Positions 1 through 64,000 of a stretch of 64,000 nucleotides of DNA are shown here, piece after piece (within the stretch, counting starts at the first letter, position 1; each line of letters opens with the position of its first letter). This DNA is from Agrobacterium tumefaciens. Its GTDB lineage: Bacteria; Pseudomonadota; Alphaproteobacteria; Rhizobiales; Rhizobiaceae. A program made the translations under genes and the position numbers. The DNA is taken from NCBI GenBank assembly GCA_025560025.1, contig CP048485.1:62001-126000 (forward strand). The letters are read 5' to 3'. A model generated the notes under the pieces. That model had not been told where the DNA came from and did not search any database. It worked only from the letters and a program-made list of their open reading frames with translations.

Positions 1-1260
1 GAAGTTCGCCGCATGAATGCCCAGGAAGCCGCCATGCGCGCCAAGAGCGATGACCTGCAGGCCGGCATGGCCGTTGTCGTCGACGCGGCGGCGGGCGGTG
101 ATTTCAGCCGCCGCATCAACAAGGATTACGGCGATGAAAACCTCAATCGTTTCGCCGCGACCATCAATGCCCTGCTAACCGGTGTTGATAACGGCGTCTC
201 TGAGACCAGCCGCGTCATCGAAGGTCTGGCTCGGGGTGATCTGACGGAAAAGATGGATGGCGAGTTCCGCGGCGTGTTCGCCGAACTGCAGGCCAACGTC
301 AACGAGACACTCGCCAAGCTGCGCGAAACGATGCGGGAAGTGCGCAGCAGCACGGAAGGTATCAGCGGCAATGCGAACGAACTGCGCTCGGCGGCCGACG
401 ACCTGTCGAAGCGAACGGAACAGCAGGCCGCAGCCCTGGAGGAAACCTCCGCCGCTCTGGACGAAATCACCGCCGTCGTTCGCAATTCGACCGATCGTGC
501 GCAGGAAGCCAGTACCATGGTGGCCGAGACCAAGCAGAAGACGGAGGAATCCGCCAATGTCGTCCGCGATGCCGTCTCCGCGATGGATCGCATCGAGCAT
601 GCGTCGCGTGAAATCAGCCAGATCATCAATGTCATTGACGAGATCGCCTTCCAGACCAACCTTCTGGCGCTGAATGCGGGCGTCGAGGCGGCGCGCGCAG
701 GCGAAGCGGGCAAGGGCTTTGCCGTCGTCGCGCAGGAAGTGCGTGAACTGGCGCAACGCTCGGCAACGGCCGCGAAGGACATCAAGGCGCTGATCACCAA
801 ATCCGGCGAGGAAGTCGGCCGGGGCGTGTCGCTGGTGCAAAAAACCGGCAGCGCATTGAGTGAGATCGAGACGCGCGTCCTGGCGATCAACGATCACATC
901 CATTCGATTGCCACTGCTGCGCGGGAACAGTCCACCGGACTGCACGAAGTGAACACGGCGATCAACCAGATGGACCAGGTGACGCAGCGCAATGCCGCCA
1001 TGGTCGAGGAGACATCGGCTGCGACCCACAAGCTGAGCGGCGAGGCGGATCATCTGGTGACGCTGGTGGCACGCTTCAAGGTGGGCGTCGAGGAGGTCCA
1101 CGCCCGGCCCCGCGCGGAACAGCCGATGCGGCCCGTGGCGGTTTCCGGCAGAACGGCGGCGGTTGCCTCGCCGGCCCGTAAATTGATGAACAGCGTTGGC
1201 CGTGCGCTTAATGCCCAGTCGGCCGCTGCGCCGGCGCATGGAGACTGGCAGGAGTTCTGA
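1..1260 (+). CDS. Methyl-accepting chemotaxis protein (5' end outside window)
   Basis: The reading frame is open from the first base, so the sensor and membrane domains probably lie upstream; the ATG at 13 is most likely internal. The visible part starts in HAMP-like helices (about residues 10-110), followed by the long coiled-coil signalling domain. The invariant hairpin tip is present ([15 protein letters not shown], then [16 protein letters not shown]), which in this family binds CheW and the CheA kinase. The protein ends in DWQEF, a variant of the xWxxF pentapeptide that tethers CheR/CheB for adaptation. It should act as a chemoreceptor at the inner membrane; the ligand cannot be told. 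A strong hairpin with a T-run follows the stop. Confidence 0.93.
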
Positions 1261-1302
1261 TTGGACCCGGTTTACCCGTTCTCGTCAGATTAGCTCTGTT
1301 TC

Positions 1303-1336
1303 GAACGCCGCCCTCCCGGGCGGCGTTTGTTTTTCC
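1303..1336 (+). terminator. Rho-independent terminator after the chemoreceptor gene
   Basis: A 10-bp GC-rich stem (1304-1313 with 1318-1327, loop TCCC) is followed by TGTTTTTCC. It lies 44 bases after the stop codon. Confidence 0.8.
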
Positions 1337-1506
1337 TGCGATGAAAACGTTTGTTTTGCAGCGCATTGGAAAAAAATCAGTTAGGTCCTATTATTATACG
1401 TGCATATAAACCGAGCCGTTCAACCAAAGCGGCGGCGCGCATACAGGATCAGGGCCCGGTGTTTTCTAAAGGCGTAGACAGCTTGGACCGCACGGAGGAC
1501 AATCCG

Positions 1507-2934
1507 GTGCACTGCATGCCGGGATTGACCGCAGGTCTTTCAGGACGCCTGCTGCTGCTGACGGTCATTTTCGTGATGATCGCCGAGGTGCTGATCTTCG
1601 TGCCCTCGGTCGCCAACATGCGCCTTTCCTGGCTGCGCGATCGGCTGAACACGGCAGCCGCTGCCGGTGCGGTGATTGACGGCTTGCAGGCAGAATTGCC
1701 GCGAAGCGTGCAGAACGACACACTGATGGCGACCGGGGCGAAGCTCATCGCACTGCGCAAGGACGGCACCTCGCGCCTCCTCGCCGTGGCCGAAACGCCG
1801 CCCGGGGTGGATGAGCAATATGATCTTTCCGATGTCTCGCAGCTGGCGGCGGTGCGGGATGCCTTTTCCACATTGCTGTTCGGCGGCAACCGCGTCATCC
1901 GGGTTTTCGACGTTGTCGGTGACAGCGACACCATCATCGAACTGGTGCTGGGCGAAAACAAGCTGCGGGCGGCGATGCTTGCCTATGCTCGCAACGTCTT
2001 CCTGATTTCCATCGTCCTGTCGCTGATCACTGCCGGTCTGATTTTCGTTTCCATCAACCGCATCATGATACGGCCCATCCGCCGCCTGACGCTCGGCATG
2101 CAGCATTTCTCCGAAGACCCCGGCAATCCGGAACGGATTTTCGTCGCCGAGGACGGGACCGATGAACTGGCGGTTGCTGGCCGCCATCTGGCCGACATGC
2201 AGACCGAGTTGCAGAAAACGCTCAGGCAACAGAAGAACCTCGTGGATCTTGGCCTCGCCGTTTCAAAGATCAATCATGACATGCGCAACATTCTGTCATC
2301 CGCGCAGCTGATGTCGGACCGCCTGGTGGATGCAAAGGACCCGATGGTGAGAAGTTTCGCGCCGAAGCTGCTGCGCACCATCGACCGTGCGGTGGCCTAT
2401 ACGGGCGAAGTTCTGGCCTATGGGCAGGCGACGGAAGGCGCGCCGAAACGCAAGACGGTTCACCTGAGCCTTCTGGTGCGCGATGTGCGCGACATTCTGG
2501 CGCTTGAGCCGGAAAGCGGTATCGAATTTCACGACAGTGTGCCCACTGATCTGACGGTTGATGCCGATGCCGAGCAGCTTTTCCGGGTGATCCATAATCT
2601 CTGTCGCAACGCCGTTCAGGCCCTGCAATCGGACGCGGCGAATGCGGCGCCCCGGCATCTTTCAATCTCGGCCCAAAGGGCTGGCAGCGTCGTCAGCATC
2701 GTCATAGACGACAACGGGCCGGGAATGCCGCGCAAGGCAAAGGAAAACCTGTTCTCCGCTTTCAGGGGCTCGGCCCGTTCCGGTGGCACCGGCCTCGGGC
2801 TCGTTATTGCGCGGGAACTGGTGCTTGCCCATGGCGGCACGATCGCGCTTGTTGAAAAGCCCGGCCCAGGAACCCAGTTCCGCATAGAGATCGCCGATCG
2901 TGCAGCTTCCGTACATGCGGCCAGAACCGCCTGA
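1507..2934 (+). CDS. Membrane sensor histidine kinase, orphan
   Basis: Two transmembrane segments (about residues 14-34 and 163-183) enclose a periplasmic sensor region of about 125 residues, followed by a HAMP-like linker. The dimerisation domain has an atypical H-box, NHDMRNILSS (His about 257). The catalytic domain has an N-box (NLCRNAVQA), G1 (DDNGPGMP) and G2 (GGTGLGL), so it should be an active kinase. The frame is open from 1351, but GTG 1507 has a GGAGG at 1494-1498 with good spacing and leaves a normal 475-residue protein. No response regulator is adjacent, so the partner is unknown. Confidence 0.85.
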   Translation: MHCMPGLTAGLSGRLLLLTVIFVMIAEVLIFVPSVANMRLSWLRDRLNTAAAAGAVIDGLQAELPRSVQNDTLMATGAKLIALRKDGTSRLLAVAETPPGVDEQYDLSDVSQLAAVRDAFSTLLFGGNRVIRVFDVVGDSDTIIELVLGENKLRAAMLAYARNVFLISIVLSLITAGLIFVSINRIMIRPIRRLTLGMQHFSEDPGNPERIFVAEDGTDELAVAGRHLADMQTELQKTLRQQKNLVDLGLAVSKINHDMRNILSSAQLMSDRLVDAKDPMVRSFAPKLLRTIDRAVAYTGEVLAYGQATEGAPKRKTVHLSLLVRDVRDILALEPESGIEFHDSVPTDLTVDADAEQLFRVIHNLCRNAVQALQSDAANAAPRHLSISAQRAGSVVSIVIDDNGPGMPRKAKENLFSAFRGSARSGGTGLGLVIARELVLAHGGTIALVEKPGPGTQFRIEIADRAASVHAARTA

Positions 2935-3151
2935 GAATCCCGCTCGCGGACGGCCTGATGCAATCACCATATCAGCCTGAAAATGCGTGACACGGGGTCG
3001 CTCAAAAACAGCCCTTATGGAATATCTTTTGTAATCAATGGGATAAATGAATTGCTGCGGAAAAATGACAATTTCGAAACGAAATCGCTTGCAATCGGAA
3101 TGAGGACGTTTTAGAGGATCGCCACGCCACCGGAAACGACCGGAACGGCAC

Positions 3152-3228
3152 GCACCCGTAGCTCAGCTGGATAGAGCACCAGACTACGAATCTGGGGGTC
3201 AGGAGTTCGAATCTCTTCGGGTGCGCCA
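3152..3228 (+). tRNA. tRNA-Arg (anticodon ACG)
   Basis: A full cloverleaf is readable: acceptor GCACCCG pairs with CGGGTGC, discriminator G, encoded CCA at 3226-3228. Anticodon stem CCAGA/TCTGG holds loop CTACGAA with anticodon ACG at 3186-3188; the T-arm has GTTCGAATC. The 2935-3151 stretch before it and 3229-3391 after it show no convincing gene. Confidence 0.97.
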
Positions 3229-3400
3229 TTTCTCTTTCCATAAAAAATCAAATAAAATGCCTTTCGGGCCGCCGTTTATAATGCGGTTCAATGTCGGCAT
3301 CTCTGTTGCCCTCTCGAAAACCCACAAGGTCGAACAGACTCCGAACGTCGCCAATATGTGCTAAAATCATCCGGTCATTAGCTGGCCTCAGGTGAAAGCC

Positions 3401-4213
3401 ATGTTGGAAACTGACCAGGTATTTGCAGGTTCTATTCCGGAAAACTACGACCGTTACATGGTGCCGTTGATTTTCGAGCCCTTCGCCCGTGATCTGGCGC
3501 GGAGAGCGGCGTCATTGATGCCGATCGATGTGCTGGAAATCGCTGCGGGGACCGGGGTTGTCACCCGCGAACTGGCGCCCAGATTGCCGCCCGCCGCACA
3601 TTATGTCGTAACCGACCTCAATCAGCCGATGCTTGATTTTGCAGCGGCGCGACAGGCGCCTGACAATCGCATTGATTGGCAGCAGGTGGATGCTCAGGCG
3701 CTGCCGTTTGAAGACGCGAGTTTCGATCTCGTTTTCTGTCAGTTCGGCGCGATGTTTTTCACCGACCGTCTGACCGCCTATCGCGAAGCAAAGAGGGTGT
3801 TGAAGCCCGGTGGACATTATTTATTGAACGTGTGGGACCGTATTGAAGAGAATGACTTCGCGAATGATGTGACGAACGCCCTTGCCGGTCTGTTTCCCGA
3901 CGATCCGCCACGCTTCATGGCCCGCACTCCGCACGGCTATCACGATACGGCGTTGATCCGTGCCGAGTTGGAGAGTGCCGGCTTTTCCCGCGTGGCGATT
4001 GAGACGATAGCGGCGCAAAGCCGTGCATCGTCACCGCGCATTCCCGCCATGGCCTATTGTCAGGGAACCGTTCTTCGCACTGAAATCGAAGCCAGGGCGC
4101 CGGGAAAACTGGAAGCGGCGACGGCGTGTGCCGCATCCCGGATTGAAGCGAGGCACGGCAACGGCGAGGTTGCCGCCAAAATTCAGGCCCATGTGATTCT
4201 GGCTGTTGCGTGA
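3401..4213 (+). CDS. Class I SAM-dependent methyltransferase
   Basis: The N-terminal half has a Rossmann methyltransferase core of the Methyltransf_11/25 (UbiE-like) type: motif I LEIAAGTGVVTREL for AdoMet binding, an acidic end to strand 2 (YVVTDLN), and post-I/motif II DASFDLVFCQFG. The last third is less conserved and probably binds the substrate, which cannot be named. The frame also has a GTG at 3392, but AGGTG at 3390-3394 is well placed for ATG 3401. It stands alone, between tRNA-Arg and a transporter operon. Function beyond methyl transfer is unknown. Confidence 0.8.
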   Translation: MLETDQVFAGSIPENYDRYMVPLIFEPFARDLARRAASLMPIDVLEIAAGTGVVTRELAPRLPPAAHYVVTDLNQPMLDFAAARQAPDNRIDWQQVDAQALPFEDASFDLVFCQFGAMFFTDRLTAYREAKRVLKPGGHYLLNVWDRIEENDFANDVTNALAGLFPDDPPRFMARTPHGYHDTALIRAELESAGFSRVAIETIAAQSRASSPRIPAMAYCQGTVLRTEIEARAPGKLEAATACAASRIEARHGNGEVAAKIQAHVILAVA

Positions 4214-4432
4214 GACACTTCGCCTGCTGATGCAGCCATGGCCGTCGAACAGGTCTTGAATCCGTATATTCGGGTTACCCCCTCATATTAGTGGATTTTT
4301 ATGAAGGCCGGTATTGCAGGGCCTGGCGATGAGCCGGGATTATCGGGCTTTCCGGTGTCACCGAACTTTCTGCAAACCTTCGTCATATTGTCATACAATA
4401 TAAGCATATGCGCTCCAGAAAAGGAGCGCAGA

Positions 4433-5578
4433 ATGACGCCACAATCACTTGAACTTTCGGGTATCGGCAAAGGCTTCGGGGCTGACGATGTTCTGAAAGA
4501 GATCGAACTCTCCATCCGTCCCGGTGAATTCCTATCCCTCGTCGGCATGTCGGGCTGCGGCAAGTCCACGCTTCTGCGCATCATTGCAGGGCTGGAAACG
4601 CCGGATCGCGGTTCGGTCTCGATCGGTGGTCAGGATGTGACGGAACTCGATCCGAGTGACCGCAATCTGGCGATGGTGTTCCAGTCTTACGCCCTTTATC
4701 CGCATATGAACGTGCGCCAGAACATCGCAACGCCGCTCAGGATGCGACGTCTGCCCTTTGCAGCGCGCCTGCCGCTGATCGGGCGGTTTGTGGCCCCGGC
4801 CGAAACGCTCAGGCAGATCGATGCCGCCGTCGAACAGGCGGCAGAGACCCTGCAGATCGCGCATCTGCTGGACCGCAAGCCGGCGCAGCTTTCCGGTGGC
4901 CAGCGCCAGCGTGTGGCGCTTGCCCGGGCACTGGTGCGCTCGCCCGCCGCCTTTCTGATGGACGAGCCGCTTTCCAATCTCGATGCGAAGCTTCGCGCCC
5001 ATATGCGTGAGGAACTGGCTGGCCTGCATCGCCGGTTGGGAGCAACCTTCATCTACGTTACCCACGATCAGATCGAGGCCATGACCATGTCCGACCGCAT
5101 CGCGCTGATGGCGGAAGGCCGCATCGAACAGCTCGGCACGCCGGATGAACTTTACCGAAAGCCAGCGACGCTGACGGTCGCGCGTTTTATCGGCACGCCG
5201 TCGATCAATCTGCTGCCGGTCGAAATCGATGCACAGGGCAAGGTCACGGCTTTCGGCCGTGATCTTGGTGTGGATGCTTCTGGCCGCGATGCCGGTCCGG
5301 CAACGCTCGGCCTTCGCGCCGAAGACTTGCGTCCGGGTGCCGAAGGTTTCGCGGTGCGGGTGGTGCGCAGCGAAACCCATGGCGCTGACCGTTTTGTCAG
5401 CTGCCGCCTTCTGAGCGATGAGACGGTGGCCGTCACCCTTCGCCAGGGCGCGGGAGAGGTGCTGGGCGCTGATGCGGACGGCGTGATGAACCTCGGTTTT
5501 GCGCCGGAACGTGCCCATCTTTTCGCCGCCGACGGCCTGCGCCGCAAGACGACGGTGCGTGAACGGGTGCCGGCATGA
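4433..5578 (+). CDS. ugpC: UgpC/MalK-type ABC transporter ATPase
   Basis: This is the cytoplasmic ATPase of a carbohydrate/polyol-phosphate importer. Walker A is GMSGCGKST, the Q-loop follows VFQSYALYP, the signature is LSGGQRQRV and Walker B is FLMDEPLSNLD with the switch His in YVTHDQ. The C-terminal ~130 residues form the TOBE/regulatory domain found in CUT1 ATPases. The frame is open from 4301, but AAGGAG just before ATG 4433 fixes the start. It overlaps the first permease by ATGA. The symbol reflects family resemblance and the neighbouring phosphodiesterase; a general sugar substrate remains possible. Confidence 0.82.
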   Translation: MTPQSLELSGIGKGFGADDVLKEIELSIRPGEFLSLVGMSGCGKSTLLRIIAGLETPDRGSVSIGGQDVTELDPSDRNLAMVFQSYALYPHMNVRQNIATPLRMRRLPFAARLPLIGRFVAPAETLRQIDAAVEQAAETLQIAHLLDRKPAQLSGGQRQRVALARALVRSPAAFLMDEPLSNLDAKLRAHMREELAGLHRRLGATFIYVTHDQIEAMTMSDRIALMAEGRIEQLGTPDELYRKPATLTVARFIGTPSINLLPVEIDAQGKVTAFGRDLGVDASGRDAGPATLGLRAEDLRPGAEGFAVRVVRSETHGADRFVSCRLLSDETVAVTLRQGAGEVLGADADGVMNLGFAPERAHLFAADGLRRKTTVRERVPA

Positions 5579-6501
5579 CGGCGGCCGATTTCTCCACGCT
5601 CACGCCTGCAAAGGCCCGGCCGCGCCTGTCGAAGGCGGACCGGCGCATGATCTGGCGCGGCCTCATGTTTGCCGCGCCGGCGAGCCTCCTGCTTCTGGCG
5701 ATCTATATCATTCCCATGCTCGTTCTGGCGGGTTTTTCCGTCACCGATTACCAGCTTGGCGCACTCTCCACCCGCTTCGTCGGCATCGGGAATTTCGTCA
5801 AGGCTTTTGAGGATCCGGTTTTTTTGCGCGCACTGGCGAATACGGCCATTTATGCGGCCATCGTCATCCCCTTTGGCGTATTTCTGGCACTCGGCGTAGC
5901 CCTGCTCGTTTATAATCGCAAGCGTAGCCGCGCTTTTTGGGAAGTGGCCTATTTCCTTCCCGTCACTGCAACGCTCGTCGCCATGGCAACGGTGTGGCAA
6001 TTTCTGCTGCACCCTTCGCTTGGGCCGGTGAATGCGGCGATCAAGTGGCTGGGTTTCGAACCCGTCGCATTCCTCTCCAACCCCGTTCTGCTCATTCCCA
6101 CCATGGCGTTGATGGGTGTCTGGCAGATTCTGGGCTTCAACATGGTGCTGTTCCTCGCGGGCCTTACCGCCATCTCCAAGGATTTGCACGAAGCGGTACG
6201 GCTCGATGGCGCGAAAAACCCGATCGACCGGTTCCTGACGGTAACGTGGCCGATGCTTGGGCCAACGACGATGTTCGTTGTGGTCACCACCTCGATCTCG
6301 GCTTTCAAGGTGTTCGAGACGGTCGCCGTGCTGACCAAGGGCCGCTCCGGTTCCGAAACACTGCTGTTCGATCTCTATCTTGAGGGTTTCGAATATTCGA
6401 ACACGGGTTATGCGGCGGCGCTGACCATTATCTTCCTCGCGATCGTGCTGATCCTGTCGATCGGCCAGACGCTGCATATGGACCGGAAGGTGCACTACTG
6501 A
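5575..6501 (+). CDS. ugpA: ABC importer permease, UgpA-like
   Basis: This inner-membrane permease of the MalF/UgpA type has about six hydrophobic segments, starting with the helix near residues 30-52. The cytoplasmic EAA loop that docks on the ATPase reads EAVRLDGAKNPIDRF. It overlaps the ATPase gene upstream (ATGA) and the second permease downstream (TGATG), so the three are translationally coupled. At 308 residues it is normal for the family. It should form the channel together with the next gene product. Confidence 0.83.
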   Translation: MTAADFSTLTPAKARPRLSKADRRMIWRGLMFAAPASLLLLAIYIIPMLVLAGFSVTDYQLGALSTRFVGIGNFVKAFEDPVFLRALANTAIYAAIVIPFGVFLALGVALLVYNRKRSRAFWEVAYFLPVTATLVAMATVWQFLLHPSLGPVNAAIKWLGFEPVAFLSNPVLLIPTMALMGVWQILGFNMVLFLAGLTAISKDLHEAVRLDGAKNPIDRFLTVTWPMLGPTTMFVVVTTSISAFKVFETVAVLTKGRSGSETLLFDLYLEGFEYSNTGYAAALTIIFLAIVLILSIGQTLHMDRKVHY

Positions 6502-7322
6502 TGGCCGCGCTCCGTAAATATCTCCCGCATCTCGTGCTCGCCCTCGGCGCATTCGTGATGCTCCTGCCGTTCTACTGGATGATACTGACGTCGATCCGCT
6601 CGCCAGCAGAAATATTCAACGTCTCCCTGTGGCCGATCCCCGAGAAATTCGATGCGGTCGACAATTATGCCCGGGCGGCCGGGCAGGTGCCGATGGCACG
6701 TTTCATGCTGAACGGCGTCATCGTCTGCTTCGGCATCCTCATCGTGCAGGTCCTGACATCGGTTCCCGCGGCCTATGCGCTGGCGAAGCTCAGATTTCCG
6801 GGCCGCAAGCTTCTCCTGGGCCTCGTCATCGCCGCACTCTGCGTTCCAATTCAGGCTCTTGCGCTTCCGCTTTTTGTCGGTCTGGCGAAAGCGGAGATGT
6901 TGAACACCTACTTCGCGATGATGATGCCGTTCTTCATCTCCGTCTTCGCCATCTTCCTGTTCAACCAGTCCTTCCGCAGTTACCCGGACGAAATCATCGA
7001 GGCGGCGCGCATGGATGGTTTCTCGGAAATGGAGATCTGCTGGGGGCTGGTTCTGCGCGGCTCGCTGCCCTCGCTCGCCGCTTTTTCGGTCTTCTCGCTC
7101 GTTGCCCACTGGAACGACCTTTATTGGCCGATGATCGTGGTTTCCGACACCAATCTGGCCCCGCCGCCGCTTGGCATGATGTTCTTCGCCGATGTCGAAT
7201 CCGGTGCGAATTACGGTGCGCTGATGGCGGGCGCCACACTGATTACCGCGCCGATGGTGCTGTGCTTCCTCCTCGCACGGCGGCATTTCATCGCCGGTAT
7301 TACCATGACCGGCGTCAAGTGA
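6501..7322 (+). CDS. ugpE: ABC importer permease, UgpE-like
   Basis: This is the MalG/UgpE-type partner permease, with six predicted membrane segments and the EAA loop EAARMDGFSEMEICW. The N-terminus starts with a helix (LVLALGAFVMLLPFYW) typical of this subunit. It shares one base with the preceding stop and sits 42 bases before the binding-protein gene. The 273-residue length fits. Confidence 0.83.
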   Translation: MAALRKYLPHLVLALGAFVMLLPFYWMILTSIRSPAEIFNVSLWPIPEKFDAVDNYARAAGQVPMARFMLNGVIVCFGILIVQVLTSVPAAYALAKLRFPGRKLLLGLVIAALCVPIQALALPLFVGLAKAEMLNTYFAMMMPFFISVFAIFLFNQSFRSYPDEIIEAARMDGFSEMEICWGLVLRGSLPSLAAFSVFSLVAHWNDLYWPMIVVSDTNLAPPPLGMMFFADVESGANYGALMAGATLITAPMVLCFLLARRHFIAGITMTGVK

Positions 7323-7364
7323 CGCCGTTCAGACTTCCTCCTCCCAACCTTTCTGGAGATTGAC

Positions 7365-8657
7365 ATGAAACTCAACCGACGCGCCGTGATGGGCGGTCTG
7401 GCTCTTGGCATGGCTTTTGCGGGCCTCGCACAGCCGGTTCTCGCCAATGAAATCACGCTCAACGTTCTCTACAACCTGCCGGGCTTCACGAAATTCCATC
7501 AGCCGCTGGCCGATGAATTCATGAAGAAGAACCCGGATGTGAAGATCAACTTCCTCGCTCCGGCCGCCGGTTACAATGAAGGCCAGCAGCAGGTTCTGCG
7601 TTCCGCCGTCACCGGCAATCTGCCAGACGTATATTTCTCGGGTTACAACCTGACAGCGGAACTCGTTCACACGCTCGCACCGCGCAACCAGATCACCGAT
7701 CTCGGCCCGTTCATCCAGGCTGAAGGCGGTCAGGCCTTCCTCGACAAGAACTACAGCCCGAAGATGGCCGCCCTCGGCCAGATCGATGGCAAGCAGTACG
7801 GCCTGCCGGTCAACGCTTCCTCGCCGATCATCTATATCAACTCCGACCTCGTCACCAAGGCTGGCGGCGACCCGGACAAGATGCCGACGACCTTTGCGGA
7901 ACTCATTGCTCTCGCAAAGAAGATCAAGGCTCTCGACCCCAAGTTCGCCGGCATGAGCTACGACATCAACGGTTGGCCGGATGACTGGTTGTGGCAGGCG
8001 CTCATCGTCGAACAGGGCGGCAAGCTCGTTGACGAGAAGGCCAAGACCGTTGGCTTCGACAACGAGATCGGCCTCAACGCCCTGAAAATGACCCGTCAGT
8101 TCGTCACCGAAGGTGGTCAGAACCTGCTCGACTGGGATCAGTCCCGCCAGCAGTTCGGTGCAGGCCTCACCGGCTTCATCTTCTCGACGCCTGCGCATGT
8201 TCAGACGATCCAGGGTCTGGTCGGCGACCGCTTCAAGCTGAAGACCGCGACCTTCCCGCTCGACAACAAGGAAAAGGGCGGCGTTCCGACCGGCGGCAAC
8301 TCTGCCGTTATCCTGACACAGGAAAAGGCCAAGCAGGACGCTGCCTGGAAGTACCTGAAGTGGATCACCGGTCCGGAAGCCCAGAACATCATCGTTCGCA
8401 TCACCGGTTACCTGCCGACCAACAAGCTGGCAACCGGCCCGGACTTCCTCGCTCCCTATTATGTCGAGAACCCGAATGTGAAGACCGCTTCGCTTCAGGC
8501 TGACCGTTCCCTGCCCTGGGCCGGTTATCCGGGTGGCGATTCCGTCCGCATCTGGCGCACCCAGCGCGACATCATCGGCACCGTCATGCGCGGTGAGGTG
8601 ACGCCTGAAGCCGGTCTCAAGCAGATCGTCGAGCAGACCAACGCCCTGCTGAAATAA
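7365..8657 (+). CDS. ugpB: Periplasmic substrate-binding protein, UgpB-like family 1
   Basis: The N-terminus is a signal peptide with NRRAVMGG and probable cleavage after PVLA; the paired arginines make Tat export possible. The mature part has the family 1 extracellular solute-binding fold, with NVLYNLPG near the start and a conserved C-lobe (WKYLKWITGPEAQ). It would capture the solute and deliver it to the permease pair encoded just upstream. Codon use is strongly biased towards the C-ending codons of highly expressed genes. Glycerol phosphate or its diesters are suggested only by the phosphodiesterase that follows. Confidence 0.85.
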   Translation: MKLNRRAVMGGLALGMAFAGLAQPVLANEITLNVLYNLPGFTKFHQPLADEFMKKNPDVKINFLAPAAGYNEGQQQVLRSAVTGNLPDVYFSGYNLTAELVHTLAPRNQITDLGPFIQAEGGQAFLDKNYSPKMAALGQIDGKQYGLPVNASSPIIYINSDLVTKAGGDPDKMPTTFAELIALAKKIKALDPKFAGMSYDINGWPDDWLWQALIVEQGGKLVDEKAKTVGFDNEIGLNALKMTRQFVTEGGQNLLDWDQSRQQFGAGLTGFIFSTPAHVQTIQGLVGDRFKLKTATFPLDNKEKGGVPTGGNSAVILTQEKAKQDAAWKYLKWITGPEAQNIIVRITGYLPTNKLATGPDFLAPYYVENPNVKTASLQADRSLPWAGYPGGDSVRIWRTQRDIIGTVMRGEVTPEAGLKQIVEQTNALLK

Positions 8658-8673
8658 GCAAAACCATCGAAAA

Positions 8674-8708
8674 GGCTGCGGGGAAATCCGTTCCCGCAGC
8701 CATTTTGC
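8674..8708 (+). terminator. Attenuator-like hairpin between binding protein and phosphodiesterase
   Basis: GGCTGCGGG (8674-8682) pairs with CCCGCAGCC (8693-8701), followed by ATTTTG. Its position after the binding-protein gene suggests it lowers expression of the downstream gene, as is common after the most abundant ABC component. Confidence 0.6.
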
Positions 8709-8723
8709 GCAGAGAGACAGACT

Positions 8724-9524
8724 ATGAAGATCATCCAGATCACCGACACCCATCTCGTACCCCCCGGCATCGCTGTAAACGGCGTCGACCCTGAAAAGCA
8801 GCTGCGCGCGGCGGTGGCCGATATTGTCGAAAAACACGCCGATGCCGATCTTCTTGTCATGACGGGTGATCTTTGCAACTACGGCGAGCCGGAAGCCTAT
8901 CAACTATTGCGCGATATTCTTGCGCCCGTCTCAATCCCCGTACGGCTGATGCTCGGCAATCACGACCGCCGACCGGAATTCGTGACGGCTTTTCCGGAAC
9001 AGCTGCGTGACGACTACGGTTATATCCAGTCCTTTATCGATACCGAATTCGGTCGCCTGCTGTTCCTCGATAGCCATGAGCCCGATGTGATCGGCGGGAT
9101 GTATGGCGCGGACCGTCTGACATGGCTGGACCGCGCGCTTGAAGGCGCTGGCGACCTGCCAGTGACGGTTTTCATTCATCACCCGCCTATGGATTGCGGC
9201 ATCCGGCATTTCGAAAACATCGGCATGCATGACGACGGCGCGGTCATGCGTCGCCTCGCCGCTCACAAGGCTGGCGTGCGCCACATTGTTTTTGGCCACA
9301 TTCATGTCCCGATGGCGGGCACCAGCGCGGAAGGCATTGCCTATAGTTCCGGTCAGGCATGCTCACATCGTTTCATCACCGATATCGAGGCTCTTGATCC
9401 GCTGTGGACGGGTGGCAACCCCTGTTACCGCATCATCAGCCTCGGTGCCTTCGGCTTGCGCGCCTATGATGCCGAGGTGGGGCAGGTCGTACTCGGTCAG
9501 GCGCCGGTTTGTGAAGGCCCCTGA
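8724..9524 (+). CDS. Calcineurin-like metallophosphodiesterase (Icc/GpdQ type)
   Basis: All metal-ligand motifs of the class III phosphodiesterase fold are visible: DTH near residue 7, GDLCNYG, GNHD, IHHPP and GHIHVP. Overall layout and length (266 residues) match the Icc cyclic-nucleotide phosphodiesterase and GpdQ glycerophosphodiesterase group, which use a binuclear metal centre. It is the last gene of the Ugp-like transporter operon, 66 bases after the binding protein. That context favours hydrolysis of an imported phosphodiester such as a glycerophosphodiester; this is inference. No signal peptide is seen, so it should be cytoplasmic. Confidence 0.8.
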   Translation: MKIIQITDTHLVPPGIAVNGVDPEKQLRAAVADIVEKHADADLLVMTGDLCNYGEPEAYQLLRDILAPVSIPVRLMLGNHDRRPEFVTAFPEQLRDDYGYIQSFIDTEFGRLLFLDSHEPDVIGGMYGADRLTWLDRALEGAGDLPVTVFIHHPPMDCGIRHFENIGMHDDGAVMRRLAAHKAGVRHIVFGHIHVPMAGTSAEGIAYSSGQACSHRFITDIEALDPLWTGGNPCYRIISLGAFGLRAYDAEVGQVVLGQAPVCEGP

Positions 9525-9810
9525 TCCTGGCCGATATCCACGAAGCGATGAGGCGCCGATGCGCCTCGTCACCCGCGGCAGAATACGGCAGTGTTTTCGC
9601 CGACAGGCCTCGACGCTGCAGAAGCCCCGCTGCCTGTCGCGCCTATGCGCCACTTGCGGTTTGTTGAGCAGGATTTGATGCGTCAAGGCCATAGTCCCGC
9701 TCGCACCCTTGATCTATGTCAGTTTCATCGTTGAAAGTACGCGCCATAGTCACCGGAGAGGTGGCAAGTCCGGTGACGTGCCATCGTGAGTGCAGATCAT
9801 GGAGAAGTGC

Positions 9811-11307
9811 ATGCTTGAAAAGCGTATCCGCAACGCGTCCCTCTTGAACCGGATCGTCAGCGCCGAAGAGGCCGCCAGCCTCATTCAGGATGGCATGACG
9901 GTTGGCATGAGCGGTTTTACGCGGGCAGGCGAAGCGAAGGCGGTGCCGCTGGCCTTGGCCGAACGCGCTAAGACGAACCCCATGAAAATCACCCTGATGA
10001 CCGGCGCGTCGCTTGGCAACGATCTCGACAAGACCATGGTCGAGGCCGGCATGCTGGCGCGCCGCATGCCGTTCCAGTCCGATCCGGCTTTGCGCAAGGC
10101 GATCAATGACGGCCGGGTGATGTTCATCGACCAGCATCTTTCAGAAACGGTCGAGCAATTGCGCGGCGGCCAGATTCACGGGGTGGATATCGCCATCGTC
10201 GAAGCGGTGGCGATTACGGCGGATGGCGGCATCGTGCCCACGACATCCGTCGGCAATTCGGCAAGCTTCGCCATTCTGGCCGACAAGGTCATCGTCGAGA
10301 TCAACCTGTCGCAGCCCGAGGTGCTGGAGGGGCTGCACGACATTTTCATCCCTGCCAAACGCCCGACCCGCATGCCCATTCCGGTGGTGGCAACGGATAG
10401 CCGTGTTGGCCTGCCCTTCATTCCGGTGCCGCCGGAGAAAATCGCCGCCATCGTTCTCAGCGACAAGAGCGACAGTTTTTCCACGGTGCTGCCGCCGGAT
10501 GACGAGACCAAGGCCATTGCCGGTCATCTCACCGAATTTCTGCTGAACGAGGTGCGTCATGGCCGCATGACCCATGAACTCCAGCCGCTCCAGGCCGGCA
10601 TCGGCACCATCGCCAATGCCGTGATGCATGGTTTCATCGATACGCCGTTTCACGATCTCAAAATGTATTCTGAGGTCCTGCAGGATTCGACCTTTGAGCT
10701 TTTCGACGCAGGCAAGCTGGTTTTCGCCTCCGGTTCGTCGATCACGCTCTCCTCAGCCATGAATGAACGGGTCATGCCGCGACTGGCAGATTACAAGAGC
10801 AGGCTGATCCTGCGTCCGCAGGAGGTGAGCAACCACCCGGAGGTGATCCGTCGCCTCGGCATCATCGGCATCAATACGGCGCTGGAATTTGATATTTACG
10901 GAAACGTCAATTCCACCCATGTCGGTGGCACCCATATGATGAACGGCATCGGTGGCTCGGGAGATTTCGCCCGCAATGCCTATATGTCGATCTTCGTCAC
11001 CAAATCGATCGCCAAGGGTGGCGCCATTTCCAGCGTCGTGCCGATGGTCAGCCATGTCGATCATACCGAACATGATGTGGATATTCTGGTCACGGAGATC
11101 GGGCTTGCCGATCTGCGCGGCCTCGCCCCACGCGAACGCGCAGCGGTCATTATCGCCAATTGTGTGCATCCTGATTACCGTGATGCGCTGGCGGATTATT
11201 ACCAGCGGGCGGTGGCGCGGGGTGGGCACACGCCGCATCTCATCGAAGAGGCGCTCTCCTGGCATAAAGCGCTCCGGGAAAAGGGCACGATGCTGTCGCT
11301 GCAATAA
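9811..11307 (+). CDS. Succinate CoA-transferase / acetyl-CoA hydrolase family
   Basis: The 498-residue product has the class I CoA-transferase fold throughout. The probable catalytic Glu lies in MYSEVLQDSTF, matching the E-x-x-Q-D motif of AarC/YgfH-type enzymes that move CoA between acetyl-CoA and succinate. The C-terminal motif VTEIGLADLRGL with APRERA is also typical. ATG 9811 is chosen because GGAG at 9801-9804 is correctly spaced; in-frame ATG 9799 and GTG 9790 lie upstream. A role in acetate or propionate metabolism is likely. It is monocistronic, with a weak hairpin (about 11329-11345) after the stop. Confidence 0.85.
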   Translation: MLEKRIRNASLLNRIVSAEEAASLIQDGMTVGMSGFTRAGEAKAVPLALAERAKTNPMKITLMTGASLGNDLDKTMVEAGMLARRMPFQSDPALRKAINDGRVMFIDQHLSETVEQLRGGQIHGVDIAIVEAVAITADGGIVPTTSVGNSASFAILADKVIVEINLSQPEVLEGLHDIFIPAKRPTRMPIPVVATDSRVGLPFIPVPPEKIAAIVLSDKSDSFSTVLPPDDETKAIAGHLTEFLLNEVRHGRMTHELQPLQAGIGTIANAVMHGFIDTPFHDLKMYSEVLQDSTFELFDAGKLVFASGSSITLSSAMNERVMPRLADYKSRLILRPQEVSNHPEVIRRLGIIGINTALEFDIYGNVNSTHVGGTHMMNGIGGSGDFARNAYMSIFVTKSIAKGGAISSVVPMVSHVDHTEHDVDILVTEIGLADLRGLAPRERAAVIIANCVHPDYRDALADYYQRAVARGGHTPHLIEEALSWHKALREKGTMLSLQ

Positions 11308-11489
11308 GCTCGTGACGGTTCTCCGACTGCCGGTTCAATCGTCCGGCAATTGGGTCCGTTTGGACACACCGGGTGGGGAAAGTGTCGCCGCTTTGCTTAG
11401 GCTGCTGGCGCGGCAGTTCCGCCTCCGGTAGAAAATCCTCTCCAACCGGCTGCTATTCGGCTGCTTCTGGGTTGTAGGAGAGTGATGTG

Positions 11490-12812
11490 ATGCCCATTCG
11501 CTTCGTGGCCGTAATCGCCATTGTCGCCCTGCTTGCCGGGTGCGGCGGGCGTCCGATCGGTGTCATGACGCCGACCGGGCAGACCGTGGCGGGGACAACG
11601 CCTGTCAATCTGCTGGTTGCCACAACGCGTGCGCCATCGGAAAACGCCGCCGTGCTTTTCGGCGGTGAACGCGGAACGGGCTTGAAGGTCGATGCCGTCA
11701 CCATTTCCATTCCACCCAATGCCAACCGCAAGGTCGGGCAGGTGCAATGGCCGAAAAAGCTGCCGCCGAACCCGTTGAAGGATTTCACCACGGTGGCGGT
11801 GGAGCCAATTCGCTCCGAAGCGGAGACACGAAGCTGGATCAGCAAACACATCCAGAAGGATCGCCGGGTGCTGGTTTTCGTGCACGGTTTCAATAATCGT
11901 TACGAAGAATCCGTCTATCGCTTCGCCCAGATCGTCCATGATTCCGGCACGGATGTCGTCCCGGTGGTCTTCACCTGGCCATCGCGGGCGAGCATTTTCG
12001 ACTATAATTACGACAAGGAAAGCACCAACTACTCCCGTGATGCGCTGGAAGAGATGCTGACGCGTCTCGCCAAGGACAAGTCCATCGGTGAGGTCACCGT
12101 CATGGCCCACTCCATGGGCACTTGGCTTGCGGTGGAGGCGCTGCGCCAGATGGCCATCCGCAATGGCCGCGTCGACCCGAAGATCAGCAACGTCATTCTG
12201 GCCGCACCCGATCTCGATGTCGACGTGTTCAGCCGGCAATTCACGAGCCTCGGCAAGACGCCGCCGAAATTTACCCTGTTCGTCTCTCAGGATGACCGCG
12301 CGCTGAGCCTGTCGCGCCGTATCTCCGGCAATGTTGACCGGCTGGGCCAGATCGACCCATCGGTCGAGCCCTATCGCAGCCAGCTTGAAAAAGCCGGGAT
12401 TACCGTTCTGGATTTGACCAAGCTGCAATCCGGCGACCGCCTGAACCATGGCAAATTTGCCGAAAGCCCTGAAGTTGTCCGCCTGATCGGCGACCGCCTT
12501 ATCGCCGGTCAGACGGTGACGGATTCCGATGTCGGTCTGGGTGAGGCACTGGGTGCCGTCAGCATCGGCGCTGCGCAAACCGTCGGAACGGCGGCGAGCG
12601 TTGTGGTCAGCGCGCCGATTGCGGTGTTCGATCCGCGCACGCGTGAAAATTACGGCAGGCAGGTGGAACGGCTCGGCCGCTCCGTGGAAAACACCGTCGG
12701 ATCGGTGGGCGATACGGCCGGTTCCGTAGTGGACGATCAGGCTATTCAGTCGTCGAGAGTGAATTGCGAGGCGGTCGCCAACCGAAATCGGGCGGAATGC
12801 CGTAGCCGCTAG
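11490..12812 (+). CDS. Lipoprotein alpha/beta hydrolase (DUF900 family)
   Basis: The N-terminus is a lipoprotein signal peptide with lipobox LLAGC, so the protein should be lipid-anchored in the envelope. A DUF900-type alpha/beta hydrolase follows: the oxyanion-hole region VFVHGFNN, nucleophile elbow AHSMG, acidic residue in AAPDLD and a late His (DRLNHG). The last ~90 residues are low-complexity with repeated 'TVGS/TAGS' runs. AGGAG at 11476-11480 favours ATG 11490 over GTG 11487. The substrate is unknown; lipase or esterase activity is only inferred. Confidence 0.75.
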   Translation: MPIRFVAVIAIVALLAGCGGRPIGVMTPTGQTVAGTTPVNLLVATTRAPSENAAVLFGGERGTGLKVDAVTISIPPNANRKVGQVQWPKKLPPNPLKDFTTVAVEPIRSEAETRSWISKHIQKDRRVLVFVHGFNNRYEESVYRFAQIVHDSGTDVVPVVFTWPSRASIFDYNYDKESTNYSRDALEEMLTRLAKDKSIGEVTVMAHSMGTWLAVEALRQMAIRNGRVDPKISNVILAAPDLDVDVFSRQFTSLGKTPPKFTLFVSQDDRALSLSRRISGNVDRLGQIDPSVEPYRSQLEKAGITVLDLTKLQSGDRLNHGKFAESPEVVRLIGDRLIAGQTVTDSDVGLGEALGAVSIGAAQTVGTAASVVVSAPIAVFDPRTRENYGRQVERLGRSVENTVGSVGDTAGSVVDDQAIQSSRVNCEAVANRNRAECRSR

Positions 12813-12872
12813 ATCGTGATTAAAGGGGCGACTTCGAACTTTCCGCGTTTTCGAGGCCGCACCCTCGCAGAT

Positions 12873-12899
12873 TTGTATACAGCTTGTATTTTTATCTGT
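12873..12899 (+). promoter_or_regulatory. Possible GntR-type operator before the racemase-family gene
   Basis: An AT-rich patch holds TTGTATACA, TTGTATTT and TCTGTAT in short succession, including the 8-bp palindrome TGTATACA (12874-12881). It lies 40-65 bases before the ATG at 12939. GntR regulators commonly bind such TNGT/ACNA elements and often control this enzyme family; no regulator is adjacent here. Confidence 0.3.
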
Positions 12900-12938
12900 A
12901 TGGTCGGGTCAACAACCCAACTTCCGGAGTAGACCCCC

Positions 12939-13976
12939 ATGCGTTGGAAACGCACCCTCCAGCTTCTCGATGTTCATTGCGAAGGCGAAATCGGCCGTGT
13001 CGTCACCGGCGGCGCGCCGAAAATTCCCGGCAACACGGTGGCCGAACAGCTTCACTGGATGAATACCGATCCGCAGGGTGAGACACTTCGCCGCTTCCTG
13101 ACGCTGGAGCCGCGCGGCACGCCGATGGGATCGGTCAATCTTCTCCTGCCCCCGAAGCACCCGGATGCGCACGCCGCTTTCGTCATTCTCCAGCCGGATC
13201 AGGCGCATGCCAGCTCCGGTTCCAATTCCATCTGCGCGACGACGGCGCTGCTGGAAAGCGGCATGGTGGAAATGCAGGAGCCAGAAACCGTCATCATCCT
13301 CGAAACGGCCGCCGGTCTGGTCAAGGCCACGGCCACCTGCCGCGATGGCCGTTGCGAAAAGGTCAAACTGACCATGGTGCCGTCCTTCGTGCATGAGCTG
13401 GATGTCAGCATCGACACGCCCGAATGGGGCAGGGTGACGATGGATATTTCCTATGGCGGGATCTTTTATGCGCTCGTCGATGTCCGCCAGATTGGCCTGA
13501 CGATCGAAAAGGCCAATGCGGCCAAACTGGTCTCGGCGGGCATGATCCTGAAGGATCTGGTCAACCGTGAAATGACCGTCGTTCATCCGGAAATTCCGGC
13601 CATTTCCGGTGTCGCCTATGTCATGTTCCGCGATGTGGATGCAGATGGCTCCATCCGCACCTGCACCACCATGTGGCCGGGTCGGGCGGATCGTTCGCCC
13701 TGCGGAACCGGCAATTCCGCCAATCTCGCTACGCTTTATGCGCGCGGCAAGGTGAAGGTGGGAGACGAGTATAAATCCCGCTCGATCATCGGTTCGGAAT
13801 TCGATGTCGGCCTTTCCGCCGTCACCGAAGTGGCGGGCCGCCCGGCCGTCATTCCCACCATTGCCGGGCGCGGTTTCACCTTCGGGCTGCATCAGGTGGG
13901 TCTCGATCCCTTTGATCCGCTGGCCGATGGTTTCGCCATGACCGATGTCTGGGGGCCGGAAGCGGGCAACATCTGA
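12939..13976 (+). CDS. Proline racemase/hydroxyproline epimerase superfamily, Ser/Cys variant
   Basis: The fold and length (345 residues) match proline racemase, 4-hydroxyproline 2-epimerase and trans-3-hydroxyproline dehydratase. The second catalytic Cys is present in DRSPCGTGNSANLA. At the first catalytic position, where the family usually has Cys (MCGHG-like), the sequence reads SGSNSICATT, so Ser replaces Cys. The opening RTLQLLDVHCEGE is also typical. Activity therefore cannot be assigned as a two-thiol racemase; epimerase or dehydratase activity on a proline derivative is possible. It is transcribed alone. Confidence 0.8.
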   Translation: MRWKRTLQLLDVHCEGEIGRVVTGGAPKIPGNTVAEQLHWMNTDPQGETLRRFLTLEPRGTPMGSVNLLLPPKHPDAHAAFVILQPDQAHASSGSNSICATTALLESGMVEMQEPETVIILETAAGLVKATATCRDGRCEKVKLTMVPSFVHELDVSIDTPEWGRVTMDISYGGIFYALVDVRQIGLTIEKANAAKLVSAGMILKDLVNREMTVVHPEIPAISGVAYVMFRDVDADGSIRTCTTMWPGRADRSPCGTGNSANLATLYARGKVKVGDEYKSRSIIGSEFDVGLSAVTEVAGRPAVIPTIAGRGFTFGLHQVGLDPFDPLADGFAMTDVWGPEAGNI

Positions 13977-14001
13977 GGTACGCTCTAAAAAAATGACATT
14001 T

Positions 14002-14036
14002 ACAGCCGCCGCATGAACTTTGGCGGCTGTTTTCCC
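14002..14036 (+). terminator. Terminator after the racemase-family gene
   Basis: ACAGCCGCC (14002-14010) pairs with GGCGGCTGT (14022-14030), followed by TTTCCC; an A-run lies upstream. Confidence 0.7.
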
Positions 14037-14089
14037 GCGGCAAAAGATGCTAAGCGGGCGCCAATTCCGTCATGCTCCGAGGTATCCCG

Positions 14090-15127
14090 ATGAAGTCGCT
14101 CACCCTGCGCCGCCCTGATGACTGGCACCTGCACCTGCGTGATGGGGCAATGCTGGAAGGGGTGATCGGGGATACGAGTCGCCATTTCGCCCGTGCCATC
14201 ATCATGCCGAACCTGGTGCCGCCGGTCGTCACCACGGCCGATGCCCGCGCCTATCGCGAACGCATCGTCAAGGCAATTCCGGCGGGTGATCGTTTCGAGC
14301 CGCTGATGACCCTCTATCTGACCGAGGACACGCAGGCCGACGATGTGGAAGAGGGCAAAAAAAGCGGTCTCATCACTGCCGTAAAGCTCTACCCGGCCGG
14401 TGCGACCACCAATTCCCACGGCGGTGTGCGCGATTTCAACAAGGCCATGCCGGTTCTGGAGCGCATGGCGAAGATCGGCCTGCCGCTTTGCGTGCATGGT
14501 GAGGTGACGACGCCGGAAGTCGATATTTTCGACCGTGAGAAGGTGTTCATCGATACGGTTCTGGAGCCTCTGCGCCAGCGCCTGCCGGAACTCAAGGTGA
14601 CGATGGAGCATATCACCACCCGCGACGGCGTGGACTATATCAAGTCGTCCAAGGCCAACATCGCCGGCTCCATCACCACCCACCATCTCATCATCAACCG
14701 CAACGCCATTCTCGTTGGCGGTATCAAGCCACATTATTATTGCCTGCCCGTCGCCAAGCGCGAGGAGCACCGGCTGGCGCTGCGGGCTGCCGCGACTTCG
14801 GGCGATGCACGTTTCTTCCTCGGCACGGATTCCGCCCCGCATGTCGATCCCGCCAAGGAATGCGCCTGCGGCTGCGCCGGTATCTATACCTCCATCAACA
14901 CCATGAGCTGCCTTGCCCATGTCTTCGAGGACGAAAATGCCCTCGACAAACTGGAAGCCTTCGCCTCGCTGAATGGTCCCGCCTGGTATGGTCTCGCGCC
15001 GAATGAAGAGACGATCACGCTGGTCAAGCGCGAGGAAGCGGTGGCCTTTCCTGAAAAAATCGAGACGGGCGCCGGGCCGGTGACCGTGTTCGATCCGATG
15101 TTCCCGCTCCATTGGGATGTGAGCTGA
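14090..15127 (+). CDS. pyrC: Dihydroorotase, class II
   Basis: PyrC closes N-carbamoyl-aspartate to dihydroorotate in pyrimidine synthesis. The metal-binding HxH is in [10 protein letters not shown], the lysine expected to be carboxylated is in [13 protein letters not shown], later His ligands are in VHGEV and TTHHLI, and the catalytic Asp is in LGTDSAPH. The 345-residue length and these motifs fit the class II (E. coli-type) enzyme. The start is placed at ATG 14090, where CTGC/CCGAGG lies just upstream; an in-frame ATG at 14072 would add six residues. pyrE follows at about 170 bases after a terminator. Confidence 0.95.
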
Positions 15128-15136
15128 TTTTTTAGT

Positions 15137-15164
15137 AACCGCCGGCACTGCCGGCGGTTTTGTT
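15137..15164 (+). terminator. Terminator after pyrC
   Basis: AACCGCCGG (15137-15145) pairs with CCGGCGGTT (15151-15159) around loop CACTG, followed by TTGTTAT. Confidence 0.8.
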
Positions 15165-15236
15165 ATGGTCCCCAGGCATTTGCCTTTCGATGCCGCCTGC
15201 GGATGCCTGCAATGCTGAACCGAGACGTTGTGCTTT

Positions 15237-15260
15237 CCGAAAACCGGTCCGGGTTTTCGG
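15237..15260 (+). repeat. Intergenic inverted repeat before pyrE
   Basis: CCGAAAACC (15237-15245) is repeated inverted as GGTTTTCGG (15252-15260). It resembles half of the RIME-type intergenic palindromes of rhizobia and could also act as a leader hairpin, 35 bases before the pyrE start. Confidence 0.45.
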
Positions 15261-15294
15261 AGCGATAAACTAAGGCCGAAAAAGGAGAACGCCT

Positions 15295-15993
15295 ATGAAC
15301 CATTTCACATTCACTGACCGCGCCGTCGTTGCGGAACTGGTTGCGAAGATGTTGTGGGAAATCAAGGCGGTCCACTTCAATTCCGAAAGCCCCTATACCT
15401 TCGCTTCGGGCATGAAGAGCCCGGTTTACATCGACATGCGCAAGCTCATCTCCTTCCCGCGCATCCGCTCGGCGGCGATGGATTTTGCGGCGGCGGCGGT
15501 GATGCGCGAGGCGGGTTTCGAAAAATTCGACTGTGTGGCGGGTGGTGAAACGGCCGGTATTCCTTTCGCGGCTTTCCTTGCCGAGCGCCTTGGCCTGCCG
15601 ATGATCTATTGCCGCAAGAAGCCGAAAGGTCATGGCCGCAATGCCCAGATCGAAGGCCATATGCCGGAAGGCGCCCGCGTTCTCGTCATCGAGGATCTGA
15701 CGACGGCCGGCGGCTCGATGTTCACCTTCATCGACGCCATCCGTGCGGCGGGCGGCATCGTGGATCACGGTATCGCGCTCTTCTATTACGGCATCTTCGA
15801 AGAGGCCGAAGCGCGCTTCGCCAATGGCAATGTCAAGCTGCATTACCTGACCACCTGGCGCGATGTTCTGGCCGTTGCCCGGGCTGAAAAACTGTTCGAC
15901 GAAAAGACCCTCTCCGAGGTCGAAGCCTTCCTCGATAATCCGCTGCCATGGTCGGCAAAACGCGGTGGTGTCAGCGAATTGCCGCAATCTTAA
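15295..15993 (+). CDS. pyrE: Orotate phosphoribosyltransferase
   Basis: PyrE joins orotate to PRPP to give OMP, the fifth step of pyrimidine synthesis. The PRPP-binding motif is [14 protein letters not shown], with the catalytic loop around [17 protein letters not shown]. The 232-residue length matches the alphaproteobacterial form. AAGGAG just before the ATG supports the start. It sits directly after pyrC, with its own leader region and terminator, so the pair is linked by function rather than obviously by one transcript. Confidence 0.95.
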
Positions 15994-16002
15994 TTTCGGA
16001 TG

Positions 16003-16031
16003 CGGCCAGCCCGGTTTTGCGGCTGGCCTTC
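16003..16031 (+). terminator. Terminator after pyrE
   Basis: GGCCAGCC (16004-16011) pairs with GGCTGGCC (16021-16028), followed by TTCC; the T-run is short. Confidence 0.55.
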
Positions 16032-16093
16032 CGATCGATCTTCGTCTAAATCGATTTAAGTCCATTTGATTTGCTGTTTTGAGGAGGACCGTA

Positions 16094-17020
16094 ATGATCC
16101 TGTGTTGTGGTGAAGCCCTGATTGACATGCTGCCCCGGCAGACGACGTTGGGTGAGGCGGGTTTTGCCCCCTATGCAGGCGGAGCGGTTTTCAACACGGC
16201 GATTGCGCTGGGGCGTCTCGGCGTTCCCTCCGCTTTTTTCACCGGCCTTTCCGATGACATGATGGGCGATATCCTGCGTGAAACCCTGCGCGCCAGCAAT
16301 GTCGACTTCAGCTATTGCGCCACCCTTTCGCGGCCGACCACCATCGCCTTCGTGAAGCTGGTGGATGGCCATGCAACCTATGCCTTCTATGACGAAAACA
16401 CCGCCGGCCGAATGATAACCGAGGCGGAGCTTCCGGCACTGGGCGCCGATTGCGAGGCGCTGCATTTCGGCGCGATCAGCCTTATCCCGGAGCCTTGCGG
16501 CAGCACCTATGAAGCCCTGATGACGCGCGAGCATGAAAGCCGCGTCATCTCGCTCGATCCGAATATTCGCCCCGGCTTCATCAAGGACAAGCAGTCCCAC
16601 ATGGCCCGCATCCGTCGCATGGCGGCCATGTCGGATATCGTGAAATTCTCGGATGAAGACCTTGCCTGGTTCGGGCTGGAAGGCGATGAGGACACGCTTG
16701 CCCGCCACTGGCTGCACCATGGTGCGAAACTCGTCGTTGTCACCCGTGGCGCCAAGGGCGCGGTGGGGTATAGCGCCAATCTCAAGGTTGAAGTGGCTTC
16801 CGAGCGGGTGGAAGTGGTCGACACTGTCGGCGCGGGTGATACCTTCGATGCCGGCATTCTCGCCTCGCTGAAAATGCAGGGCCTTCTGACCAAGGCGCAG
16901 GTTGCCTCGCTGACGGAAGACCAGATCAGGAAGGCTCTGGCGCTGGGCGCGAAAGCGGCCGCTGTCACCGTTTCGCGGGCAGGCGCGAATCCGCCCTTTG
17001 CGCATGAAATCGGTTTGTGA
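16094..17020 (+). CDS. frk: Fructokinase (PfkB/ribokinase family)
   Basis: The 308-residue product has both PfkB signatures: an N-terminal GGAVFNTAIALGRLG and the C-terminal TVGAGDTFDAGIL with the catalytic Asp. The opening ILCCGEALIDMLP is typical of bacterial fructokinases, which phosphorylate fructose to fructose 6-phosphate. GAGGAGG at 16081-16087 points to ATG 16094; an in-frame TTG at 16079 overlaps that ribosome binding site and is rejected. The sugar is assigned by family resemblance; another ketose or 2-keto-3-deoxygluconate is not excluded. pgi, which acts on the product, lies nearby on the other strand. Confidence 0.85.
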   Translation: MILCCGEALIDMLPRQTTLGEAGFAPYAGGAVFNTAIALGRLGVPSAFFTGLSDDMMGDILRETLRASNVDFSYCATLSRPTTIAFVKLVDGHATYAFYDENTAGRMITEAELPALGADCEALHFGAISLIPEPCGSTYEALMTREHESRVISLDPNIRPGFIKDKQSHMARIRRMAAMSDIVKFSDEDLAWFGLEGDEDTLARHWLHHGAKLVVVTRGAKGAVGYSANLKVEVASERVEVVDTVGAGDTFDAGILASLKMQGLLTKAQVASLTEDQIRKALALGAKAAAVTVSRAGANPPFAHEIGL

Positions 17021-17144
17021 TGGGCGCGGTTGAACCATTTTGAAAAGGTGGTTCAACACTCTTCCCGGCTTTAGAACCGTAAAAAACCGTTATTTCGATA
17101 TTATGAAGCTTGTGTCCGCTGTTTTTTCACGAAACAAGCATCGC

Positions 17145-18110
17145 ATGAACGTTCCCAAGTCCCATCCTTTTGATTTCGACCCGACCTATGGCATGCAGCG
17201 CGAACAGCTGCTGGCCATCACCCCGCCCGAAGCGCCGCCGGGCTTCGATGATTTCTGGAAAAAGCGCTATCGCCGCGCGCTCGCCACGGATCCCCGGCCG
17301 GTGCTGCGCAAGAGCAGGCTCAGTGACCCCCGCTGGCATGTCCTCGATATGACCTACACCTCCACCGGCGGTTTTCGCATCGGCGGGTGGCTGCTTTTGC
17401 CGCGCGAAGGGCAGGTGCGTCGCGGCCTCGTAGTCGGCCATGGTTATGGTGGACGAGGGGAGCCCGATTTCGACGTGCCGGTGGAAGAAACGGCCGTGCT
17501 GTTTCCCTGTTTTCGCGGGCTGTCGCTGAGCGCCTGTCCGCCGATTTCGTCCGACCCGGCGCTGCATGTTCTCTATAATATCGACAGGAAAGATGATTAC
17601 ATCATCGGCGGCTGCGTCGACGATCTGTGGGTTGCCGTTTCCACGCTCATAAGCCTCTATCCGTGGCTGGAAGGGCAGGTGGGTTATAGCGGCATCAGTT
17701 TCGGCGGCGGTATCGGTGCCCTGGCCATCCCTTTCGACGAGCGTATAGATCGCGGCCATCTGGTGGTGCCGACATTCGGACACCGGCCGTTCTGGCTGAC
17801 GCTGCCCACCGTAGGCAGCGCGGATGCGGTTCAGACCTACCAGAAGACCCATGCCAACCTGCTTGAGACGCTGCGCCTGTTCGACGCCGCCTGTGCCACC
17901 ACCCGCATAAAAGTGCCGATGCTGGTCGCACCCGCACTTTTCGACCCGGCGGTCGCGCCGCCCTGCCAGTTCGCGGTGGCCAATGCGCTGCCAAAATCAA
18001 AATTTAATGAAATATTCATCCTCGACGCCGGGCATTTCGATTACCCTGACAGCGCATCGCAAGATGCGGTCCATAAGGACAAGGTCAGACGGTTTTTCAA
18101 GGTGCCATGA
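17145..18110 (+). CDS. Acetyl xylan esterase/cephalosporin deacetylase-like hydrolase
   Basis: This is an alpha/beta hydrolase of the AXE1 (carbohydrate esterase 7) type: N-terminal FDDFWKKRYRRAL, oxyanion region VVGHGYGGRGEPDF, nucleophile elbow YSGISFGGGIGAL (GxSxG), a late acidic residue around PALFDPAVAPPCQ and His in LDAGHFDYP. Starts at 17040 and 17103 are also open in frame, but the family similarity begins near ATG 17145. It overlaps the next esterase gene by ATGA, implying coupled translation and related substrates. No signal peptide is seen. The substrate is unknown, perhaps an acetylated sugar. Confidence 0.75.
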   Translation: MNVPKSHPFDFDPTYGMQREQLLAITPPEAPPGFDDFWKKRYRRALATDPRPVLRKSRLSDPRWHVLDMTYTSTGGFRIGGWLLLPREGQVRRGLVVGHGYGGRGEPDFDVPVEETAVLFPCFRGLSLSACPPISSDPALHVLYNIDRKDDYIIGGCVDDLWVAVSTLISLYPWLEGQVGYSGISFGGGIGALAIPFDERIDRGHLVVPTFGHRPFWLTLPTVGSADAVQTYQKTHANLLETLRLFDAACATTRIKVPMLVAPALFDPAVAPPCQFAVANALPKSKFNEIFILDAGHFDYPDSASQDAVHKDKVRRFFKVP

Positions 18111-18835
18111 AACGCGAATATCTCCGTTGGTATAGTCAAAGGCTCCATCGCGACATGGAGCTGCTAATATTCGGACATTCCGGCGCCAAGGTGCTGATGT
18201 TTCCCACCCGCGACGGGCGTTTCTTCGAATATGAGGAACTTGGTCTTGTCGGCAGTCTCGCCGACAAGCTGGAGGCGGGCCACCTTCAGCTCTATTGCAT
18301 AGAGGGGTTGGCGAGAGAGACCTTCTACGCGGCCGGGCATCATCCCGCCGATCGTATTCGCCGCCATGCCGCCTTCGAAGACTATATTCTGAACGAAGTG
18401 CTGCCGCTGATGGCCGAGAAAAACCCGAATAGCGATACGATCGTGCAGGGTTGCAGTCTGGGTGCGTTTCAGGCCGCCAGCCTCGTCTTCCGCCACCCGC
18501 ATCTTTTTCGCAAGCTCGTCGCCTTTTCCGGCCGTTATGATCTGACGATGAAGGTGGAATCCTTCGGCGATCTGTTCGATGGTTATTACGACGATGATGT
18601 CTATTTCCACATGCCGAGCCATTTCCTGCCGGGCCTAGACTGCCCATGGCGACTCGATAGCCTGCGCCGCATCGACATGGTTTTCACCATCGGCGATGCC
18701 GATCCGTTTCTGGACAACAACCATCATCTGAGCCGGGTTCTGTCGGACAAGCAGGTGGGGCACCAGATGCATGTCTGGGATGGCCGCGCCCACCGGGCGG
18801 GCGCGTGGCGCAAGATGGCGGCGCTTTATATTTGA
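18107..18835 (+). CDS. Esterase-family alpha/beta hydrolase (esterase D-like)
   Basis: The product matches the putative esterase family (PF00756 type). The nucleophile elbow is GCSLGAFQAA (GxSxG), the acidic residue is likely in GDADPF and the His in WDGRAHRAGAW. It is translationally coupled to the upstream esterase (ATGA overlap), so the two probably work on one substrate pathway. Cytoplasmic by lack of a signal peptide. The natural ester is unknown. Confidence 0.75.
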   Translation: MKREYLRWYSQRLHRDMELLIFGHSGAKVLMFPTRDGRFFEYEELGLVGSLADKLEAGHLQLYCIEGLARETFYAAGHHPADRIRRHAAFEDYILNEVLPLMAEKNPNSDTIVQGCSLGAFQAASLVFRHPHLFRKLVAFSGRYDLTMKVESFGDLFDGYYDDDVYFHMPSHFLPGLDCPWRLDSLRRIDMVFTIGDADPFLDNNHHLSRVLSDKQVGHQMHVWDGRAHRAGAWRKMAALYI

Positions 18836-18848
18836 GCCACCACAATAA

Positions 18849-18877
18849 AAAAGCCGGAGGTGTCTCCGGCTTTTTAG
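18849..18877 (+). terminator. Bidirectional terminator between the esterases and pgi
   Basis: AAGCCGGAG (18851-18859) pairs with CTCCGGCTT (18864-18872). There are Ts after it on the plus strand and an A-run before it (T-run on the minus strand), so it can serve both converging units. Confidence 0.85.
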
Positions 18878-18896
18878 ATAACGGTCGTAACGCCCC

Positions 18897-20522
18897 TCAG
18901 CCCGCCAGTCCCGACAGCGCCTTCACCAGACCCTGGGTGGAGCTGTCATGGCCGGCCGCACTCTCCTTGCCTTCCACGACGGGAAGCAGGCCGGTTGCCA
19001 GTTCCTTGCCAAGCTCCACGCCCCACTGGTCGAAGGAGTTGATGCGGAACAGCACGCCTTCGACGAAAACGCGATGCTCGTAAAGCGCGATCAGGCGGCC
19101 AAGCGCGAACGGCGTCAGCTTGTCGTAGACGAAGGTGATGGAGGGGCGGTTACCGGTGAAGACGCGATGCGGCGCGATGAAATCGGCGAGTTTGTCTTCC
19201 ATGCCCTTGGAGGTGAGCTGTGCTTTCGCTTCGGCGAGCGTGCGGCCCTTCATCAGCGCTTCCGATTGCGCCAGGCAATTGGCGATGAGAAGCTGGTGCT
19301 GATGGCGCAGTTCGGGCTCGAAACCGTTGGCCGCGATCATGAATTCGGCCGGAATGACGCTCGTGCCCTGGTGGATGAGCTGGTAGAAGGCGTGCTGGCC
19401 ATTGGTGCCGGGCTCGCCCCAGACGACCGGGCCGGACTGGCCTTCGACGGGCGTGCCGTCGATGGTCACACCCTTGCCGTTCGACTCCATGTCGAGCTGC
19501 TGCAGATAAGCCGGGAAACGCGACAGCCGCTGATCATAGGGCAGGATCGCGCGCGTCGGATAATTCAACACGTTGCGGTTATAAAAACCGATGAGGCCGA
19601 GCAGCATCGGCAGATTTTCGCGGATCGGCGCTTCGCGGAAGTGCTTGTCCATGGCATGCGCACCATCCAGGAACTTGCCGAAATTATCCGGCCCGATGGC
19701 GATCATCAGCGGCAGGCCGATGGCCGACCAGATCGAATAACGTCCGCCAACCCAGTCCCAGAAACCGAAGATGCGGTCGCTTTCGATACCGAATGCGGCG
19801 ACCTTGTCCAGCGCGGTCGAAACGGCGGCGAAATGGTGCTTGACGGCGCCTTCACCCAGCTTTTCGGCGATGAAGCGGCGCGCGGTGGCGGCATTCGTCA
19901 TGGTTTCGATGGTGGTGAAGGTCTTCGACGCGACGATGAACAGCGAGGTTTCAGGGTCGACGAGCTTCAGCGTGTCGGCGATATGAGCGCCATCGATGTT
20001 CGAGACGAAATGCGCGCGCGGGCCGTCATGGAAAGGCGCGAGCGCCAGCGTCGCCATCACGGGACCGAGATCGGAACCGCCAATGCCGATATTGATGACG
20101 TCGGTAATCTTCTTGCCGGTCGCACCCTTCAGCGAACCGGAACGGATCGCATCGGCAAACTTGCCCATGGCGGCGAGAACGGCGTTTACGTCAGGCATCA
20201 CGTCCTTGCCGTCAACGAGAACCGGCGTGTTGGAACGGTTGCGCAGCGCGGTATGCAGCACGGCGCGGTCCTCGGTGAAGTTGATGGCCTTGCCGGAGAA
20301 CATCTCCTCGCGCTTGGCCTCGACGCCGCCCTCGCGGGCCAGCGTCTCAAGAAGCGTCACGATCTCCTCATTCACCGCGCATTTGGAATAGTCCATCAGC
20401 AGGTCATCGAATTTCGCGCTGAAACGGCTGAATCGTTGGTCGTCGGCCGCAAACGCGGCGCGAAGATCGGTTGCGGCTGTGCTGCTCGCCGTTGCTTTCA
20501 GTTTTTCGATGGTGGCCTGCAT
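18897..20522 (-). CDS. pgi: Glucose-6-phosphate isomerase
   Basis: Pgi interconverts glucose 6-phosphate and fructose 6-phosphate. Family motifs are clear: [25 protein letters not shown], the signature [13 protein letters not shown], and [11 protein letters not shown] near the active site. The 541-residue length matches the bacterial enzyme. The gene runs towards the esterase pair and shares the terminator between them. The nearby fructokinase feeds the same fructose 6-phosphate pool. Confidence 0.97.
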
Positions 20523-20614
20523 CTTGTGCTCCTCGGCTTCCGTGGAAGGATGAGGAAACTATTCTTTTTCAGGCGGCCAAATCAAGGCGACTTTGATAAA
20601 AGAAAAGGGCCGCG

Positions 20615-20644
20615 ATAAAAGAAAAGAGCCGGTTTCCCGGCTCT
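20615..20644 (-). terminator. Terminator after fadD
   Basis: On the minus strand AGAGCCGG, loop GAAA, CCGGCTCT is followed by TTTCTTTT. It lies 20 bases after the fadD stop and before the pgi start. Confidence 0.75.
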
Positions 20645-20664
20645 CGTCATTGGCTTCAAAGCGC

Positions 20665-22377
20665 TCAGTTCAGATTGCGCAATTCGCGTCGCAAAATCTT
20701 GCCGACATTGGATTTCGGCAGTTCGGTACGGAACTCGATGATTTTCGGCCGCTTGTAATTTGTCAGGTTCTTGGCGCAGAAGGCCTTAAGTTCCGCTTCC
20801 GTCAGCGACTGGTCCTTCTTGACGACGAAAAGCTTGACGGTTTCGCCGGAATGTTCGTCGGGAACGCCGATGGCGGCGCATTCCAGCACGCCCGGGTGGC
20901 TGGCGGCCACTTCCTCGACCTCGTTCGGATAGACGTTGAAACCGGAAACGAGGATCATATCCTTCTTGCGGTCGACGATCTTGGTATAACCGCGATCGTC
21001 CATGAACCCCATGTCGCCGGAGCGGAAGAAACCGTCTGCCGTCATGGCTTTGGCGGTTTCATCCGGCCTCTGCCAGTAGCCGGCCATGACCTGCGGTCCG
21101 CGAATGCAGATCTCGCCGACTTCACCGGTAGGCAGGCTGTTGCCCTCTTCGTCGCGAATGTCGATTTCCGTCGAGGAGATCGGCAAGCCGATGGTGCCGC
21201 TGAATTCCTTGGCGTCGAGGCGGTTGACGGTGGCGACGGGCGAGGTTTCGGAAAGACCGTAACCTTCCGCAATCGGGCAACCGACCATGGAGAGCCAGCG
21301 TTCGGCGACCGGCCTTTGCACCGCCATGCCGCCGCCAAGCACGAGGATCAGCGAGGACAGGTCGAGCTTGCGGAAATCCTCATTGTTCATCAGCGCATTG
21401 AACAGCGTGTTGATGCCCGGGAAAATATGCGGCCGATAATGCGACAGTTCCTTGACGAAGCCCGGTATATCGCGCGGATTGGCGATCAGCAGATTGTGGC
21501 CGCCCAGCGCAATGCCCATCAGCGAATTGACCGTCAGCGCGAAGATATGGCAGAGCGGCAGCGCGCATATGAAATTGAGAACCTCCGGGCGGTCCTTGCG
21601 GCCGCTGAAGGCGGCGTCCAGCCAGAGGCTGATCTGCGCCTTGTTGGCCAGCAGATTGGCATGGGTAAGGATTGCGCCTTTGGAAATGCCCGTGGTTCCG
21701 CCGGTATATTGCAGGAAGGCGATATCCTGGGCGTTAAGGCTGGCGGGCTTCAGCGGAAGCTCCTGCCCTTCCTTCAGCACGGCCTTGAAACTGATGGAAC
21801 CGGGGATGGCATAGGCAGGTACGAGCTTCTTCACCTTGCGCACCACAAGGTTGACGATATGCCCCTTGAGGCCGAGCAGATCGCCCATAGCCGCAACAAC
21901 CACGTGCCGGACGGCGGTTTTCGGCACCGCCTGCTGCACCACATGTGCGAAGTTCTCCAGCACGAAAAGCGCCTTTGCGCCGGAATCTTTCAGCTGGTGT
22001 TCCAGTTCGCGCGGCGTATAGAGCGGATTGACGTTTACCACGATCATGCCGGCCCGCAGGATTCCATAAACTGCAACCGGATTTTGCAGGATATTCGGCA
22101 TCATCACGGCAACCCGGTCGCCTTTTTCCAGCCCTCTGGATTGCAGCCAGGCGGCAATGGCGCGGGTTTCGATATCCAGTTCCCGATAGGTCAGCGACTT
22201 TCCCATGCTGGAAAAAGCTTTGCGATCGGCAAATTGCACGCAGCTCTTTTCGAGAAGTTCGACAAGGGAGGAATAGGCGGATGCGGGGATCTCGGCAGGC
22301 ACCCCCTGCGGATAGGATGACAGCCAGCGTTTCTGGACGCTGACATTTTCCGGTTGTCCCAGGGACAATTCACTCAT
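20665..22377 (-). CDS. fadD: Long-chain acyl-CoA synthetase
   Basis: This AMP-forming ligase activates fatty acids to acyl-CoA for beta-oxidation. The nucleotide-binding loop is YTGGTTGISKGA, the A5 motif is YGLSETSPV, the A7/A8 region is SGDMGFMDDRGYTKIVDRKKD and the catalytic Lys near the C-terminus is in SNVGKILRREL. Length (570) is normal. It is divergent from the iron importer, with 355 bases between. That gap holds an ACGTTTACG element also found before the nitronate monooxygenase gene and possibly controlling fatty-acid genes. Confidence 0.93.
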   Translation of the reverse strand: MSELSLGQPENVSVQKRWLSSYPQGVPAEIPASAYSSLVELLEKSCVQFADRKAFSSMGKSLTYRELDIETRAIAAWLQSRGLEKGDRVAVMMPNILQNPVAVYGILRAGMIVVNVNPLYTPRELEHQLKDSGAKALFVLENFAHVVQQAVPKTAVRHVVVAAMGDLLGLKGHIVNLVVRKVKKLVPAYAIPGSISFKAVLKEGQELPLKPASLNAQDIAFLQYTGGTTGISKGAILTHANLLANKAQISLWLDAAFSGRKDRPEVLNFICALPLCHIFALTVNSLMGIALGGHNLLIANPRDIPGFVKELSHYRPHIFPGINTLFNALMNNEDFRKLDLSSLILVLGGGMAVQRPVAERWLSMVGCPIAEGYGLSETSPVATVNRLDAKEFSGTIGLPISSTEIDIRDEEGNSLPTGEVGEICIRGPQVMAGYWQRPDETAKAMTADGFFRSGDMGFMDDRGYTKIVDRKKDMILVSGFNVYPNEVEEVAASHPGVLECAAIGVPDEHSGETVKLFVVKKDQSLTEAELKAFCAKNLTNYKRPKIIEFRTELPKSNVGKILRRELRNLN

Positions 22378-22601
22378 GCTTCTCCTCCCAGAGTCTTCTG
22401 TGCGCCGCGCGTTCGACGGAACGCATTAAAGGCGCTTTAGCCTGTCTGATTGTCACGAGGCTCCCGCATTTTCCGGTGTAATGACCGGATGGAGGGAACC
22501 GCTATGCGTCACCGGATCGACCGCTCCTCCTGCTCCCCGGTAACGAATGATAAACGCGTAATCCCGTGACGTCCATCGTATTGGCAAAGCCTATTTAACT
22601 C

Positions 22602-22615
22602 TAACGTAAACGTCA
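22602..22615 (-). promoter_or_regulatory. Possible fatty-acid/branched-chain regulator site
   Basis: Read on the minus strand it is TGACGTTTACGTTA, about 225 bases before the fadD start. The core ACGTTTACG recurs before the nitronate monooxygenase gene (32861-32880). MerR-type LiuR and related regulators bind such ACGT-rich motifs; the assignment is inference. Confidence 0.3.
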
Positions 22616-22686
22616 ATATTGCTGCCCAACATCTCGCGGCCTCGTGAAGGAAAACCGTATTTTGCCCGGCTTTTTGACTTTAATCC

Positions 22687-22701
22687 TGATTTGAGCGATC
22701 A
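22687..22701 (+). promoter_or_regulatory. Candidate RirA iron box (TGA-N9-TCA) before fbpC
   Basis: TGA at 22687-22689 and TCA at 22699-22701 are nine bases apart, the pattern of the iron-responsive operator bound by RirA in rhizobia. It lies 31 bases before the start codon. Upstream bases TTAATCC are shared with the box before the TonB receptor gene. Confidence 0.5.
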
Positions 22702-22732
22702 ACATAATTCGTAGAGCAGGGCAGGATTTGAA

Positions 22733-23782
22733 ATGGCAGGCAGCGCAGCGCTTGAACTGAAATCGGTGGGCAAAAGATTCGGTGATACGGATGTCTTGTC
22801 CGATATCGATCTGTCCGTCGAACGCGGCGAAATTATTTGTCTGGTGGGACGGTCCGGCTGTGGAAAATCGACCTTGCTGCGCATCGTCGCGGGCGTGGAG
22901 ACGCCGGACCATGGCAGTGTTTCCCTGAACGGTGCTCCCGTTGCCGGTTCGGGTGTCTTCGTTGAACCGGAAAAGCGCAATATCGGCTTTGTCTTTCAGG
23001 ACTATGCACTTTTCCCGCATCTGACCGTCGAACAGAATGTGATGTTTGGTCTGAGGTCGCTGCCAAAGGCGGAAGCCCGTCGTCGCGCCGGGGAAATGAT
23101 CGAACATGTTCACCTGCAGGAGCTTGCAAAGCGCTACCCGCATACGCTTTCGGGTGGTGAGCAGCAGCGTGTGGCACTTGCCCGCGCCCTTGCGCCGCAA
23201 CCCGGCCTTTTGTTGATGGACGAGCCCTTTTCCAATCTGGACCGGGGGTTGCGAGACAATGTGCGCGAGGAAACGCTTGGGCTTCTGCGAGAACTGGGCA
23301 CGACGGCGATCATGGTCACCCATGATCCGGAAGAGGCGCTTTCGGCAGGCGACCGTGTGGTGCTGATGCAGCGCGGGCGCATCGTGCAGAGCGGCACGGG
23401 CTATGAAATCCACGATAATCCCAAAACCCGCTACGCCGCCGATTTTTTCTGCGCCTTCAACAAGATCGAAGGGCATGTCAGGCAAGGCCGCGTTGAAACG
23501 CCGCTCGGGCCTCTGGGCGATGCATCCGATCTGCCGGACGGTCTTGCCGCCGTCGCCTATGTGCGCCCCAATGCGATTTCGATCATCGGGGACAGCACTG
23601 CGAATGAGGGGATTGCGGGTGAAATATCCAGTCGCGTTTTTCTCGGTGAGATCGAGCAGCTTGCAATAACCGTGCCCGGCTTGCCGGCAGACCTGCGCGT
23701 CAGAACGATGCAACGTATGCCGGCCAAGGCCAAGGCGGTGCGTTTCGGTATCGATCCCAAGGGTGTTTTGATATTTACTTGA
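22733..23782 (+). CDS. fbpC: Ferric-iron ABC transporter ATPase (FbpC type)
   Basis: This is the ATPase of a ferric-iron importer. Walker A is GRSGCGKST, the Q-loop VFQDYALFP, signature LSGGEQQRV, Walker B LLMDEPFSNLD and switch His MVTHDP. The C-terminal domain (about 240-349) is the TOBE-like regulatory part of FbpC/PotA ATPases. The binding protein and double permease follow on the same strand, which supports the assignment. Another substrate of this subfamily (thiamine, polyamine) is possible but less likely given the binding protein and the TonB receptor nearby. Confidence 0.83.
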   Translation: MAGSAALELKSVGKRFGDTDVLSDIDLSVERGEIICLVGRSGCGKSTLLRIVAGVETPDHGSVSLNGAPVAGSGVFVEPEKRNIGFVFQDYALFPHLTVEQNVMFGLRSLPKAEARRRAGEMIEHVHLQELAKRYPHTLSGGEQQRVALARALAPQPGLLLMDEPFSNLDRGLRDNVREETLGLLRELGTTAIMVTHDPEEALSAGDRVVLMQRGRIVQSGTGYEIHDNPKTRYAADFFCAFNKIEGHVRQGRVETPLGPLGDASDLPDGLAAVAYVRPNAISIIGDSTANEGIAGEISSRVFLGEIEQLAITVPGLPADLRVRTMQRMPAKAKAVRFGIDPKGVLIFT

Positions 23783-23870
23783 GGTTGAATGAGCGGATTT
23801 GCATGTTTATTTTCGCTCAATTTTCAACTCTTGGTGATCAAATCGCGCCTGAAAAGGGCTAAATAAAACT

Positions 23871-23885
23871 TGATTTGCGGCATCA
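23871..23885 (+). promoter_or_regulatory. Candidate RirA iron box (TGA-N9-TCA) before fbpA
   Basis: TGA (23871-23873) and TCA (23883-23885) with a nine-base spacer lie 52 bases before the fbpA ATG. Its own box suggests that fbpA has a separate promoter from fbpC. Confidence 0.5.
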
Positions 23886-23937
23886 GGTATGATGTTTGCT
23901 CCCTCTATACTGCCGCTATCGGAGAGGGAGACGAAAC

Positions 23938-24954
23938 ATGATCAAATTTGCCAAACTTACCCTGCTTGCCAGCACCGTTGCTTTCGCAGCCGGTTCGCTC
24001 AGCGCTGCGGAACTCAACATCTACACCACCAGAGAGCCGGGCCTGATCCAGCCGTTGCTGGAATCCTTCACCGCCTCGAGCGGCGTCAAGGTCAATACCG
24101 TGTTTCTGAAGGACGGCCTTGCCGAGCGCGTTCTGAGCGAAGGCGCAAGCTCGCCTGCAGACGTTCTGATGACCGTGGATGCCGGCAATCTTGTCGATCT
24201 CGCCGAAAAGGGTGTTACCCAGGCGGTCGAATCCGAAACTCTCAGCAAGGCTATCCCGGCTGAACTGCGTGACGCCAAGGGCCATTGGTTCGCGCTCTCC
24301 ATGCGCGCCCGCGTTCTTTATGCGGCAAAGGATGTCGATCTTGCCTCCTTCAACTATGAAGACCTGGCGGATGCAAAGTGGAAGGGCAAGGTCTGCATTC
24401 GTGCCGGCCAGCACCCCTATAATACGGCCCTCTTTGCCGACTACATCGCTCACTACGGCGCGGCCGACACCGAGAAGTGGCTTGCCGGCGTCAAGGAAAA
24501 CCTGGCCCGCAAGGCAGGCGGCGGCGACCGTGACGTAGCCAAGGATATTCTCGGCGGCATTTGCGATATCGGCATCGCCAACTCCTATTATGTCGGCCTG
24601 ATGCGCTCGGGCAAGGGCGGTGAGGAGCAGGTGAAGTGGGGCGACGCCATCAAGGTGGTTCTGCCGACCTTCAAGAATGGCGGCACGCAGGTCAATATCA
24701 GCGGCGCGGCCGTGGCTAAGAATGCTCCGAATAAGGCGGAAGCCGTCAAGCTTCTCGAATATCTCGTTTCGGACGAAGCCCAGAAGATCTATGCCGAAGC
24801 CAATTACGAATATCCGGTCAAGCAGGGTGCGGCTCTCAACGAGATCGTCGCCTCTTTCGGCGACCTGAAGATCGACAACAAGTCGCTGACGGAAATCGTA
24901 TCGCATCGCAAGCAGGCGAGCGAGCTGGTCGACAAGGTCGGTTTCGACAAGTAA
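23938..24954 (+). CDS. fbpA: Periplasmic ferric-iron-binding protein
   Basis: A signal peptide (cleavage near SLSAAE) is followed by ELNIYTTREPGL, the start typical of FbpA/FutA proteins. The tandem tyrosines that bind ferric iron in this family are seen in IANSYYVGLM. A GGAGAGGGAG ribosome site fixes ATG 23938; the open frame reaches back to 23896. It would deliver iron to the double permease encoded downstream. An imperfect inverted repeat lies just after fbpC (about 23781-23830). Confidence 0.88.
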   Translation: MIKFAKLTLLASTVAFAAGSLSAAELNIYTTREPGLIQPLLESFTASSGVKVNTVFLKDGLAERVLSEGASSPADVLMTVDAGNLVDLAEKGVTQAVESETLSKAIPAELRDAKGHWFALSMRARVLYAAKDVDLASFNYEDLADAKWKGKVCIRAGQHPYNTALFADYIAHYGAADTEKWLAGVKENLARKAGGGDRDVAKDILGGICDIGIANSYYVGLMRSGKGGEEQVKWGDAIKVVLPTFKNGGTQVNISGAAVAKNAPNKAEAVKLLEYLVSDEAQKIYAEANYEYPVKQGAALNEIVASFGDLKIDNKSLTEIVSHRKQASELVDKVGFDK

Positions 24955-24962
24955 AGGCCCAT

Positions 24963-25063
24963 GAGAGCATAGGGCCGAAAATCGTACGCGGTTTCCGGTC
25001 CAATGCTTAAACAAACAGATAGAGTGTCGGATATGTTCCGTTTTTCTATCCGACGCTCTAGTA
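24963..25063 (+). repeat. Rhizobial RIME-like intergenic palindrome
   Basis: Between fbpA and fbpB the sequence holds GCCGAAAATCG...CGGTTTCCGG followed by a 12-base arm AGAGTGTCGGAT and its near-complement ATCCGACGCTCT (25021-25060 region). Two adjacent palindromes of this kind resemble the mosaic RIME elements found in many copies in rhizobial genomes. The hairpin may also adjust fbpB expression. Confidence 0.5.
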
Positions 25064-25113
25064 GGAAGGCGTTCGCACCCGCGGGCGCCTTTCCCTGTAT
25101 TTTCAAGAAGCTC

Positions 25114-26790
25114 ATGAATCCAGACGCCGTTCAGCCACTGACATCCCGCGCAAGACCAAGGTTTTCATCCTCCTTCTGGTGGCTGTGCCTGTCGCTCATT
25201 GCGGTCTGCGGTGCGATGGTGCCGGTTCTGGCGCTCGTCTCACAGGCCGTACAGGGTTCGGCGGGCCTGTGGGAGCATCTCGGCTCCACCGTTCTTTTGA
25301 CGGCCCTGCCGGATACGGTCCTCCTGCTCGGTGGCGTCGGCTTGCTGGCCGGTATCATCGGAACATGTTCGGCCTGGCTGGTTACCGCCTATGATTTTCC
25401 CGGGCGCAGGATATTGGAATGGGCGCTGCTTTTGCCGCTGGCCATGCCCACCTATATTGTCGCCTATGCCTATCTCGATATTCTGCACCCGATCGGGCCG
25501 GTGCAGGGAGCGATCCGCTGGTTGCTCGGTTATTCCAGCCCGCGTGAATTCCGTCTGCCGGATATAAGATCCATGACGGGCTGCATTGTCCTGCTTGGCT
25601 TCGTGCTGTTTCCCTATGTCTATATTCCCGTCCGCGCTATGTTCCTGACCCAGGCGGGCAACCTGTTGGAAGCAGCGCGCACGCTCGGCGTTTCCAGGCG
25701 CGCGGCCTTCTTCAAGGTCGCAGTGCCGCTCGCGCGCCCGGCGATCGCGGTCGGCATCAGCCTCGCGCTTATGGAAGCGCTGAACGATATCGGCGCGTCT
25801 GAATTTCTCGGTGTCCGCACACTCACCGTTTCGGTCTACACCACTTGGGTCACGAAATCAGATTTGCCCGGTGCGGCACAGATCGCGCTTTCCATGCTGT
25901 TCATCGTCGTCGCCCTCGTGGCGCTTGAGCGCTGGGCGCGGCGCAAGCAGCGTTATGCGGTCTCGGCGCAGAAAAGCAGGGAATTGGAGCCGGTGCGGCT
26001 TGTCGGCGTGAAAGCCTTCGGCGCTTTTACCCTCGGCAGCCTGCCGGTCCTGATCGGCTTCGTGGCGCCGGCGAGCTATCTCGTCATCGAGGCATGGAAG
26101 CGATTTCGCTTCAGCGGCCTGTCTTCCCGTTTTACCGAGGAGGCTCTGAATACAATCCTGTTCGCCGGTCTGGCAACGGTAATCACCCTCGTTCTCGGCC
26201 TCGCTGTTGCTTACGCGATGCGCCTTGCTCCGGGGCGTCTCTCGCGCTGGTCCTATCGTCTTTCCACGGTGGGATATGCGGCTCCCGGCACGGTCATCGC
26301 CATCGGCGTTTTGATTGCGCTCGGCGGCTTCGACCGGTTTGTCGATCAGACAATGCGCGAATGGTTCGGCATATCCACCGGCCTCATTTTCATCGGCAGC
26401 GGGGCCGCCCTGATCTATGCCTATTCGGCGCGTTTCCTCACCATTGCGGCGGGCAGCGTCGATGCCGGCCTGAGCCGTATTCCGCAATCCTTCGATCATG
26501 CTTCGCGCACGCTCGGACGATCCGCGACCCAGACATTTCGCCAGATTCACCTTCCGCTTTCGAAGGCATCGCTTGCGGCGGCGGCGCTCCTGATATTTGT
26601 CGACTGCGTCAAGGAGCTTCCCGCCACGCTGCTGTTGCGGCCACTTAATTTCGAGACTTTCGCGACACATCTCTATGGTGAAGCGGCGCGTGGTACTTAC
26701 GAGGAAGCGGCAATCGCGGCGCTGGCGATCGTGGTCATCGGCATCCTTCCCGTCATGCAGCTTGCAAGGATCGGGCGGCGCAAGGGCTGA
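25114..26790 (+). CDS. fbpB: Ferric-iron ABC transporter double permease
   Basis: The 558-residue protein contains two permease units in one chain with about twelve membrane segments, as in FbpB. Two EAA loops are visible, ARTLGVSRRAAFFKV in the first half and SRTLGRSATQTFRQI in the second. The frame is open from 25003, but those 37 codons lie in the intergenic repeat; ATG 25114 is the plausible start. It follows fbpA by 159 bases and completes the C-A-B iron importer. Confidence 0.85.
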   Translation: MNPDAVQPLTSRARPRFSSSFWWLCLSLIAVCGAMVPVLALVSQAVQGSAGLWEHLGSTVLLTALPDTVLLLGGVGLLAGIIGTCSAWLVTAYDFPGRRILEWALLLPLAMPTYIVAYAYLDILHPIGPVQGAIRWLLGYSSPREFRLPDIRSMTGCIVLLGFVLFPYVYIPVRAMFLTQAGNLLEAARTLGVSRRAAFFKVAVPLARPAIAVGISLALMEALNDIGASEFLGVRTLTVSVYTTWVTKSDLPGAAQIALSMLFIVVALVALERWARRKQRYAVSAQKSRELEPVRLVGVKAFGAFTLGSLPVLIGFVAPASYLVIEAWKRFRFSGLSSRFTEEALNTILFAGLATVITLVLGLAVAYAMRLAPGRLSRWSYRLSTVGYAAPGTVIAIGVLIALGGFDRFVDQTMREWFGISTGLIFIGSGAALIYAYSARFLTIAAGSVDAGLSRIPQSFDHASRTLGRSATQTFRQIHLPLSKASLAAAALLIFVDCVKELPATLLLRPLNFETFATHLYGEAARGTYEEAAIAALAIVVIGILPVMQLARIGRRKG

Positions 26791-26889
26791 TACCCCGCGG
26801 CCGGCCCAAAAATGATGGGCGCAAAACTGTGCGAGAAGCCAATAAGCTTCAAATCCCCCCAGGAAACGACAAGCATCCTGCCTTAATCC

Positions 26890-26904
26890 TGATGTAAATA
26901 CTCA
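26890..26904 (+). promoter_or_regulatory. Candidate RirA iron box (TGA-N9-TCA) before the TonB receptor
   Basis: TGA (26890-26892) and TCA (26902-26904) are separated by nine bases, about 65 bases before the receptor start. The preceding TTAATCC matches the bases before the fbpC box. Confidence 0.5.
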
Positions 26905-26969
26905 GCTTAATTGAGGTGCTGCGGCCTGTCGTATAAGAACGTCGGCCGTGATCTGTTTCGGGGCATATC

Positions 26970-29159
26970 TTGAAAAATTTGCATGAGATGTTTTTGGGCC
27001 GCCTGGCTTTGGGAACGGCTGCCATTGTTTTGATGGCGCCAGTGATGGGTCAGGCACAGCAGACGACGGTTCTGCGTGAGATCACAGTTGAAGGGCAGGG
27101 CGCGGAAAACGCCACAGGTCCGGTCCGGGGATATGTCGCCAAGAAGAGTGCGACGGGATCGAAAACCGATACGGAAACGAAGGACATTCCGCAATCCGTA
27201 TCGGTCGTCGGCCGCAAGGAAATGGATGACCGCGGCGCGGTGACGAAAATCGACGAGGTTCTACGCTATACGCCCGGCGTGACAGCGGAGCCTTTTGGCA
27301 CCGACCCGGATACGGACTGGTTTTACATCCGCGGTTTCCAGGCAACCCAGACCGGCGTTTTCCTGGATGGGCTGAACCTGTTCAGCTACGGCTTCGGCGG
27401 CTTCCAGATGGATGCCTATGGTCTGGAGCGGGTGGAGATTCTCAAGGGCCCTGCTTCGGTGCTTTATGGCGGCGCCAATCCCGGCGGCATCGTGCAGATG
27501 GTTCGTAAGCGCCCGCAGGATGAGCCGGTCCGCGAAACGGAAATCGGCATCAATAATTTTGGCAATGCCTTCTTCGGTTTCGACCTCGTCGACAAGGTCG
27601 ATGGCGAGGGCGTTTGGAAATATCGCGTCACCGGCAAGGTTTCGGGCGGCGACAATTACACCGACTATTCCGAGGATCTGCGCGGCTTCGTCATGCCGCA
27701 GATCACCTTCGAACCGGATGCGCAGACCAGTGCCACGCTCTACGGCTATTTTTCGGCGCTGGATCAGGTTCATGTCGGCAACGGTTTCCTGCCCTATGTC
27801 GGAACGGTGGTCGACGCACCGTTCGGCAAGCTGGACCGCAAGGCGTTTTATGGTGAACCTGACATCGACAATGGCCGCGTCTACCAGTCCATGGTGGGTT
27901 ACGAGGTCAGTCATGAATTCGACAATGGCTGGAAGATCAGCCAGAACGCCCGTTATGGTCACCTCTACAAGCATGAAACCGGCCCCTATCCGGGCGGTTG
28001 GGCCAATGCGGACGCCAATGGCCAGCCGATCCGTGACGCCACCACCAACGACTATATGCTGACCCGCTTCGGTTATGACGGCCTGTCGAAAGTCGACAGC
28101 TTCGGCGTGGACAACCGGGTCGAAGGCCAGTTCGATACCGGCGCAGTCAATCACTCGCTGCTATTCGGTCTGGACTACAAATATTACAAGCTGGATCAGG
28201 TGCAGGCCTGCTGCGGATCGAATGCGATCGGCGCGCTCAACCCGGTCTATGGCTCGACGCAGGGAACGAATTTCGTCTACGCCGATAACGTCGTGACCCA
28301 GCAACAGATCGGCGTCTATGCCCAGGATCAGCTGCGTTTTGGCGATGGTTGGCTGGTCACGCTGAACGGTCGTTATGATTATGTCGATACCGAATTGAAC
28401 AACAGGTTGCCGGCCGGCCTCTCCCGCCGCTCCAATGACGATGCGCTGAGCGGACGTGCGGGCCTTGCTTATGAATTCGACAATGGCCTGACGCCCTATG
28501 TCTCGGCGGCCACCTTCTTCAATCCGCTCATCGATACGCTTGCAGATGGCACGCCCGCTGCGCCGGAAGAGGGACACCAGTTCGAGGCGGGCATTAAATA
28601 TGAGCCGAGCTTCTTTGACGGCAGCATCACGGCCTCCGTCTTCAAGCTGGTCAAGGACAATGCCATCGTTTCCTATACGGCCGGCGGCGTAACCACGAGC
28701 GGCCAGTTCGGGCAGGTGGAATCCACGGGCTTCGAGCTGGAGGCCAAGGCCAATCTCAGCGACAACTGGAAAGCGCTCGCCTCCTATTCCTATACGGATC
28801 TCGACATTACCAAGGATGCCAATCCCAACCTGATCGGCAAATCGCCGTGGATCGTACCGGCTCATACGGCGTCGCTATGGGTGGACTACGCCTTCACCGA
28901 CGATACGTTTGAAGGCCTCAGCATTGGCGGCGGTGTGCGCTATCAGGGCAAGTCCTGGGCGGATGCGGCAAATACGCTGCGTGTGCCGGATGCTGCTGTG
29001 TTCGATGCCGCGATCCGCTACGAGAAGAACGACTGGACAGCGTCCGTCAACGTCGCGAACGTTTTCGACAAGGAATATGTCAAGAGCTGCGCCGGCGTGT
29101 CGGTTTGCGGCTGGGGTGACAGCCGCACCATCACCTTCAAGCTTTCCAAGAAGTGGTAA
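26970..29159 (+). CDS. TonB-dependent siderophore receptor (FhuA/FoxA-like)
   Basis: This outer-membrane receptor has a signal peptide (cleavage near MGQAQQ) and a plug domain with IPQSVSVVGRKEMDD, TPGVTAEPFG and the conserved WFYIRGFQ and LERVEILKGPASVLYG of hydroxamate-siderophore receptors. A C-terminal beta-barrel follows, ending in the aromatic residue W as barrel proteins do. It should import a ferric siderophore using TonB. Start choice is uncertain: TTG 26970 gives a full signal peptide, while ATG 26988 would shorten it. It sits between the iron ABC importer and an AraC regulator. Confidence 0.87.
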   Translation: MKNLHEMFLGRLALGTAAIVLMAPVMGQAQQTTVLREITVEGQGAENATGPVRGYVAKKSATGSKTDTETKDIPQSVSVVGRKEMDDRGAVTKIDEVLRYTPGVTAEPFGTDPDTDWFYIRGFQATQTGVFLDGLNLFSYGFGGFQMDAYGLERVEILKGPASVLYGGANPGGIVQMVRKRPQDEPVRETEIGINNFGNAFFGFDLVDKVDGEGVWKYRVTGKVSGGDNYTDYSEDLRGFVMPQITFEPDAQTSATLYGYFSALDQVHVGNGFLPYVGTVVDAPFGKLDRKAFYGEPDIDNGRVYQSMVGYEVSHEFDNGWKISQNARYGHLYKHETGPYPGGWANADANGQPIRDATTNDYMLTRFGYDGLSKVDSFGVDNRVEGQFDTGAVNHSLLFGLDYKYYKLDQVQACCGSNAIGALNPVYGSTQGTNFVYADNVVTQQQIGVYAQDQLRFGDGWLVTLNGRYDYVDTELNNRLPAGLSRRSNDDALSGRAGLAYEFDNGLTPYVSAATFFNPLIDTLADGTPAAPEEGHQFEAGIKYEPSFFDGSITASVFKLVKDNAIVSYTAGGVTTSGQFGQVESTGFELEAKANLSDNWKALASYSYTDLDITKDANPNLIGKSPWIVPAHTASLWVDYAFTDDTFEGLSIGGGVRYQGKSWADAANTLRVPDAAVFDAAIRYEKNDWTASVNVANVFDKEYVKSCAGVSVCGWGDSRTITFKLSKKW

Positions 29160-29191
29160 TGGCCGGCCGGCAGTTGCGGGAAAAATAGTTT

Positions 29192-29232
29192 GCCACTATA
29201 AACATGAATAATCTTATCATGTTTATAGTGGC
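29192..29232. promoter_or_regulatory. Perfect 16-bp inverted repeat before the AraC-family gene
   Basis: GCCACTATAAACATGA (29192-29207) is repeated exactly inverted at 29217-29232 around a nine-base spacer. It lies between the receptor stop and the regulator start. It could be an operator for the AraC-type protein or a hairpin ending the receptor transcript; no T-run follows. Confidence 0.55.
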
Positions 29233-29261
29233 GCCATGGCGCCTTGCGGGATCAAGAGGCC

Positions 29262-30143
29262 ATGGCTTTCCGCGTTCGGATGGAAAATGAGATCGAGGGC
29301 TTTGCCGTCATTGGCGGCCCGCGCTCAAGGATGTGGAACGGCATCGTTGCCGATCTCTGGGACGTGCGTTGCGCACCGAGGGCGGGCGGCCGTTATGTCG
29401 GCAAGGACCCGCGTTTCGTTTTCCTGCTCGATATGGATGGAGCGGATGGCGGCCGCTTCATGATGAACAGGCACCGCCGTGACAATTACGGCTCATCCGA
29501 GGCGAACCAGATTTCTTTCGTGCCCGCCGATCTGGATGTGCATGCGGAACTGAGCAATGTTTCCTTCGTGCGCCATCTCGATCTGCACTTCGATGCGGGA
29601 TTGCTGGGTGCGCGGCTGGTGCAGGGCTTCGATCCCCACGGGCTGCTCGATCCGCATCTGATGTTCGAGGATGAGCGGCTGCTGGCGCTCGCGCGGCTGA
29701 TCGCCGCCGAATGCGATAATCCAGACCCGTTGCACGATCTCTACGGCGAAAGCCTCGTGCTGGCGCTGTTGACGGATTTCCTCAAGGTAAAGCGCGAGCC
29801 GGTCAAGAAGCGCAGCAAGCTCGCCTCGTGGCAATTGCGGGCGGCGACGGATTACATTCGCGAACATTGCCTGCGGTCGATAAGGCTGGAGGAACTCGCG
29901 GAACTCACCAACCTGTCACAATCCCATTTCAGTCACGCCTTCAAGGCATCGACGGGCGTGCCGCCGCATCAATGGCAGATGCAGGCGCGTATTGACTGCG
30001 TCAAGGATCTGATGATGCGAACGGACATGGCGCTCACCGACATTGCCATAGCCGCCGGTTTTTCGGACCAGGCGCATTTCTCCCGTGTCTTCCGCAAGAT
30101 GGTCGGCGTCTCACCTTCGGTCTGGCAGAAGATCAGGCAATAA
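29262..30143 (+). CDS. AraC-family transcriptional regulator
   Basis: The C-terminal ~100 residues contain two helix-turn-helix motifs of AraC type: LEELAELTNLSQSHFSHAF and TDIAIAAGFSDQAHFSRVF. The N-terminal ~190 residues are a ligand-sensing region without a recognisable motif. AGAGG just before ATG 29262 supports that start over TTG 29244. Its place directly after the siderophore receptor suggests it activates that gene in response to the siderophore, as PchR-type regulators do; this is inference. Confidence 0.85.
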   Translation: MAFRVRMENEIEGFAVIGGPRSRMWNGIVADLWDVRCAPRAGGRYVGKDPRFVFLLDMDGADGGRFMMNRHRRDNYGSSEANQISFVPADLDVHAELSNVSFVRHLDLHFDAGLLGARLVQGFDPHGLLDPHLMFEDERLLALARLIAAECDNPDPLHDLYGESLVLALLTDFLKVKREPVKKRSKLASWQLRAATDYIREHCLRSIRLEELAELTNLSQSHFSHAFKASTGVPPHQWQMQARIDCVKDLMMRTDMALTDIAIAAGFSDQAHFSRVFRKMVGVSPSVWQKIRQ

Positions 30144-30270
30144 CGCCGTTTCGTTCCATGCTTATGCGAAAAAATTCCCGGTTCGCGGCTTAAAAAGCTT
30201 CGGAACGAATTGTACGTGCAGCGGTTTACCAGACGTAACATTTACGAGGAAAACCAAGGAGGAAGATGTC

Positions 30271-30663
30271 ATGTTGCATCAGGAACCCCGTGCAGGACAG
30301 GACCCCTATGTCAAAGACACGCCAAGCCTTATCGCCAGCGACAAGGTTGAAGGAACACGCGTTTATGGCGCCGATGGCAAACACATTGGATCGATCCAGC
30401 GCATCATTCTGGAAAAGCGCGGCGGCCGTGTCGCTTACGCGGTATTGAGCTTCGGTGGCTTTCTGGGCATCGGCGATGATTATTATCCGCTGCCCTGGGA
30501 AAAGCTTCACTACGACGAGGAGCTTGATGGCTACCGCATCGATCTGACCAAGGAAGAGATCGAAAACGCGCCGCATTTCGCCAATCTCGATGATGACGAT
30601 CTGCTGAACGCCAAGGACCGCAAGGTCTATGACTATTACGGCGTCGCGCCCTACTGGATGTAA
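30271..30663 (+). CDS. PRC-barrel domain protein
   Basis: A PRC-barrel fold is suggested by EGTRVYGADGKHIGSIQRI followed by RVAYAVLSFGGFLGIGDDYYPLPW. The 130-residue product has no signal peptide. AAGGAGGA directly upstream sets ATG 30271, although the frame is open from 30085. Proteins of this type are common in rhizobia and are often linked to stress, but no specific role is known to me. Confidence 0.8.
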   Translation: MLHQEPRAGQDPYVKDTPSLIASDKVEGTRVYGADGKHIGSIQRIILEKRGGRVAYAVLSFGGFLGIGDDYYPLPWEKLHYDEELDGYRIDLTKEEIENAPHFANLDDDDLLNAKDRKVYDYYGVAPYWM

Positions 30664-30723
30664 GGCCCGGCAGCGTTACAAGCGGGCATTTCCGGCTTCT
30701 TTAAGGCCCGGAAATGCCGCACA

Positions 30724-30755
30724 CAAAAACGGCTCCTGAGAAGGAGCCGTTTATC
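30724..30755. terminator. Bidirectional terminator between PRC-barrel and DUF982 genes
   Basis: AAACGGCTCC (30727-30736) pairs with GGAGCCGTTT (30743-30752), flanked by A- and T-rich bases on either side. Confidence 0.75.
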
Positions 30756-30768
30756 GTTTCACCGCACG

Positions 30769-31011
30769 TCAATGCGGGTTTTTTTGCATCTCTGAAACCG
30801 CATCGGTAAAGCACTTGCGGGCTTCCTCGGGAGACTTGCGTCCATCAAGGGCGGCGCGGCAGGCGCTTCTGGCTCTCACGAAACTCAATCCACGAATTTT
30901 AGGCCAGCCTTCGGTCAACAATATCAGGGCCTCGAAAGGACCGGCGACGACACTCTTGCCGTTCGCCTCGAGATTGACCTCGACAGGTTCTGTCCATCTC
31001 TCGTTCTTCAT
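30769..31011 (-). CDS. DUF982 small protein
   Basis: The 80-residue product matches the DUF982 family frequent in Rhizobiales: VAGPFEALILLTEGWP, then a central AR-ACRAALDGRKSPEEAR stretch. GGGAGGTG directly before the ATG at 31011 decides the start; the frame is open further to 31068. Function is unknown. Confidence 0.75.
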   Translation of the reverse strand: MKNERWTEPVEVNLEANGKSVVAGPFEALILLTEGWPKIRGLSFVRARSACRAALDGRKSPEEARKCFTDAVSEMQKNPH

Positions 31012-31130
31012 CGTGCACCTCCCAGAGCAACGCGATCCCGAAATACACTCGACAGCGCAGCAACCCATGAACGCGGTCGTGTGTTACTGCTGCTTAGGAT
31101 AAGCGCAAGCGATCGAATTGACAACGGTGA

Positions 31131-31205
31131 TCAGCGGAAGCCGAAAAACGACAGAATTGCCAGAACGATAACGACTAGGCCGACGATGTAGATGATCTGG
31201 TTCAT
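31131..31205 (-). CDS. Very small membrane protein, 24 residues
   Basis: On the minus strand an AAGGAG site is followed by an ATG and 24 codons. The product begins MNQIIYIVGLVVIV, continues as one hydrophobic helix and ends SFFGFR before TGA. This is a single transmembrane segment with a short charged tail. Similar very short proteins occur in rhizobia, but I cannot name a function. The good ribosome site and isolated position support it as real. Confidence 0.6.
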   Translation of the reverse strand: MNQIIYIVGLVVIVLAILSFFGFR

Positions 31206-31350
31206 GATTTTCTCCTTGGCTGGTGTCATCACCTTAACGTGAGGGCGAAGGTGAGGTTCCAGATCTGAAAGAATTTAATCACGTACTAAAATATTGCGGA
31301 CATCCCTTTGGTATCGGCACGCCGCCGCGCCCAAGCGATCATCGTGAGTA

Positions 31351-31548
31351 CTATTTCCGCAGGATCACCCAGATGGCGTGAATGATGCCGGGCACATAAC
31401 CGCACAGCGTCAGGAGAATATTCAGCCAGAAATGCAGCCCAAGCCCGACCTGAAGAAACACGCCGACGGGCGGAAGGATGATGGCGATAAGAATACGAAT
31501 GACATCCACGATGACCGGCTTTCCATTTGAGAGTGACTTGCCGGTCAA
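31351..31548 (-). CDS. YqaE/Pmp3-family small membrane protein
   Basis: The 65-residue product has two hydrophobic helices with the Pmp3 hallmarks: ILPPVGVFLQVG in the first and LCGYVPGIIHAIWVI in the second. These proteins sit in the inner membrane and are linked to salt and membrane stress. The apparent start is TTG at 31548; a start a few codons later cannot be excluded. Confidence 0.8.
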   Translation of the reverse strand: MTGKSLSNGKPVIVDVIRILIAIILPPVGVFLQVGLGLHFWLNILLTLCGYVPGIIHAIWVILRK

Positions 31549-31670
31549 CGTGTGGCGGGCGGTTTGGTTTCAAAGGTTTTGGTGATCGCAGGCAGCATGA
31601 TGCTAACAGAAACGCCGACAGCGCCGATGGAAATCGGTCTGAGCATAAATTGCGATTTGGGGAGATAAAA

Positions 31671-31746
31671 TGGTGCCGCTTACGTGACTCGAACACGTGA
31701 CCCCGTCATTACGAATGACGTGCTCTACCAACTGAGCTAAAGCGGC
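31671..31746 (-). tRNA. tRNA-Thr (anticodon CGT)
   Basis: On the minus strand the acceptor GCCGCTT pairs with AAGCGGC, with discriminator A and encoded CCA. Anticodon stem CGTCA/TGACG encloses loop TTCGTAA with anticodon CGT, and the T-arm has GTTCGAGTC. Confidence 0.97.
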
Positions 31747-31882
31747 CCGATTGTGACCCGTTTGTTACGGATCAGCTTCATGGCGGGCTGATACAGGCAA
31801 TGCTGACGGATTTCAAGCCTTGAATGCGCTGGTTTTGAAAATTCCGTAAAAAGCTTTGCCTGTCCATTGTTTACCTGTGGCT

Positions 31883-32845
31883 TCAGGCCTTGCCGCAGAT
31901 GCGCTTTTTGGCGTCCTCATATTCATTGGCCAGACGATCGACGAGGTCCGCTACAGGCTCGACAGATTTGACCGCGCCAATGCCCTGGCCTGCGCCCCAG
32001 ATGTCTTTCCACGCCTTGGCGCCGCCGGTGGCGGTTTCGAAATCCATTTTCGAAGGATCCGCCTCGGGGAGATTGTCCGGGTCCATGCCGGAGGCGACGA
32101 TGGAGCTTTTCAGGTAATTGCCATGCACGCCCGTGAAATAGTTCGAATAAACGATATCCTTGGCCTGCGCTTCCACAATCGCCTGCTTGTAGCCGTCGGA
32201 GGCGCGCGCCTCCTGCGTGGCGATGAAGGGGGAACCGATATAGGCCATATCCGCGCCCATCGCCTGTGCGGCCAGAATGGAGCCGCCATTGGCGATAGCG
32301 CCGGCGAGCAGCAGTGGCCCGTCGAACCATTCGCGGATTTCCTGGACGAGGGCGAAGGGCGAAAGCGTGCCCGCATGTCCGCCGGCGCCGGTGGCCACAG
32401 CGATCAGCCCGTCCGCTCCCTTGCGGATGGCGGAGCGGGCATGGCGATCATTGATGATATCATGCAGAACGATGCCGCCATAGGAATGCACGGCCGCGTT
32501 GACCTCCGGCACGGCGCCGAGCGAGGAAATCACCACCGGCACCTTGTATTTGACGCAGAGGCCGAGATCGTGTTCCAGCCGCCGGTTGGACATGTGCACG
32601 ATCTGGTTGACCGCGAAGGGTGCAGCCGGGCGGTCGGGGTTGGCCTTGTTGTGGGCGGCCAGCTCCTCGGTGATCATTGCCAGCCATTCATCCAGCTGGC
32701 TTTCTGGCCGCGCATTCAGCGCGGGGAAAGCACCGATGACACCCGCCTTGCATTGGGCCAGTGTCAGTTGCGGATGTGAAATAATGAATAGCGGTGACGC
32801 TATGACCGGAAGACGCAGATTGTCTTTCAGCACGGACGGCAGCAT
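31883..32845 (-). CDS. Nitronate monooxygenase
   Basis: This FMN-dependent TIM-barrel enzyme oxidises nitronates to carbonyl compounds and nitrite. The active-site His and phosphate-binding loop are in ATGAGGHAGTLSPF; ADGLIAVATGAGG and MGADMAYIGSPF are typical of the family. GGAGGA before ATG 32845 is preferred to the GTG at 32857. The ~320-residue length fits. A TTACGT...ACGTAA element lies just upstream (32861-32880). Some relatives act in fatty-acid or nitroalkane detoxification. Confidence 0.88.
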   Translation of the reverse strand: MLPSVLKDNLRLPVIASPLFIISHPQLTLAQCKAGVIGAFPALNARPESQLDEWLAMITEELAAHNKANPDRPAAPFAVNQIVHMSNRRLEHDLGLCVKYKVPVVISSLGAVPEVNAAVHSYGGIVLHDIINDRHARSAIRKGADGLIAVATGAGGHAGTLSPFALVQEIREWFDGPLLLAGAIANGGSILAAQAMGADMAYIGSPFIATQEARASDGYKQAIVEAQAKDIVYSNYFTGVHGNYLKSSIVASGMDPDNLPEADPSKMDFETATGGAKAWKDIWGAGQGIGAVKSVEPVADLVDRLANEYEDAKKRICGKA

Positions 32846-32860
32846 GTCTCCTCCCACGGA

Positions 32861-32880
32861 TTACGTTTACGCGCACGTAA
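32861..32880 (-). promoter_or_regulatory. Inverted ACGT-rich element before nitronate monooxygenase
   Basis: TTACGT (32861-32866) and ACGTAA (32875-32880) form an inverted repeat containing ACGTTTACG, as in the element before fadD. It lies 16 bases before the chosen start and could be an operator. Confidence 0.35.
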
Positions 32881-33100
32881 GTCAATATCGCGTTCGCCAG
32901 CGGATTGAAAGCGAAAACGGCGTGGTGCCGGGCTCTCAAATCTGCGTTCGCAGCGCCACAATGGATCGATTTTCCCCAAAGCAATCCGGTCTTTATAACA
33001 AACTGTGCTTGCGGAGGCGCGGCATAGCCGTTACCGAATCGTGAATGTATGGCGCAACGCCGCATATTTTTTGCAAGGCGCAATAGAACAAGGATCGGTC

Positions 33101-34237
33101 GTGAGCGGACTGGAAACGGCAATCAGAAATGCTCTGGAAAAATCGGACAGATCGAACGCCGAAGTTCGTGCACGGATTTACCAATCCTCCCGTCAGGCAC
33201 TGGAAGCGGGCCTGCGCAAGCAGGGCATAGACGATCCGCAGGTGGTGGCCCAGCAGCGCCAGCGGCTCGAGAGCCTGATCCATATTATCGAGAATGAAGA
33301 GCGCAACCGTCTTCTCGATCGGGTGGAGCAGCAATTGCGGCCGCCTCTGCCGGAAAGTCCGGTGCAGGATGATCACTCGGTCGATCCTGCCTCACAACCC
33401 CAGCATCACGGCGATATGGCTGTCGAACCGGAATTGCGCGGCGAAACGCGCGACGCGCGGCCGGTTGCTGCTGAAAACCTGAGCGCCGGCCGGCGCAATG
33501 GAAAGACGCCAAAGAGGGGCTCCAGTGCAGCCGACGCCTCGCTTGCCTTTCGTCCGGAAGGTGCTGTTGGCCGGCGCAAACGCCGCGGGCTTTTTGCCAG
33601 ACTTTTCATATATTTGACACTCCTGGCCTTTATCGGTTTCGGCGCCTGGTGGGCCTATTCTTCCGGCCTGCTGCTGTCGCCGGAGCAACGCGATACCAGC
33701 GTGCCCAATCCGCCGGCGCAGGTGCAGGCGGAGGACTTCACCGGTGCGGAACCAGCGCCGAGCCTTTCCGCGGGCCGTGGTTTTTCCGATGACTGGGTCG
33801 AAATATTCAATGCCGAGCGCGGCAGTTCCGGAATTTCGGCAGGCGCGCGCGCCACTGTCGAGAATATTGCCACGCCGGCCGGCAAGGCGATAAAGGTGAC
33901 GTCGAGAAGCGTCTCACAGGATGGTGCGGTCAGCATCGAGGTTCCGGTGGAGGTGATGCGGGATATGGCGGGCAAATCCTCGACCATATCAATCACGCTG
34001 CAATCATCCAGCGACCGGCAGACGCAGGTTTCCGTCGCCTGCGATTTCGCAACCCTTGGCGATTGCTCCCGTCACCGCTTTACGGCCACGGCCGAGCGTG
34101 CGGATATGCTGCTGAATGCGACATTTGAACGTTCGCTGGCCCCAAATGCGCCGGGCAAGGTCTTCATCAACAGCGATATTGATGGCAACAGCCGCCCGGT
34201 CAATCTTTATTCCGTGCGCATTCTGCCGGGTCAGTAA
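33101..34237 (+). CDS. Conserved-looking single-pass membrane protein of unknown function
   Basis: The 378-residue product is not recognised. Residues 1-75 are highly charged and helical (ETAIRNALEKSDRSNAEV, RQRLESLIHIIENEER). A Pro/Arg-rich linker follows, then one transmembrane helix near 170-190 (FIYLTLLAFIGFGAWW), and a C-terminal ~170-residue periplasmic domain that looks beta-rich (VSVACDFATLGDCSRHRF). AAGGA at 33090-33094 supports a GTG start at 33101; the frame is open from 33005. It stands alone between convergent and divergent neighbours, with a hairpin after the stop. Confidence 0.7.
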   Translation: MSGLETAIRNALEKSDRSNAEVRARIYQSSRQALEAGLRKQGIDDPQVVAQQRQRLESLIHIIENEERNRLLDRVEQQLRPPLPESPVQDDHSVDPASQPQHHGDMAVEPELRGETRDARPVAAENLSAGRRNGKTPKRGSSAADASLAFRPEGAVGRRKRRGLFARLFIYLTLLAFIGFGAWWAYSSGLLLSPEQRDTSVPNPPAQVQAEDFTGAEPAPSLSAGRGFSDDWVEIFNAERGSSGISAGARATVENIATPAGKAIKVTSRSVSQDGAVSIEVPVEVMRDMAGKSSTISITLQSSSDRQTQVSVACDFATLGDCSRHRFTATAERADMLLNATFERSLAPNAPGKVFINSDIDGNSRPVNLYSVRILPGQ

Positions 34238-34256
34238 GAAGCGGGCCGGTAACAAA

Positions 34257-34292
34257 GGTGACAAGCGCCGCGGCCTTTGGGCGCCTGTCACT
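34257..34292. terminator. Hairpin between the unknown membrane protein and ppk2
   Basis: GTGACA plus AGCGCC pairs with GGCGCC plus TGTCAC around a CGGCCTTTG loop. It sits between two convergent genes and may end both transcripts. Confidence 0.5.
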
Positions 34293-34303
34293 GTTGCTCT
34301 ATC

Positions 34304-35185
34304 CTATTTGAGAAAGCCGGGTCCTGATCCCAGTATCTTGCCGTCGATCTCGCCGATTGCCTTCTTGTCCTTGCCGTCATAATCGAGCGCATTGAGAATG
34401 TGCCGGATGAGGTTCACCCTTGCGCGGCGTTTGTCGTTGGCGCGCACCACTGTCCAGGGGGCAGCGTCGGTATGGGTCTTTTCCAGCATCTCGTCGCGCT
34501 TGTCCGTGTAGTCATCCCATTTCGTCAGTGCGGCAATATCCATGTCGGAAAGCTTCCAGCATTTCAGCGGGCTGTGGCGACGATCGTGAAAACGCTCGAT
34601 CTGCGTTTCCCGGCCGATGTCGAGCCAGAACTTGAACAGATGAACGTCCTCATGGACCAGCATCTTTTCAAGACGCGGCGTTTCCTTGAGGAAGCGCTTG
34701 TGCTCTTCCGGGGTGCAGAACCCCATGACCGGCTCCACCCCGGCGCGGTTATACCAGGAACGGTCGAACAGAACGAATTCACCCGCTGTCGGAAAATGCG
34801 AGATGTAACGCTGGAAATACCATTGACCGCGCTCGGTTTCCGTCGGTTTCGTCAGCGCCACGATACGGGCATAGCGGGGGTTGAGATATGCCCGGGTAGC
34901 GAAGATCGCGCCGCCCTTGCCGGCCGCATCGCGGCCTTCGAACACGGCCATCACCCGTTTGCCGGTGGCCTGCAACCAGAACTGTACCTTGACCAGCTCC
35001 ACCTGCAGCGCTTCGAGGACTGCATCGTATTCCTCGCGCTTCATTTTTTTATCGTAGGGATAATCGCCGGCCGAAAGCTTGTTTTCCTCCACCCAGTCGG
35101 GAAGGACCGGATCGTCGATGTCGAAGCTGCGCGGCTTGCCGCCAATGGTGAGCTCCACCGAGCGCTTCTTCGTTTCCTCGACCAT
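34304..35185 (-). CDS. ppk2: Polyphosphate kinase 2
   Basis: PPK2 moves phosphate between polyphosphate and nucleoside diphosphates. The P-loop is [11 protein letters not shown], the lid/Walker B region [13 protein letters not shown], and the 293-residue single-domain layout with [13 protein letters not shown] and [15 protein letters not shown] fits class I enzymes. GAGGAAA precedes the ATG. It is divergent from phoR by about 235 bases, placing a polyphosphate enzyme at the edge of the phosphate regulon, where such control would make sense. Confidence 0.93.
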
Positions 35186-35419
35186 GTTTTCCTCCGGTTG
35201 TTGTTGTTGTGTAAAGGCAACTCGCCACCAATGAATTCATATCCATTGCCGGAATTCAAGTGAAAGAGGATTGCCTGGTCGGGGTGCGGCGGTACGGGCG
35301 ATTGCAGCGCCGATTTTGCGCATATACGTTGTGGAAAATGCGCGGCGATGAATCTCTGTCATGAAGCTGGCCTATGAGGTTTCGATGCGCTGTCAGGTGG
35401 AAGTGGAAAGTGGGCTGAA

Positions 35420-36685
35420 ATGGCAGTCATGGAAGGCGATAGTGGATTAAGGCTTTTGGGAAAAAAGCTTCGCCGAAACTGGTTGCCTGTTCTGGTTGTC
35501 AGCATGCTTGCCATCGTGGCGGTCTCGGAGCTTCACACGCCCTATATGCCGGCAATCCTGTGGCTCTGCGCCATCATCGCCATTCTCGCCGTTCGGGAAA
35601 GGCCGGCGGCGGCGAAGGACGAAAACGTGGGCGCGGAAACGGATCAGCCGGAAGTGCCCGGCGAAAACGTCATTTCCGGTGTCCGGGCGGGACTTGCCGT
35701 CCTCGATACGCCCGTCTTCATCCTCGACAGGAATGCCAGCGTGCTGTTTCAGAACGGCGCGGCGGAGCGTGCCTTCGGCCAGCTTCCGGCCGGTGCGCAT
35801 ATTTCCGCCCGGCTGCGTTCGCCTGGCCTGCTGGATGTCATTCGTGAAACCATCGCCACCGGCCAGCCCAATCAGGTCGAGCATTCCGAGCGTTTTCCTT
35901 CCGAGCGGGTCTTTATCGTTCGCATCGCCCGCGCCGATGCGGGCGAGGGGGCGGGTCCGCCATTCTATATCCTGTCGTTCCGCGATGTTTCGGAGCTTCG
36001 CCGCATCGACCGTATGCGCAGCGACTTCGTTGCCAATGCCAGCCATGAATTGCGCACCCCGCTCGCTTCCTTGCGCGGTTTCATCGAAACCATGCAGGGA
36101 CCGGCGCGCAACGATCCGAAAGCGCAGGAACGTTTCCTCGCCATCATGCTGGATCAGGCAACCCGCATGAGCAGGCTGGTGGATGACCTCATGTCCCTTT
36201 CAAGGCTCGAATTGCGCGCCAATATCGCCCCGGACCAGAGGGTTGATCTCGTCCCTGTCATCGGCCATGTGCGCGATGCGCTGCTGCCGCTCGCCGATGA
36301 GCTGGATGTCGATATCACCCTGCATCTGCCGGACCGGCCGGCGGAAGTGCAGGGTGATCGTGACGAGCTGGTGCAGGTATTCCAGAACCTCGTTGAAAAT
36401 GCTTGCAAATATGGGCAGGAAGGCAAAGTCGTTGATGTCTGGCTGCGCGCCGAACCCGGCAAGCCGGTGGAGGTAAGCGTCATCGACAAGGGGCCGGGCA
36501 TTCCCGCCGAACATGTGCCGCGCCTGACGGAGCGTTTTTATCGTGTCAGCGTCGCCGACAGCCGCTCGAAAAAGGGCACGGGTCTCGGGCTTGCCATCGT
36601 CAAGCATATCCTCACCCGTCACCGCGCCCGCCTCATCATTAAATCGGAATTGGGCAGCGGCACGGATTTCACCGTGAGATTCTGA
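35420..36685 (+). CDS. phoR: Phosphate regulon sensor histidine kinase
   Basis: PhoR phosphorylates PhoB when phosphate is low. Two membrane helices (about residues 20-60) are followed by a PAS domain (FILDRNASVLFQNGAAERAF). The kinase core has H-box FVANASHELRTPLASL, N-box FQNLVENACKYG, G1 IDKGPGIP and G2 GTGLGLAI. The 421-residue length is usual in alphaproteobacteria. It heads the pst-pho cluster on the same strand, with its partner phoB at the far end. Confidence 0.93.
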   Translation: MAVMEGDSGLRLLGKKLRRNWLPVLVVSMLAIVAVSELHTPYMPAILWLCAIIAILAVRERPAAAKDENVGAETDQPEVPGENVISGVRAGLAVLDTPVFILDRNASVLFQNGAAERAFGQLPAGAHISARLRSPGLLDVIRETIATGQPNQVEHSERFPSERVFIVRIARADAGEGAGPPFYILSFRDVSELRRIDRMRSDFVANASHELRTPLASLRGFIETMQGPARNDPKAQERFLAIMLDQATRMSRLVDDLMSLSRLELRANIAPDQRVDLVPVIGHVRDALLPLADELDVDITLHLPDRPAEVQGDRDELVQVFQNLVENACKYGQEGKVVDVWLRAEPGKPVEVSVIDKGPGIPAEHVPRLTERFYRVSVADSRSKKGTGLGLAIVKHILTRHRARLIIKSELGSGTDFTVRF

Positions 36686-36746
36686 CATAAAATATGCATC
36701 TGCTTTTAATGTCGTAAATATTTATAAATAAAATCAATAATTTAGA

Positions 36747-36775
36747 TTGTCACAAATCTTTCGTCAAAGTGACAT
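36747..36775 (+). promoter_or_regulatory. Pho box before pstS
   Basis: Three 7-base units at 11-base intervals, TTGTCAC (36747), CTTTCGT (36758) and GTGACAT (36769), are separated by AAAT and CAAA. This matches the PhoB-binding direct-repeat pattern (CTGTCAT with 4-base AT spacers). It lies about 105 bases before the pstS start. Confidence 0.7.
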
Positions 36776-36880
36776 AAAAGGATGGGGCTACGGTGGTTAA
36801 GAAAAGGTCGCCGAGCGCATGCTAAGAGCGATTGCCGCAATCGGCTGCGTCCACAAACAAGCCCACGACGGGAGAGACAA

Positions 36881-37915
36881 ATGAACATCGTAAAATTTTC
36901 CGCAGCAGCTCTGGTGGCTTCTGTCGCCTTCGCTGGCGCCGCCGCTGCTCGCGACCAGATTCAGGTTGCCGGTTCTTCCACTGTTCTGCCCTATGCCAAG
37001 ATCGTTGCCGAGACCTTTGCTGAAACCTTCCCGAACTTTAAGGCTCCGGTTGTTGAATCCGGCGGCACGGGCGGCGGTCTGAAGGCGTTCTGCTCCGGCG
37101 TCGGCGAAGGCACCATCGACATTGCCAACGCTTCGCGCAAGATCAAGAGCGACGAACTGGCCGCCTGTAAGGCTGCTGGCGTTGCCGACGTTCAGGAAGT
37201 GAAGATCGGTTACGACGGTATCGTCTTTGCGATGGACTCTTCCAACAAGGACATCAAGCTTGAGCCGAAGGATCTTTACCTCGCGCTCGCTGCTGAAGTC
37301 GTCAAGGACGGCAAGCTCGTTGCCAACCCCTACAAGAAGTGGTCGGAAGTCAACAAGGAGCTGCCTGACGTCGCGATCGCCGCTTACATCCCGGGTTCCA
37401 AGCACGGCACGCGCGAAGTCTTCGAAGAGAAGATCATGGCTGACGGCTGCAAGGAAGCCGGCGCCACCGACGCCATCAAGACGCTCGTCACCGATGCCAA
37501 GCAGGCTGCCGCCAAGTGCGTTGCAGTCCGTAAGGACGGCGCCGCAGTCGACATCGACGGCGACTACACCGAGACGCTTGCCCGTATCGATGCCAACAAG
37601 ACCGGCCTTGGCGTTTTCGGCCTCGCTTTCTATGAAAACAACGCCGACCGCCTGAAGGTCGCGACTGTTTCGGGCGTCGTTCCGTCCACCGAAACCGTTG
37701 CCAGCGGCAAGTACCCGGTTTCGCGCCCGCTGTTCTTCTACGTGAAGAAGGCTCACCTGGGCGTTATCCCGGGCCTCAAGGAATATGTCGAGTTCTTCGT
37801 TTCCGATGAAATGATCGGCCCGGATTCTCCGCTCGCCAACTACGGCCTCGTTGCCGCTCCGGACAAGGAGCGCGAAGAAATCCGCGCCAAGTTCGCAGCT
37901 GGCGCGTCCATGTAA
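36881..37915 (+). CDS. pstS: Phosphate-binding periplasmic protein
   Basis: A signal peptide (cleavage near AAAARDQ) precedes QVAGSSTVLPYAKIV and ESGGTGGGLKAFC, the phosphate-binding loops of PstS. It captures inorganic phosphate for the PstCAB importer. The gene is strongly biased to high-expression codons. GGGAGAG before ATG 36881 sets the start; the frame is open from 36782. A perfect palindrome after the stop separates it from pstC. Confidence 0.95.
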   Translation: MNIVKFSAAALVASVAFAGAAAARDQIQVAGSSTVLPYAKIVAETFAETFPNFKAPVVESGGTGGGLKAFCSGVGEGTIDIANASRKIKSDELAACKAAGVADVQEVKIGYDGIVFAMDSSNKDIKLEPKDLYLALAAEVVKDGKLVANPYKKWSEVNKELPDVAIAAYIPGSKHGTREVFEEKIMADGCKEAGATDAIKTLVTDAKQAAAKCVAVRKDGAAVDIDGDYTETLARIDANKTGLGVFGLAFYENNADRLKVATVSGVVPSTETVASGKYPVSRPLFFYVKKAHLGVIPGLKEYVEFFVSDEMIGPDSPLANYGLVAAPDKEREEIRAKFAAGASM

Positions 37916-37922
37916 TAAGAAA

Positions 37923-37948
37923 GAGGGGCGCGGCATGCCGCGCCCCTC
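37923..37948 (+). terminator. Palindromic attenuator between pstS and pstC
   Basis: A perfect 26-base GC-rich palindrome (two 13-base arms meeting at GCATGC) follows the pstS stop by seven bases. Without a T-run it more likely stabilises the pstS mRNA end or partly terminates than stops transcription fully. Confidence 0.6.
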
Positions 37949-38187
37949 GTTCCGCTCCGGTGCCCTTCCGCTTTGGTGATTGTCTCCGGTTGACAGTTCC
38001 GATCCATCGTCGTCCACATAATTGTTGATCGATTACAGATGGATAGGATGTATCAACCTTGACGCTTGCCAGACTTTGATCCAGTCAGGCGGCAAGCATC
38101 TCCGGGTGGTTCAGCCGTCTCGTTTTGATGACTTTTTGATTTGCCCGATATCGCACCGTGCTCTTGAGGCACGCCGAGGGAACTCTA

Positions 38188-39672
38188 ATGAACACATCGA
38201 TCCTTTTGTTGATACTGGCGCTGATCGGCATCGGCAGCTACCTGCTCGGCAGCCGCCGTGCCGTTGCCCTGTCTGGCGGGCGTCCCGCCAACATGCATTC
38301 CCGTGCCGGTTATCACGGTTCCTACGCGGTCGTCTGGGCGGTTTTGCCCGCGGCGTTCATTCTTGCCGTCTGGCTCATTGTCAGCCCGCTCGTCGTCACC
38401 TCGGCGGTGCGCGGAAATTTCCCTGAGGATGTGCGGGCGCAATCCGAGGCGCAGCAGAGCCTGACCTATGGCATGGTGACCTCCATCGCCCGTGGCCTTC
38501 AGCGGCTGACGGCGGAGGAAACCGCGCAGGTCGATGCCGATACGGCGGCGGTAAGGCCGCTTCTGGCCTCGAAGGGTGTGGCGATCGCCGGTGATCCCGA
38601 GCGGTTTATGGTCGATGCCGCCCATACGCTCAACGACATGACCTCCACCAGCCGTTTCGCGATGGTCGCCATCGTGCTGTTGGCCGCACTCGGCGGTGCC
38701 GCTTATGCGCTGCGTTCGATTGCACCGCGCTTCCGGGCACGCAACAAGGTCGAGAGGGTCATTCTCGCGGCCCTGCTCGTCGCTTCTTCCATCGCGATCC
38801 TCACGACCATCGGCATCGTTATGTCGATGCTGACGGAAGCGATCCAGTTCTTCACCATGGTTCCGGCCCACCAGTTCTTCTTCGGTACGGTGTGGGATCC
38901 ACGTTTCGCGGCGGCTGGCGCAACCGACTCCTCCGGTCAGTTCGGCCTGATCCCGCTGCTCGCCGGCACACTCTATATCGGTCTCGTCGCCATGCTGGTG
39001 GCTGTTCCGGTCGGCCTGTTTTCGGCAATCTATATGTCGGAATATGCGTCGCCGCGCTTTCGCTCCGTGGCAAAGCCGCTGCTCGAGGTGCTCGCCGGTA
39101 TTCCGACCATTGTCTACGGCTTCTTCGCGCTGACGACGGTTGGTCCTTTCCTCAGAGACATTTCCACGCAGATCAACGGTCTGGCGACGGGTAACTACGC
39201 CAATTTCATCCAGGCGCAGAGCGTCATCACCGCCGGCTTCGTCATGGGTATCATGCTGATCCCCTATGTCTCGTCGCTGTCGGACGATATCATCACCGCC
39301 GTGCCGCGTTCCCTGCGTGACGGTTCCCTCGGCCTCGGCGCCACGCGGTCCGAAACCATCAAGAAGGTCATCGTTCCCGCAGCTCTTCCCGGCATCGTCG
39401 GCGCCGTGCTGATGACGGCATCGCGTGCGATCGGCGAAACCATGATCGTGGTTCTTGCGGCTGGTGTTGCCGCGCGCCTGCAGCTCAACCCCTTCGAACC
39501 GATGACCACGGTAACGGTCAAGATCGTCAGCCAGCTGACCGGCGACCTTGAATTCACCTCGCCGCAGACGCTTGTCGCCTTCGCGCTTGGCATCACGCTT
39601 TTCGCCATCACGCTTTGCCTGAATATCTACGCGCTTTACATCGTGCGCAAATACCGGGAGCAATATGAATGA
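38188..39672 (+). CDS. pstC: Phosphate ABC transporter permease PstC
   Basis: This is one of two channel subunits of the high-affinity phosphate importer. The C-terminal ~300 residues carry six membrane helices and the EAA-like loop LGLGATRSETIKKVIVP. About 190 extra N-terminal residues, with further membrane segments (ILLLILALIGIGSYLL and WAVLPAAFILAVWL), make it 494 residues against ~320 in E. coli, a layout usual in Rhizobiales. It overlaps pstA by ATGA. The upstream start at 38158 is not supported by a ribosome site. Confidence 0.93.
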   Translation: MNTSILLLILALIGIGSYLLGSRRAVALSGGRPANMHSRAGYHGSYAVVWAVLPAAFILAVWLIVSPLVVTSAVRGNFPEDVRAQSEAQQSLTYGMVTSIARGLQRLTAEETAQVDADTAAVRPLLASKGVAIAGDPERFMVDAAHTLNDMTSTSRFAMVAIVLLAALGGAAYALRSIAPRFRARNKVERVILAALLVASSIAILTTIGIVMSMLTEAIQFFTMVPAHQFFFGTVWDPRFAAAGATDSSGQFGLIPLLAGTLYIGLVAMLVAVPVGLFSAIYMSEYASPRFRSVAKPLLEVLAGIPTIVYGFFALTTVGPFLRDISTQINGLATGNYANFIQAQSVITAGFVMGIMLIPYVSSLSDDIITAVPRSLRDGSLGLGATRSETIKKVIVPAALPGIVGAVLMTASRAIGETMIVVLAAGVAARLQLNPFEPMTTVTVKIVSQLTGDLEFTSPQTLVAFALGITLFAITLCLNIYALYIVRKYREQYE

Positions 39673-40988
39673 CCGACATCGTTTCTCCCGCGGCCGGTGC
39701 CGCCGTGAACAAGGCCACGCGCCGTGATATCGGCATCAAGCGCCGCTATGCCGCCGAACGCCGCTTCCGTGCTTATGGAATGGCAGCGATTTCCTTCGGC
39801 CTCATCTTTCTCTTCCTGCTGCTCTGGTCGGTCGTATCCAAGGGTTACACCGCGTTCCAGCAGACGATGATCACCGTTCCGGTCGAGTTCTCCGAACTGA
39901 TCATCGACCCGAAGAATGAGCGTGCCGCCAATCCCGCAAAGCTGATGACGGCCAATTATCCCGTCCTCGCCCGCGATGCGGTTGCCAAGGTTCTCGGCGT
40001 CGCGCCAACGGACCGCGCCGGTCTGCGCGCCGTTAACGTCATGATCTCCGACAGCGTCCGCACCCAGTTGCGCGACATCGTCGTCGCTGATCCTGCCGTT
40101 ATCGGCACCATACGCACCGTCACGCTTCTGGCATCGGGCGATGTGGATAGCGCCTTCAAGGGCCAGGTCGATCTGACGGTGGATGAGGCCAACCGCCGCA
40201 TCTCGAACCAGCAGCTCGGCTGGATGAACCAGCTCGCAGAAGGTGGCCAGCTTGGCAAACATTTCAATACCGGCATCTTCGTTAACGGCAATTCGAGCCG
40301 TCCGGAAGCGGCGGGTGTCGGTGTGGCGCTGATCGGTTCCTTCTATATGATGATGATCGTGCTGGTTCTGTCGCTGCCGATCGGTGTCGCCGCCTCGATC
40401 TATCTCGAGGAATTCGCGCCGAAGAACCGCCTGACGGACCTTATCGAGGTGAACATCAACAATCTCGCGGCCGTTCCCTCCATTGTTTATGGTCTGCTCG
40501 GTCTTTCCGTCTTCATCAACTTCATGGGCTTTCCGCGCTCGGCCTCTCTGGTCGGCGGCCTGGTCCTGACGCTGATGACGCTGCCGACGATCATCATCGC
40601 CACGCGCGCCGCATTGAAGGCCGTACCGCCGTCGATCCGCGCCGCAGCACTCGGCCTCGGCGCCTCCAAGATGCAGACGATCTTCCATCACGTCCTGCCG
40701 CTTGCCATGCCCGGCATTCTGACCGGCACGATCATCGGCCTTGCTCACGCGCTGGGCGAAACGGCGCCGCTGCTCTTGATCGGCATGGTGGCATTCGTTG
40801 CGAATTATCCGACAACGCCGATGGATCCGTCCACGGCTCTGCCGGTGCAGATTTACATGTGGGCGAACGAAGCCGAACGCGCCTTTGTCGAAAGGACATC
40901 CGGCGCTATCATCATCCTGCTTTTGTTCCTCATCGTCATGAATGTTGGCGCAATCCTGTTGCGTCGCCGCTTCGAACGGCGCTGGTAG
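39669..40988 (+). CDS. pstA: Phosphate ABC transporter permease PstA
   Basis: The second channel subunit has the EAA loop AALGLGASKMQTIFHHV and LAHALGETAPLLLIG near the C-terminus. At 439 residues it has a long N-terminal periplasmic insert after the first membrane helix (about residues 65-220), as PstC does. It is coupled to pstC by a 4-base overlap and followed 14 bases later by pstB. Confidence 0.93.
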   Translation: MTDIVSPAAGAAVNKATRRDIGIKRRYAAERRFRAYGMAAISFGLIFLFLLLWSVVSKGYTAFQQTMITVPVEFSELIIDPKNERAANPAKLMTANYPVLARDAVAKVLGVAPTDRAGLRAVNVMISDSVRTQLRDIVVADPAVIGTIRTVTLLASGDVDSAFKGQVDLTVDEANRRISNQQLGWMNQLAEGGQLGKHFNTGIFVNGNSSRPEAAGVGVALIGSFYMMMIVLVLSLPIGVAASIYLEEFAPKNRLTDLIEVNINNLAAVPSIVYGLLGLSVFINFMGFPRSASLVGGLVLTLMTLPTIIIATRAALKAVPPSIRAAALGLGASKMQTIFHHVLPLAMPGILTGTIIGLAHALGETAPLLLIGMVAFVANYPTTPMDPSTALPVQIYMWANEAERAFVERTSGAIIILLLFLIVMNVGAILLRRRFERRW

Positions 40989-41002
40989 AGGGAGATTGAG
41001 CA

Positions 41003-41818
41003 ATGAACATGTTGTCGGAAGCAGCAGTTGAAAAGGCGCTGGACAAGAAAATGAATGAAGTCTCATACAAGATGATCGGCAAGGACGTTTCGGTTTATTA
41101 CGGCGAGAAGCGTGCGCTTTACGACGTGAACCTCAATGTCCGGGAAAACACGGTGACCGCCCTTATCGGCCCGTCCGGTTGCGGAAAATCCACTTTCCTG
41201 CGCACCTTGAACCGTATGAACGATACGATCGACGGTTGCCGGGTCACCGGTAAAATCACGCTCGATACCGACGATATCTACGATCAGGCGATCGACGTCG
41301 TGGAACTGCGCGCCCGCGTGGGCATGGTGTTCCAGAAGCCGAACCCGTTTCCGAAGTCGATTTACGAGAACATCTCCTACGGTCCGCGCATCCATGGTCT
41401 TGCCCGTAACAAGGCGGATATGGACCAGATCGTCGAACACAGCCTGCAGAAGGCCGGCCTGTGGAATGAGGTGAAGGATCGTCTTCACGAATCCGGCACG
41501 GGCCTTTCCGGCGGTCAGCAGCAGCGTCTGTGCATTGCCCGCGCGGTTGCCGTCAGCCCGGAAGTCATCCTGATGGATGAGCCTTGCTCGGCGCTCGATC
41601 CGATCGCGACAGCGAAGGTCGAGGAGCTGATCCACGAGTTGCGTACCAATTACACGATCGTCATCGTCACCCACTCCATGCAGCAGGCGGCGCGCGTTTC
41701 CCAGCGCACGGCCATGTTCCATCTTGGTCATCTTGTCGAGGAAAACGAAACGGACAAGATGTTCACCAATCCGGATGACCAGCGCACGCAGGATTACATC
41801 ATGGGCCGCTTCGGCTGA
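41003..41818 (+). CDS. pstB: Phosphate ABC transporter ATPase
   Basis: PstB powers phosphate import. Walker A is [15 protein letters not shown], signature [14 protein letters not shown], Walker [13 protein letters not shown] and switch His VTHSMQQ. The 271-residue length matches the family. AGGGAG precedes the ATG. Confidence 0.96.
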
Positions 41819-41914
41819 TCCCGGCCGGCGCTTTATCGAAACCGAACAAGACTGGTGCCTCTGCCGTGCCCGCTTCCGGGTCCGCGCATGCAGGCCAAGC
41901 CGGAGGACTAGACC

Positions 41915-42640
41915 ATGACACAGACAACGACCCATTCGCATATCCTGTCGGCCTATGACGACGAATTGAAGTTTCTGACGCGCCGTATCGCCGAAATGGG
42001 CGGTCTTGCCGAGCAGATGTGCGGCGATGCCGTGCGCGCGCTTGTCAATTCCGATGCCGCGCTCGCGCAGAAGGTCATTTCGGACGATACAATTCTCGAC
42101 CACGCCGAACGCGAAATCGGCGACAAGGCCATCGTCACCATCGCCAGGCGTCAGCCGATGGCGGCAGACCTTCGCGAGATCATCGGCACCCTGCGTATCG
42201 CCGCCGATCTCGAACGCGTCGGCGATCTCGGCAAGAACACGGCCAAGCGCGTCATCGCGGTTGCCGGAACCGGTGTGCCGCGCAAGCTCGCGCGCGGTAT
42301 CGAGCATTTGTCGGAACTGGCGCTGGTGCAGCTCAAGGAAGTCCTCGACGTCTATTCCACACGCTCCGCCGAGAAGGCCAATGCCATTCGCGAACGCGAT
42401 GAGGAAATCGACGCCATGTACACGTCGCTCTTCCGTGAGCTTCTGACCTACATGATGGAAGATCCGCGCAACATCACCACCTGCACGCATCTCCTGTTCT
42501 GCGCCAAGAACATCGAGCGTATCGGCGACCATGCCACGAATATCGCTGAAACGATCTACTACATGACCACCGGCAGCCAGCCGGAGGGCGAGCGTCCGAA
42601 GGACGACAGTTCCAACACTCTCGGTTCGGTGACCGAGTAA
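41915..42640 (+). CDS. phoU: Phosphate regulon protein PhoU
   Basis: PhoU couples the Pst transporter to PhoR to keep the regulon off when phosphate is plentiful. The 241-residue product has two PhoU helical repeats, each with the metal-cluster pattern ERVGDLGKNTAKR and ERIGDHATNIAE. CGGAGG lies upstream of the ATG. It is 96 bases after pstB and 31 before phoB. Confidence 0.95.
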   Translation: MTQTTTHSHILSAYDDELKFLTRRIAEMGGLAEQMCGDAVRALVNSDAALAQKVISDDTILDHAEREIGDKAIVTIARRQPMAADLREIIGTLRIAADLERVGDLGKNTAKRVIAVAGTGVPRKLARGIEHLSELALVQLKEVLDVYSTRSAEKANAIRERDEEIDAMYTSLFRELLTYMMEDPRNITTCTHLLFCAKNIERIGDHATNIAETIYYMTTGSQPEGERPKDDSSNTLGSVTE

Positions 42641-42671
42641 CAGACAAGCAGAAGCTTGCGGAGTTCAGTAT

Positions 42672-43355
42672 ATGGTGCCCAAGATTGCAGTTGTGGAAGA
42701 CGAGGAAGCGCTGAGCGTCCTGCTTCGTTACAATCTCGAGGCTGAGGGATACGACGTCGACACGATACCCCGTGGCGATGAGGCGGAAATCAGGCTGCAG
42801 GAGCGTATTCCGGATCTTCTCATCCTGGACTGGATGCTGCCCGGCGTATCCGGTATCGAACTCTGCCGTCGTTTGAGAATGCGGCCGGAAACCGAGCGCC
42901 TGCCCATCATCATGCTGACGGCGCGCGGTGAGGAAAGCGAGCGGGTTCGTGGTCTTGCCACCGGCGCAGATGACTATGTCGTCAAGCCGTTCTCGACCCC
43001 GGAACTCATGGCCCGCGTCAAGGCCATGCTGCGCCGGGCCCGTCCCGAGGTTCTCTCATCGGTGCTGAAATGCGGTGATATCGAACTGGATCGCGAGACC
43101 CATCGCGTTCACCGCAAAAGCCGCGAAGTGCGCCTCGGCCCGACGGAATTCCGCCTGCTGGAGTTTTTGATGACATCGCCGGGCAGGGTCTTCTCCCGTT
43201 CACAATTGCTGGATGGCGTCTGGGGTCACGATATCTATGTCGACGAGCGCACCGTCGACGTGCATGTCGGACGCCTGCGCAAAGCCCTGAATTTCTCCCA
43301 TATGCAGGATGTCATCCGCACCGTGCGTGGCGCTGGATATTCGATGGAAGCCTGA
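42672..43355 (+). CDS. phoB: Phosphate regulon response regulator
   Basis: The receiver domain has the acidic pocket VEDEEAL, the phosphorylated Asp in LLILDWMLPG and the conserved Lys in YVVKPFS. The C-terminal winged helix of OmpR/PhoB type includes RLGPTEFRLLEFL and DERTVDVHVGRLRKAL. It binds Pho boxes such as the one before pstS. It ends the cluster that begins with its kinase phoR. Confidence 0.96.
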   Translation: MVPKIAVVEDEEALSVLLRYNLEAEGYDVDTIPRGDEAEIRLQERIPDLLILDWMLPGVSGIELCRRLRMRPETERLPIIMLTARGEESERVRGLATGADDYVVKPFSTPELMARVKAMLRRARPEVLSSVLKCGDIELDRETHRVHRKSREVRLGPTEFRLLEFLMTSPGRVFSRSQLLDGVWGHDIYVDERTVDVHVGRLRKALNFSHMQDVIRTVRGAGYSMEA

Positions 43356-43400
43356 GCGGAACTGAAACCTGTAGTTTCATTCGGATTACTCAGAAATCAG

Positions 43401-43435
43401 AAGGCCCGAAACCGGAATGGTGTCGGGCCTTTCGA
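43401..43435 (+). terminator. Terminator after phoB
   Basis: AAGGCCCGA (43401-43409) pairs with TCGGGCCTT, followed by TCGATTTTG. Confidence 0.75.
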
Positions 43436-43684
43436 TTTTGAACCTTCCGCAAATAGGGCGCCCTCGTCCTTTTTGGAAGGGCGGCAGACGGTCCGCTGAA
43501 ATCCGGATTAAGCGGTGAAACCTGACAGGGATGAAAAAAGGATGCGGCACGCCGCGGACGAATTCAGAGCATTTGCAGCAAGGGCGCGTTGCAGCTGTAA
43601 GTTCGCAGAGCGCGCAAGAGCAAGGATTGGCAACGCTTCTTGAACAACACGTGCTCCAAGTCGGAACCACCTTGGGTTTTGCCA

Positions 43685-43717
43685 TAAAAAAAACGGGCCC
43701 GAAGGCCCGTAGTTTTT
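43685..43717 (-). terminator. Terminator after gcrA
   Basis: On the minus strand ACGGGCC, loop TTCG, GGCCCGT is followed by eight Ts, a strong rho-independent signal 30 bases after the gcrA stop. Confidence 0.9.
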
Positions 43718-43742
43718 GAGTGCTGATAACGTGCCGCAACAC

Positions 43743-44276
43743 TCAAGCCTTGCGGCGCTCGCTTACCGGCTGATAGGCGAGCTTCGCATGGAACTTGCAA
43801 TAGGGCGAGGATTCCAGCGCTTCACAACCGCAGAAATGGAAGTCGTCCTTCAGCGGATCGCCAACCGGCCACTTGCAGGTGCGCTCGGTCAGTTCCGTCA
43901 AGGTCAGGCGACGGGAAATCGGCGTAACAACGTTTTTGGAAGGAACGTAATCGAGAACCTGTGCCGTCTCGATGTCGATCTCCTCGTGCAGTGCGGTCGC
44001 CGCGTTCGAACGGGTGAGAACCCGTGCCGGTGCCGCGTTGACGCGTGCCGCGAAAGTCGTCGCGCGCGGTGCAGGTGCGGCTGTGCGCTTGGGCGCGGAA
44101 CGCGCCGAAGTAACCGGGCCGCCAGCCTTGACGCGTCCTGGCAGGTTGAGACGATGGACCTTGCCGATCACGGCGTTACGGCTGACGCCGCCCAGCTGCG
44201 CCGCAATCTGGCTGGCGCTAAGCCCTTCGGACCACAATTTCTTGAGTTTCTCGACTCGCTCGTCTGTCCAGTTCAT
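43743..44276 (-). CDS. gcrA: Cell-cycle regulator GcrA
   Basis: GcrA is an alphaproteobacterial sigma-70 cofactor that recognises promoters carrying CcrM-methylated GANTC. The N-terminal helix-turn-helix is complete (WTDERVEKLKKLW, then LGGVSRNAVIGKVHRL). A variable Ala/Pro/Arg-rich linker leads to the C-terminal domain with CKWPVGDP and FCGCEALESSPYCKFHAKLAY, which binds sigma. Length (177) is typical. The upstream region is rich in GANTC sites, which suggests self or cell-cycle control. Confidence 0.95.
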   Translation of the reverse strand: MNWTDERVEKLKKLWSEGLSASQIAAQLGGVSRNAVIGKVHRLNLPGRVKAGGPVTSARSAPKRTAAPAPRATTFAARVNAAPARVLTRSNAATALHEEIDIETAQVLDYVPSKNVVTPISRRLTLTELTERTCKWPVGDPLKDDFHFCGCEALESSPYCKFHAKLAYQPVSERRKA

Positions 44277-44709
44277 GCCGCTTCTCCGCTTGTCGCGTAT
44301 ATTTTTTCGGCAGAATCCTTCTCCGTCTCGCGGGCGTGCCGCAAGCGTGGTTTCCGCCGGATTTTTGGTGACTAGTTCCGCCGCAATGCAGTCTAGTAAT
44401 TAGCGATTAACCTAGTGCCACGCAGACTCCGTGGCAAGAGTCGGGGGAATCATCTGGAATCGATTTTCCGGTTTTCCCCAACTTGCTGGCGAGTTGAGTC
44501 TGAAAGGCAACACCTTGGGGCTCATCGGCCGTCGCATACTAGGGCTTGAGAAGCCCGGGAAATGCGGACTTTTGTTGACATCGGCAAACGAAGTGACAAT
44601 AGTGCCCCTGCCGCCGCAAGGCGGCATTTTTGATTTTCAGGCGAGGGATAACCCTCAAAGCCTATTGACAACCGTCTGACAGCGCATCCGCGCAAGGAGT
44701 GATACAGCC
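44277..44709. promoter_or_regulatory. gcrA-argD intergenic region with a GANTC cluster
   Basis: This 433-base gene-free stretch drives gcrA (minus) and argD (plus). GANTC occurs at 44313, 44425, 44438, 44447, 44457 and 44496; five of the six lie within 76 bases. Nested inverted repeats are present, TGCCACG...CGTGGCA (44416-44436) and GACTC...GAGTC (44425-44442). A TTAACC half-site of the CtrA type sits at about 44407. Confidence 0.6.
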
Positions 44710-45909
44710 ATGGCCGAAGCCGCCGCGCCATTGTTCGATACGTTTGCAAGAGCCCCCCTGCGCTTCGAGCGAGGCGAGGGCGTCTGGCTGTTCACGGAAA
44801 GCGGCGAACGATATCTCGATTTTGCGGCCGGCGTCGCGGTCAACTCGCTGGGCCACGCCCATCCGCATCTCGTCGATGCGATCAAGACGCAGGCCGAGAA
44901 GGTCTGGCACGTCTCGAACCTCTATGAAGTGCCGGGACAGGAAAAGCTTGCCAGGCGCCTGACGGAAGCAACTTTTGCAGACAAGGTGTTCTTCACCAAT
45001 TCCGGTGCGGAAGCACTGGAATGCGCAATCAAGACGGCACGTCGTTATCACTATTCCAAGGGCCATCCGGAAAAGTTCCGCATCATCACATTCGAAGGCG
45101 CCTTCCATGGCCGCACGCTTGCGACGATCGCCGCCGGCGGCCAGCAGAAATACCTTGAGGGTTTCGGCCCCAAGGTCGAAGGGTTCGACCAGGTGCCTTT
45201 CGGCGATGTCGATGCCCTGAAGGCAGCCATCACGGCCGAGACGGCGGCGCTTCTGATCGAGCCGATCCAGGGCGAGGGCGGTATCCGCGCGCCCAGCAAG
45301 GAATTCCTGCAACTCCTTCGCAGCCTGTGCGACGAGCACGGCCTGCTTCTGATTTTCGATGAGGTCCAGACAGGTGTTGGCCGCACGGGCAAACTGTTCG
45401 CCTATGAACAGACCGGTGTTGCGCCCGATATCATGGCGGTCGCAAAGGGCATTGGCGGCGGTTTCCCGCTCGGCGCATGCCTTGCAACGGCGGATGCCGC
45501 TTCCGGCATGACGGCGGGCGTACACGGCACCACCTATGGCGGCAATCCGCTGGCCATGGCGGTGGGCAATGCCGTGCTCGATGTTGTTCTCGCCGAAGGT
45601 TTTCTTGAAAAGGTCCGTGATGTGGCGCTGGTTTTCCGGCAGGGGCTCGCGTCGCTGAAGGACCGGTATCCTGACGTGATTGAGGAAATTCGCGGCGAAG
45701 GCCTGCTTCTGGGTATCAAGGCCAAGGTGCCTTCGGGTGATCTGCTGCAGGCCATGCGCGCTGAGCATCTGCTTGGGGTGCCGGCGGGTGACAATGTCAT
45801 CCGCCTTCTGCCGCCGCTCGTCACCACGGCCGAAGAAGCCCGCGAGGGCTTGGCGCGCGTTGAGGCGGCTGCTTCCTCCCTGACCGCGAAACAGGCGAAA
45901 ATCGCCTGA
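44710..45909 (+). CDS. argD: Acetylornithine aminotransferase
   Basis: This PLP enzyme makes N-acetylornithine in arginine synthesis. Class III aminotransferase motifs include [14 protein letters not shown], the PLP-contacting [15 protein letters not shown] and the Schiff-base Lys in [14 protein letters not shown]. The 399-residue length is normal and AAGGAG precedes the ATG. argF follows 42 bases later, forming an arginine operon; succinyl-diaminopimelate transamination is a known side role of the family. Confidence 0.95.
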
Positions 45910-45951
45910 GGAAACAATAAAGGGCGGGCCTCTTCCCGGAGGCTCGCGAGC

Positions 45952-46884
45952 ATGGGACAGTTTGAAATGGCTTCACCAAAACATTTTCTCGACCTCTCGG
46001 CCGTAGGGTCGGAGGACTTGCGGACAATTCTTGATGATGCGCGCACGCGCAAGATTGCCACCAAAACCGGCACGGCGGAAAAGCCGCTTGCCGGCAAGAT
46101 GCTGGCGATGATCTTTGAAAAGCCGTCCACCCGTACCCGCGTCTCCTTCGATGTCGGCATGCGCCAGCTTGGCGGCGAGACCCTTTTCCTGTCGGGCACG
46201 GAAATGCAGCTCGGCCGCGCCGAAACGATTGGCGATACGGCCAAGGTTCTGTCGCGTTATGTTGACGCCATCATGATCCGCACGACGGATCATTCGCGCC
46301 TGCTCGAACTTGCCGAACACGCCACCGTGCCGGTCATCAATGGTCTGACGGACGATACCCATCCCTGCCAGATCATGGCGGATATATTGACGTTCGAGGA
46401 ACATCGCGGCCCGGTCAAGGGCAAGACAATTGCCTGGACGGGCGATGGCAACAATGTGCTGCATTCCTTCGTGGAAGGCTCCGCCCGTTTTGGCTACCGC
46501 ATGGCAATGGCGGTGCCGATGGGTTCAGAACCGCACGACAAGTTCCTGAACTGGGCGCGCAACAATGGCGGCGAGATCGCGCTGTATCACGATGCCGACA
46601 AGGCGGTGGCGGGAGCGGATTGCGTCGTCACCGATACCTGGGTGTCCATGAACCAGGAGCACAAGGCGCGCGGCCACAATATTTTCCAGCCCTATCAGGT
46701 CAATGAAGCCCTGATGGCGAAAGCCAATAAAGACGCGCTATTCATGCATTGCCTGCCGGCACATCGCGGTGAGGAAGTGACGGATGGCGTGATCGATGGC
46801 CCGCAATCGGTGGTCTTCGATGAGGCGGAAAACCGGCTGCACGCACAGAAGTCCATCATCGCGTGGTGCATGGGCGTCATCTGA
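45952..46884 (+). CDS. argF: Ornithine carbamoyltransferase
   Basis: ArgF joins carbamoyl phosphate and ornithine to citrulline. The carbamoyl-phosphate site is [13 protein letters not shown], with HPCQIMADI and the ornithine-side [11 protein letters not shown]. The length of 310 fits. GGAGG at 45938-45942 suits ATG 45952, though ATG 45967 would begin with the usual family N-terminus. It is the second gene after argD. Confidence 0.95.
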
Positions 46885-47130
46885 CGGCTTTTACCCTTCC
46901 AGCCCGGCGGGTGAGGAAGGGTTCTTGAACTTGGCCGCGCACGTTACCATCTGTGGGACTTCGAACAGGCTCGTCGGTTTTTCGCTGGCGGGCCACAATC
47001 ACGATTTGCACGATTTTCCCCGGAGGCGGTTTCGCTTCCCGGATCTCTGTGCGACAAGCGGAAAAAGCACATTTAAAAAGCCGGACTTTTGGACGGTAGC
47101 GGCGCAACGGCTGCGCCAGGGAGTTATGAT

Positions 47131-48120
47131 ATGGCAGATGTAACGGTTGAACTGGACGATCTCGATTTTGCTGGCGACGACAAGGTCGTACCCTTTCAGG
47201 TCGAAGGTCTGGATGTGCGCGGCCGCGCCGTGCAGGTCGGCCCGCTGTTGAATGCCATTCTCGAAAGACATGATTATCCCGCCGTGGTCGCCCGCCTTCT
47301 CGCGGAAGCGACGGTACTGACGGCGCTGATCGGCACCTCCCTGAAATTCTCCGGCAAGCTGACCGTTCAGACCAAGGGCGATGGCCCGGTCGATCTTCTC
47401 GTGGCGGATTTCACCGCGCCCGAAAGCATGCGCGCTTATGCCCGCTTCGATGAGGAGCGGCTGGCGGAGGCGATTGCGGCGGGAGCGACATCTCCCGAAC
47501 AATTGCTCGGCACCGGTATTCTGGCCTTCACCATCGATCAAGGCGCGGGAATGCAGCCTTATCAGGGTATCGTGCCGCTGGACGGCTCGTCGCTGGAGGA
47601 AATTGCCGGTGTTTATTTCCGTCAGTCCGAACAGCTTCCTACCCGTGTGCGTCTCGGTGTCGCGGAGTTCTTCGACCGTGACGGCGAAGGCAAGCCGCGC
47701 CATGGCTGGCGTGCAGGCGGCGTGATTGCCCAATTCCTGCCCCAGGCGCCCGAGCGCCTGCGTCTTCGCGATCTCCATGGAGGTGACGGTGACGAGGGTG
47801 GTTCCGAAGTGGCGGAAGACGATGCCTGGACCGAGGCGGTAACGCTGCTGAACACGGTGGATACCGATGAGCTGACCGACCCGCAGGTGCCGGTGGAGCG
47901 CCTGCTTTACAGGCTTTTCCATGAGAATGGCGTGCGCATCTATGATCCGCAGGTCATTTTCGACCGCTGCAGCTGCTCGCGCGAAAAGATCAAGGGCGTT
48001 CTCTCCGGCTTCACTGCCGAGGAGATCGAGGCGAGTGAGGAAGACGGCGCGATTGCCGTGACCTGCGAATTCTGCTCCACGACCTATCGCTACGATGTCA
48101 GCGAGTTTGAAAACGCCTGA
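47131..48120 (+). CDS. hslO: Redox-regulated chaperone Hsp33
   Basis: Hsp33 is a cytoplasmic holdase switched on by oxidation. The C-terminal zinc switch is intact: CSCS (CxC) and CEFC (CxxC) about 30 residues later. The substrate-binding core has the family layout, although the alphaproteobacterial form is longer (329). AGGGAG before ATG 47131 fixes the start; a TTG at 47089 is rejected. Confidence 0.93.
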   Translation: MADVTVELDDLDFAGDDKVVPFQVEGLDVRGRAVQVGPLLNAILERHDYPAVVARLLAEATVLTALIGTSLKFSGKLTVQTKGDGPVDLLVADFTAPESMRAYARFDEERLAEAIAAGATSPEQLLGTGILAFTIDQGAGMQPYQGIVPLDGSSLEEIAGVYFRQSEQLPTRVRLGVAEFFDRDGEGKPRHGWRAGGVIAQFLPQAPERLRLRDLHGGDGDEGGSEVAEDDAWTEAVTLLNTVDTDELTDPQVPVERLLYRLFHENGVRIYDPQVIFDRCSCSREKIKGVLSGFTAEEIEASEEDGAIAVTCEFCSTTYRYDVSEFENA

Positions 48121-48180
48121 AGCGGTTTGACTGGCGAGGCTGCGCTTTTGAATGCGCAGCTTCGCGCGGATGCGCCTGCT

Positions 48181-48582
48181 TCAGTTCAGAACCCGCAACA
48201 GGCCAGGTGAATCCAGCGAAAATGCGGGTATGGTGACATTGAACACCTCGCCTTTGTCCGTTTCCATTTCATAATGGCCGAACATCAGGCCGGACGGCGT
48301 ATCCAGCGGGCAGCCGGATGAGTATTCGTAGCTGTCACCGGGGTTCAGCTGTGGCTGCTCGCCGACGACGCCGGGGCCGTAAACCTCGTCCACCTGTCCA
48401 TTCTGGTCGGTGATGTGCCAGTAGCGGTTGACGAGCGTTACCGGAATATCGGAATTGTTCGAGATCACGACTTTATAGCCCCAGACGTAACGGTCGTCAT
48501 CCGGGTCGGATTGTTCCTCGAGATAATACGGATCAACCGTAACCTCGATATCCCTTGTCAGAGCACGATACATACGCGCCAC
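48181..48582 (-). CDS. apaG: ApaG-family protein
   Basis: The 133-residue immunoglobulin-like beta-sandwich matches ApaG (DUF525): [46 protein letters not shown] and MFGHYEM. Its biochemical role is unsettled; it is linked to cobalt/magnesium resistance and Ap4A metabolism in enterobacteria. It converges on hslO. Confidence 0.93.
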
Positions 48583-48769
48583 ACCTCGATCTTATGCCTG
48601 CTGCCAATATCCTACACTATAGGCTCTGGCTATCGTCAAGAAAATGAATGACTTGACGGGCAGGGGGCATCTCCTGTTGCGCTGTTTTCCACCGTTAGGG
48701 ATAACGATAAAGGTAAATATTGGTTGCGTCCCACCGGCTTTTGCCAGGATGGCGGAACCGGTTACGCAC

Positions 48770-48799
48770 CATGGCCCGACGGTGAAGGCGGGCCATGGC
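48770..48799 (-). terminator. Hairpin after metZ
   Basis: CCATGGCCCG (48770-48779) pairs with CGGGCCATGG (48790-48799), 20 bases past the metZ stop on the minus strand. No T-run follows, so termination is uncertain. Confidence 0.4.
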
Positions 48800-48818
48800 G
48801 ATTGTGTGGGTTTGATTT

Positions 48819-50003
48819 TCAGGCGGAAACAGCCGCCAGTCCCTTTGCCAGATCCTCCAGTAGATCGTCCGTATCCTCAATGCCGCAGGAAAGACGCAAG
48901 GTGCCGCCGGAAATGCCGAGTTCGGCGCGCGCCTCATCGGTCAGGTTCTTGTGCGTCGTGGTGCCGGGGTGGGTGATGAGGCTCTTGGCATCGCCCAGAT
49001 TGTTGGAAATCTTCACGATTTCCAGTGCGTTCTGCAGCGCGAATGCCGCTTCCTTACCGCCCTTCAGCTCGAAAGCCACCAGCGTCGAACCGCCGGACAT
49101 CTGCCGGGCGATGATGTCGGCCTGCGGATGATCGGCGCGGCCGGGATAGATGACCTTGGCGACCTTGCCGCTATCGGCGAGAAAATCAGCGATTTTGCCG
49201 GCATTGGCCGTCTGCTGCTTAACGCGCAGCGGCAGGGTTTCAATGCCCTTCAGAAGCGTCCAGGCGTTGAACGGCGACATGGCCGGGCCGGTGTGACGGA
49301 AATAGTCCTGCAACTCTTCCTCGATCCACTTCTTGTCGGAAAGGATCACGCCGCCAAGGCAACGGCCCTGGCCGTCAATATGCTTCGTCGCGGAATAGAC
49401 GACGATATGGGCGCCGAGTTCCAGCGGCTTCTGGAAGAGCGGCGTTGCGAAGACGTTATCGACCACGACCTTCGCACCAATCTGGTTGGCAAGCTTCGCC
49501 ACGCCGGCGATGTCCACCACTTCGAGCGTCGGGTTGGTTGGGCTTTCGAGGAAAAACAGCTTGGTGTTCGGCTGGATCGCCTTTTCCCAGTTACCAAGAT
49601 CGCGTCCGTCGATCAGCGTGCATTCGATGCCGTATTTGGGCGCGAGCGTCTCGACCACCCAGCGGCAGGAGCCGAAGAGGGCACGGGCGGCAACGATATG
49701 GTCGCCGGCGCGCAGCTGGCACATGATGGCGGCAGTGACGGCGGCCATGCCGGAGGCCAGCGCCCGGGCGTCTTCCGCACCTTCCAGCAGGCACATGCGC
49801 TTTTCGAACATGTCATTGGTCGGGCTTGCATAGCGGGCGTAGATGAATCCATCCGTTTCACCCTTGAAGCGCGCTTCGGCGGCTTCGGAGTTTTCGTAAA
49901 CGAAGCCCTGGGTCAGATAGATCGCTTCCGACGTTTCACCATAGGGTGAGCGTAGCGTACCGCCGTGAACGAGCTGGGTTGCCGGGCGCCATTTATTGCT
50001 CAT
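48819..50003 (-). CDS. metZ: O-succinylhomoserine sulfhydrylase
   Basis: MetZ makes homocysteine from O-succinylhomoserine and sulfide. It is a PLP enzyme of the Cys/Met gamma-family: the PLP Lys is in VVYSATKHIDGQGRCLGG, with YARYASPTNDMFEKR near the N-terminus and GTTTHKNL near the C-terminus. At 394 residues it matches MetZ rather than cystathionine gamma-synthase, and alphaproteobacteria typically use it. A SAM-II riboswitch and terminator precede it, giving feedback by S-adenosylmethionine. Confidence 0.92.
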   Translation of the reverse strand: MSNKWRPATQLVHGGTLRSPYGETSEAIYLTQGFVYENSEAAEARFKGETDGFIYARYASPTNDMFEKRMCLLEGAEDARALASGMAAVTAAIMCQLRAGDHIVAARALFGSCRWVVETLAPKYGIECTLIDGRDLGNWEKAIQPNTKLFFLESPTNPTLEVVDIAGVAKLANQIGAKVVVDNVFATPLFQKPLELGAHIVVYSATKHIDGQGRCLGGVILSDKKWIEEELQDYFRHTGPAMSPFNAWTLLKGIETLPLRVKQQTANAGKIADFLADSGKVAKVIYPGRADHPQADIIARQMSGGSTLVAFELKGGKEAAFALQNALEIVKISNNLGDAKSLITHPGTTTHKNLTDEARAELGISGGTLRLSCGIEDTDDLLEDLAKGLAAVSA

Positions 50004-50020
50004 GTGATCACCTTCAAAAC

Positions 50021-50050
50021 AAAAAAACCGGCCGCAAAAGCAGACCGGTT
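50021..50050 (-). terminator. Terminator downstream of the SAM-II aptamer
   Basis: On the minus strand AACCGG...CCGGTT with inner GC pairs is followed by seven Ts, 20 bases before the metZ start. It is placed to act as the switch element or as a constitutive attenuator. Confidence 0.65.
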
Positions 50051-50056
50051 CCTAGC

Positions 50057-50118
50057 ACCCGGTCTTTTTAGCCACTTGTTTAACGTGGCTGCAAGCCGAC
50101 CGGCCAAATCACCACGGG
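50057..50118 (-). promoter_or_regulatory. SAM-II riboswitch before metZ
   Basis: Minus-strand sequence shows the SAM-II core: CGTGGTGATTTGGCCGG, then CTTGCAGCCACG and GTTAAACAAGTGGCTAAAAAG ending in GACCGGG. The P1 stem, the pseudoknot partners (CCACG with CGTGG) and the conserved GCTAAA are all present. The aptamer is known from metA/metZ leaders of alphaproteobacteria and turns off expression when S-adenosylmethionine is abundant. Confidence 0.88.
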
Positions 50119-50189
50119 ATAAGCTTGCCATACTGCCGTTACCGGCTTGCGTCAATGCTTTCCTTTTGGTTTTGTCGCCGTAAAAAGGA

Positions 50190-51299
50190 ATGATGACCAT
50201 GATCAGAACCACGGGCATTTTGGCGGACGGCGCAATCAGGGCGCTGTTTGCGGGCGGCAAGCTGAAAAGCGAGGCCGATCTGGATGCTGACCAGGTGCAG
50301 CCCGCCAGCCTTGATCTCAGGCTCGGCTCGAAGGCCTATCGCGTTCGCGCCAGTTTCATGCCCGGCCCCGGAACCCGCGTCATCGACAAGCTCAACCGCT
50401 TCAGCCTGCACGAGGTCGATCTCACCCAGGGTGCCGTGCTGGAAACCGGCTGTGTCTACATCGTTCCCCTGATGGAGAGCCTGGAACTGCCGGCGGAGAT
50501 GTCGGCCTCGGCCAATCCCAAAAGCTCGACGGGGCGTCTTGATATCTTCACCCGCGTCATGACCGACAATGCGCAGGAATTCGACAAGATACCGGCGGGA
50601 TATTCAGGTCCGCTCTATCTGGAAATCAGCCCGCGCACTTTCCCCGTCGTGGTGCGCCGCGGATCGCGCCTGTCGCAGATCCGCTTCCGCGTCGGTCACT
50701 CGCTGCTAAACGAAAGCGAACTGCTGAAACTGCACGAGACGGAAATGCTGGTCGCCAGCGACACCCCGAACGTGACCGGCGGCGGCATTGCGCTTTCCAT
50801 CGACCTGAAGGGTTTCGGCGAGAACGGGCTGATCGGATATCGCGGCAAGCATCACACGGCGGTGGTGGATGTCGACAAGAAGGCCCAGCACGACGTTCTC
50901 GATTTCTGGGAACCGCTTCATGCGCGCGGCCGCGCGGAACTGATCCTCGATCCGGATGAATTCTATATTCTCGTTTCACGCGAAGCCGTACACGTGCCGC
51001 CGCTTTACGCGGCCGAAATGACACCGTTCGATCCTCTGGTGGGCGAGTTCCGTGTCCACTATGCCGGCTTCTTCGACCCCGGCTTCGGCCATGCCCAGGC
51101 CGGCGGCACAGGCAGCCGCGCCGTGCTCGAAGTGCGCAGCCACGAAGTACCCTTCATCCTCGAACACGGCCAGATCGTCGGCCGTCTGGTTTACGAGCAC
51201 ATGCTGCACAAGCCGGAAGGCCTCTATGGCACTGGCCTAGGCTCAAATTACCAGGCGCAGGGCCTGAAACTTTCCAAGCATTTCCGCGCGGAACAATGA
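50190..51299 (+). CDS. dCTP deaminase-like protein (2'-deoxycytidine 5'-triphosphate deaminase family)
   Basis: The 369-residue product belongs to the long DCD-like family (PF06559 type), about twice the length of E. coli Dcd. The N-terminal half has ASLDLRLGSKAYR and the ANPKSSTGRLD loop of the dUTPase/DCD fold; the second half has the similar DFWEPLHARG and LEVRSHEVPFILEHGQ. It may be a fused pair of DCD folds. Expected activity is dCTP to dUTP for thymidylate supply, inferred from the family. AAAAAGGA precedes the ATG. Confidence 0.82.
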   Translation: MMTMIRTTGILADGAIRALFAGGKLKSEADLDADQVQPASLDLRLGSKAYRVRASFMPGPGTRVIDKLNRFSLHEVDLTQGAVLETGCVYIVPLMESLELPAEMSASANPKSSTGRLDIFTRVMTDNAQEFDKIPAGYSGPLYLEISPRTFPVVVRRGSRLSQIRFRVGHSLLNESELLKLHETEMLVASDTPNVTGGGIALSIDLKGFGENGLIGYRGKHHTAVVDVDKKAQHDVLDFWEPLHARGRAELILDPDEFYILVSREAVHVPPLYAAEMTPFDPLVGEFRVHYAGFFDPGFGHAQAGGTGSRAVLEVRSHEVPFILEHGQIVGRLVYEHMLHKPEGLYGTGLGSNYQAQGLKLSKHFRAEQ

Positions 51300-51352
51300 C
51301 CCTGCCAGGTGCTTGACACCCGGATCGAACTGTCCGATGTCTTATGCGCGGC

Positions 51353-51426
51353 GCGGGTGTAGCTCAATGGTAGAGCAGCAGCTTCCCAAGCTGAATACGA
51401 GGGTTCGATTCCCTTCACCCGCTCCA
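51353..51426 (+). tRNA. tRNA-Gly (anticodon CCC), probable integration site
   Basis: Acceptor GCGGGTG pairs with CACCCGC, discriminator T, encoded CCA at 51424-51426. Anticodon loop TTCCCAA holds CCC at 51385-51387, and the T-arm has GTTCGATTC. An integrase gene starts 164 bases downstream in the same direction, the usual layout of an island inserted at the 3' end of a tRNA gene. Confidence 0.96.
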
Positions 51427-51459
51427 GCGACCTTTCCAACAAGATCAACGAGGTCCAAC

Positions 51460-51484
51460 AAGCGCTGATTTTCCAGCGCTTTTG
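51460..51484 (+). terminator. Terminator after tRNA-Gly
   Basis: AAGCGCTG (51460-51467) pairs with CAGCGCTT (51474-51481) followed by TTG, 34 bases after the tRNA. Confidence 0.6.
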
Positions 51485-51548
51485 CCTCGCGCGCGCGTAA
51501 GTTCGTGCAACGGTATGCAGTGACATCCAGCAATTTTGTCGGTAAAAA

Positions 51549-51588
51549 TTACGGTATTCGTCATCGTGGTAGGAAGCCGATACCGTAA
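51549..51588. promoter_or_regulatory. Inverted repeat abutting the integrase start
   Basis: TTACGGTAT (51549-51557) recurs inverted as ATACCGTAA (51580-51588), ending one base before the integrase ATG. It could be an operator or an arm-type binding site through which the integrase limits its own expression. Confidence 0.4.
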
Positions 51589-51589
51589 A

Positions 51590-52810
51590 ATGGCACTGAC
51601 AGACATTCAGGTTAAGAACGCCAAAGCCGACAGCAAACCGCGCAAGCTGTCCGATGAAAAGGGGCTTTACCTCTACATATCGGTTGCGGGTGGCAAGTCC
51701 TGGCGCTTCGATTACGATTTTTTCGGCAAGCGAAAAACACTGACGATTGGGGTATATCCAACCGTAGGCTTGGCGGATGCTCGAAGATTGCGTGATGAAG
51801 CCAAGAAAAAACTCGCTGAGGGTTTGGACCCGTCGTTGGCCAAGAAACGCGATCAGCTTGCTGCCAAGGCCGCTGCCGGAAACACCTTCGGCATAATTGC
51901 AGATGAGTTCATTGAAAAGCTGAAACGCGACAAGCGCGCAGAGCCCACAATCACTAAAAACAAATGGATGTTGAAGGACCTCGCCGAAAAGCTTGGGCCT
52001 TATCCGGTTACTCAGATTTCGGCGCGTGACGTTCTTGCTGTGCTGACCAGCATTGAGAAGAGCGGCCGTGTGGAGAGCGCACTGGCTACTCGCGCTGCCA
52101 TCGGTCGAGTGTTTCGCTACGCCATCGCAACAGCGAGGGCCGAGAATGATCCGACGTCGGCATTACGCGGGGCTCTCCAACGCCATGTGCCGGTCAATCA
52201 TGCCGCCTTGACGACGAAGGTTGAGATGGGCGGCCTGATGCGGGCTATTTACGGGTATGAAGGGTGGCCTTCTTTGGTTGCGGCCTTGAAAATCCAAGCG
52301 TTATGTTTTGCTCGTCCCGGTGAGACACGTTCAATGCAGTGGACGGAGTTGGATTTTGATGCCGCCGTTTGGACCATTCCTGCCGAAAAAACGAAAATGC
52401 GCAGGGAGCATCATGTGCCCCTCTCGACACAAGCGGTAGAGGTTCTCACGGAGATGAAGGAGCTGTTTGGCAATAAGCCCTATGTCTTTCCTTCAATGAT
52501 GTCTGGCAAAGAGATTCTTTCCGAGAATTCCATGAATTCGGCCTTGCGGCGGATGGGGGTCACAGAGGCGCAGCATACCGCCCACGGATTTCGTTCTTCC
52601 GCCAGCAGCATTTTGAACGAGTCTGGTGAATTCAGTGCCGACGCGATCGAGGCCCAGCTTGCACATCTCGACACGCAGTCGGTGAGGCGCATCTACAATC
52701 GAGCCAAATACTGGGAGGAAAGAACGCTTATGATGCAATGGTGGGCAGACCTACTAGATCGTGAACGAGCCTACCCACCGCTAGGTAACGGTCATAGTAA
52801 TTCGTTATAA
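51590..52810 (+). CDS. int: Tyrosine-type site-specific integrase (P4-like)
   Basis: The N-terminal ~90 residues form the Arm-DNA-binding domain of P4-like integrases (KLSDEKGLYLYISVAGGKSW). The catalytic domain has Arg in FARPGETRSMQW, HTAHGFRSS (HxxR), and the nucleophile Tyr in RRIYNRAKYW. ATG 51590 begins with the usual ALTDIQVKNAK; the frame is open from 51536. It probably inserts the island at tRNA-Gly. Its last 19 bases overlap vsr on the other strand. Confidence 0.92.
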   Translation: MALTDIQVKNAKADSKPRKLSDEKGLYLYISVAGGKSWRFDYDFFGKRKTLTIGVYPTVGLADARRLRDEAKKKLAEGLDPSLAKKRDQLAAKAAAGNTFGIIADEFIEKLKRDKRAEPTITKNKWMLKDLAEKLGPYPVTQISARDVLAVLTSIEKSGRVESALATRAAIGRVFRYAIATARAENDPTSALRGALQRHVPVNHAALTTKVEMGGLMRAIYGYEGWPSLVAALKIQALCFARPGETRSMQWTELDFDAAVWTIPAEKTKMRREHHVPLSTQAVEVLTEMKELFGNKPYVFPSMMSGKEILSENSMNSALRRMGVTEAQHTAHGFRSSASSILNESGEFSADAIEAQLAHLDTQSVRRIYNRAKYWEERTLMMQWWADLLDRERAYPPLGNGHSNSL

Positions 52811-53196
52811 AGTCTCGAACGAAGCGTCGCGATATCGCGCGTTTCGCACTCCCAAATTACTAGCGATTTCCAACCAAGCGATTTAAGCGCTTCCTGAGCG
52901 GCCGCATCGCGAGCCACGTTCGCCCGAAACTTCTCTTCCCAAAAATCGACGCGGCTTTTCGGTGTCGACGTTTTCTTGCAGTTCGTATGGCGGTGCCAAA
53001 AGCATCCGTGCACAAAGATCACGATCTTTCTGCGCCGGATTACCATATCTGGCGTTCCCGGCATGCCCTTACAGTGAAGCCGATACCTGATACCCATGGA
53101 GTACACAAGCCGTCGGACCACTAATTCAGGAACGGTGTTTTTGCTTTTGACCCGCGCCATTATTGATGAGCGCTTTTGAACTTCCGCCGCGTCCAT
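52792..53196 (-). CDS. vsr: Very-short-patch mismatch endonuclease
   Basis: Vsr nicks next to T:G mismatches made when 5-methylcytosine deaminates. The family signature is complete: RSSIMARVKSKNTVPEL, the zinc and active-site region GTPDMVIRRRKIVIFVHGC, then FWHRH, and late SLVIWECET. ATG 53196 begins MDAAEVQKR as usual; a TTG at 53211 lies upstream. It is divergent from two cytosine-5 methyltransferase genes, whose damage it should repair. Its 3' end overlaps the integrase gene. Confidence 0.93.
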   Translation of the reverse strand: MDAAEVQKRSSIMARVKSKNTVPELVVRRLVYSMGIRYRLHCKGMPGTPDMVIRRRKIVIFVHGCFWHRHTNCKKTSTPKSRVDFWEEKFRANVARDAAAQEALKSLGWKSLVIWECETRDIATLRSRLYNELL

Positions 53197-53383
53197 TGAT
53201 TTCCAAGGCAATTAAAATCAGACTTAAATGATATCAAGTGAATGTGGCAATAGTCAGTGTTGGATTAACCATTCGACTTTGATAACCATAACGAATCGAT
53301 CACTGATTACGATAAGGACGTATGATTTGCTCGCTTTTCGCGACGTGCCTGTGGTTGGAGAGGGCTTACCAAAATCGGAGCTC

Positions 53384-54544
53384 ATGAATGCTCTCGACGA
53401 TTACAATTACTTGAGGCTGGCTGGCCGGCCAGTCCAGACAAACGTTAAAGGGGTTTTCACGTACGTGGACCTCTTCGCCGGCTGTGGCGGAACAGCTCTT
53501 GGCGTCGAAGAGGCGTGCCGGGCGGTGGGTTTAGCGACCTCCGTTCCCTTCGCTATTGATAACAGTGCTGCGGCCTGTGCTGTATTTAGAGACAATTTCC
53601 CTTCCGCAAACTTGCATCAAGGGGATGTCGGGGACTTTTTCGAGGCAGATCTAGATGCTCCGTTAAACTCGGTGGAAATTGAGCTCGCAAAGAAGGCTGG
53701 GAAAGTTGACTTAGTTATTGGAGGACCACCCTGTCAGGGTCATTCCGATCTAAATAACTACTCGCGCCGAGCGGACCCAAAAAATGCCTTATACAGTACC
53801 CTTGCTCGCGCTGCGAAAGTGTTCAGGCCTCGGCATGTTATCATAGAGAACGTACAAGGCACGCCGCACGACAGAGCCGGTATATTTCAAACTACCGTTA
53901 ACAATCTAATAGGACAGGGATACCATGTCGAATTCGGACTAGTCGATTTATCTCGGCTTGGTGTTCCACAGACTCGTCGTCGTCACATTGTGGTGGCGTC
54001 TCTAGAGTTCGCGCCGCCGTCGATCCCGAAAATAGTCCAAGAAAATGAGGTAACCGAGCGTCGCGATGTTCGCTGGGCGATTGGTGATTTGCTAAAAACC
54101 GCCAGCACGAAGCTTGTTGACCAACCCTCGAAGCCCTCGAAAGACAATGTTCGGCGTATTGAATACCTTTTCAATAATGGGCTTTATGATCTCCCAAATT
54201 CGGAACGCCCACCTTGCCATAGAGATAGAAAGCAGACCTACAACAGCGTGTATGGGCGCCTCAAATGGGATTTGCCGTCTCAAACAATTACGAGTGGGTT
54301 TTATAGTATGTGTATGGGCCGTTATGTGCATCCTGAAAAATATAGGACACTGACTGCGCATGAAGCAGCAAGGCTCCAATGTTTTCCTGATTTCTTCTCG
54401 TTCGAGGCGGCCGGTAGCAGAACAGCTATAGCGACATTGATTGGAAATGCAGTTCCCATGAAGCTTTCATACGCAATTGTGCGATCGCTCCTTAATATTC
54501 AGAAGATAGAGAGAGAGCCAGTTCAGAAGGTTGATAAACTATGA
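53384..54544 (+). CDS. DNA cytosine-5 methyltransferase 1 of a LlaJI-like system
   Basis: All key C5-methyltransferase motifs are in order: I DLFAGCGGTALG (about residue 29), IV GGPPCQGHS with the catalytic Cys, VI IIENVQG, VIII PQTRRRH and X IGNAVP. It should methylate one strand of an asymmetric site. The frame is open from ATG 53228, but the first 52 codons look non-coding and would crowd the divergent vsr promoter; GGAG before ATG 53384 favours the shorter form. It overlaps the second methyltransferase by ATGA. Confidence 0.88.
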   Translation: MNALDDYNYLRLAGRPVQTNVKGVFTYVDLFAGCGGTALGVEEACRAVGLATSVPFAIDNSAAACAVFRDNFPSANLHQGDVGDFFEADLDAPLNSVEIELAKKAGKVDLVIGGPPCQGHSDLNNYSRRADPKNALYSTLARAAKVFRPRHVIIENVQGTPHDRAGIFQTTVNNLIGQGYHVEFGLVDLSRLGVPQTRRRHIVVASLEFAPPSIPKIVQENEVTERRDVRWAIGDLLKTASTKLVDQPSKPSKDNVRRIEYLFNNGLYDLPNSERPPCHRDRKQTYNSVYGRLKWDLPSQTITSGFYSMCMGRYVHPEKYRTLTAHEAARLQCFPDFFSFEAAGSRTAIATLIGNAVPMKLSYAIVRSLLNIQKIEREPVQKVDKL

Positions 54545-55662
54545 AAGTCGCTGGCTTATTTGCGGGTATCGGCGGGTTCGAGGTGGGTCTGAGCAAATCA
54601 GGACACGAAGCAGCCTTTTTCTGTGAGCTTGATCCGGCGGCAGCGTCAATTTTACGGCGGCGTTTTCCCGGCGTAGAAATTCAGTCCGATATACGAACAC
54701 TGGGCTCGTTGCCTAGTAACATCGATCTAGTTACAGCGGGATTCCCTTGTCAGAACTTAAGTTCCTCGGGTCTCAAAGCTGGAATAACGGGTACCCAGTC
54801 GTCACTTGTGAGTGAGGTGTTCCGTTTGCTCGAGTCGCGGCCAGTAGAATGGGTCTTGATCGAGAATGTTCACTTTATGCTTCATCTCAACAAAGGCGCA
54901 GGAATGCGGGCAGTCGTCGAAGGTCTAGAGCAATTGGGATATTCTTGGGCATATAGACTGCTCGACACAGAGTCGTTTGGCCTACCTCAACGTCGGCGCA
55001 GGGTGTTTATCTTGGCCAGCTTGAACCATGATCCTAGAAACGTCTTGCTTTCTGAGGACGCGCCGGCGGCTCCAATTCGTGAGCTAAGCATTCAACAGCC
55101 GGTTGGTTTTTACTGGACCGAAGGCACATACGCGACCGGGTTAGCCGCGAACTCGGTGCCGCCGTTGAAAGGTGGCTCTACAATTGGAATACCGTCTCCC
55201 CCGGCGATCATGATGCCTGATGGACTTGTGGGTACGCCTGATATTCGTGATGCCGAACGTCTACAAGGATTTGCCGAGGATTGGACGAACGATCCAGCGG
55301 TAGGGCGTTCCTCGTTTCGTTGGCGACTTATCGGCAATGCAGTATCTGTAAACGTCTCAGCTTGGCTTGGTTCGAAGCTTGCTTCGCCAGATAGATACGA
55401 TCACCAAAACGATGACCCAATTTCGTCCGATGAATGGCCGAATGCTGCGTGGAACGTCGGTGGAGGCAAGTATAAGTCGCGCGCATCGTCAAGACCGTTA
55501 CTCGGTGTCGAAGCCGGACTAGGTGATTTTTTACGTCACCCACTAAAGCCTCTATCCGCGAAAGCAACAAGTGGTTTCTTGAAGCGTGCTAGAAAAGGCA
55601 ATCTGAAGTTTCCAGAAGGGTTCCTCATTCGTTTGGACCGGCATTTAAAACATTGCGCTTGA
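54541..55662 (+). CDS. DNA cytosine-5 methyltransferase 2 of a LlaJI-like system
   Basis: The second enzyme has motif I LFAGIGGFEVGLS, IV GFPCQNLSSSG, VI LIENVHFML, VIII GLPQRRRRVF and X IGNAVSVNV. The C-terminal ~80 residues extend past motif X and may take part in target recognition. Two unlike C5-methyltransferases in tandem imply an asymmetric target with each strand served by its own enzyme. It is coupled to the first by a 4-base overlap and to the downstream AAA gene by a ribosome site overlapping its stop (TTGAGGGA). Confidence 0.88.
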   Translation: MKVAGLFAGIGGFEVGLSKSGHEAAFFCELDPAAASILRRRFPGVEIQSDIRTLGSLPSNIDLVTAGFPCQNLSSSGLKAGITGTQSSLVSEVFRLLESRPVEWVLIENVHFMLHLNKGAGMRAVVEGLEQLGYSWAYRLLDTESFGLPQRRRRVFILASLNHDPRNVLLSEDAPAAPIRELSIQQPVGFYWTEGTYATGLAANSVPPLKGGSTIGIPSPPAIMMPDGLVGTPDIRDAERLQGFAEDWTNDPAVGRSSFRWRLIGNAVSVNVSAWLGSKLASPDRYDHQNDDPISSDEWPNAAWNVGGGKYKSRASSRPLLGVEAGLGDFLRHPLKPLSAKATSGFLKRARKGNLKFPEGFLIRLDRHLKHCA

Positions 55663-55671
55663 GGGAAACAC

Positions 55672-57147
55672 ATGAAAGATCTTACTGCTCCTCTTCCGCA
55701 ACCCGTCTTGTCTGAGCTCGATGGAGCATTGGAAAGTCTTAAGGACGCAAATCGTAGATCCAATACGAAGGGAAAGCCCCTCAAAGATTGGTTTAAAGAT
55801 AACCTCGGCCACGAAACAGCCGTCACCTACATTACCGCCGACAACCAAATAGGGAATCGTTTTAAGGAGCAGCGAGGAAAACTCGCACCATACACCATTT
55901 TCTTTTTTGTCGATGAGAAGCTAATAGGTCGAACCAAGGCGAAGATTGGCGAATACGTATACCCGGAGTTGGAGGCGGCATTTTTCTTCATTTACGACAA
56001 AGGCCAGAAAACATACAAATTGCCGTTGGTTCTGACCAGAAATCCTGATGATCAAATAGTGCTACGCCTTGTCGCTGACAAAGGGGATCAATATACGGCG
56101 ATCCAAGCTTTACCAGTAGCAGTTGGTGGTAAGGCTGACAACGTTAATAAAACCTTGGGCCATACCAAGGAGAAAATCGATCTAGTCGGCATAGACGGTG
56201 CAATTGCACAGGCGTCGGCAAGTATCAATGCGGGCAAGCACGTTATCCTCTTGGGGCCTCCCGGAACAGCAAAGACTGAATTGGCCGAGTTGCTTTGCCA
56301 GAATTTCAATACCGATTATGTGTTGTCTACCGCGACTGCGGAATGGAGTACATTTGAAACTATTGGAGGGTATCTGACCTCTCTGACGGACGAAAGCACA
56401 GAGCTTGATTTTCAAGCTGGAATTGTGACAAGCAGCATAAAAGATGATGTATGGCTCATCATCGATGAGTTCAACCGGGCAGATATGGATAAAGCGTTCG
56501 GGGAGCTTTTTACAATCCTTTTGGGCAAAACGATTGATCTGCCGTACAAGAAACGTACGGGCGCGGGTGCGAAACCTGTGCAAGTTGGCCCGGACGCCTC
56601 TGAGATTAATCGGTATCCCATTCGTCTTTCATCGAACTGGCGTTTGATTGCCACGATGAATAGTTTCGACAAAGCTAGCTTAGCTAGACTGTCGCTAGCG
56701 CTCATGCGGAGGTTTGCAATTGTCCATGTTGATCCTCCGCCGCCAGATAAATACGAAGAGCTCCTGTTGAAATTCGCAGCTTCAAGAGCGCCGACGATGT
56801 CAAAAGCCGATAGTGCTTTCAACGATTCGGTCGGTCATTTGGCCGCATTGTTTGCGCGAGAAACGGTTGGCAGTTTCCGGCGGGCAGATATACATATCGG
56901 GCCCGCTATCCCTCTCGACTGTATCAAATACTTTGCGTCCAGGTTAACGCAAGACGAAAGCTTGCCCCCCTCCGCGCTGACAACTGAGGCGGTTACCAAC
57001 TATTTATTTCCGCAATTCGAGGGGCGCGACGACATTCATTCAGTCGTGATAGATAGTTTGGTGTCTGTCGTTGGGTTGGATGAAGCTGAGAAAAAAATCG
57101 CTTCCGATAGGCTGGCTGTCTTTACAGGGTTCAGACGAGCTCGATGA
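55672..57147 (+). CDS. McrB-like AAA+ NTPase, restriction subunit R1 (LlaJI/BsuMI type)
   Basis: The N-terminal ~180 residues form a region without recognised motif, probably target-recognising. The AAA+ domain has Walker A GPPGTAKTE (residues 195-203), Walker B WLIIDEFNRADMDK (about 262-275) and sensor MNSFD (329-333). The last resembles the MNxxD motif that gives McrB its GTP preference. It should move DNA or switch on the nuclease encoded next, with which it overlaps by ATGA. The 491-residue length matches R1-type subunits. Confidence 0.85.
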   Translation: MKDLTAPLPQPVLSELDGALESLKDANRRSNTKGKPLKDWFKDNLGHETAVTYITADNQIGNRFKEQRGKLAPYTIFFFVDEKLIGRTKAKIGEYVYPELEAAFFFIYDKGQKTYKLPLVLTRNPDDQIVLRLVADKGDQYTAIQALPVAVGGKADNVNKTLGHTKEKIDLVGIDGAIAQASASINAGKHVILLGPPGTAKTELAELLCQNFNTDYVLSTATAEWSTFETIGGYLTSLTDESTELDFQAGIVTSSIKDDVWLIIDEFNRADMDKAFGELFTILLGKTIDLPYKKRTGAGAKPVQVGPDASEINRYPIRLSSNWRLIATMNSFDKASLARLSLALMRRFAIVHVDPPPPDKYEELLLKFAASRAPTMSKADSAFNDSVGHLAALFARETVGSFRRADIHIGPAIPLDCIKYFASRLTQDESLPPSALTTEAVTNYLFPQFEGRDDIHSVVIDSLVSVVGLDEAEKKIASDRLAVFTGFRRAR

Positions 57148-58421
57148 TTTCAAAGAGACAACGCTGGGCAGACTTCATCTGTCATCCAAGTCGTCCAACG
57201 CGCTACCTTTCTGGACTCAGCGATACTGTAGGAATAACCGTTCAGCCCATTAGCGATCCCACGTTCGTTGACTTTGTGAACAAGCTCGCGGCTGGGAATG
57301 ACGACGGCAGCTTACTTATAGACGCCCTGGACTACGCTTTCGGTGGGTACCATGACTTTCTCGATAGCAGGCTGAAAGCTCTTCTTAGAAGTTTGTCGAA
57401 CACAAGCGGAAGAGAGCAGACTGTGGTTGGTCCAGCAATTAAGGGTACAGTGGATTGGCCACGCACGCTTACTGGACGTGCAACAAGTAGACTTCCCGAG
57501 GGACGTTTCGTGGTAGGGCGACCCTTCAAGTCTTTTGACCTCCCCGAAAATCGACTTCTGAGTTATTTTCTTTTGAATATCGTAAGCGATATCAACCGCT
57601 TGACAGATGCACTCGGCAGTGGGGCTTTGATTGCAAAGTATAGCGAAATGCGCCGAGCTGGAGAAGCTGGACTACGTGATTTCAACCTTCGCAAAGTTTC
57701 AAAGGTTGTCAGTCCTACTTCCGTGATGCTGAATGAAGCACGGTCAGCTAGAGACGTGTCATACCGGGAGCTTGCGGCGTTAGTTGAACGAAGAGAGGCA
57801 ATCACTTCTCAACGCTCGATTGGTAAGCTTGAGGCAGTTTTGGAGTTGGTGAGGACTGGTTGGCTTGCTCCCGTGAGTGATGACAATCTATTTGAAGTAT
57901 ATGCACTTGCGGTTGTTCTTGACGTACTCGCGAATGAGTGTGGATTGGGACAACCAACGCAATATGGTCTCGTCACAAAAAAGCGAATGCATGTGGCACG
58001 TTTCACGTCAAATGGTCTTATCGTGAACGTTTATTATAATCAGTCGCCATCTTCTATTTTTGGGCTTAAATCGAGATATCGGCGGGTGGTGGACGGATGG
58101 GAGGGCCTTACCGGTGGAGAGCGTCGTCCCGATATCATGTTAGAGTTCCTACGAAACGGCTCGAGACACGTGCTGTTGATCGAATGTAAACGTTCTGATG
58201 ATGACGGCTACAGAAGAGACAGTGTCTACAAAGTTTTTGGATACTTATACGACTTTCAAGATTTGTGGCCTCGAAGTGACTTGCCCAAGACCGCCCTAAT
58301 TATGCCGGATGGATTAAAGGCAACGGGCCAATCAGGAGGGTCGTTGGATATAATGTTGATTTCCGGAGATCAGCGGGCGCAATTTTTTGCAGTAATCGAG
58401 CATATTATTAGTAAAATGTAG
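57144..58421 (+). CDS. McrC-like PD-(D/E)xK nuclease, restriction subunit R2 (LlaJI type)
   Basis: The C-terminal domain carries a PD-(D/E)xK active site: D330 in RRPDIMLEF and E347/K349 in LLIECKRS. The N-terminal ~250 residues are of the McrC/DUF2357-like type (DLPENRLLSYFLLNIV, the PENRLL motif typical of McrC-like proteins). Together with the AAA subunit it should cut unmodified target DNA. It is the last gene of the four-gene operon, coupled to R1 by a 4-base overlap. Confidence 0.82.
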   Translation: MISKRQRWADFICHPSRPTRYLSGLSDTVGITVQPISDPTFVDFVNKLAAGNDDGSLLIDALDYAFGGYHDFLDSRLKALLRSLSNTSGREQTVVGPAIKGTVDWPRTLTGRATSRLPEGRFVVGRPFKSFDLPENRLLSYFLLNIVSDINRLTDALGSGALIAKYSEMRRAGEAGLRDFNLRKVSKVVSPTSVMLNEARSARDVSYRELAALVERREAITSQRSIGKLEAVLELVRTGWLAPVSDDNLFEVYALAVVLDVLANECGLGQPTQYGLVTKKRMHVARFTSNGLIVNVYYNQSPSSIFGLKSRYRRVVDGWEGLTGGERRPDIMLEFLRNGSRHVLLIECKRSDDDGYRRDSVYKVFGYLYDFQDLWPRSDLPKTALIMPDGLKATGQSGGSLDIMLISGDQRAQFFAVIEHIISKM

Positions 58422-58445
58422 AGTAAATTTATTTAATATCTATAT

Positions 58446-58997
58446 TTAGTTCGTGTTGTTTTTAATTATTCGATACACTTGCATTCTGGAACATTTGGCT
58501 TGCCGCGCGATTGCTGCAATGCCAACACCTTCTAGGTATAGATCAGAAATAAACTGATAATCTATCCGACGCTTCCCTCCTTTGTAGACTCCAGCGCGTT
58601 TTGCCCGCGTGATTCCTTCGAGCTGGCGCTCTTTAATAAAGCGCCTCTCCATTTCGGCGACCATGCCCAAAACGGTCAGCATAATCCGCCCCATCTCACC
58701 ACGTGTCGATACTCGTGGGTTCAATATTGTTAAGAAGGCGCCCCTTGCTTCACATTCATGAACGATGTTCAGCACATCACGTGTATCTCGCCCGAGACGA
58801 TCTAGCCGCGTCACGATTAACTCATCGCTTTCCCGCAAGAAGTCAATAATCGTAGCTAGTTCAGTTCGACCCTCACGGCTTGCCCCAGACACCTTTTCAG
58901 CGCGAATGATAGCGCATCCTTCTTCTTTAAGTTGTTTCTGCTGAAGATCGAAGTCCTGATCGACCGTGCTCACGCGGGCGTAACCTATTTTTGTCAC
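58446..58997 (-). CDS. Serine recombinase (Tn3-resolvase/invertase type)
   Basis: The catalytic domain starts IGYARVSTVDQ with nucleophile Ser10, and the family motifs RLDRLGRDTRDVL and MLTVLGMVAEMERRFIKERQ follow. The last ~45 residues form a helix-turn-helix (IAAIARQAKCSRMQVYRI). The apparent start is GTG at 58997 with TGAGGTGACAG before it. It points away from the restriction operon, leaving 24 bases between the two stop codons. It could be a leftover of an older mobile element or act in island rearrangement; no transposase or res-like repeats were found beside it. Confidence 0.9.
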   Translation of the reverse strand: MTKIGYARVSTVDQDFDLQQKQLKEEGCAIIRAEKVSGASREGRTELATIIDFLRESDELIVTRLDRLGRDTRDVLNIVHECEARGAFLTILNPRVSTRGEMGRIMLTVLGMVAEMERRFIKERQLEGITRAKRAGVYKGGKRRIDYQFISDLYLEGVGIAAIARQAKCSRMQVYRIIKNNTN

Positions 58998-59218
58998 CTG
59001 TCACCTCAAGCTTTAGGCCACAGGGTACCAAGTCACAAATAGTAGCTGTCAACTCATATGTTACATCAGTCGGTAGGAGTTAAGTTGCGTCACATGGGGG
59101 TATACCCTCAAGTGACGCTCGCTGCGCTAGTTTCACGCCCAGCGGGTGCCGACTGTAGTTGCAGATTGAAGAAGCTATGGCCAGCTACAGTAACACAATA
59201 TTGCACTAACACACGCTC

Positions 59219-60045
59219 ATGGTAGTATTATTGACAAAGCCATTTGGGACTTTCTCAAACAAGGATTTGCCTCACGGGATGATCGAGCGACTTGATAAAA
59301 TTCCACCTAGCAAGGATTTGGTCGCTTTCTTAGCGAGCGTGTCTGATCTATTCACACGCTTGCGACTATGGGTCGAAGCTAATGGGGAACAAATTCTTTC
59401 GGTAGCGCGTGTCGCGCACCGAAATATTATTTTTGAGAAGGCGGGATGGCTTTTGCACCATACCACTCCACTCCATCTGATAACCGATGATATGACAGAG
59501 CATGACATCACGCCGATACTTGAAGCATATTATCTGGAGAGTTGGTCAGATATCGCTGTGGCATTCCGAAACCGTGTGGGGGAGATGAACCTAGACAAGG
59601 AAGCTCGAGCCGCGTTTGAAGAAGCTCTGCTCGCCCATGGCCGGGGCTCTACCGTGCAGCTATACGCGTTGTCTTCCCGGAAATAGAACGCATCGCCCGG
59701 GACCAGTTGCTGGAGGGCACGCTTGAAGGGATAGCCAGCCTAAAAGAAGTACGTCAAGCTGCCGGAGAACTGGGTTGGGGTGAGTGGCAGAAATTTGACG
59801 AGGACCCGATATTTGGTCAATTCACGGTGATGTCATACCATCTCTACGAAGTTGCAAAAACGCGCGAAAGAATTGCCCAGTTAGCATATTCGCCCATTCC
59901 TAACCGTCACGCCGCACTACATGGTTTAATTGCATACAATAGCCTCCAGAGCAGCGTGTCGGCAATAATCATGGCGGAGTTCATGTTCAAAGCCATATCG
60001 ATTCTCAGGGATCGGCCTAAGACGCAAATGTGCGGTCTGCTATAA
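59219..60045 (+). pseudogene. Frameshifted HEPN-like gene
   Basis: Two open frames, 59219-59686 and 59707-60045, read as one protein of about 275 residues if a single base is restored near the GGGG at 59643-59646. In the second frame the codons just before 59707 give PGLYRAAIRVVFPEIER, which continues naturally from EEALLAHGRG in the first. The C-terminal part has NRHAALHG, an R-x4-H motif (Arg codon 59905, His codon 59920) of HEPN type. The function is unknown. One base appears deleted; real decay, a sequencing error or programmed frameshifting are possible. Confidence 0.65.
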
Positions 60046-60370
60046 ATCGCTTTGGCAGCATGATACGTTGCGTTGTTTCAACGATGGCTCTACGAAGAAT
60101 AGCACAAATAGCGCTATTTAGGCCAGTTTTCTATTTCGCAGCATAATATTACAACAGCTATCAGAAATAGAGATAAGTGGATTGACTTGCGAATTGTGTC
60201 TTGACCAAGGTATAGATCGGAGTCGAGATGGAATATTCTAGACGGCTTTGGTTTCAATGCTTGCCGTCATAGCCCAAGCCGGACAACTGAGACGTTTTGT
60301 GGTCCTTTAAACATCCAGTGGTCACCATCGTTGGCCAAATTGATCCAGGATGCAAGCAGGGAGAACATTT
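60046..60370. other. AT-rich gap between the HEPN-like genes
   Basis: These 325 bases contain no gene I can support. They are AT-rich and probably carry the promoter for the next two genes. No clear hairpin or repeat was seen. Confidence 0.5.
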
Positions 60371-60904
60371 ATGCGCGAAATCGAAGGAATTAAAGAGGCA
60401 ATGAAACTCCTCGAGCCGTACTGGACTGACATCGAGGACGACTTCCTTCACCACAATACGCGTTTTCTGGAGCTCGCCGCTACAGATCACGACATACTAG
60501 GTCGCGTGCTCCGATCTCACTTAGTCGTCGAAAATTTCCTAAACAGCTATCTGCAGGCGACATTTGGTTTCGACGACTTAGATGATCTCCGGCTATCGTT
60601 CGCGCAGAAAGCGAAGATGCTTCCTTCCGCCCAAGCGAGCGCAGCTTTCATACGTCCCGGCGTCATCCAACTCAACAAAATTCGAAATAAGTTTGGGCAC
60701 ACGCTGACGCATGCCATTGAACTAGCTGAGATCAATTTGATCACCCAGATTCTCGATATCGCGAGACCGAGCACGACGTTCGCGGAACCCATCGAAGCTA
60801 TCGAGGCGTTCGCGCCTATCGCATGCGCTTTTCTTTCAGTGCCACCAAAGCATCTGGAGGAGGCTCTTCTAGAAGCATTCAAGACTGTTCGCTGGGAGAG
60901 TTAA
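60371..60904 (+). CDS. Small HEPN-like protein of unknown function
   Basis: The 177-residue, mostly helical product is not recognised at family level. It contains KIRNKFGHTL, an R-x4-H motif (Arg105, His110) followed by helix, as in HEPN RNases such as those of toxin and defence systems. The preceding HLVVENFLNSYL is a helix also usual in HEPN folds. ATG 60371 is preferred; the frame is open from 60350. Its stop TAA is directly followed by the ATG of the next gene, so the two are coupled. Confidence 0.6.
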   Translation: MREIEGIKEAMKLLEPYWTDIEDDFLHHNTRFLELAATDHDILGRVLRSHLVVENFLNSYLQATFGFDDLDDLRLSFAQKAKMLPSAQASAAFIRPGVIQLNKIRNKFGHTLTHAIELAEINLITQILDIARPSTTFAEPIEAIEAFAPIACAFLSVPPKHLEEALLEAFKTVRWES

Positions 60905-61609
60905 ATGGACCTGGCTTATTGGACACGACAGCGCACCGACATCATTCGGCTATTCTACGATAAGGGGCGCGTTCCTTTCGAGCAACTCAAACGCGATATC
61001 GAGGAAGAAGTGCGGCCATGGGAGCCGCCCTACTTCAACCCCGAGACCGATAATCCGGAGCCAGCGTTCCTCGCCGAGTGGATGCAAGCGGATCAGACCC
61101 GCGAGCTAATCGGGATGCTGGCGGTGTCCCTACTTGCGGATACCTTGAGCCTTTATTTTGTAGAGCTTGAACGTGAGATCGGCATCGCGTTCGTTGATCC
61201 TAAAGAGCGTATCGCCCTGTTCAAGCTAGGGAAGGTCGAGGCATATCGTCAGATAATCCAGCAAGTCTTGGGCGATGCGTTCGAAAACTGCCCTGTAAGA
61301 TTCGACGTCATCGAGCAGGTGATTCTCGCGCGCAATGATTTTGCTCATGGCCAAGATTTCATATCGTTTCAGACGATGCACAATCAACGGACCATCGAAA
61401 AGCATCCAAATCCATTCTTCACCAACACAAAAGAGTCTCTCGCCGAAGGAGACATCCCAGACTGGCGACGCCTTTCAATCGAAGTCAGCCGTGAGAAGCT
61501 GATGGCAGCTATCGATGAGGTGGAAAAGTTAGCAGATTGGGTGGATCGGAACGAAGAAGCCGTGTGGGAATGGCGCGCCGAGATGAAGGCCGTCAAAGAC
61601 AGTAAATAA
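60905..61609 (+). CDS. Second HEPN-like protein of unknown function
   Basis: This 234-residue helical protein starts immediately after the previous stop. It contains ILARNDFAHGQ, again an R-x4-H motif (Arg143, His148), preceded by a helix with FDVIEQV. The C-terminal ~60 residues are charged and helical (AIDEVEKLADWVDRNEEAVWEW). It is probably co-expressed with its partner. RNase activity is inferred only from the motif. Confidence 0.6.
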   Translation: MDLAYWTRQRTDIIRLFYDKGRVPFEQLKRDIEEEVRPWEPPYFNPETDNPEPAFLAEWMQADQTRELIGMLAVSLLADTLSLYFVELEREIGIAFVDPKERIALFKLGKVEAYRQIIQQVLGDAFENCPVRFDVIEQVILARNDFAHGQDFISFQTMHNQRTIEKHPNPFFTNTKESLAEGDIPDWRRLSIEVSREKLMAAIDEVEKLADWVDRNEEAVWEWRAEMKAVKDSK

Positions 61610-61774
61610 GCCTTTTCCAAATTCATCGAAACAATGCCGGGGCTCAAATCACCGCTAGATGAAAGTTCAGTGGCAGGTCAGACCACATTAATTGCCGACG
61701 AGACGACACGGCAAGCGCGCGCAGTTAGTACGGTAAGCTAGTTGCCGAACCCATGCATACGGAGTGGAAATCCT

Positions 61775-63727
61775 CTAGGTTCGCGACCAGATTTGCCGAG
61801 CAAGCTCGAAGAGAATTTTGCCCCGTCCCTCAATCTCGGTTTCACCCCAGTTTTCGCATTTCACGAAATCCCTCGTTAGCATCAAGATCGACTGATCCTC
61901 AAATTCTTGACGCTTAATCGGGAAAGCGAGGTTGCTAACGCTGCTGTTGAAAGACTGGGTCACGAGGGTAAGGTTGCCCAGAGTGTGCTTCACTCTATTC
62001 CGCCGAACAATCCTGCCCACCATGCTATTGTCCTCAAGGACGTGACTAATCGCCTGATAATAGTCGTCTTTGGTCGGCTGCGTATCACCGTCCATTGGCC
62101 AATGTTCTCTCCAAGTCTGGGGCAGTATGTGCTCGACCGTAAGTGTATCTGGGAGGGACTTGTCTTCCTGTTTCTTGCCCCGCTTAGCGGTTTCGATTTC
62201 AGAGAGCAGCGCACGAACCCGAGCAGGGCCAAGTGTCTCATACAGCGGCTTGCTGGCAATCGCTACTTCGAACTCAGCGTCATGCGGGAATCGGCCGCTC
62301 TCTGCGGTAAGGCCGAGCAGGAAGGTTGACAGTACTTCATAGGTCCAGCCGGACTTTTCAAGAGCAGCTATCACGGTCAGGAATAAGTTGTTGTAATTTT
62401 TCGAACCAAGCCCGCATACCGCGCGGCGAACAATAAGGGACAGCAGCAAGTCGAGTGACTTCTGTTTGTCTTCGACGGCCATATCGCTGGCCCAGAGTCG
62501 TAGGAGCAGAGGATTGATCGTCGTCACGTCCCAAGGACGCAGCCGGGCTGAAAATATGGCGAGTGGTGAGCCCGACGAGCGCTCAATGATCTCCCGGTAG
62601 ATTTTCCCGTAACGCTCCAGGTCCTGAATCTCGGCCAAAACGGTTGCATAACGGGGTGTTGTGCTGTTCCGCGCCGAACGCAAGAATGCTTTGTACTCCG
62701 AAAACAGCTTGGAAATAGTCACCTCACCGGCGATTTTCCCAGCAATGAAGTTAGCCAGAAAAAACTCGATACGTTGCTTTTTGTAGCGTCCCTGTTTTTC
62801 CATAGCACTCCAGAATCCGTCCTCGAAGGGTTTCCAGTGCTTTTTGAACAGCGACTCGGCGTCCTCGCCACGTGCGTCGGCTCGTTGAAAGATATTGTTG
62901 CGCACAAGATCGGCCGCGAGCAGAGGTTCGCCCCGGTCATTCAGGGTTTCAAAGATGACCTGTGCGTCGTCGCCCTCATCTAGAACAATCTCAACAACCT
63001 TGAATTCCTCGAGCAGCGATTGCCATATCGCGTCTAACTTCAGCTCCAGAGGGGTCTCGTCATCAGTGGTGACATCTTCCGCACCCGCCGCCTCTGGCGC
63101 CTCATCCAGATCGTCGAGAAGGTCGTCGGTTTCGACAGAGTGCTTTATACGTCCATAGAAGTAATCATAGGCCCGAAGCATGGACGGGATGGTGCTATAT
63201 TCTTTCACCTGATCACGTTTGGCGAGCCAGTGTTCGCGATAAGACTGACGCAAGGCAGCTCGGTTCTCCGAAGAGACAATATTCACGAAGAGCTGGCGGT
63301 TGGATTGCGTTGGCCAAACCTTGTATGTCTCAACCTCAGGATCTTCCATGAGCTGAGGATCGCTGTTTAACATATAGCGTTTTATATTGCCTTCGCTCGT
63401 CCCATGGCCGATATGTTGGGCATAGTGTCTGGCTGCGGCCAAAAAAAGTTGAAACGTTGTCAATCGCTGCTGGCCGTCGACTACCTGAAATGATGGTACC
63501 TGCTTTACCGATGGCCTTGCCCTGCTTTCCAGCACAACAGCGCCCATGAAGTGCGAGAATCGCCGCTCGCGACCCGCAAGCCGTTCAATCGCCTTGGTCC
63601 GTATGTCCTGCCAGAAGGGCTCCCATTGTTTCTCGCGGCTCCAGACATAGTGGCGCTGATAGATCGGCACGCAATACCGGTTCCGGTTCTGCAGCAATGT
63701 TCCGATTTCGACCGGTCCGGCTTTCAT
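61775..63727 (-). CDS. GmrSD-like DUF262/DUF1524 protein (type IV restriction)
   Basis: The N-terminal DUF262 domain has VPIYQRHYVWS and the ParB/Srx-like VDGQQRLTT (residues 83-91), expected to bind nucleotide. The C-terminal DUF1524 domain has the HNH-type nuclease pattern VEHILPQTWREHW and later LGNLTLV with the metal-site Asn. Both halves are in one 650-residue chain, as in fused GmrSD enzymes that cut phage DNA with glucosylated or otherwise modified cytosine. It is alone on the minus strand near the window end, facing the HEPN-like pair. Confidence 0.85.
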   Translation of the reverse strand: MKAGPVEIGTLLQNRNRYCVPIYQRHYVWSREKQWEPFWQDIRTKAIERLAGRERRFSHFMGAVVLESRARPSVKQVPSFQVVDGQQRLTTFQLFLAAARHYAQHIGHGTSEGNIKRYMLNSDPQLMEDPEVETYKVWPTQSNRQLFVNIVSSENRAALRQSYREHWLAKRDQVKEYSTIPSMLRAYDYFYGRIKHSVETDDLLDDLDEAPEAAGAEDVTTDDETPLELKLDAIWQSLLEEFKVVEIVLDEGDDAQVIFETLNDRGEPLLAADLVRNNIFQRADARGEDAESLFKKHWKPFEDGFWSAMEKQGRYKKQRIEFFLANFIAGKIAGEVTISKLFSEYKAFLRSARNSTTPRYATVLAEIQDLERYGKIYREIIERSSGSPLAIFSARLRPWDVTTINPLLLRLWASDMAVEDKQKSLDLLLSLIVRRAVCGLGSKNYNNLFLTVIAALEKSGWTYEVLSTFLLGLTAESGRFPHDAEFEVAIASKPLYETLGPARVRALLSEIETAKRGKKQEDKSLPDTLTVEHILPQTWREHWPMDGDTQPTKDDYYQAISHVLEDNSMVGRIVRRNRVKHTLGNLTLVTQSFNSSVSNLAFPIKRQEFEDQSILMLTRDFVKCENWGETEIEGRGKILFELARQIWSRT

Positions 63728-64000
63728 GGAAATCCCCTTAAAGTTGTCTTTTGGCTACAATGCACAGATGTGCTCTGCAGACAAGCCGCCCGAAAATCAA
63801 AAGCCTTTTTGTTGCGATGAAAATAGAGTTAAGGGCGCCTTCCGCGTTGCAAGCTTGCAAGCTGATTAATCACGTGAGCGGCCTAAACGATAGATTATTT
63901 TGCGCCGATGCAAACGCGAACGCTTTCGCTTTTCCAGCACTGACCTGCACGCTTCATTTCGCCAAGTCGCGTGTGGGCGTGTGTCGCCCCGGGCGTATCG
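63728..64000. other. Island sequence at the window end without visible gene
   Basis: These 273 bases include the presumed promoter of the GmrSD-like gene and a GCAAGCTTGC palindrome near 63850. No gene or attachment site was recognised. Confidence 0.45.

Follow-up and report, generated by a model that had tools for sequence, protein, structure and literature searches.

Three unnamed protein families with HEPN-type motifs in an integrative island at tRNA-Gly of Agrobacterium tumefaciens

HEPN domains are described, in the available parts of PMC11087260 and PMC13092281, as typically dimeric RNases whose motif R and H lie in the cleft between subunits, and the accessible portion of PMC3710099 places the R-x4-6-H motif at the end of helix 3; general HEPN context is given in excerpts of PMC13017927, PMC13092281 and PMC9122126. 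The closest described relative of gene B of the locus reported here is HepS, which PDB titles assign to the Gifsy-1 prophage of Salmonella Typhimurium 14028 and, in entries 9oij and 9oik, present as 'bound to bacteriophage lambda J Tail Tip'. A search of the accessible literature found no paper naming HepS as this protein. For strain 14028s, the available part of PMC9879122 reports that Gifsy-1 carries a HEPN gene, STM14_3211, the name HepS being absent from that part, and STM14_3211 may be the HepS gene; PMC12724215, as far as its accessible text goes, concerns another Gifsy gene. Tha, according to the available portion of PMC11087260, is a tail-activated HEPN anti-phage system of Staphylococcus prophages. 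Further points of comparison are the MtlR/YggD family (3brj, 6kcr, 3c8g), the HEPN-MNT toxins (7ae2, 7ae6, 7ae8), which have an MNT gene as partner, and the structure 4nqf.

Genes A, B and C as cargo of a 21-kb island

The window, that is, the whole stretch of 64,000 nucleotides analyzed here (contig CP048485.1, positions 62,001 to 126,000 of the forward strand), contains three neighboring genes, designated A, B and C, that encode R-x4-H motifs. These genes are cargo of an integrative island in the bacterial chromosome, delimited at tRNA-Gly by two 24-bp direct repeats whose spacing of 21,043 bp gives an island of 21 kb. The features are as follows, in window numbering.

51353-51426: tRNA-Gly(CCC)
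51407-51430, plus strand: attL-like 24-bp direct repeat, overlapping the 3' end of tRNA-Gly(CCC)
51536-52810, plus strand: tyrosine integrase of the island (PF13356, PF22022, PF00589), about 106 bp past the repeat
52792-58421: restriction-modification operon encoding a Vsr nuclease, two C5 cytosine methylases, an AAA ATPase and a protein that matches DUF2357 below threshold
59219-60045, plus strand: gene A, a broken copy from an uncharacterized family of about 300 aa, both pieces of which map to one intact ORF
59219-59686: N-terminal frame of gene A
about 59620-60045: C-terminal frame of gene A, carrying NRHAALHG
60371-60904, plus strand: gene B, a 177-aa HEPN protein, HepS-like, with RNKFGH (R105 at 60683, H110 at 60698)
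60905-61609, plus strand: gene C, a 234-aa HEPN-type protein with RNDFAH (R143 at 61331, H148 at 61346)
72450-72473, beyond the window (G000:C1:134450-134473): second 24-bp repeat

The order of genes along the island is integrase, restriction-modification operon, serine resolvase, genes A to C and a GmrSD-type gene, the second repeat following at some distance. The preliminary description of this DNA had placed the three genes between a restriction operon and a GmrSD-like gene, and both flanks were recovered, with the serine resolvase between the operon and gene A and the GmrSD-type gene on the other strand. The gene layout of 52792-58421 presumably resembles that of LlaJI-type restriction systems. 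G+C content is 0.49-0.53 over the cargo in the window versus 0.59 to its left, and the DNA of B and C was present in one of 39 same-genus genomes, that being its own, and absent from a same-species genome. Scans for promoters and terminators returned results at chance level.

The three successive genes of the preliminary description are intact in the case of B and C, whereas A is split over two frames. The N-terminal and C-terminal stretches of A lie in different reading frames, yet both match an intact 313-aa ORF in another genome (L045:958-1899), where the N-terminal match ends at 1494 and the C-terminal one begins at 1504, and are thus contiguous. Either gene A has broken, or its sequence is in error near 59640; it represents a third R-x4-H family, as a remnant or as a mis-sequenced copy. 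In an alignment of 28 of the 120 listed relatives (458 found), the L045 ORF and the C-terminal piece from the window, R-H-x3-H is invariant in all 30 rows, with H after R in every row; the motif codons of gene A itself are CGT at 59905 for R and CAT at 59920 for H. Against the PDB the family yielded weak sequence matches only, none covering the motif region. Searched as a single frame in 289 class genomes, the C-terminal piece identified one relative beyond the own genome; it identified the own genome only in 297 order genomes and gave nothing useful in viral contigs, and tblastn searches were equally unproductive for the A pieces in plasmids and for the intact relative in plasmids and phages. 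The intact relative directly precedes an MmeI-type methylase/restriction gene (L045:958-3367), so that family A, too, can neighbor restriction genes.

Motif conservation, predicted folds and kinship with HepS

The R-x4-H codons were confirmed at the positions first given for them (A, 59905/59920; B, 60683/60698; C, 61331/61346). At least one R-x4-H is found, however, in 25% of shuffled versions of the A C-terminal piece, 31% of those of B and 21% of those of C. The motif by itself is therefore weak, and conservation decides. Besides its invariance in the 30 rows of family A, R-x4-H is present, followed by N after the R, in 74/74 aligned rows of family B (73 of the 120 listed relatives, with 137 found, plus the window) and in 42/42 rows of family C (41 of 46 relatives plus the window). 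The motifs are therefore real, and the earlier interpretation is supported in part. By tblastn, the motif is likewise present in 31/31 B loci and in 17/18 C loci, some of which contain proteins already in the alignments; the exception is L031, where the C copy is split over two frames. The likely start of B is 60371, as a start at 60350 would add 7 residues that are absent in all 27 other aligned rows.

The preliminary description had proposed structure prediction as a check on the HEPN assignment, and HEPN proteins are indeed the best matches for the predicted folds of both B and C, although for C these matches are moderate only. The predicted structure of B is a helical bundle with the motif at the end of helix 3, its motif helix (residues 95-110) including both R105 and H110. 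In C, the motif helix spans residues 133-147, with R143 inside and H148 immediately beyond. The placement of both motifs at the end of the motif helix agrees with the helix 3 description in the accessible portion of PMC3710099. A BFVD fold search with C returned nothing useful.

The families are otherwise dissimilar, as had been noted, with no homology detected among them by hhalign (probabilities of 0.1% for B-C, 0.3% for A-C and 0.2% for A-B). Nor do they correspond to a named system, again in line with the first account: no PADLOC family matched the A pieces, B or C at E<=1, and Pfam and NCBIfam gave sub-cut-off matches only. Among members of the families, PADLOC matches were scattered and weak, with RTasHEPN matching 3/42 C rows (best E 0.009). 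Matches to HEPN_RiboL-PSP were also weak and scattered, in 3/74 B rows (best E 0.009) and 5/42 C rows (best E 0.025). The only functional name among the 120 listed B relatives is RiboL-PSP-HEPN, a source label (P0101), and one C relative (P0153) bears the source label DUF4145; B and C match PHROGs of unknown function. A, B and C belong to families that are real, unnamed, HEPN-type in their motif and ordinary in kind.

Relatives of B comprise at least 137 database proteins, from Alpha-, Beta- and Gammaproteobacteria and, judging from record titles, a few other phyla. They are present in 9 IMG/VR viral contigs, and both the Rahnella contig L011 and L036-L039 have an integrase-like gene 1.1-1.7 kb upstream of the B relative. 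Plasmids and viral contigs also contain C relatives; when viral sequences were scanned again with close relatives of C, a contig already known (L043) was the only one returned, and a search of phage records found neither B nor C.

The B profile identifies HepS in the PDB (E 2.4e-4), together with HepS-H105A (0.012) and otherwise one match at E 8.2. The RNKFGH of B aligns on the RNKYAH of HepS, and the same His is Ala in 9oik, whose molecule is HepS-H105A; H110 of B, falling on HepS H105, therefore corresponds to the residue mutated by the HepS depositors. B is thus homologous in sequence to HepS, motif His included, and the homology is remote, with 18% identity in the structural alignment. The two proteins also differ in a second R-x4-H (R45/H50; window 60503-60520), which lies in the helix before the motif helix and is invariant in the B family (74/74), but is replaced by A and N in HepS, the R45 column standing at a weak edge of the alignment. 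E54 is invariant in the B family as well, and R45/H50 together with E54 could possibly form a composite active site.

This pattern of conservation bears on the idea that B is a non-catalytic, RNA-binding regulator of the MtlR type, a family in which we take YggD to be grouped with MtlR. In distinction to MtlR/YggD proteins, B keeps the full motif, R-N-x3-H being found in every aligned row and R-x4-H in every locus. Moreover, the B profile finds HepS in the PDB and no MtlR at E<=10, no MtlR-type setting was seen in the island, and the neighbors of B here are restriction-type genes. We consider such a regulator improbable.

Tha invites comparison on other grounds. As far as its available description goes, Tha is like B by analogy, being a HEPN gene carried by phages, with R-N-x3-H and a tail protein as trigger, and like family A in length and C-terminal motif (301 aa with R265/H270 versus 313 aa with R269/H274). 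Membership in the Tha family was rejected for all three families, since hhalign of Tha-1 against them gave probabilities of 0.9, 0.3 and 0.3%.

Co-occurrence of B and C and the first genes before C

The exact abutment of B and C reported initially was verified (TAA at 60902-60904, ATG at 60905), and the preliminary description had proposed from it a paired or cooperating gene set, to be examined by asking whether homologs of the genes at 60371 and 60905 travel together. They do not in any of the sets surveyed. Among 397 order genomes, B is present in 3 and C in 4, and the two co-occur in the own genome only; in 270 class genomes, B or C was detected in the own genome only. By tblastn, B and C were found together in none of 39 fetched loci (31 with B, 8 with C), and C in none of 19 B-bearing genomes of unstated completeness, a search for which the order-genome survey served as the only positive control. 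Several of the loci are near copies and not independent (L064/L065, L068/L069, L003/L056, L036/L037, L011/L039, L023/L042), and L031 and L032 are one place. A three-gene system was rejected on these negative surveys.

The neighbors of B vary, with no neighbor family within 5 kb common to more than 6 of 30 B loci (counts cover these 30, window included, plus 6 C loci, the ORF filter having left out L021, L034, L031 and L043). A gene of 275-285 aa (MTMCVFWKD...) overlaps or touches B upstream in the Rahnella contig L011 and in viral contigs L036-L039, and a member of the same gene family lies 67 bases before the B relative of viral contig L040; the L011 copy (L011:5150-6007) has no Pfam match. 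In L027, a 266-aa gene with three hydrophobic segments overlaps or touches B upstream. The upstream gene of L012 lies about 90 bases from B when the family start is used and was left out of the overlapping cases. A defence-type neighbor, a 1294-aa SIR2_2-domain protein, is encoded 96 bp downstream of the B relative in L008 (L008:6655-10539).

For C, a same-strand gene lies directly upstream in 4 of 19 loci. In the window this gene is B, with a gap of 0. In L029 (L029:1489-3237, minus strand), a DUF4238 gene abuts a C relative that is 71% identical, also with a gap of 0 and in the same stop-start layout. In the other two loci the first gene belongs to a further family, D, which lies two bases before C in L031, where the C copy is broken, and about 12 bases before C in L043, where the D frame is disturbed. 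In the remaining 15 loci, judged by eye, a tight first gene that convinces is absent. Some of them have ORFs at a distance of 10-35 bases, most of these short, which were considered doubtful and left out, and in several the distance to a phage or plasmid gene is 60-202 bp. Family D encodes proteins of 216-250 aa with an RNALAH motif (RNxxxH) and was found in 15 plasmid records, of which 5 loci were examined. The copies located are the following.

L031:1869-2609, minus strand: family D, before the broken C copy
L043:1863-2595: family D, with disturbed frame
L057:2501-3253: family D, directly preceding a Shedu SduA gene (SduA_C)
L060:2501-3151: family D, directly preceding an Abi_C gene
L061:2501-3151: family D, with a weak match to HEPN pEK499_p136 (E 0.067)

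In three loci D has no tight follower: an AAA ATPase gene begins 205 bases away in L058, the gap is 190 bases in L059, and L061 has its next gene on the opposite strand. Comparison by hhalign detected no homology of D with B (0.1%) or C (0.3%), the aligned segment of D and C being the motif itself.

These arrangements raise the possibility that B and C function together as a two-gene HEPN system, in which C would be an effector or regulator with a swappable first-gene partner, represented here by B. The exact junction of B and C, the tight same-strand first gene in the four C loci (B, DUF4238 and D twice) and the position of D itself directly before Shedu SduA and Abi_C genes are in favor of such a system. 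Nevertheless, B accompanies C in this island only across all sets examined, 15 of 19 C loci are without a convincing tight first gene, the C copy of L031 is broken and the D frame of L043 disturbed, and D has a tight follower in only two of five plasmid loci, so we regard a two-gene system as unlikely. Distinctly unlikely, too, is the broader proposal that C takes part in a modular two-gene defence layout in which R-N-x3-H first genes and second-gene effectors are freely exchanged, the first gene sensing infection for, or restraining, the effector that follows.

A toxin-antitoxin pair, with one HEPN toxin and the other protein as its neutralizer, would be compatible with two small, abutting genes, and HEPN domains are common in such systems (PMC3710099, accessible portion). 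Against it, the full active-site motif is kept in both B and C, and each occurs elsewhere without the other. HEPN-MNT toxins differ from the window locus in their MNT gene partner, which is missing here: no nucleotidyltransferase match was obtained in B, in C or in the neighboring A, resolvase and GmrSD genes. C further departs from these toxins and from 4nqf in the long stretch between its motif helix and its last two long helices, and none of 7ae2, 7ae6, 7ae8 or 4nqf is among its PDB sequence matches. A toxin-antitoxin pair thus appears highly improbable.

Proposed roles of B and C

The island probably holds separate, stand-alone HEPN RNases that accumulated among defence genes, with B working like HepS, and the adjacency of B and C would then reflect the assembly of the island rather than an ancestral two-gene system. 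We infer RNase activity, dimerization, a phage trigger and a defence role from conserved motifs, predicted folds and relatives. In this role, B would most likely be a dormant, dimeric, metal-independent RNase with its site at R105/H110. A structural protein of an infecting phage may switch it on inside the cell, and activated B would cut RNA and stop growth, so that the infection aborts. This picture of a phage-activated dormant RNase draws on the kinship with HepS, one remote relative, and on the mobile elements in which relatives of B are found. Independently, Tha is an established case of a HEPN protein that senses a phage tail, according to the available portion of PMC11087260. C, to judge by its motif and fold, would most likely be an RNase of the abortive or toxin type.

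The main interest of the locus lies in the kinship of B with HepS, combined with an extra invariant pair, and in the first genes before C, which recur but can be exchanged. Should this exchange be real, Shedu and Abi_C effectors would be tied to HEPN-like partners. C and A each add another family that has no name and in which a HEPN-type motif is invariant. B extends the HepS-like proteins beyond an enterobacterial prophage, to at least 137 database proteins of its family, and its R45/H50 pair makes it a direct test case for the generality of tail-tip sensing in the HEPN fold.
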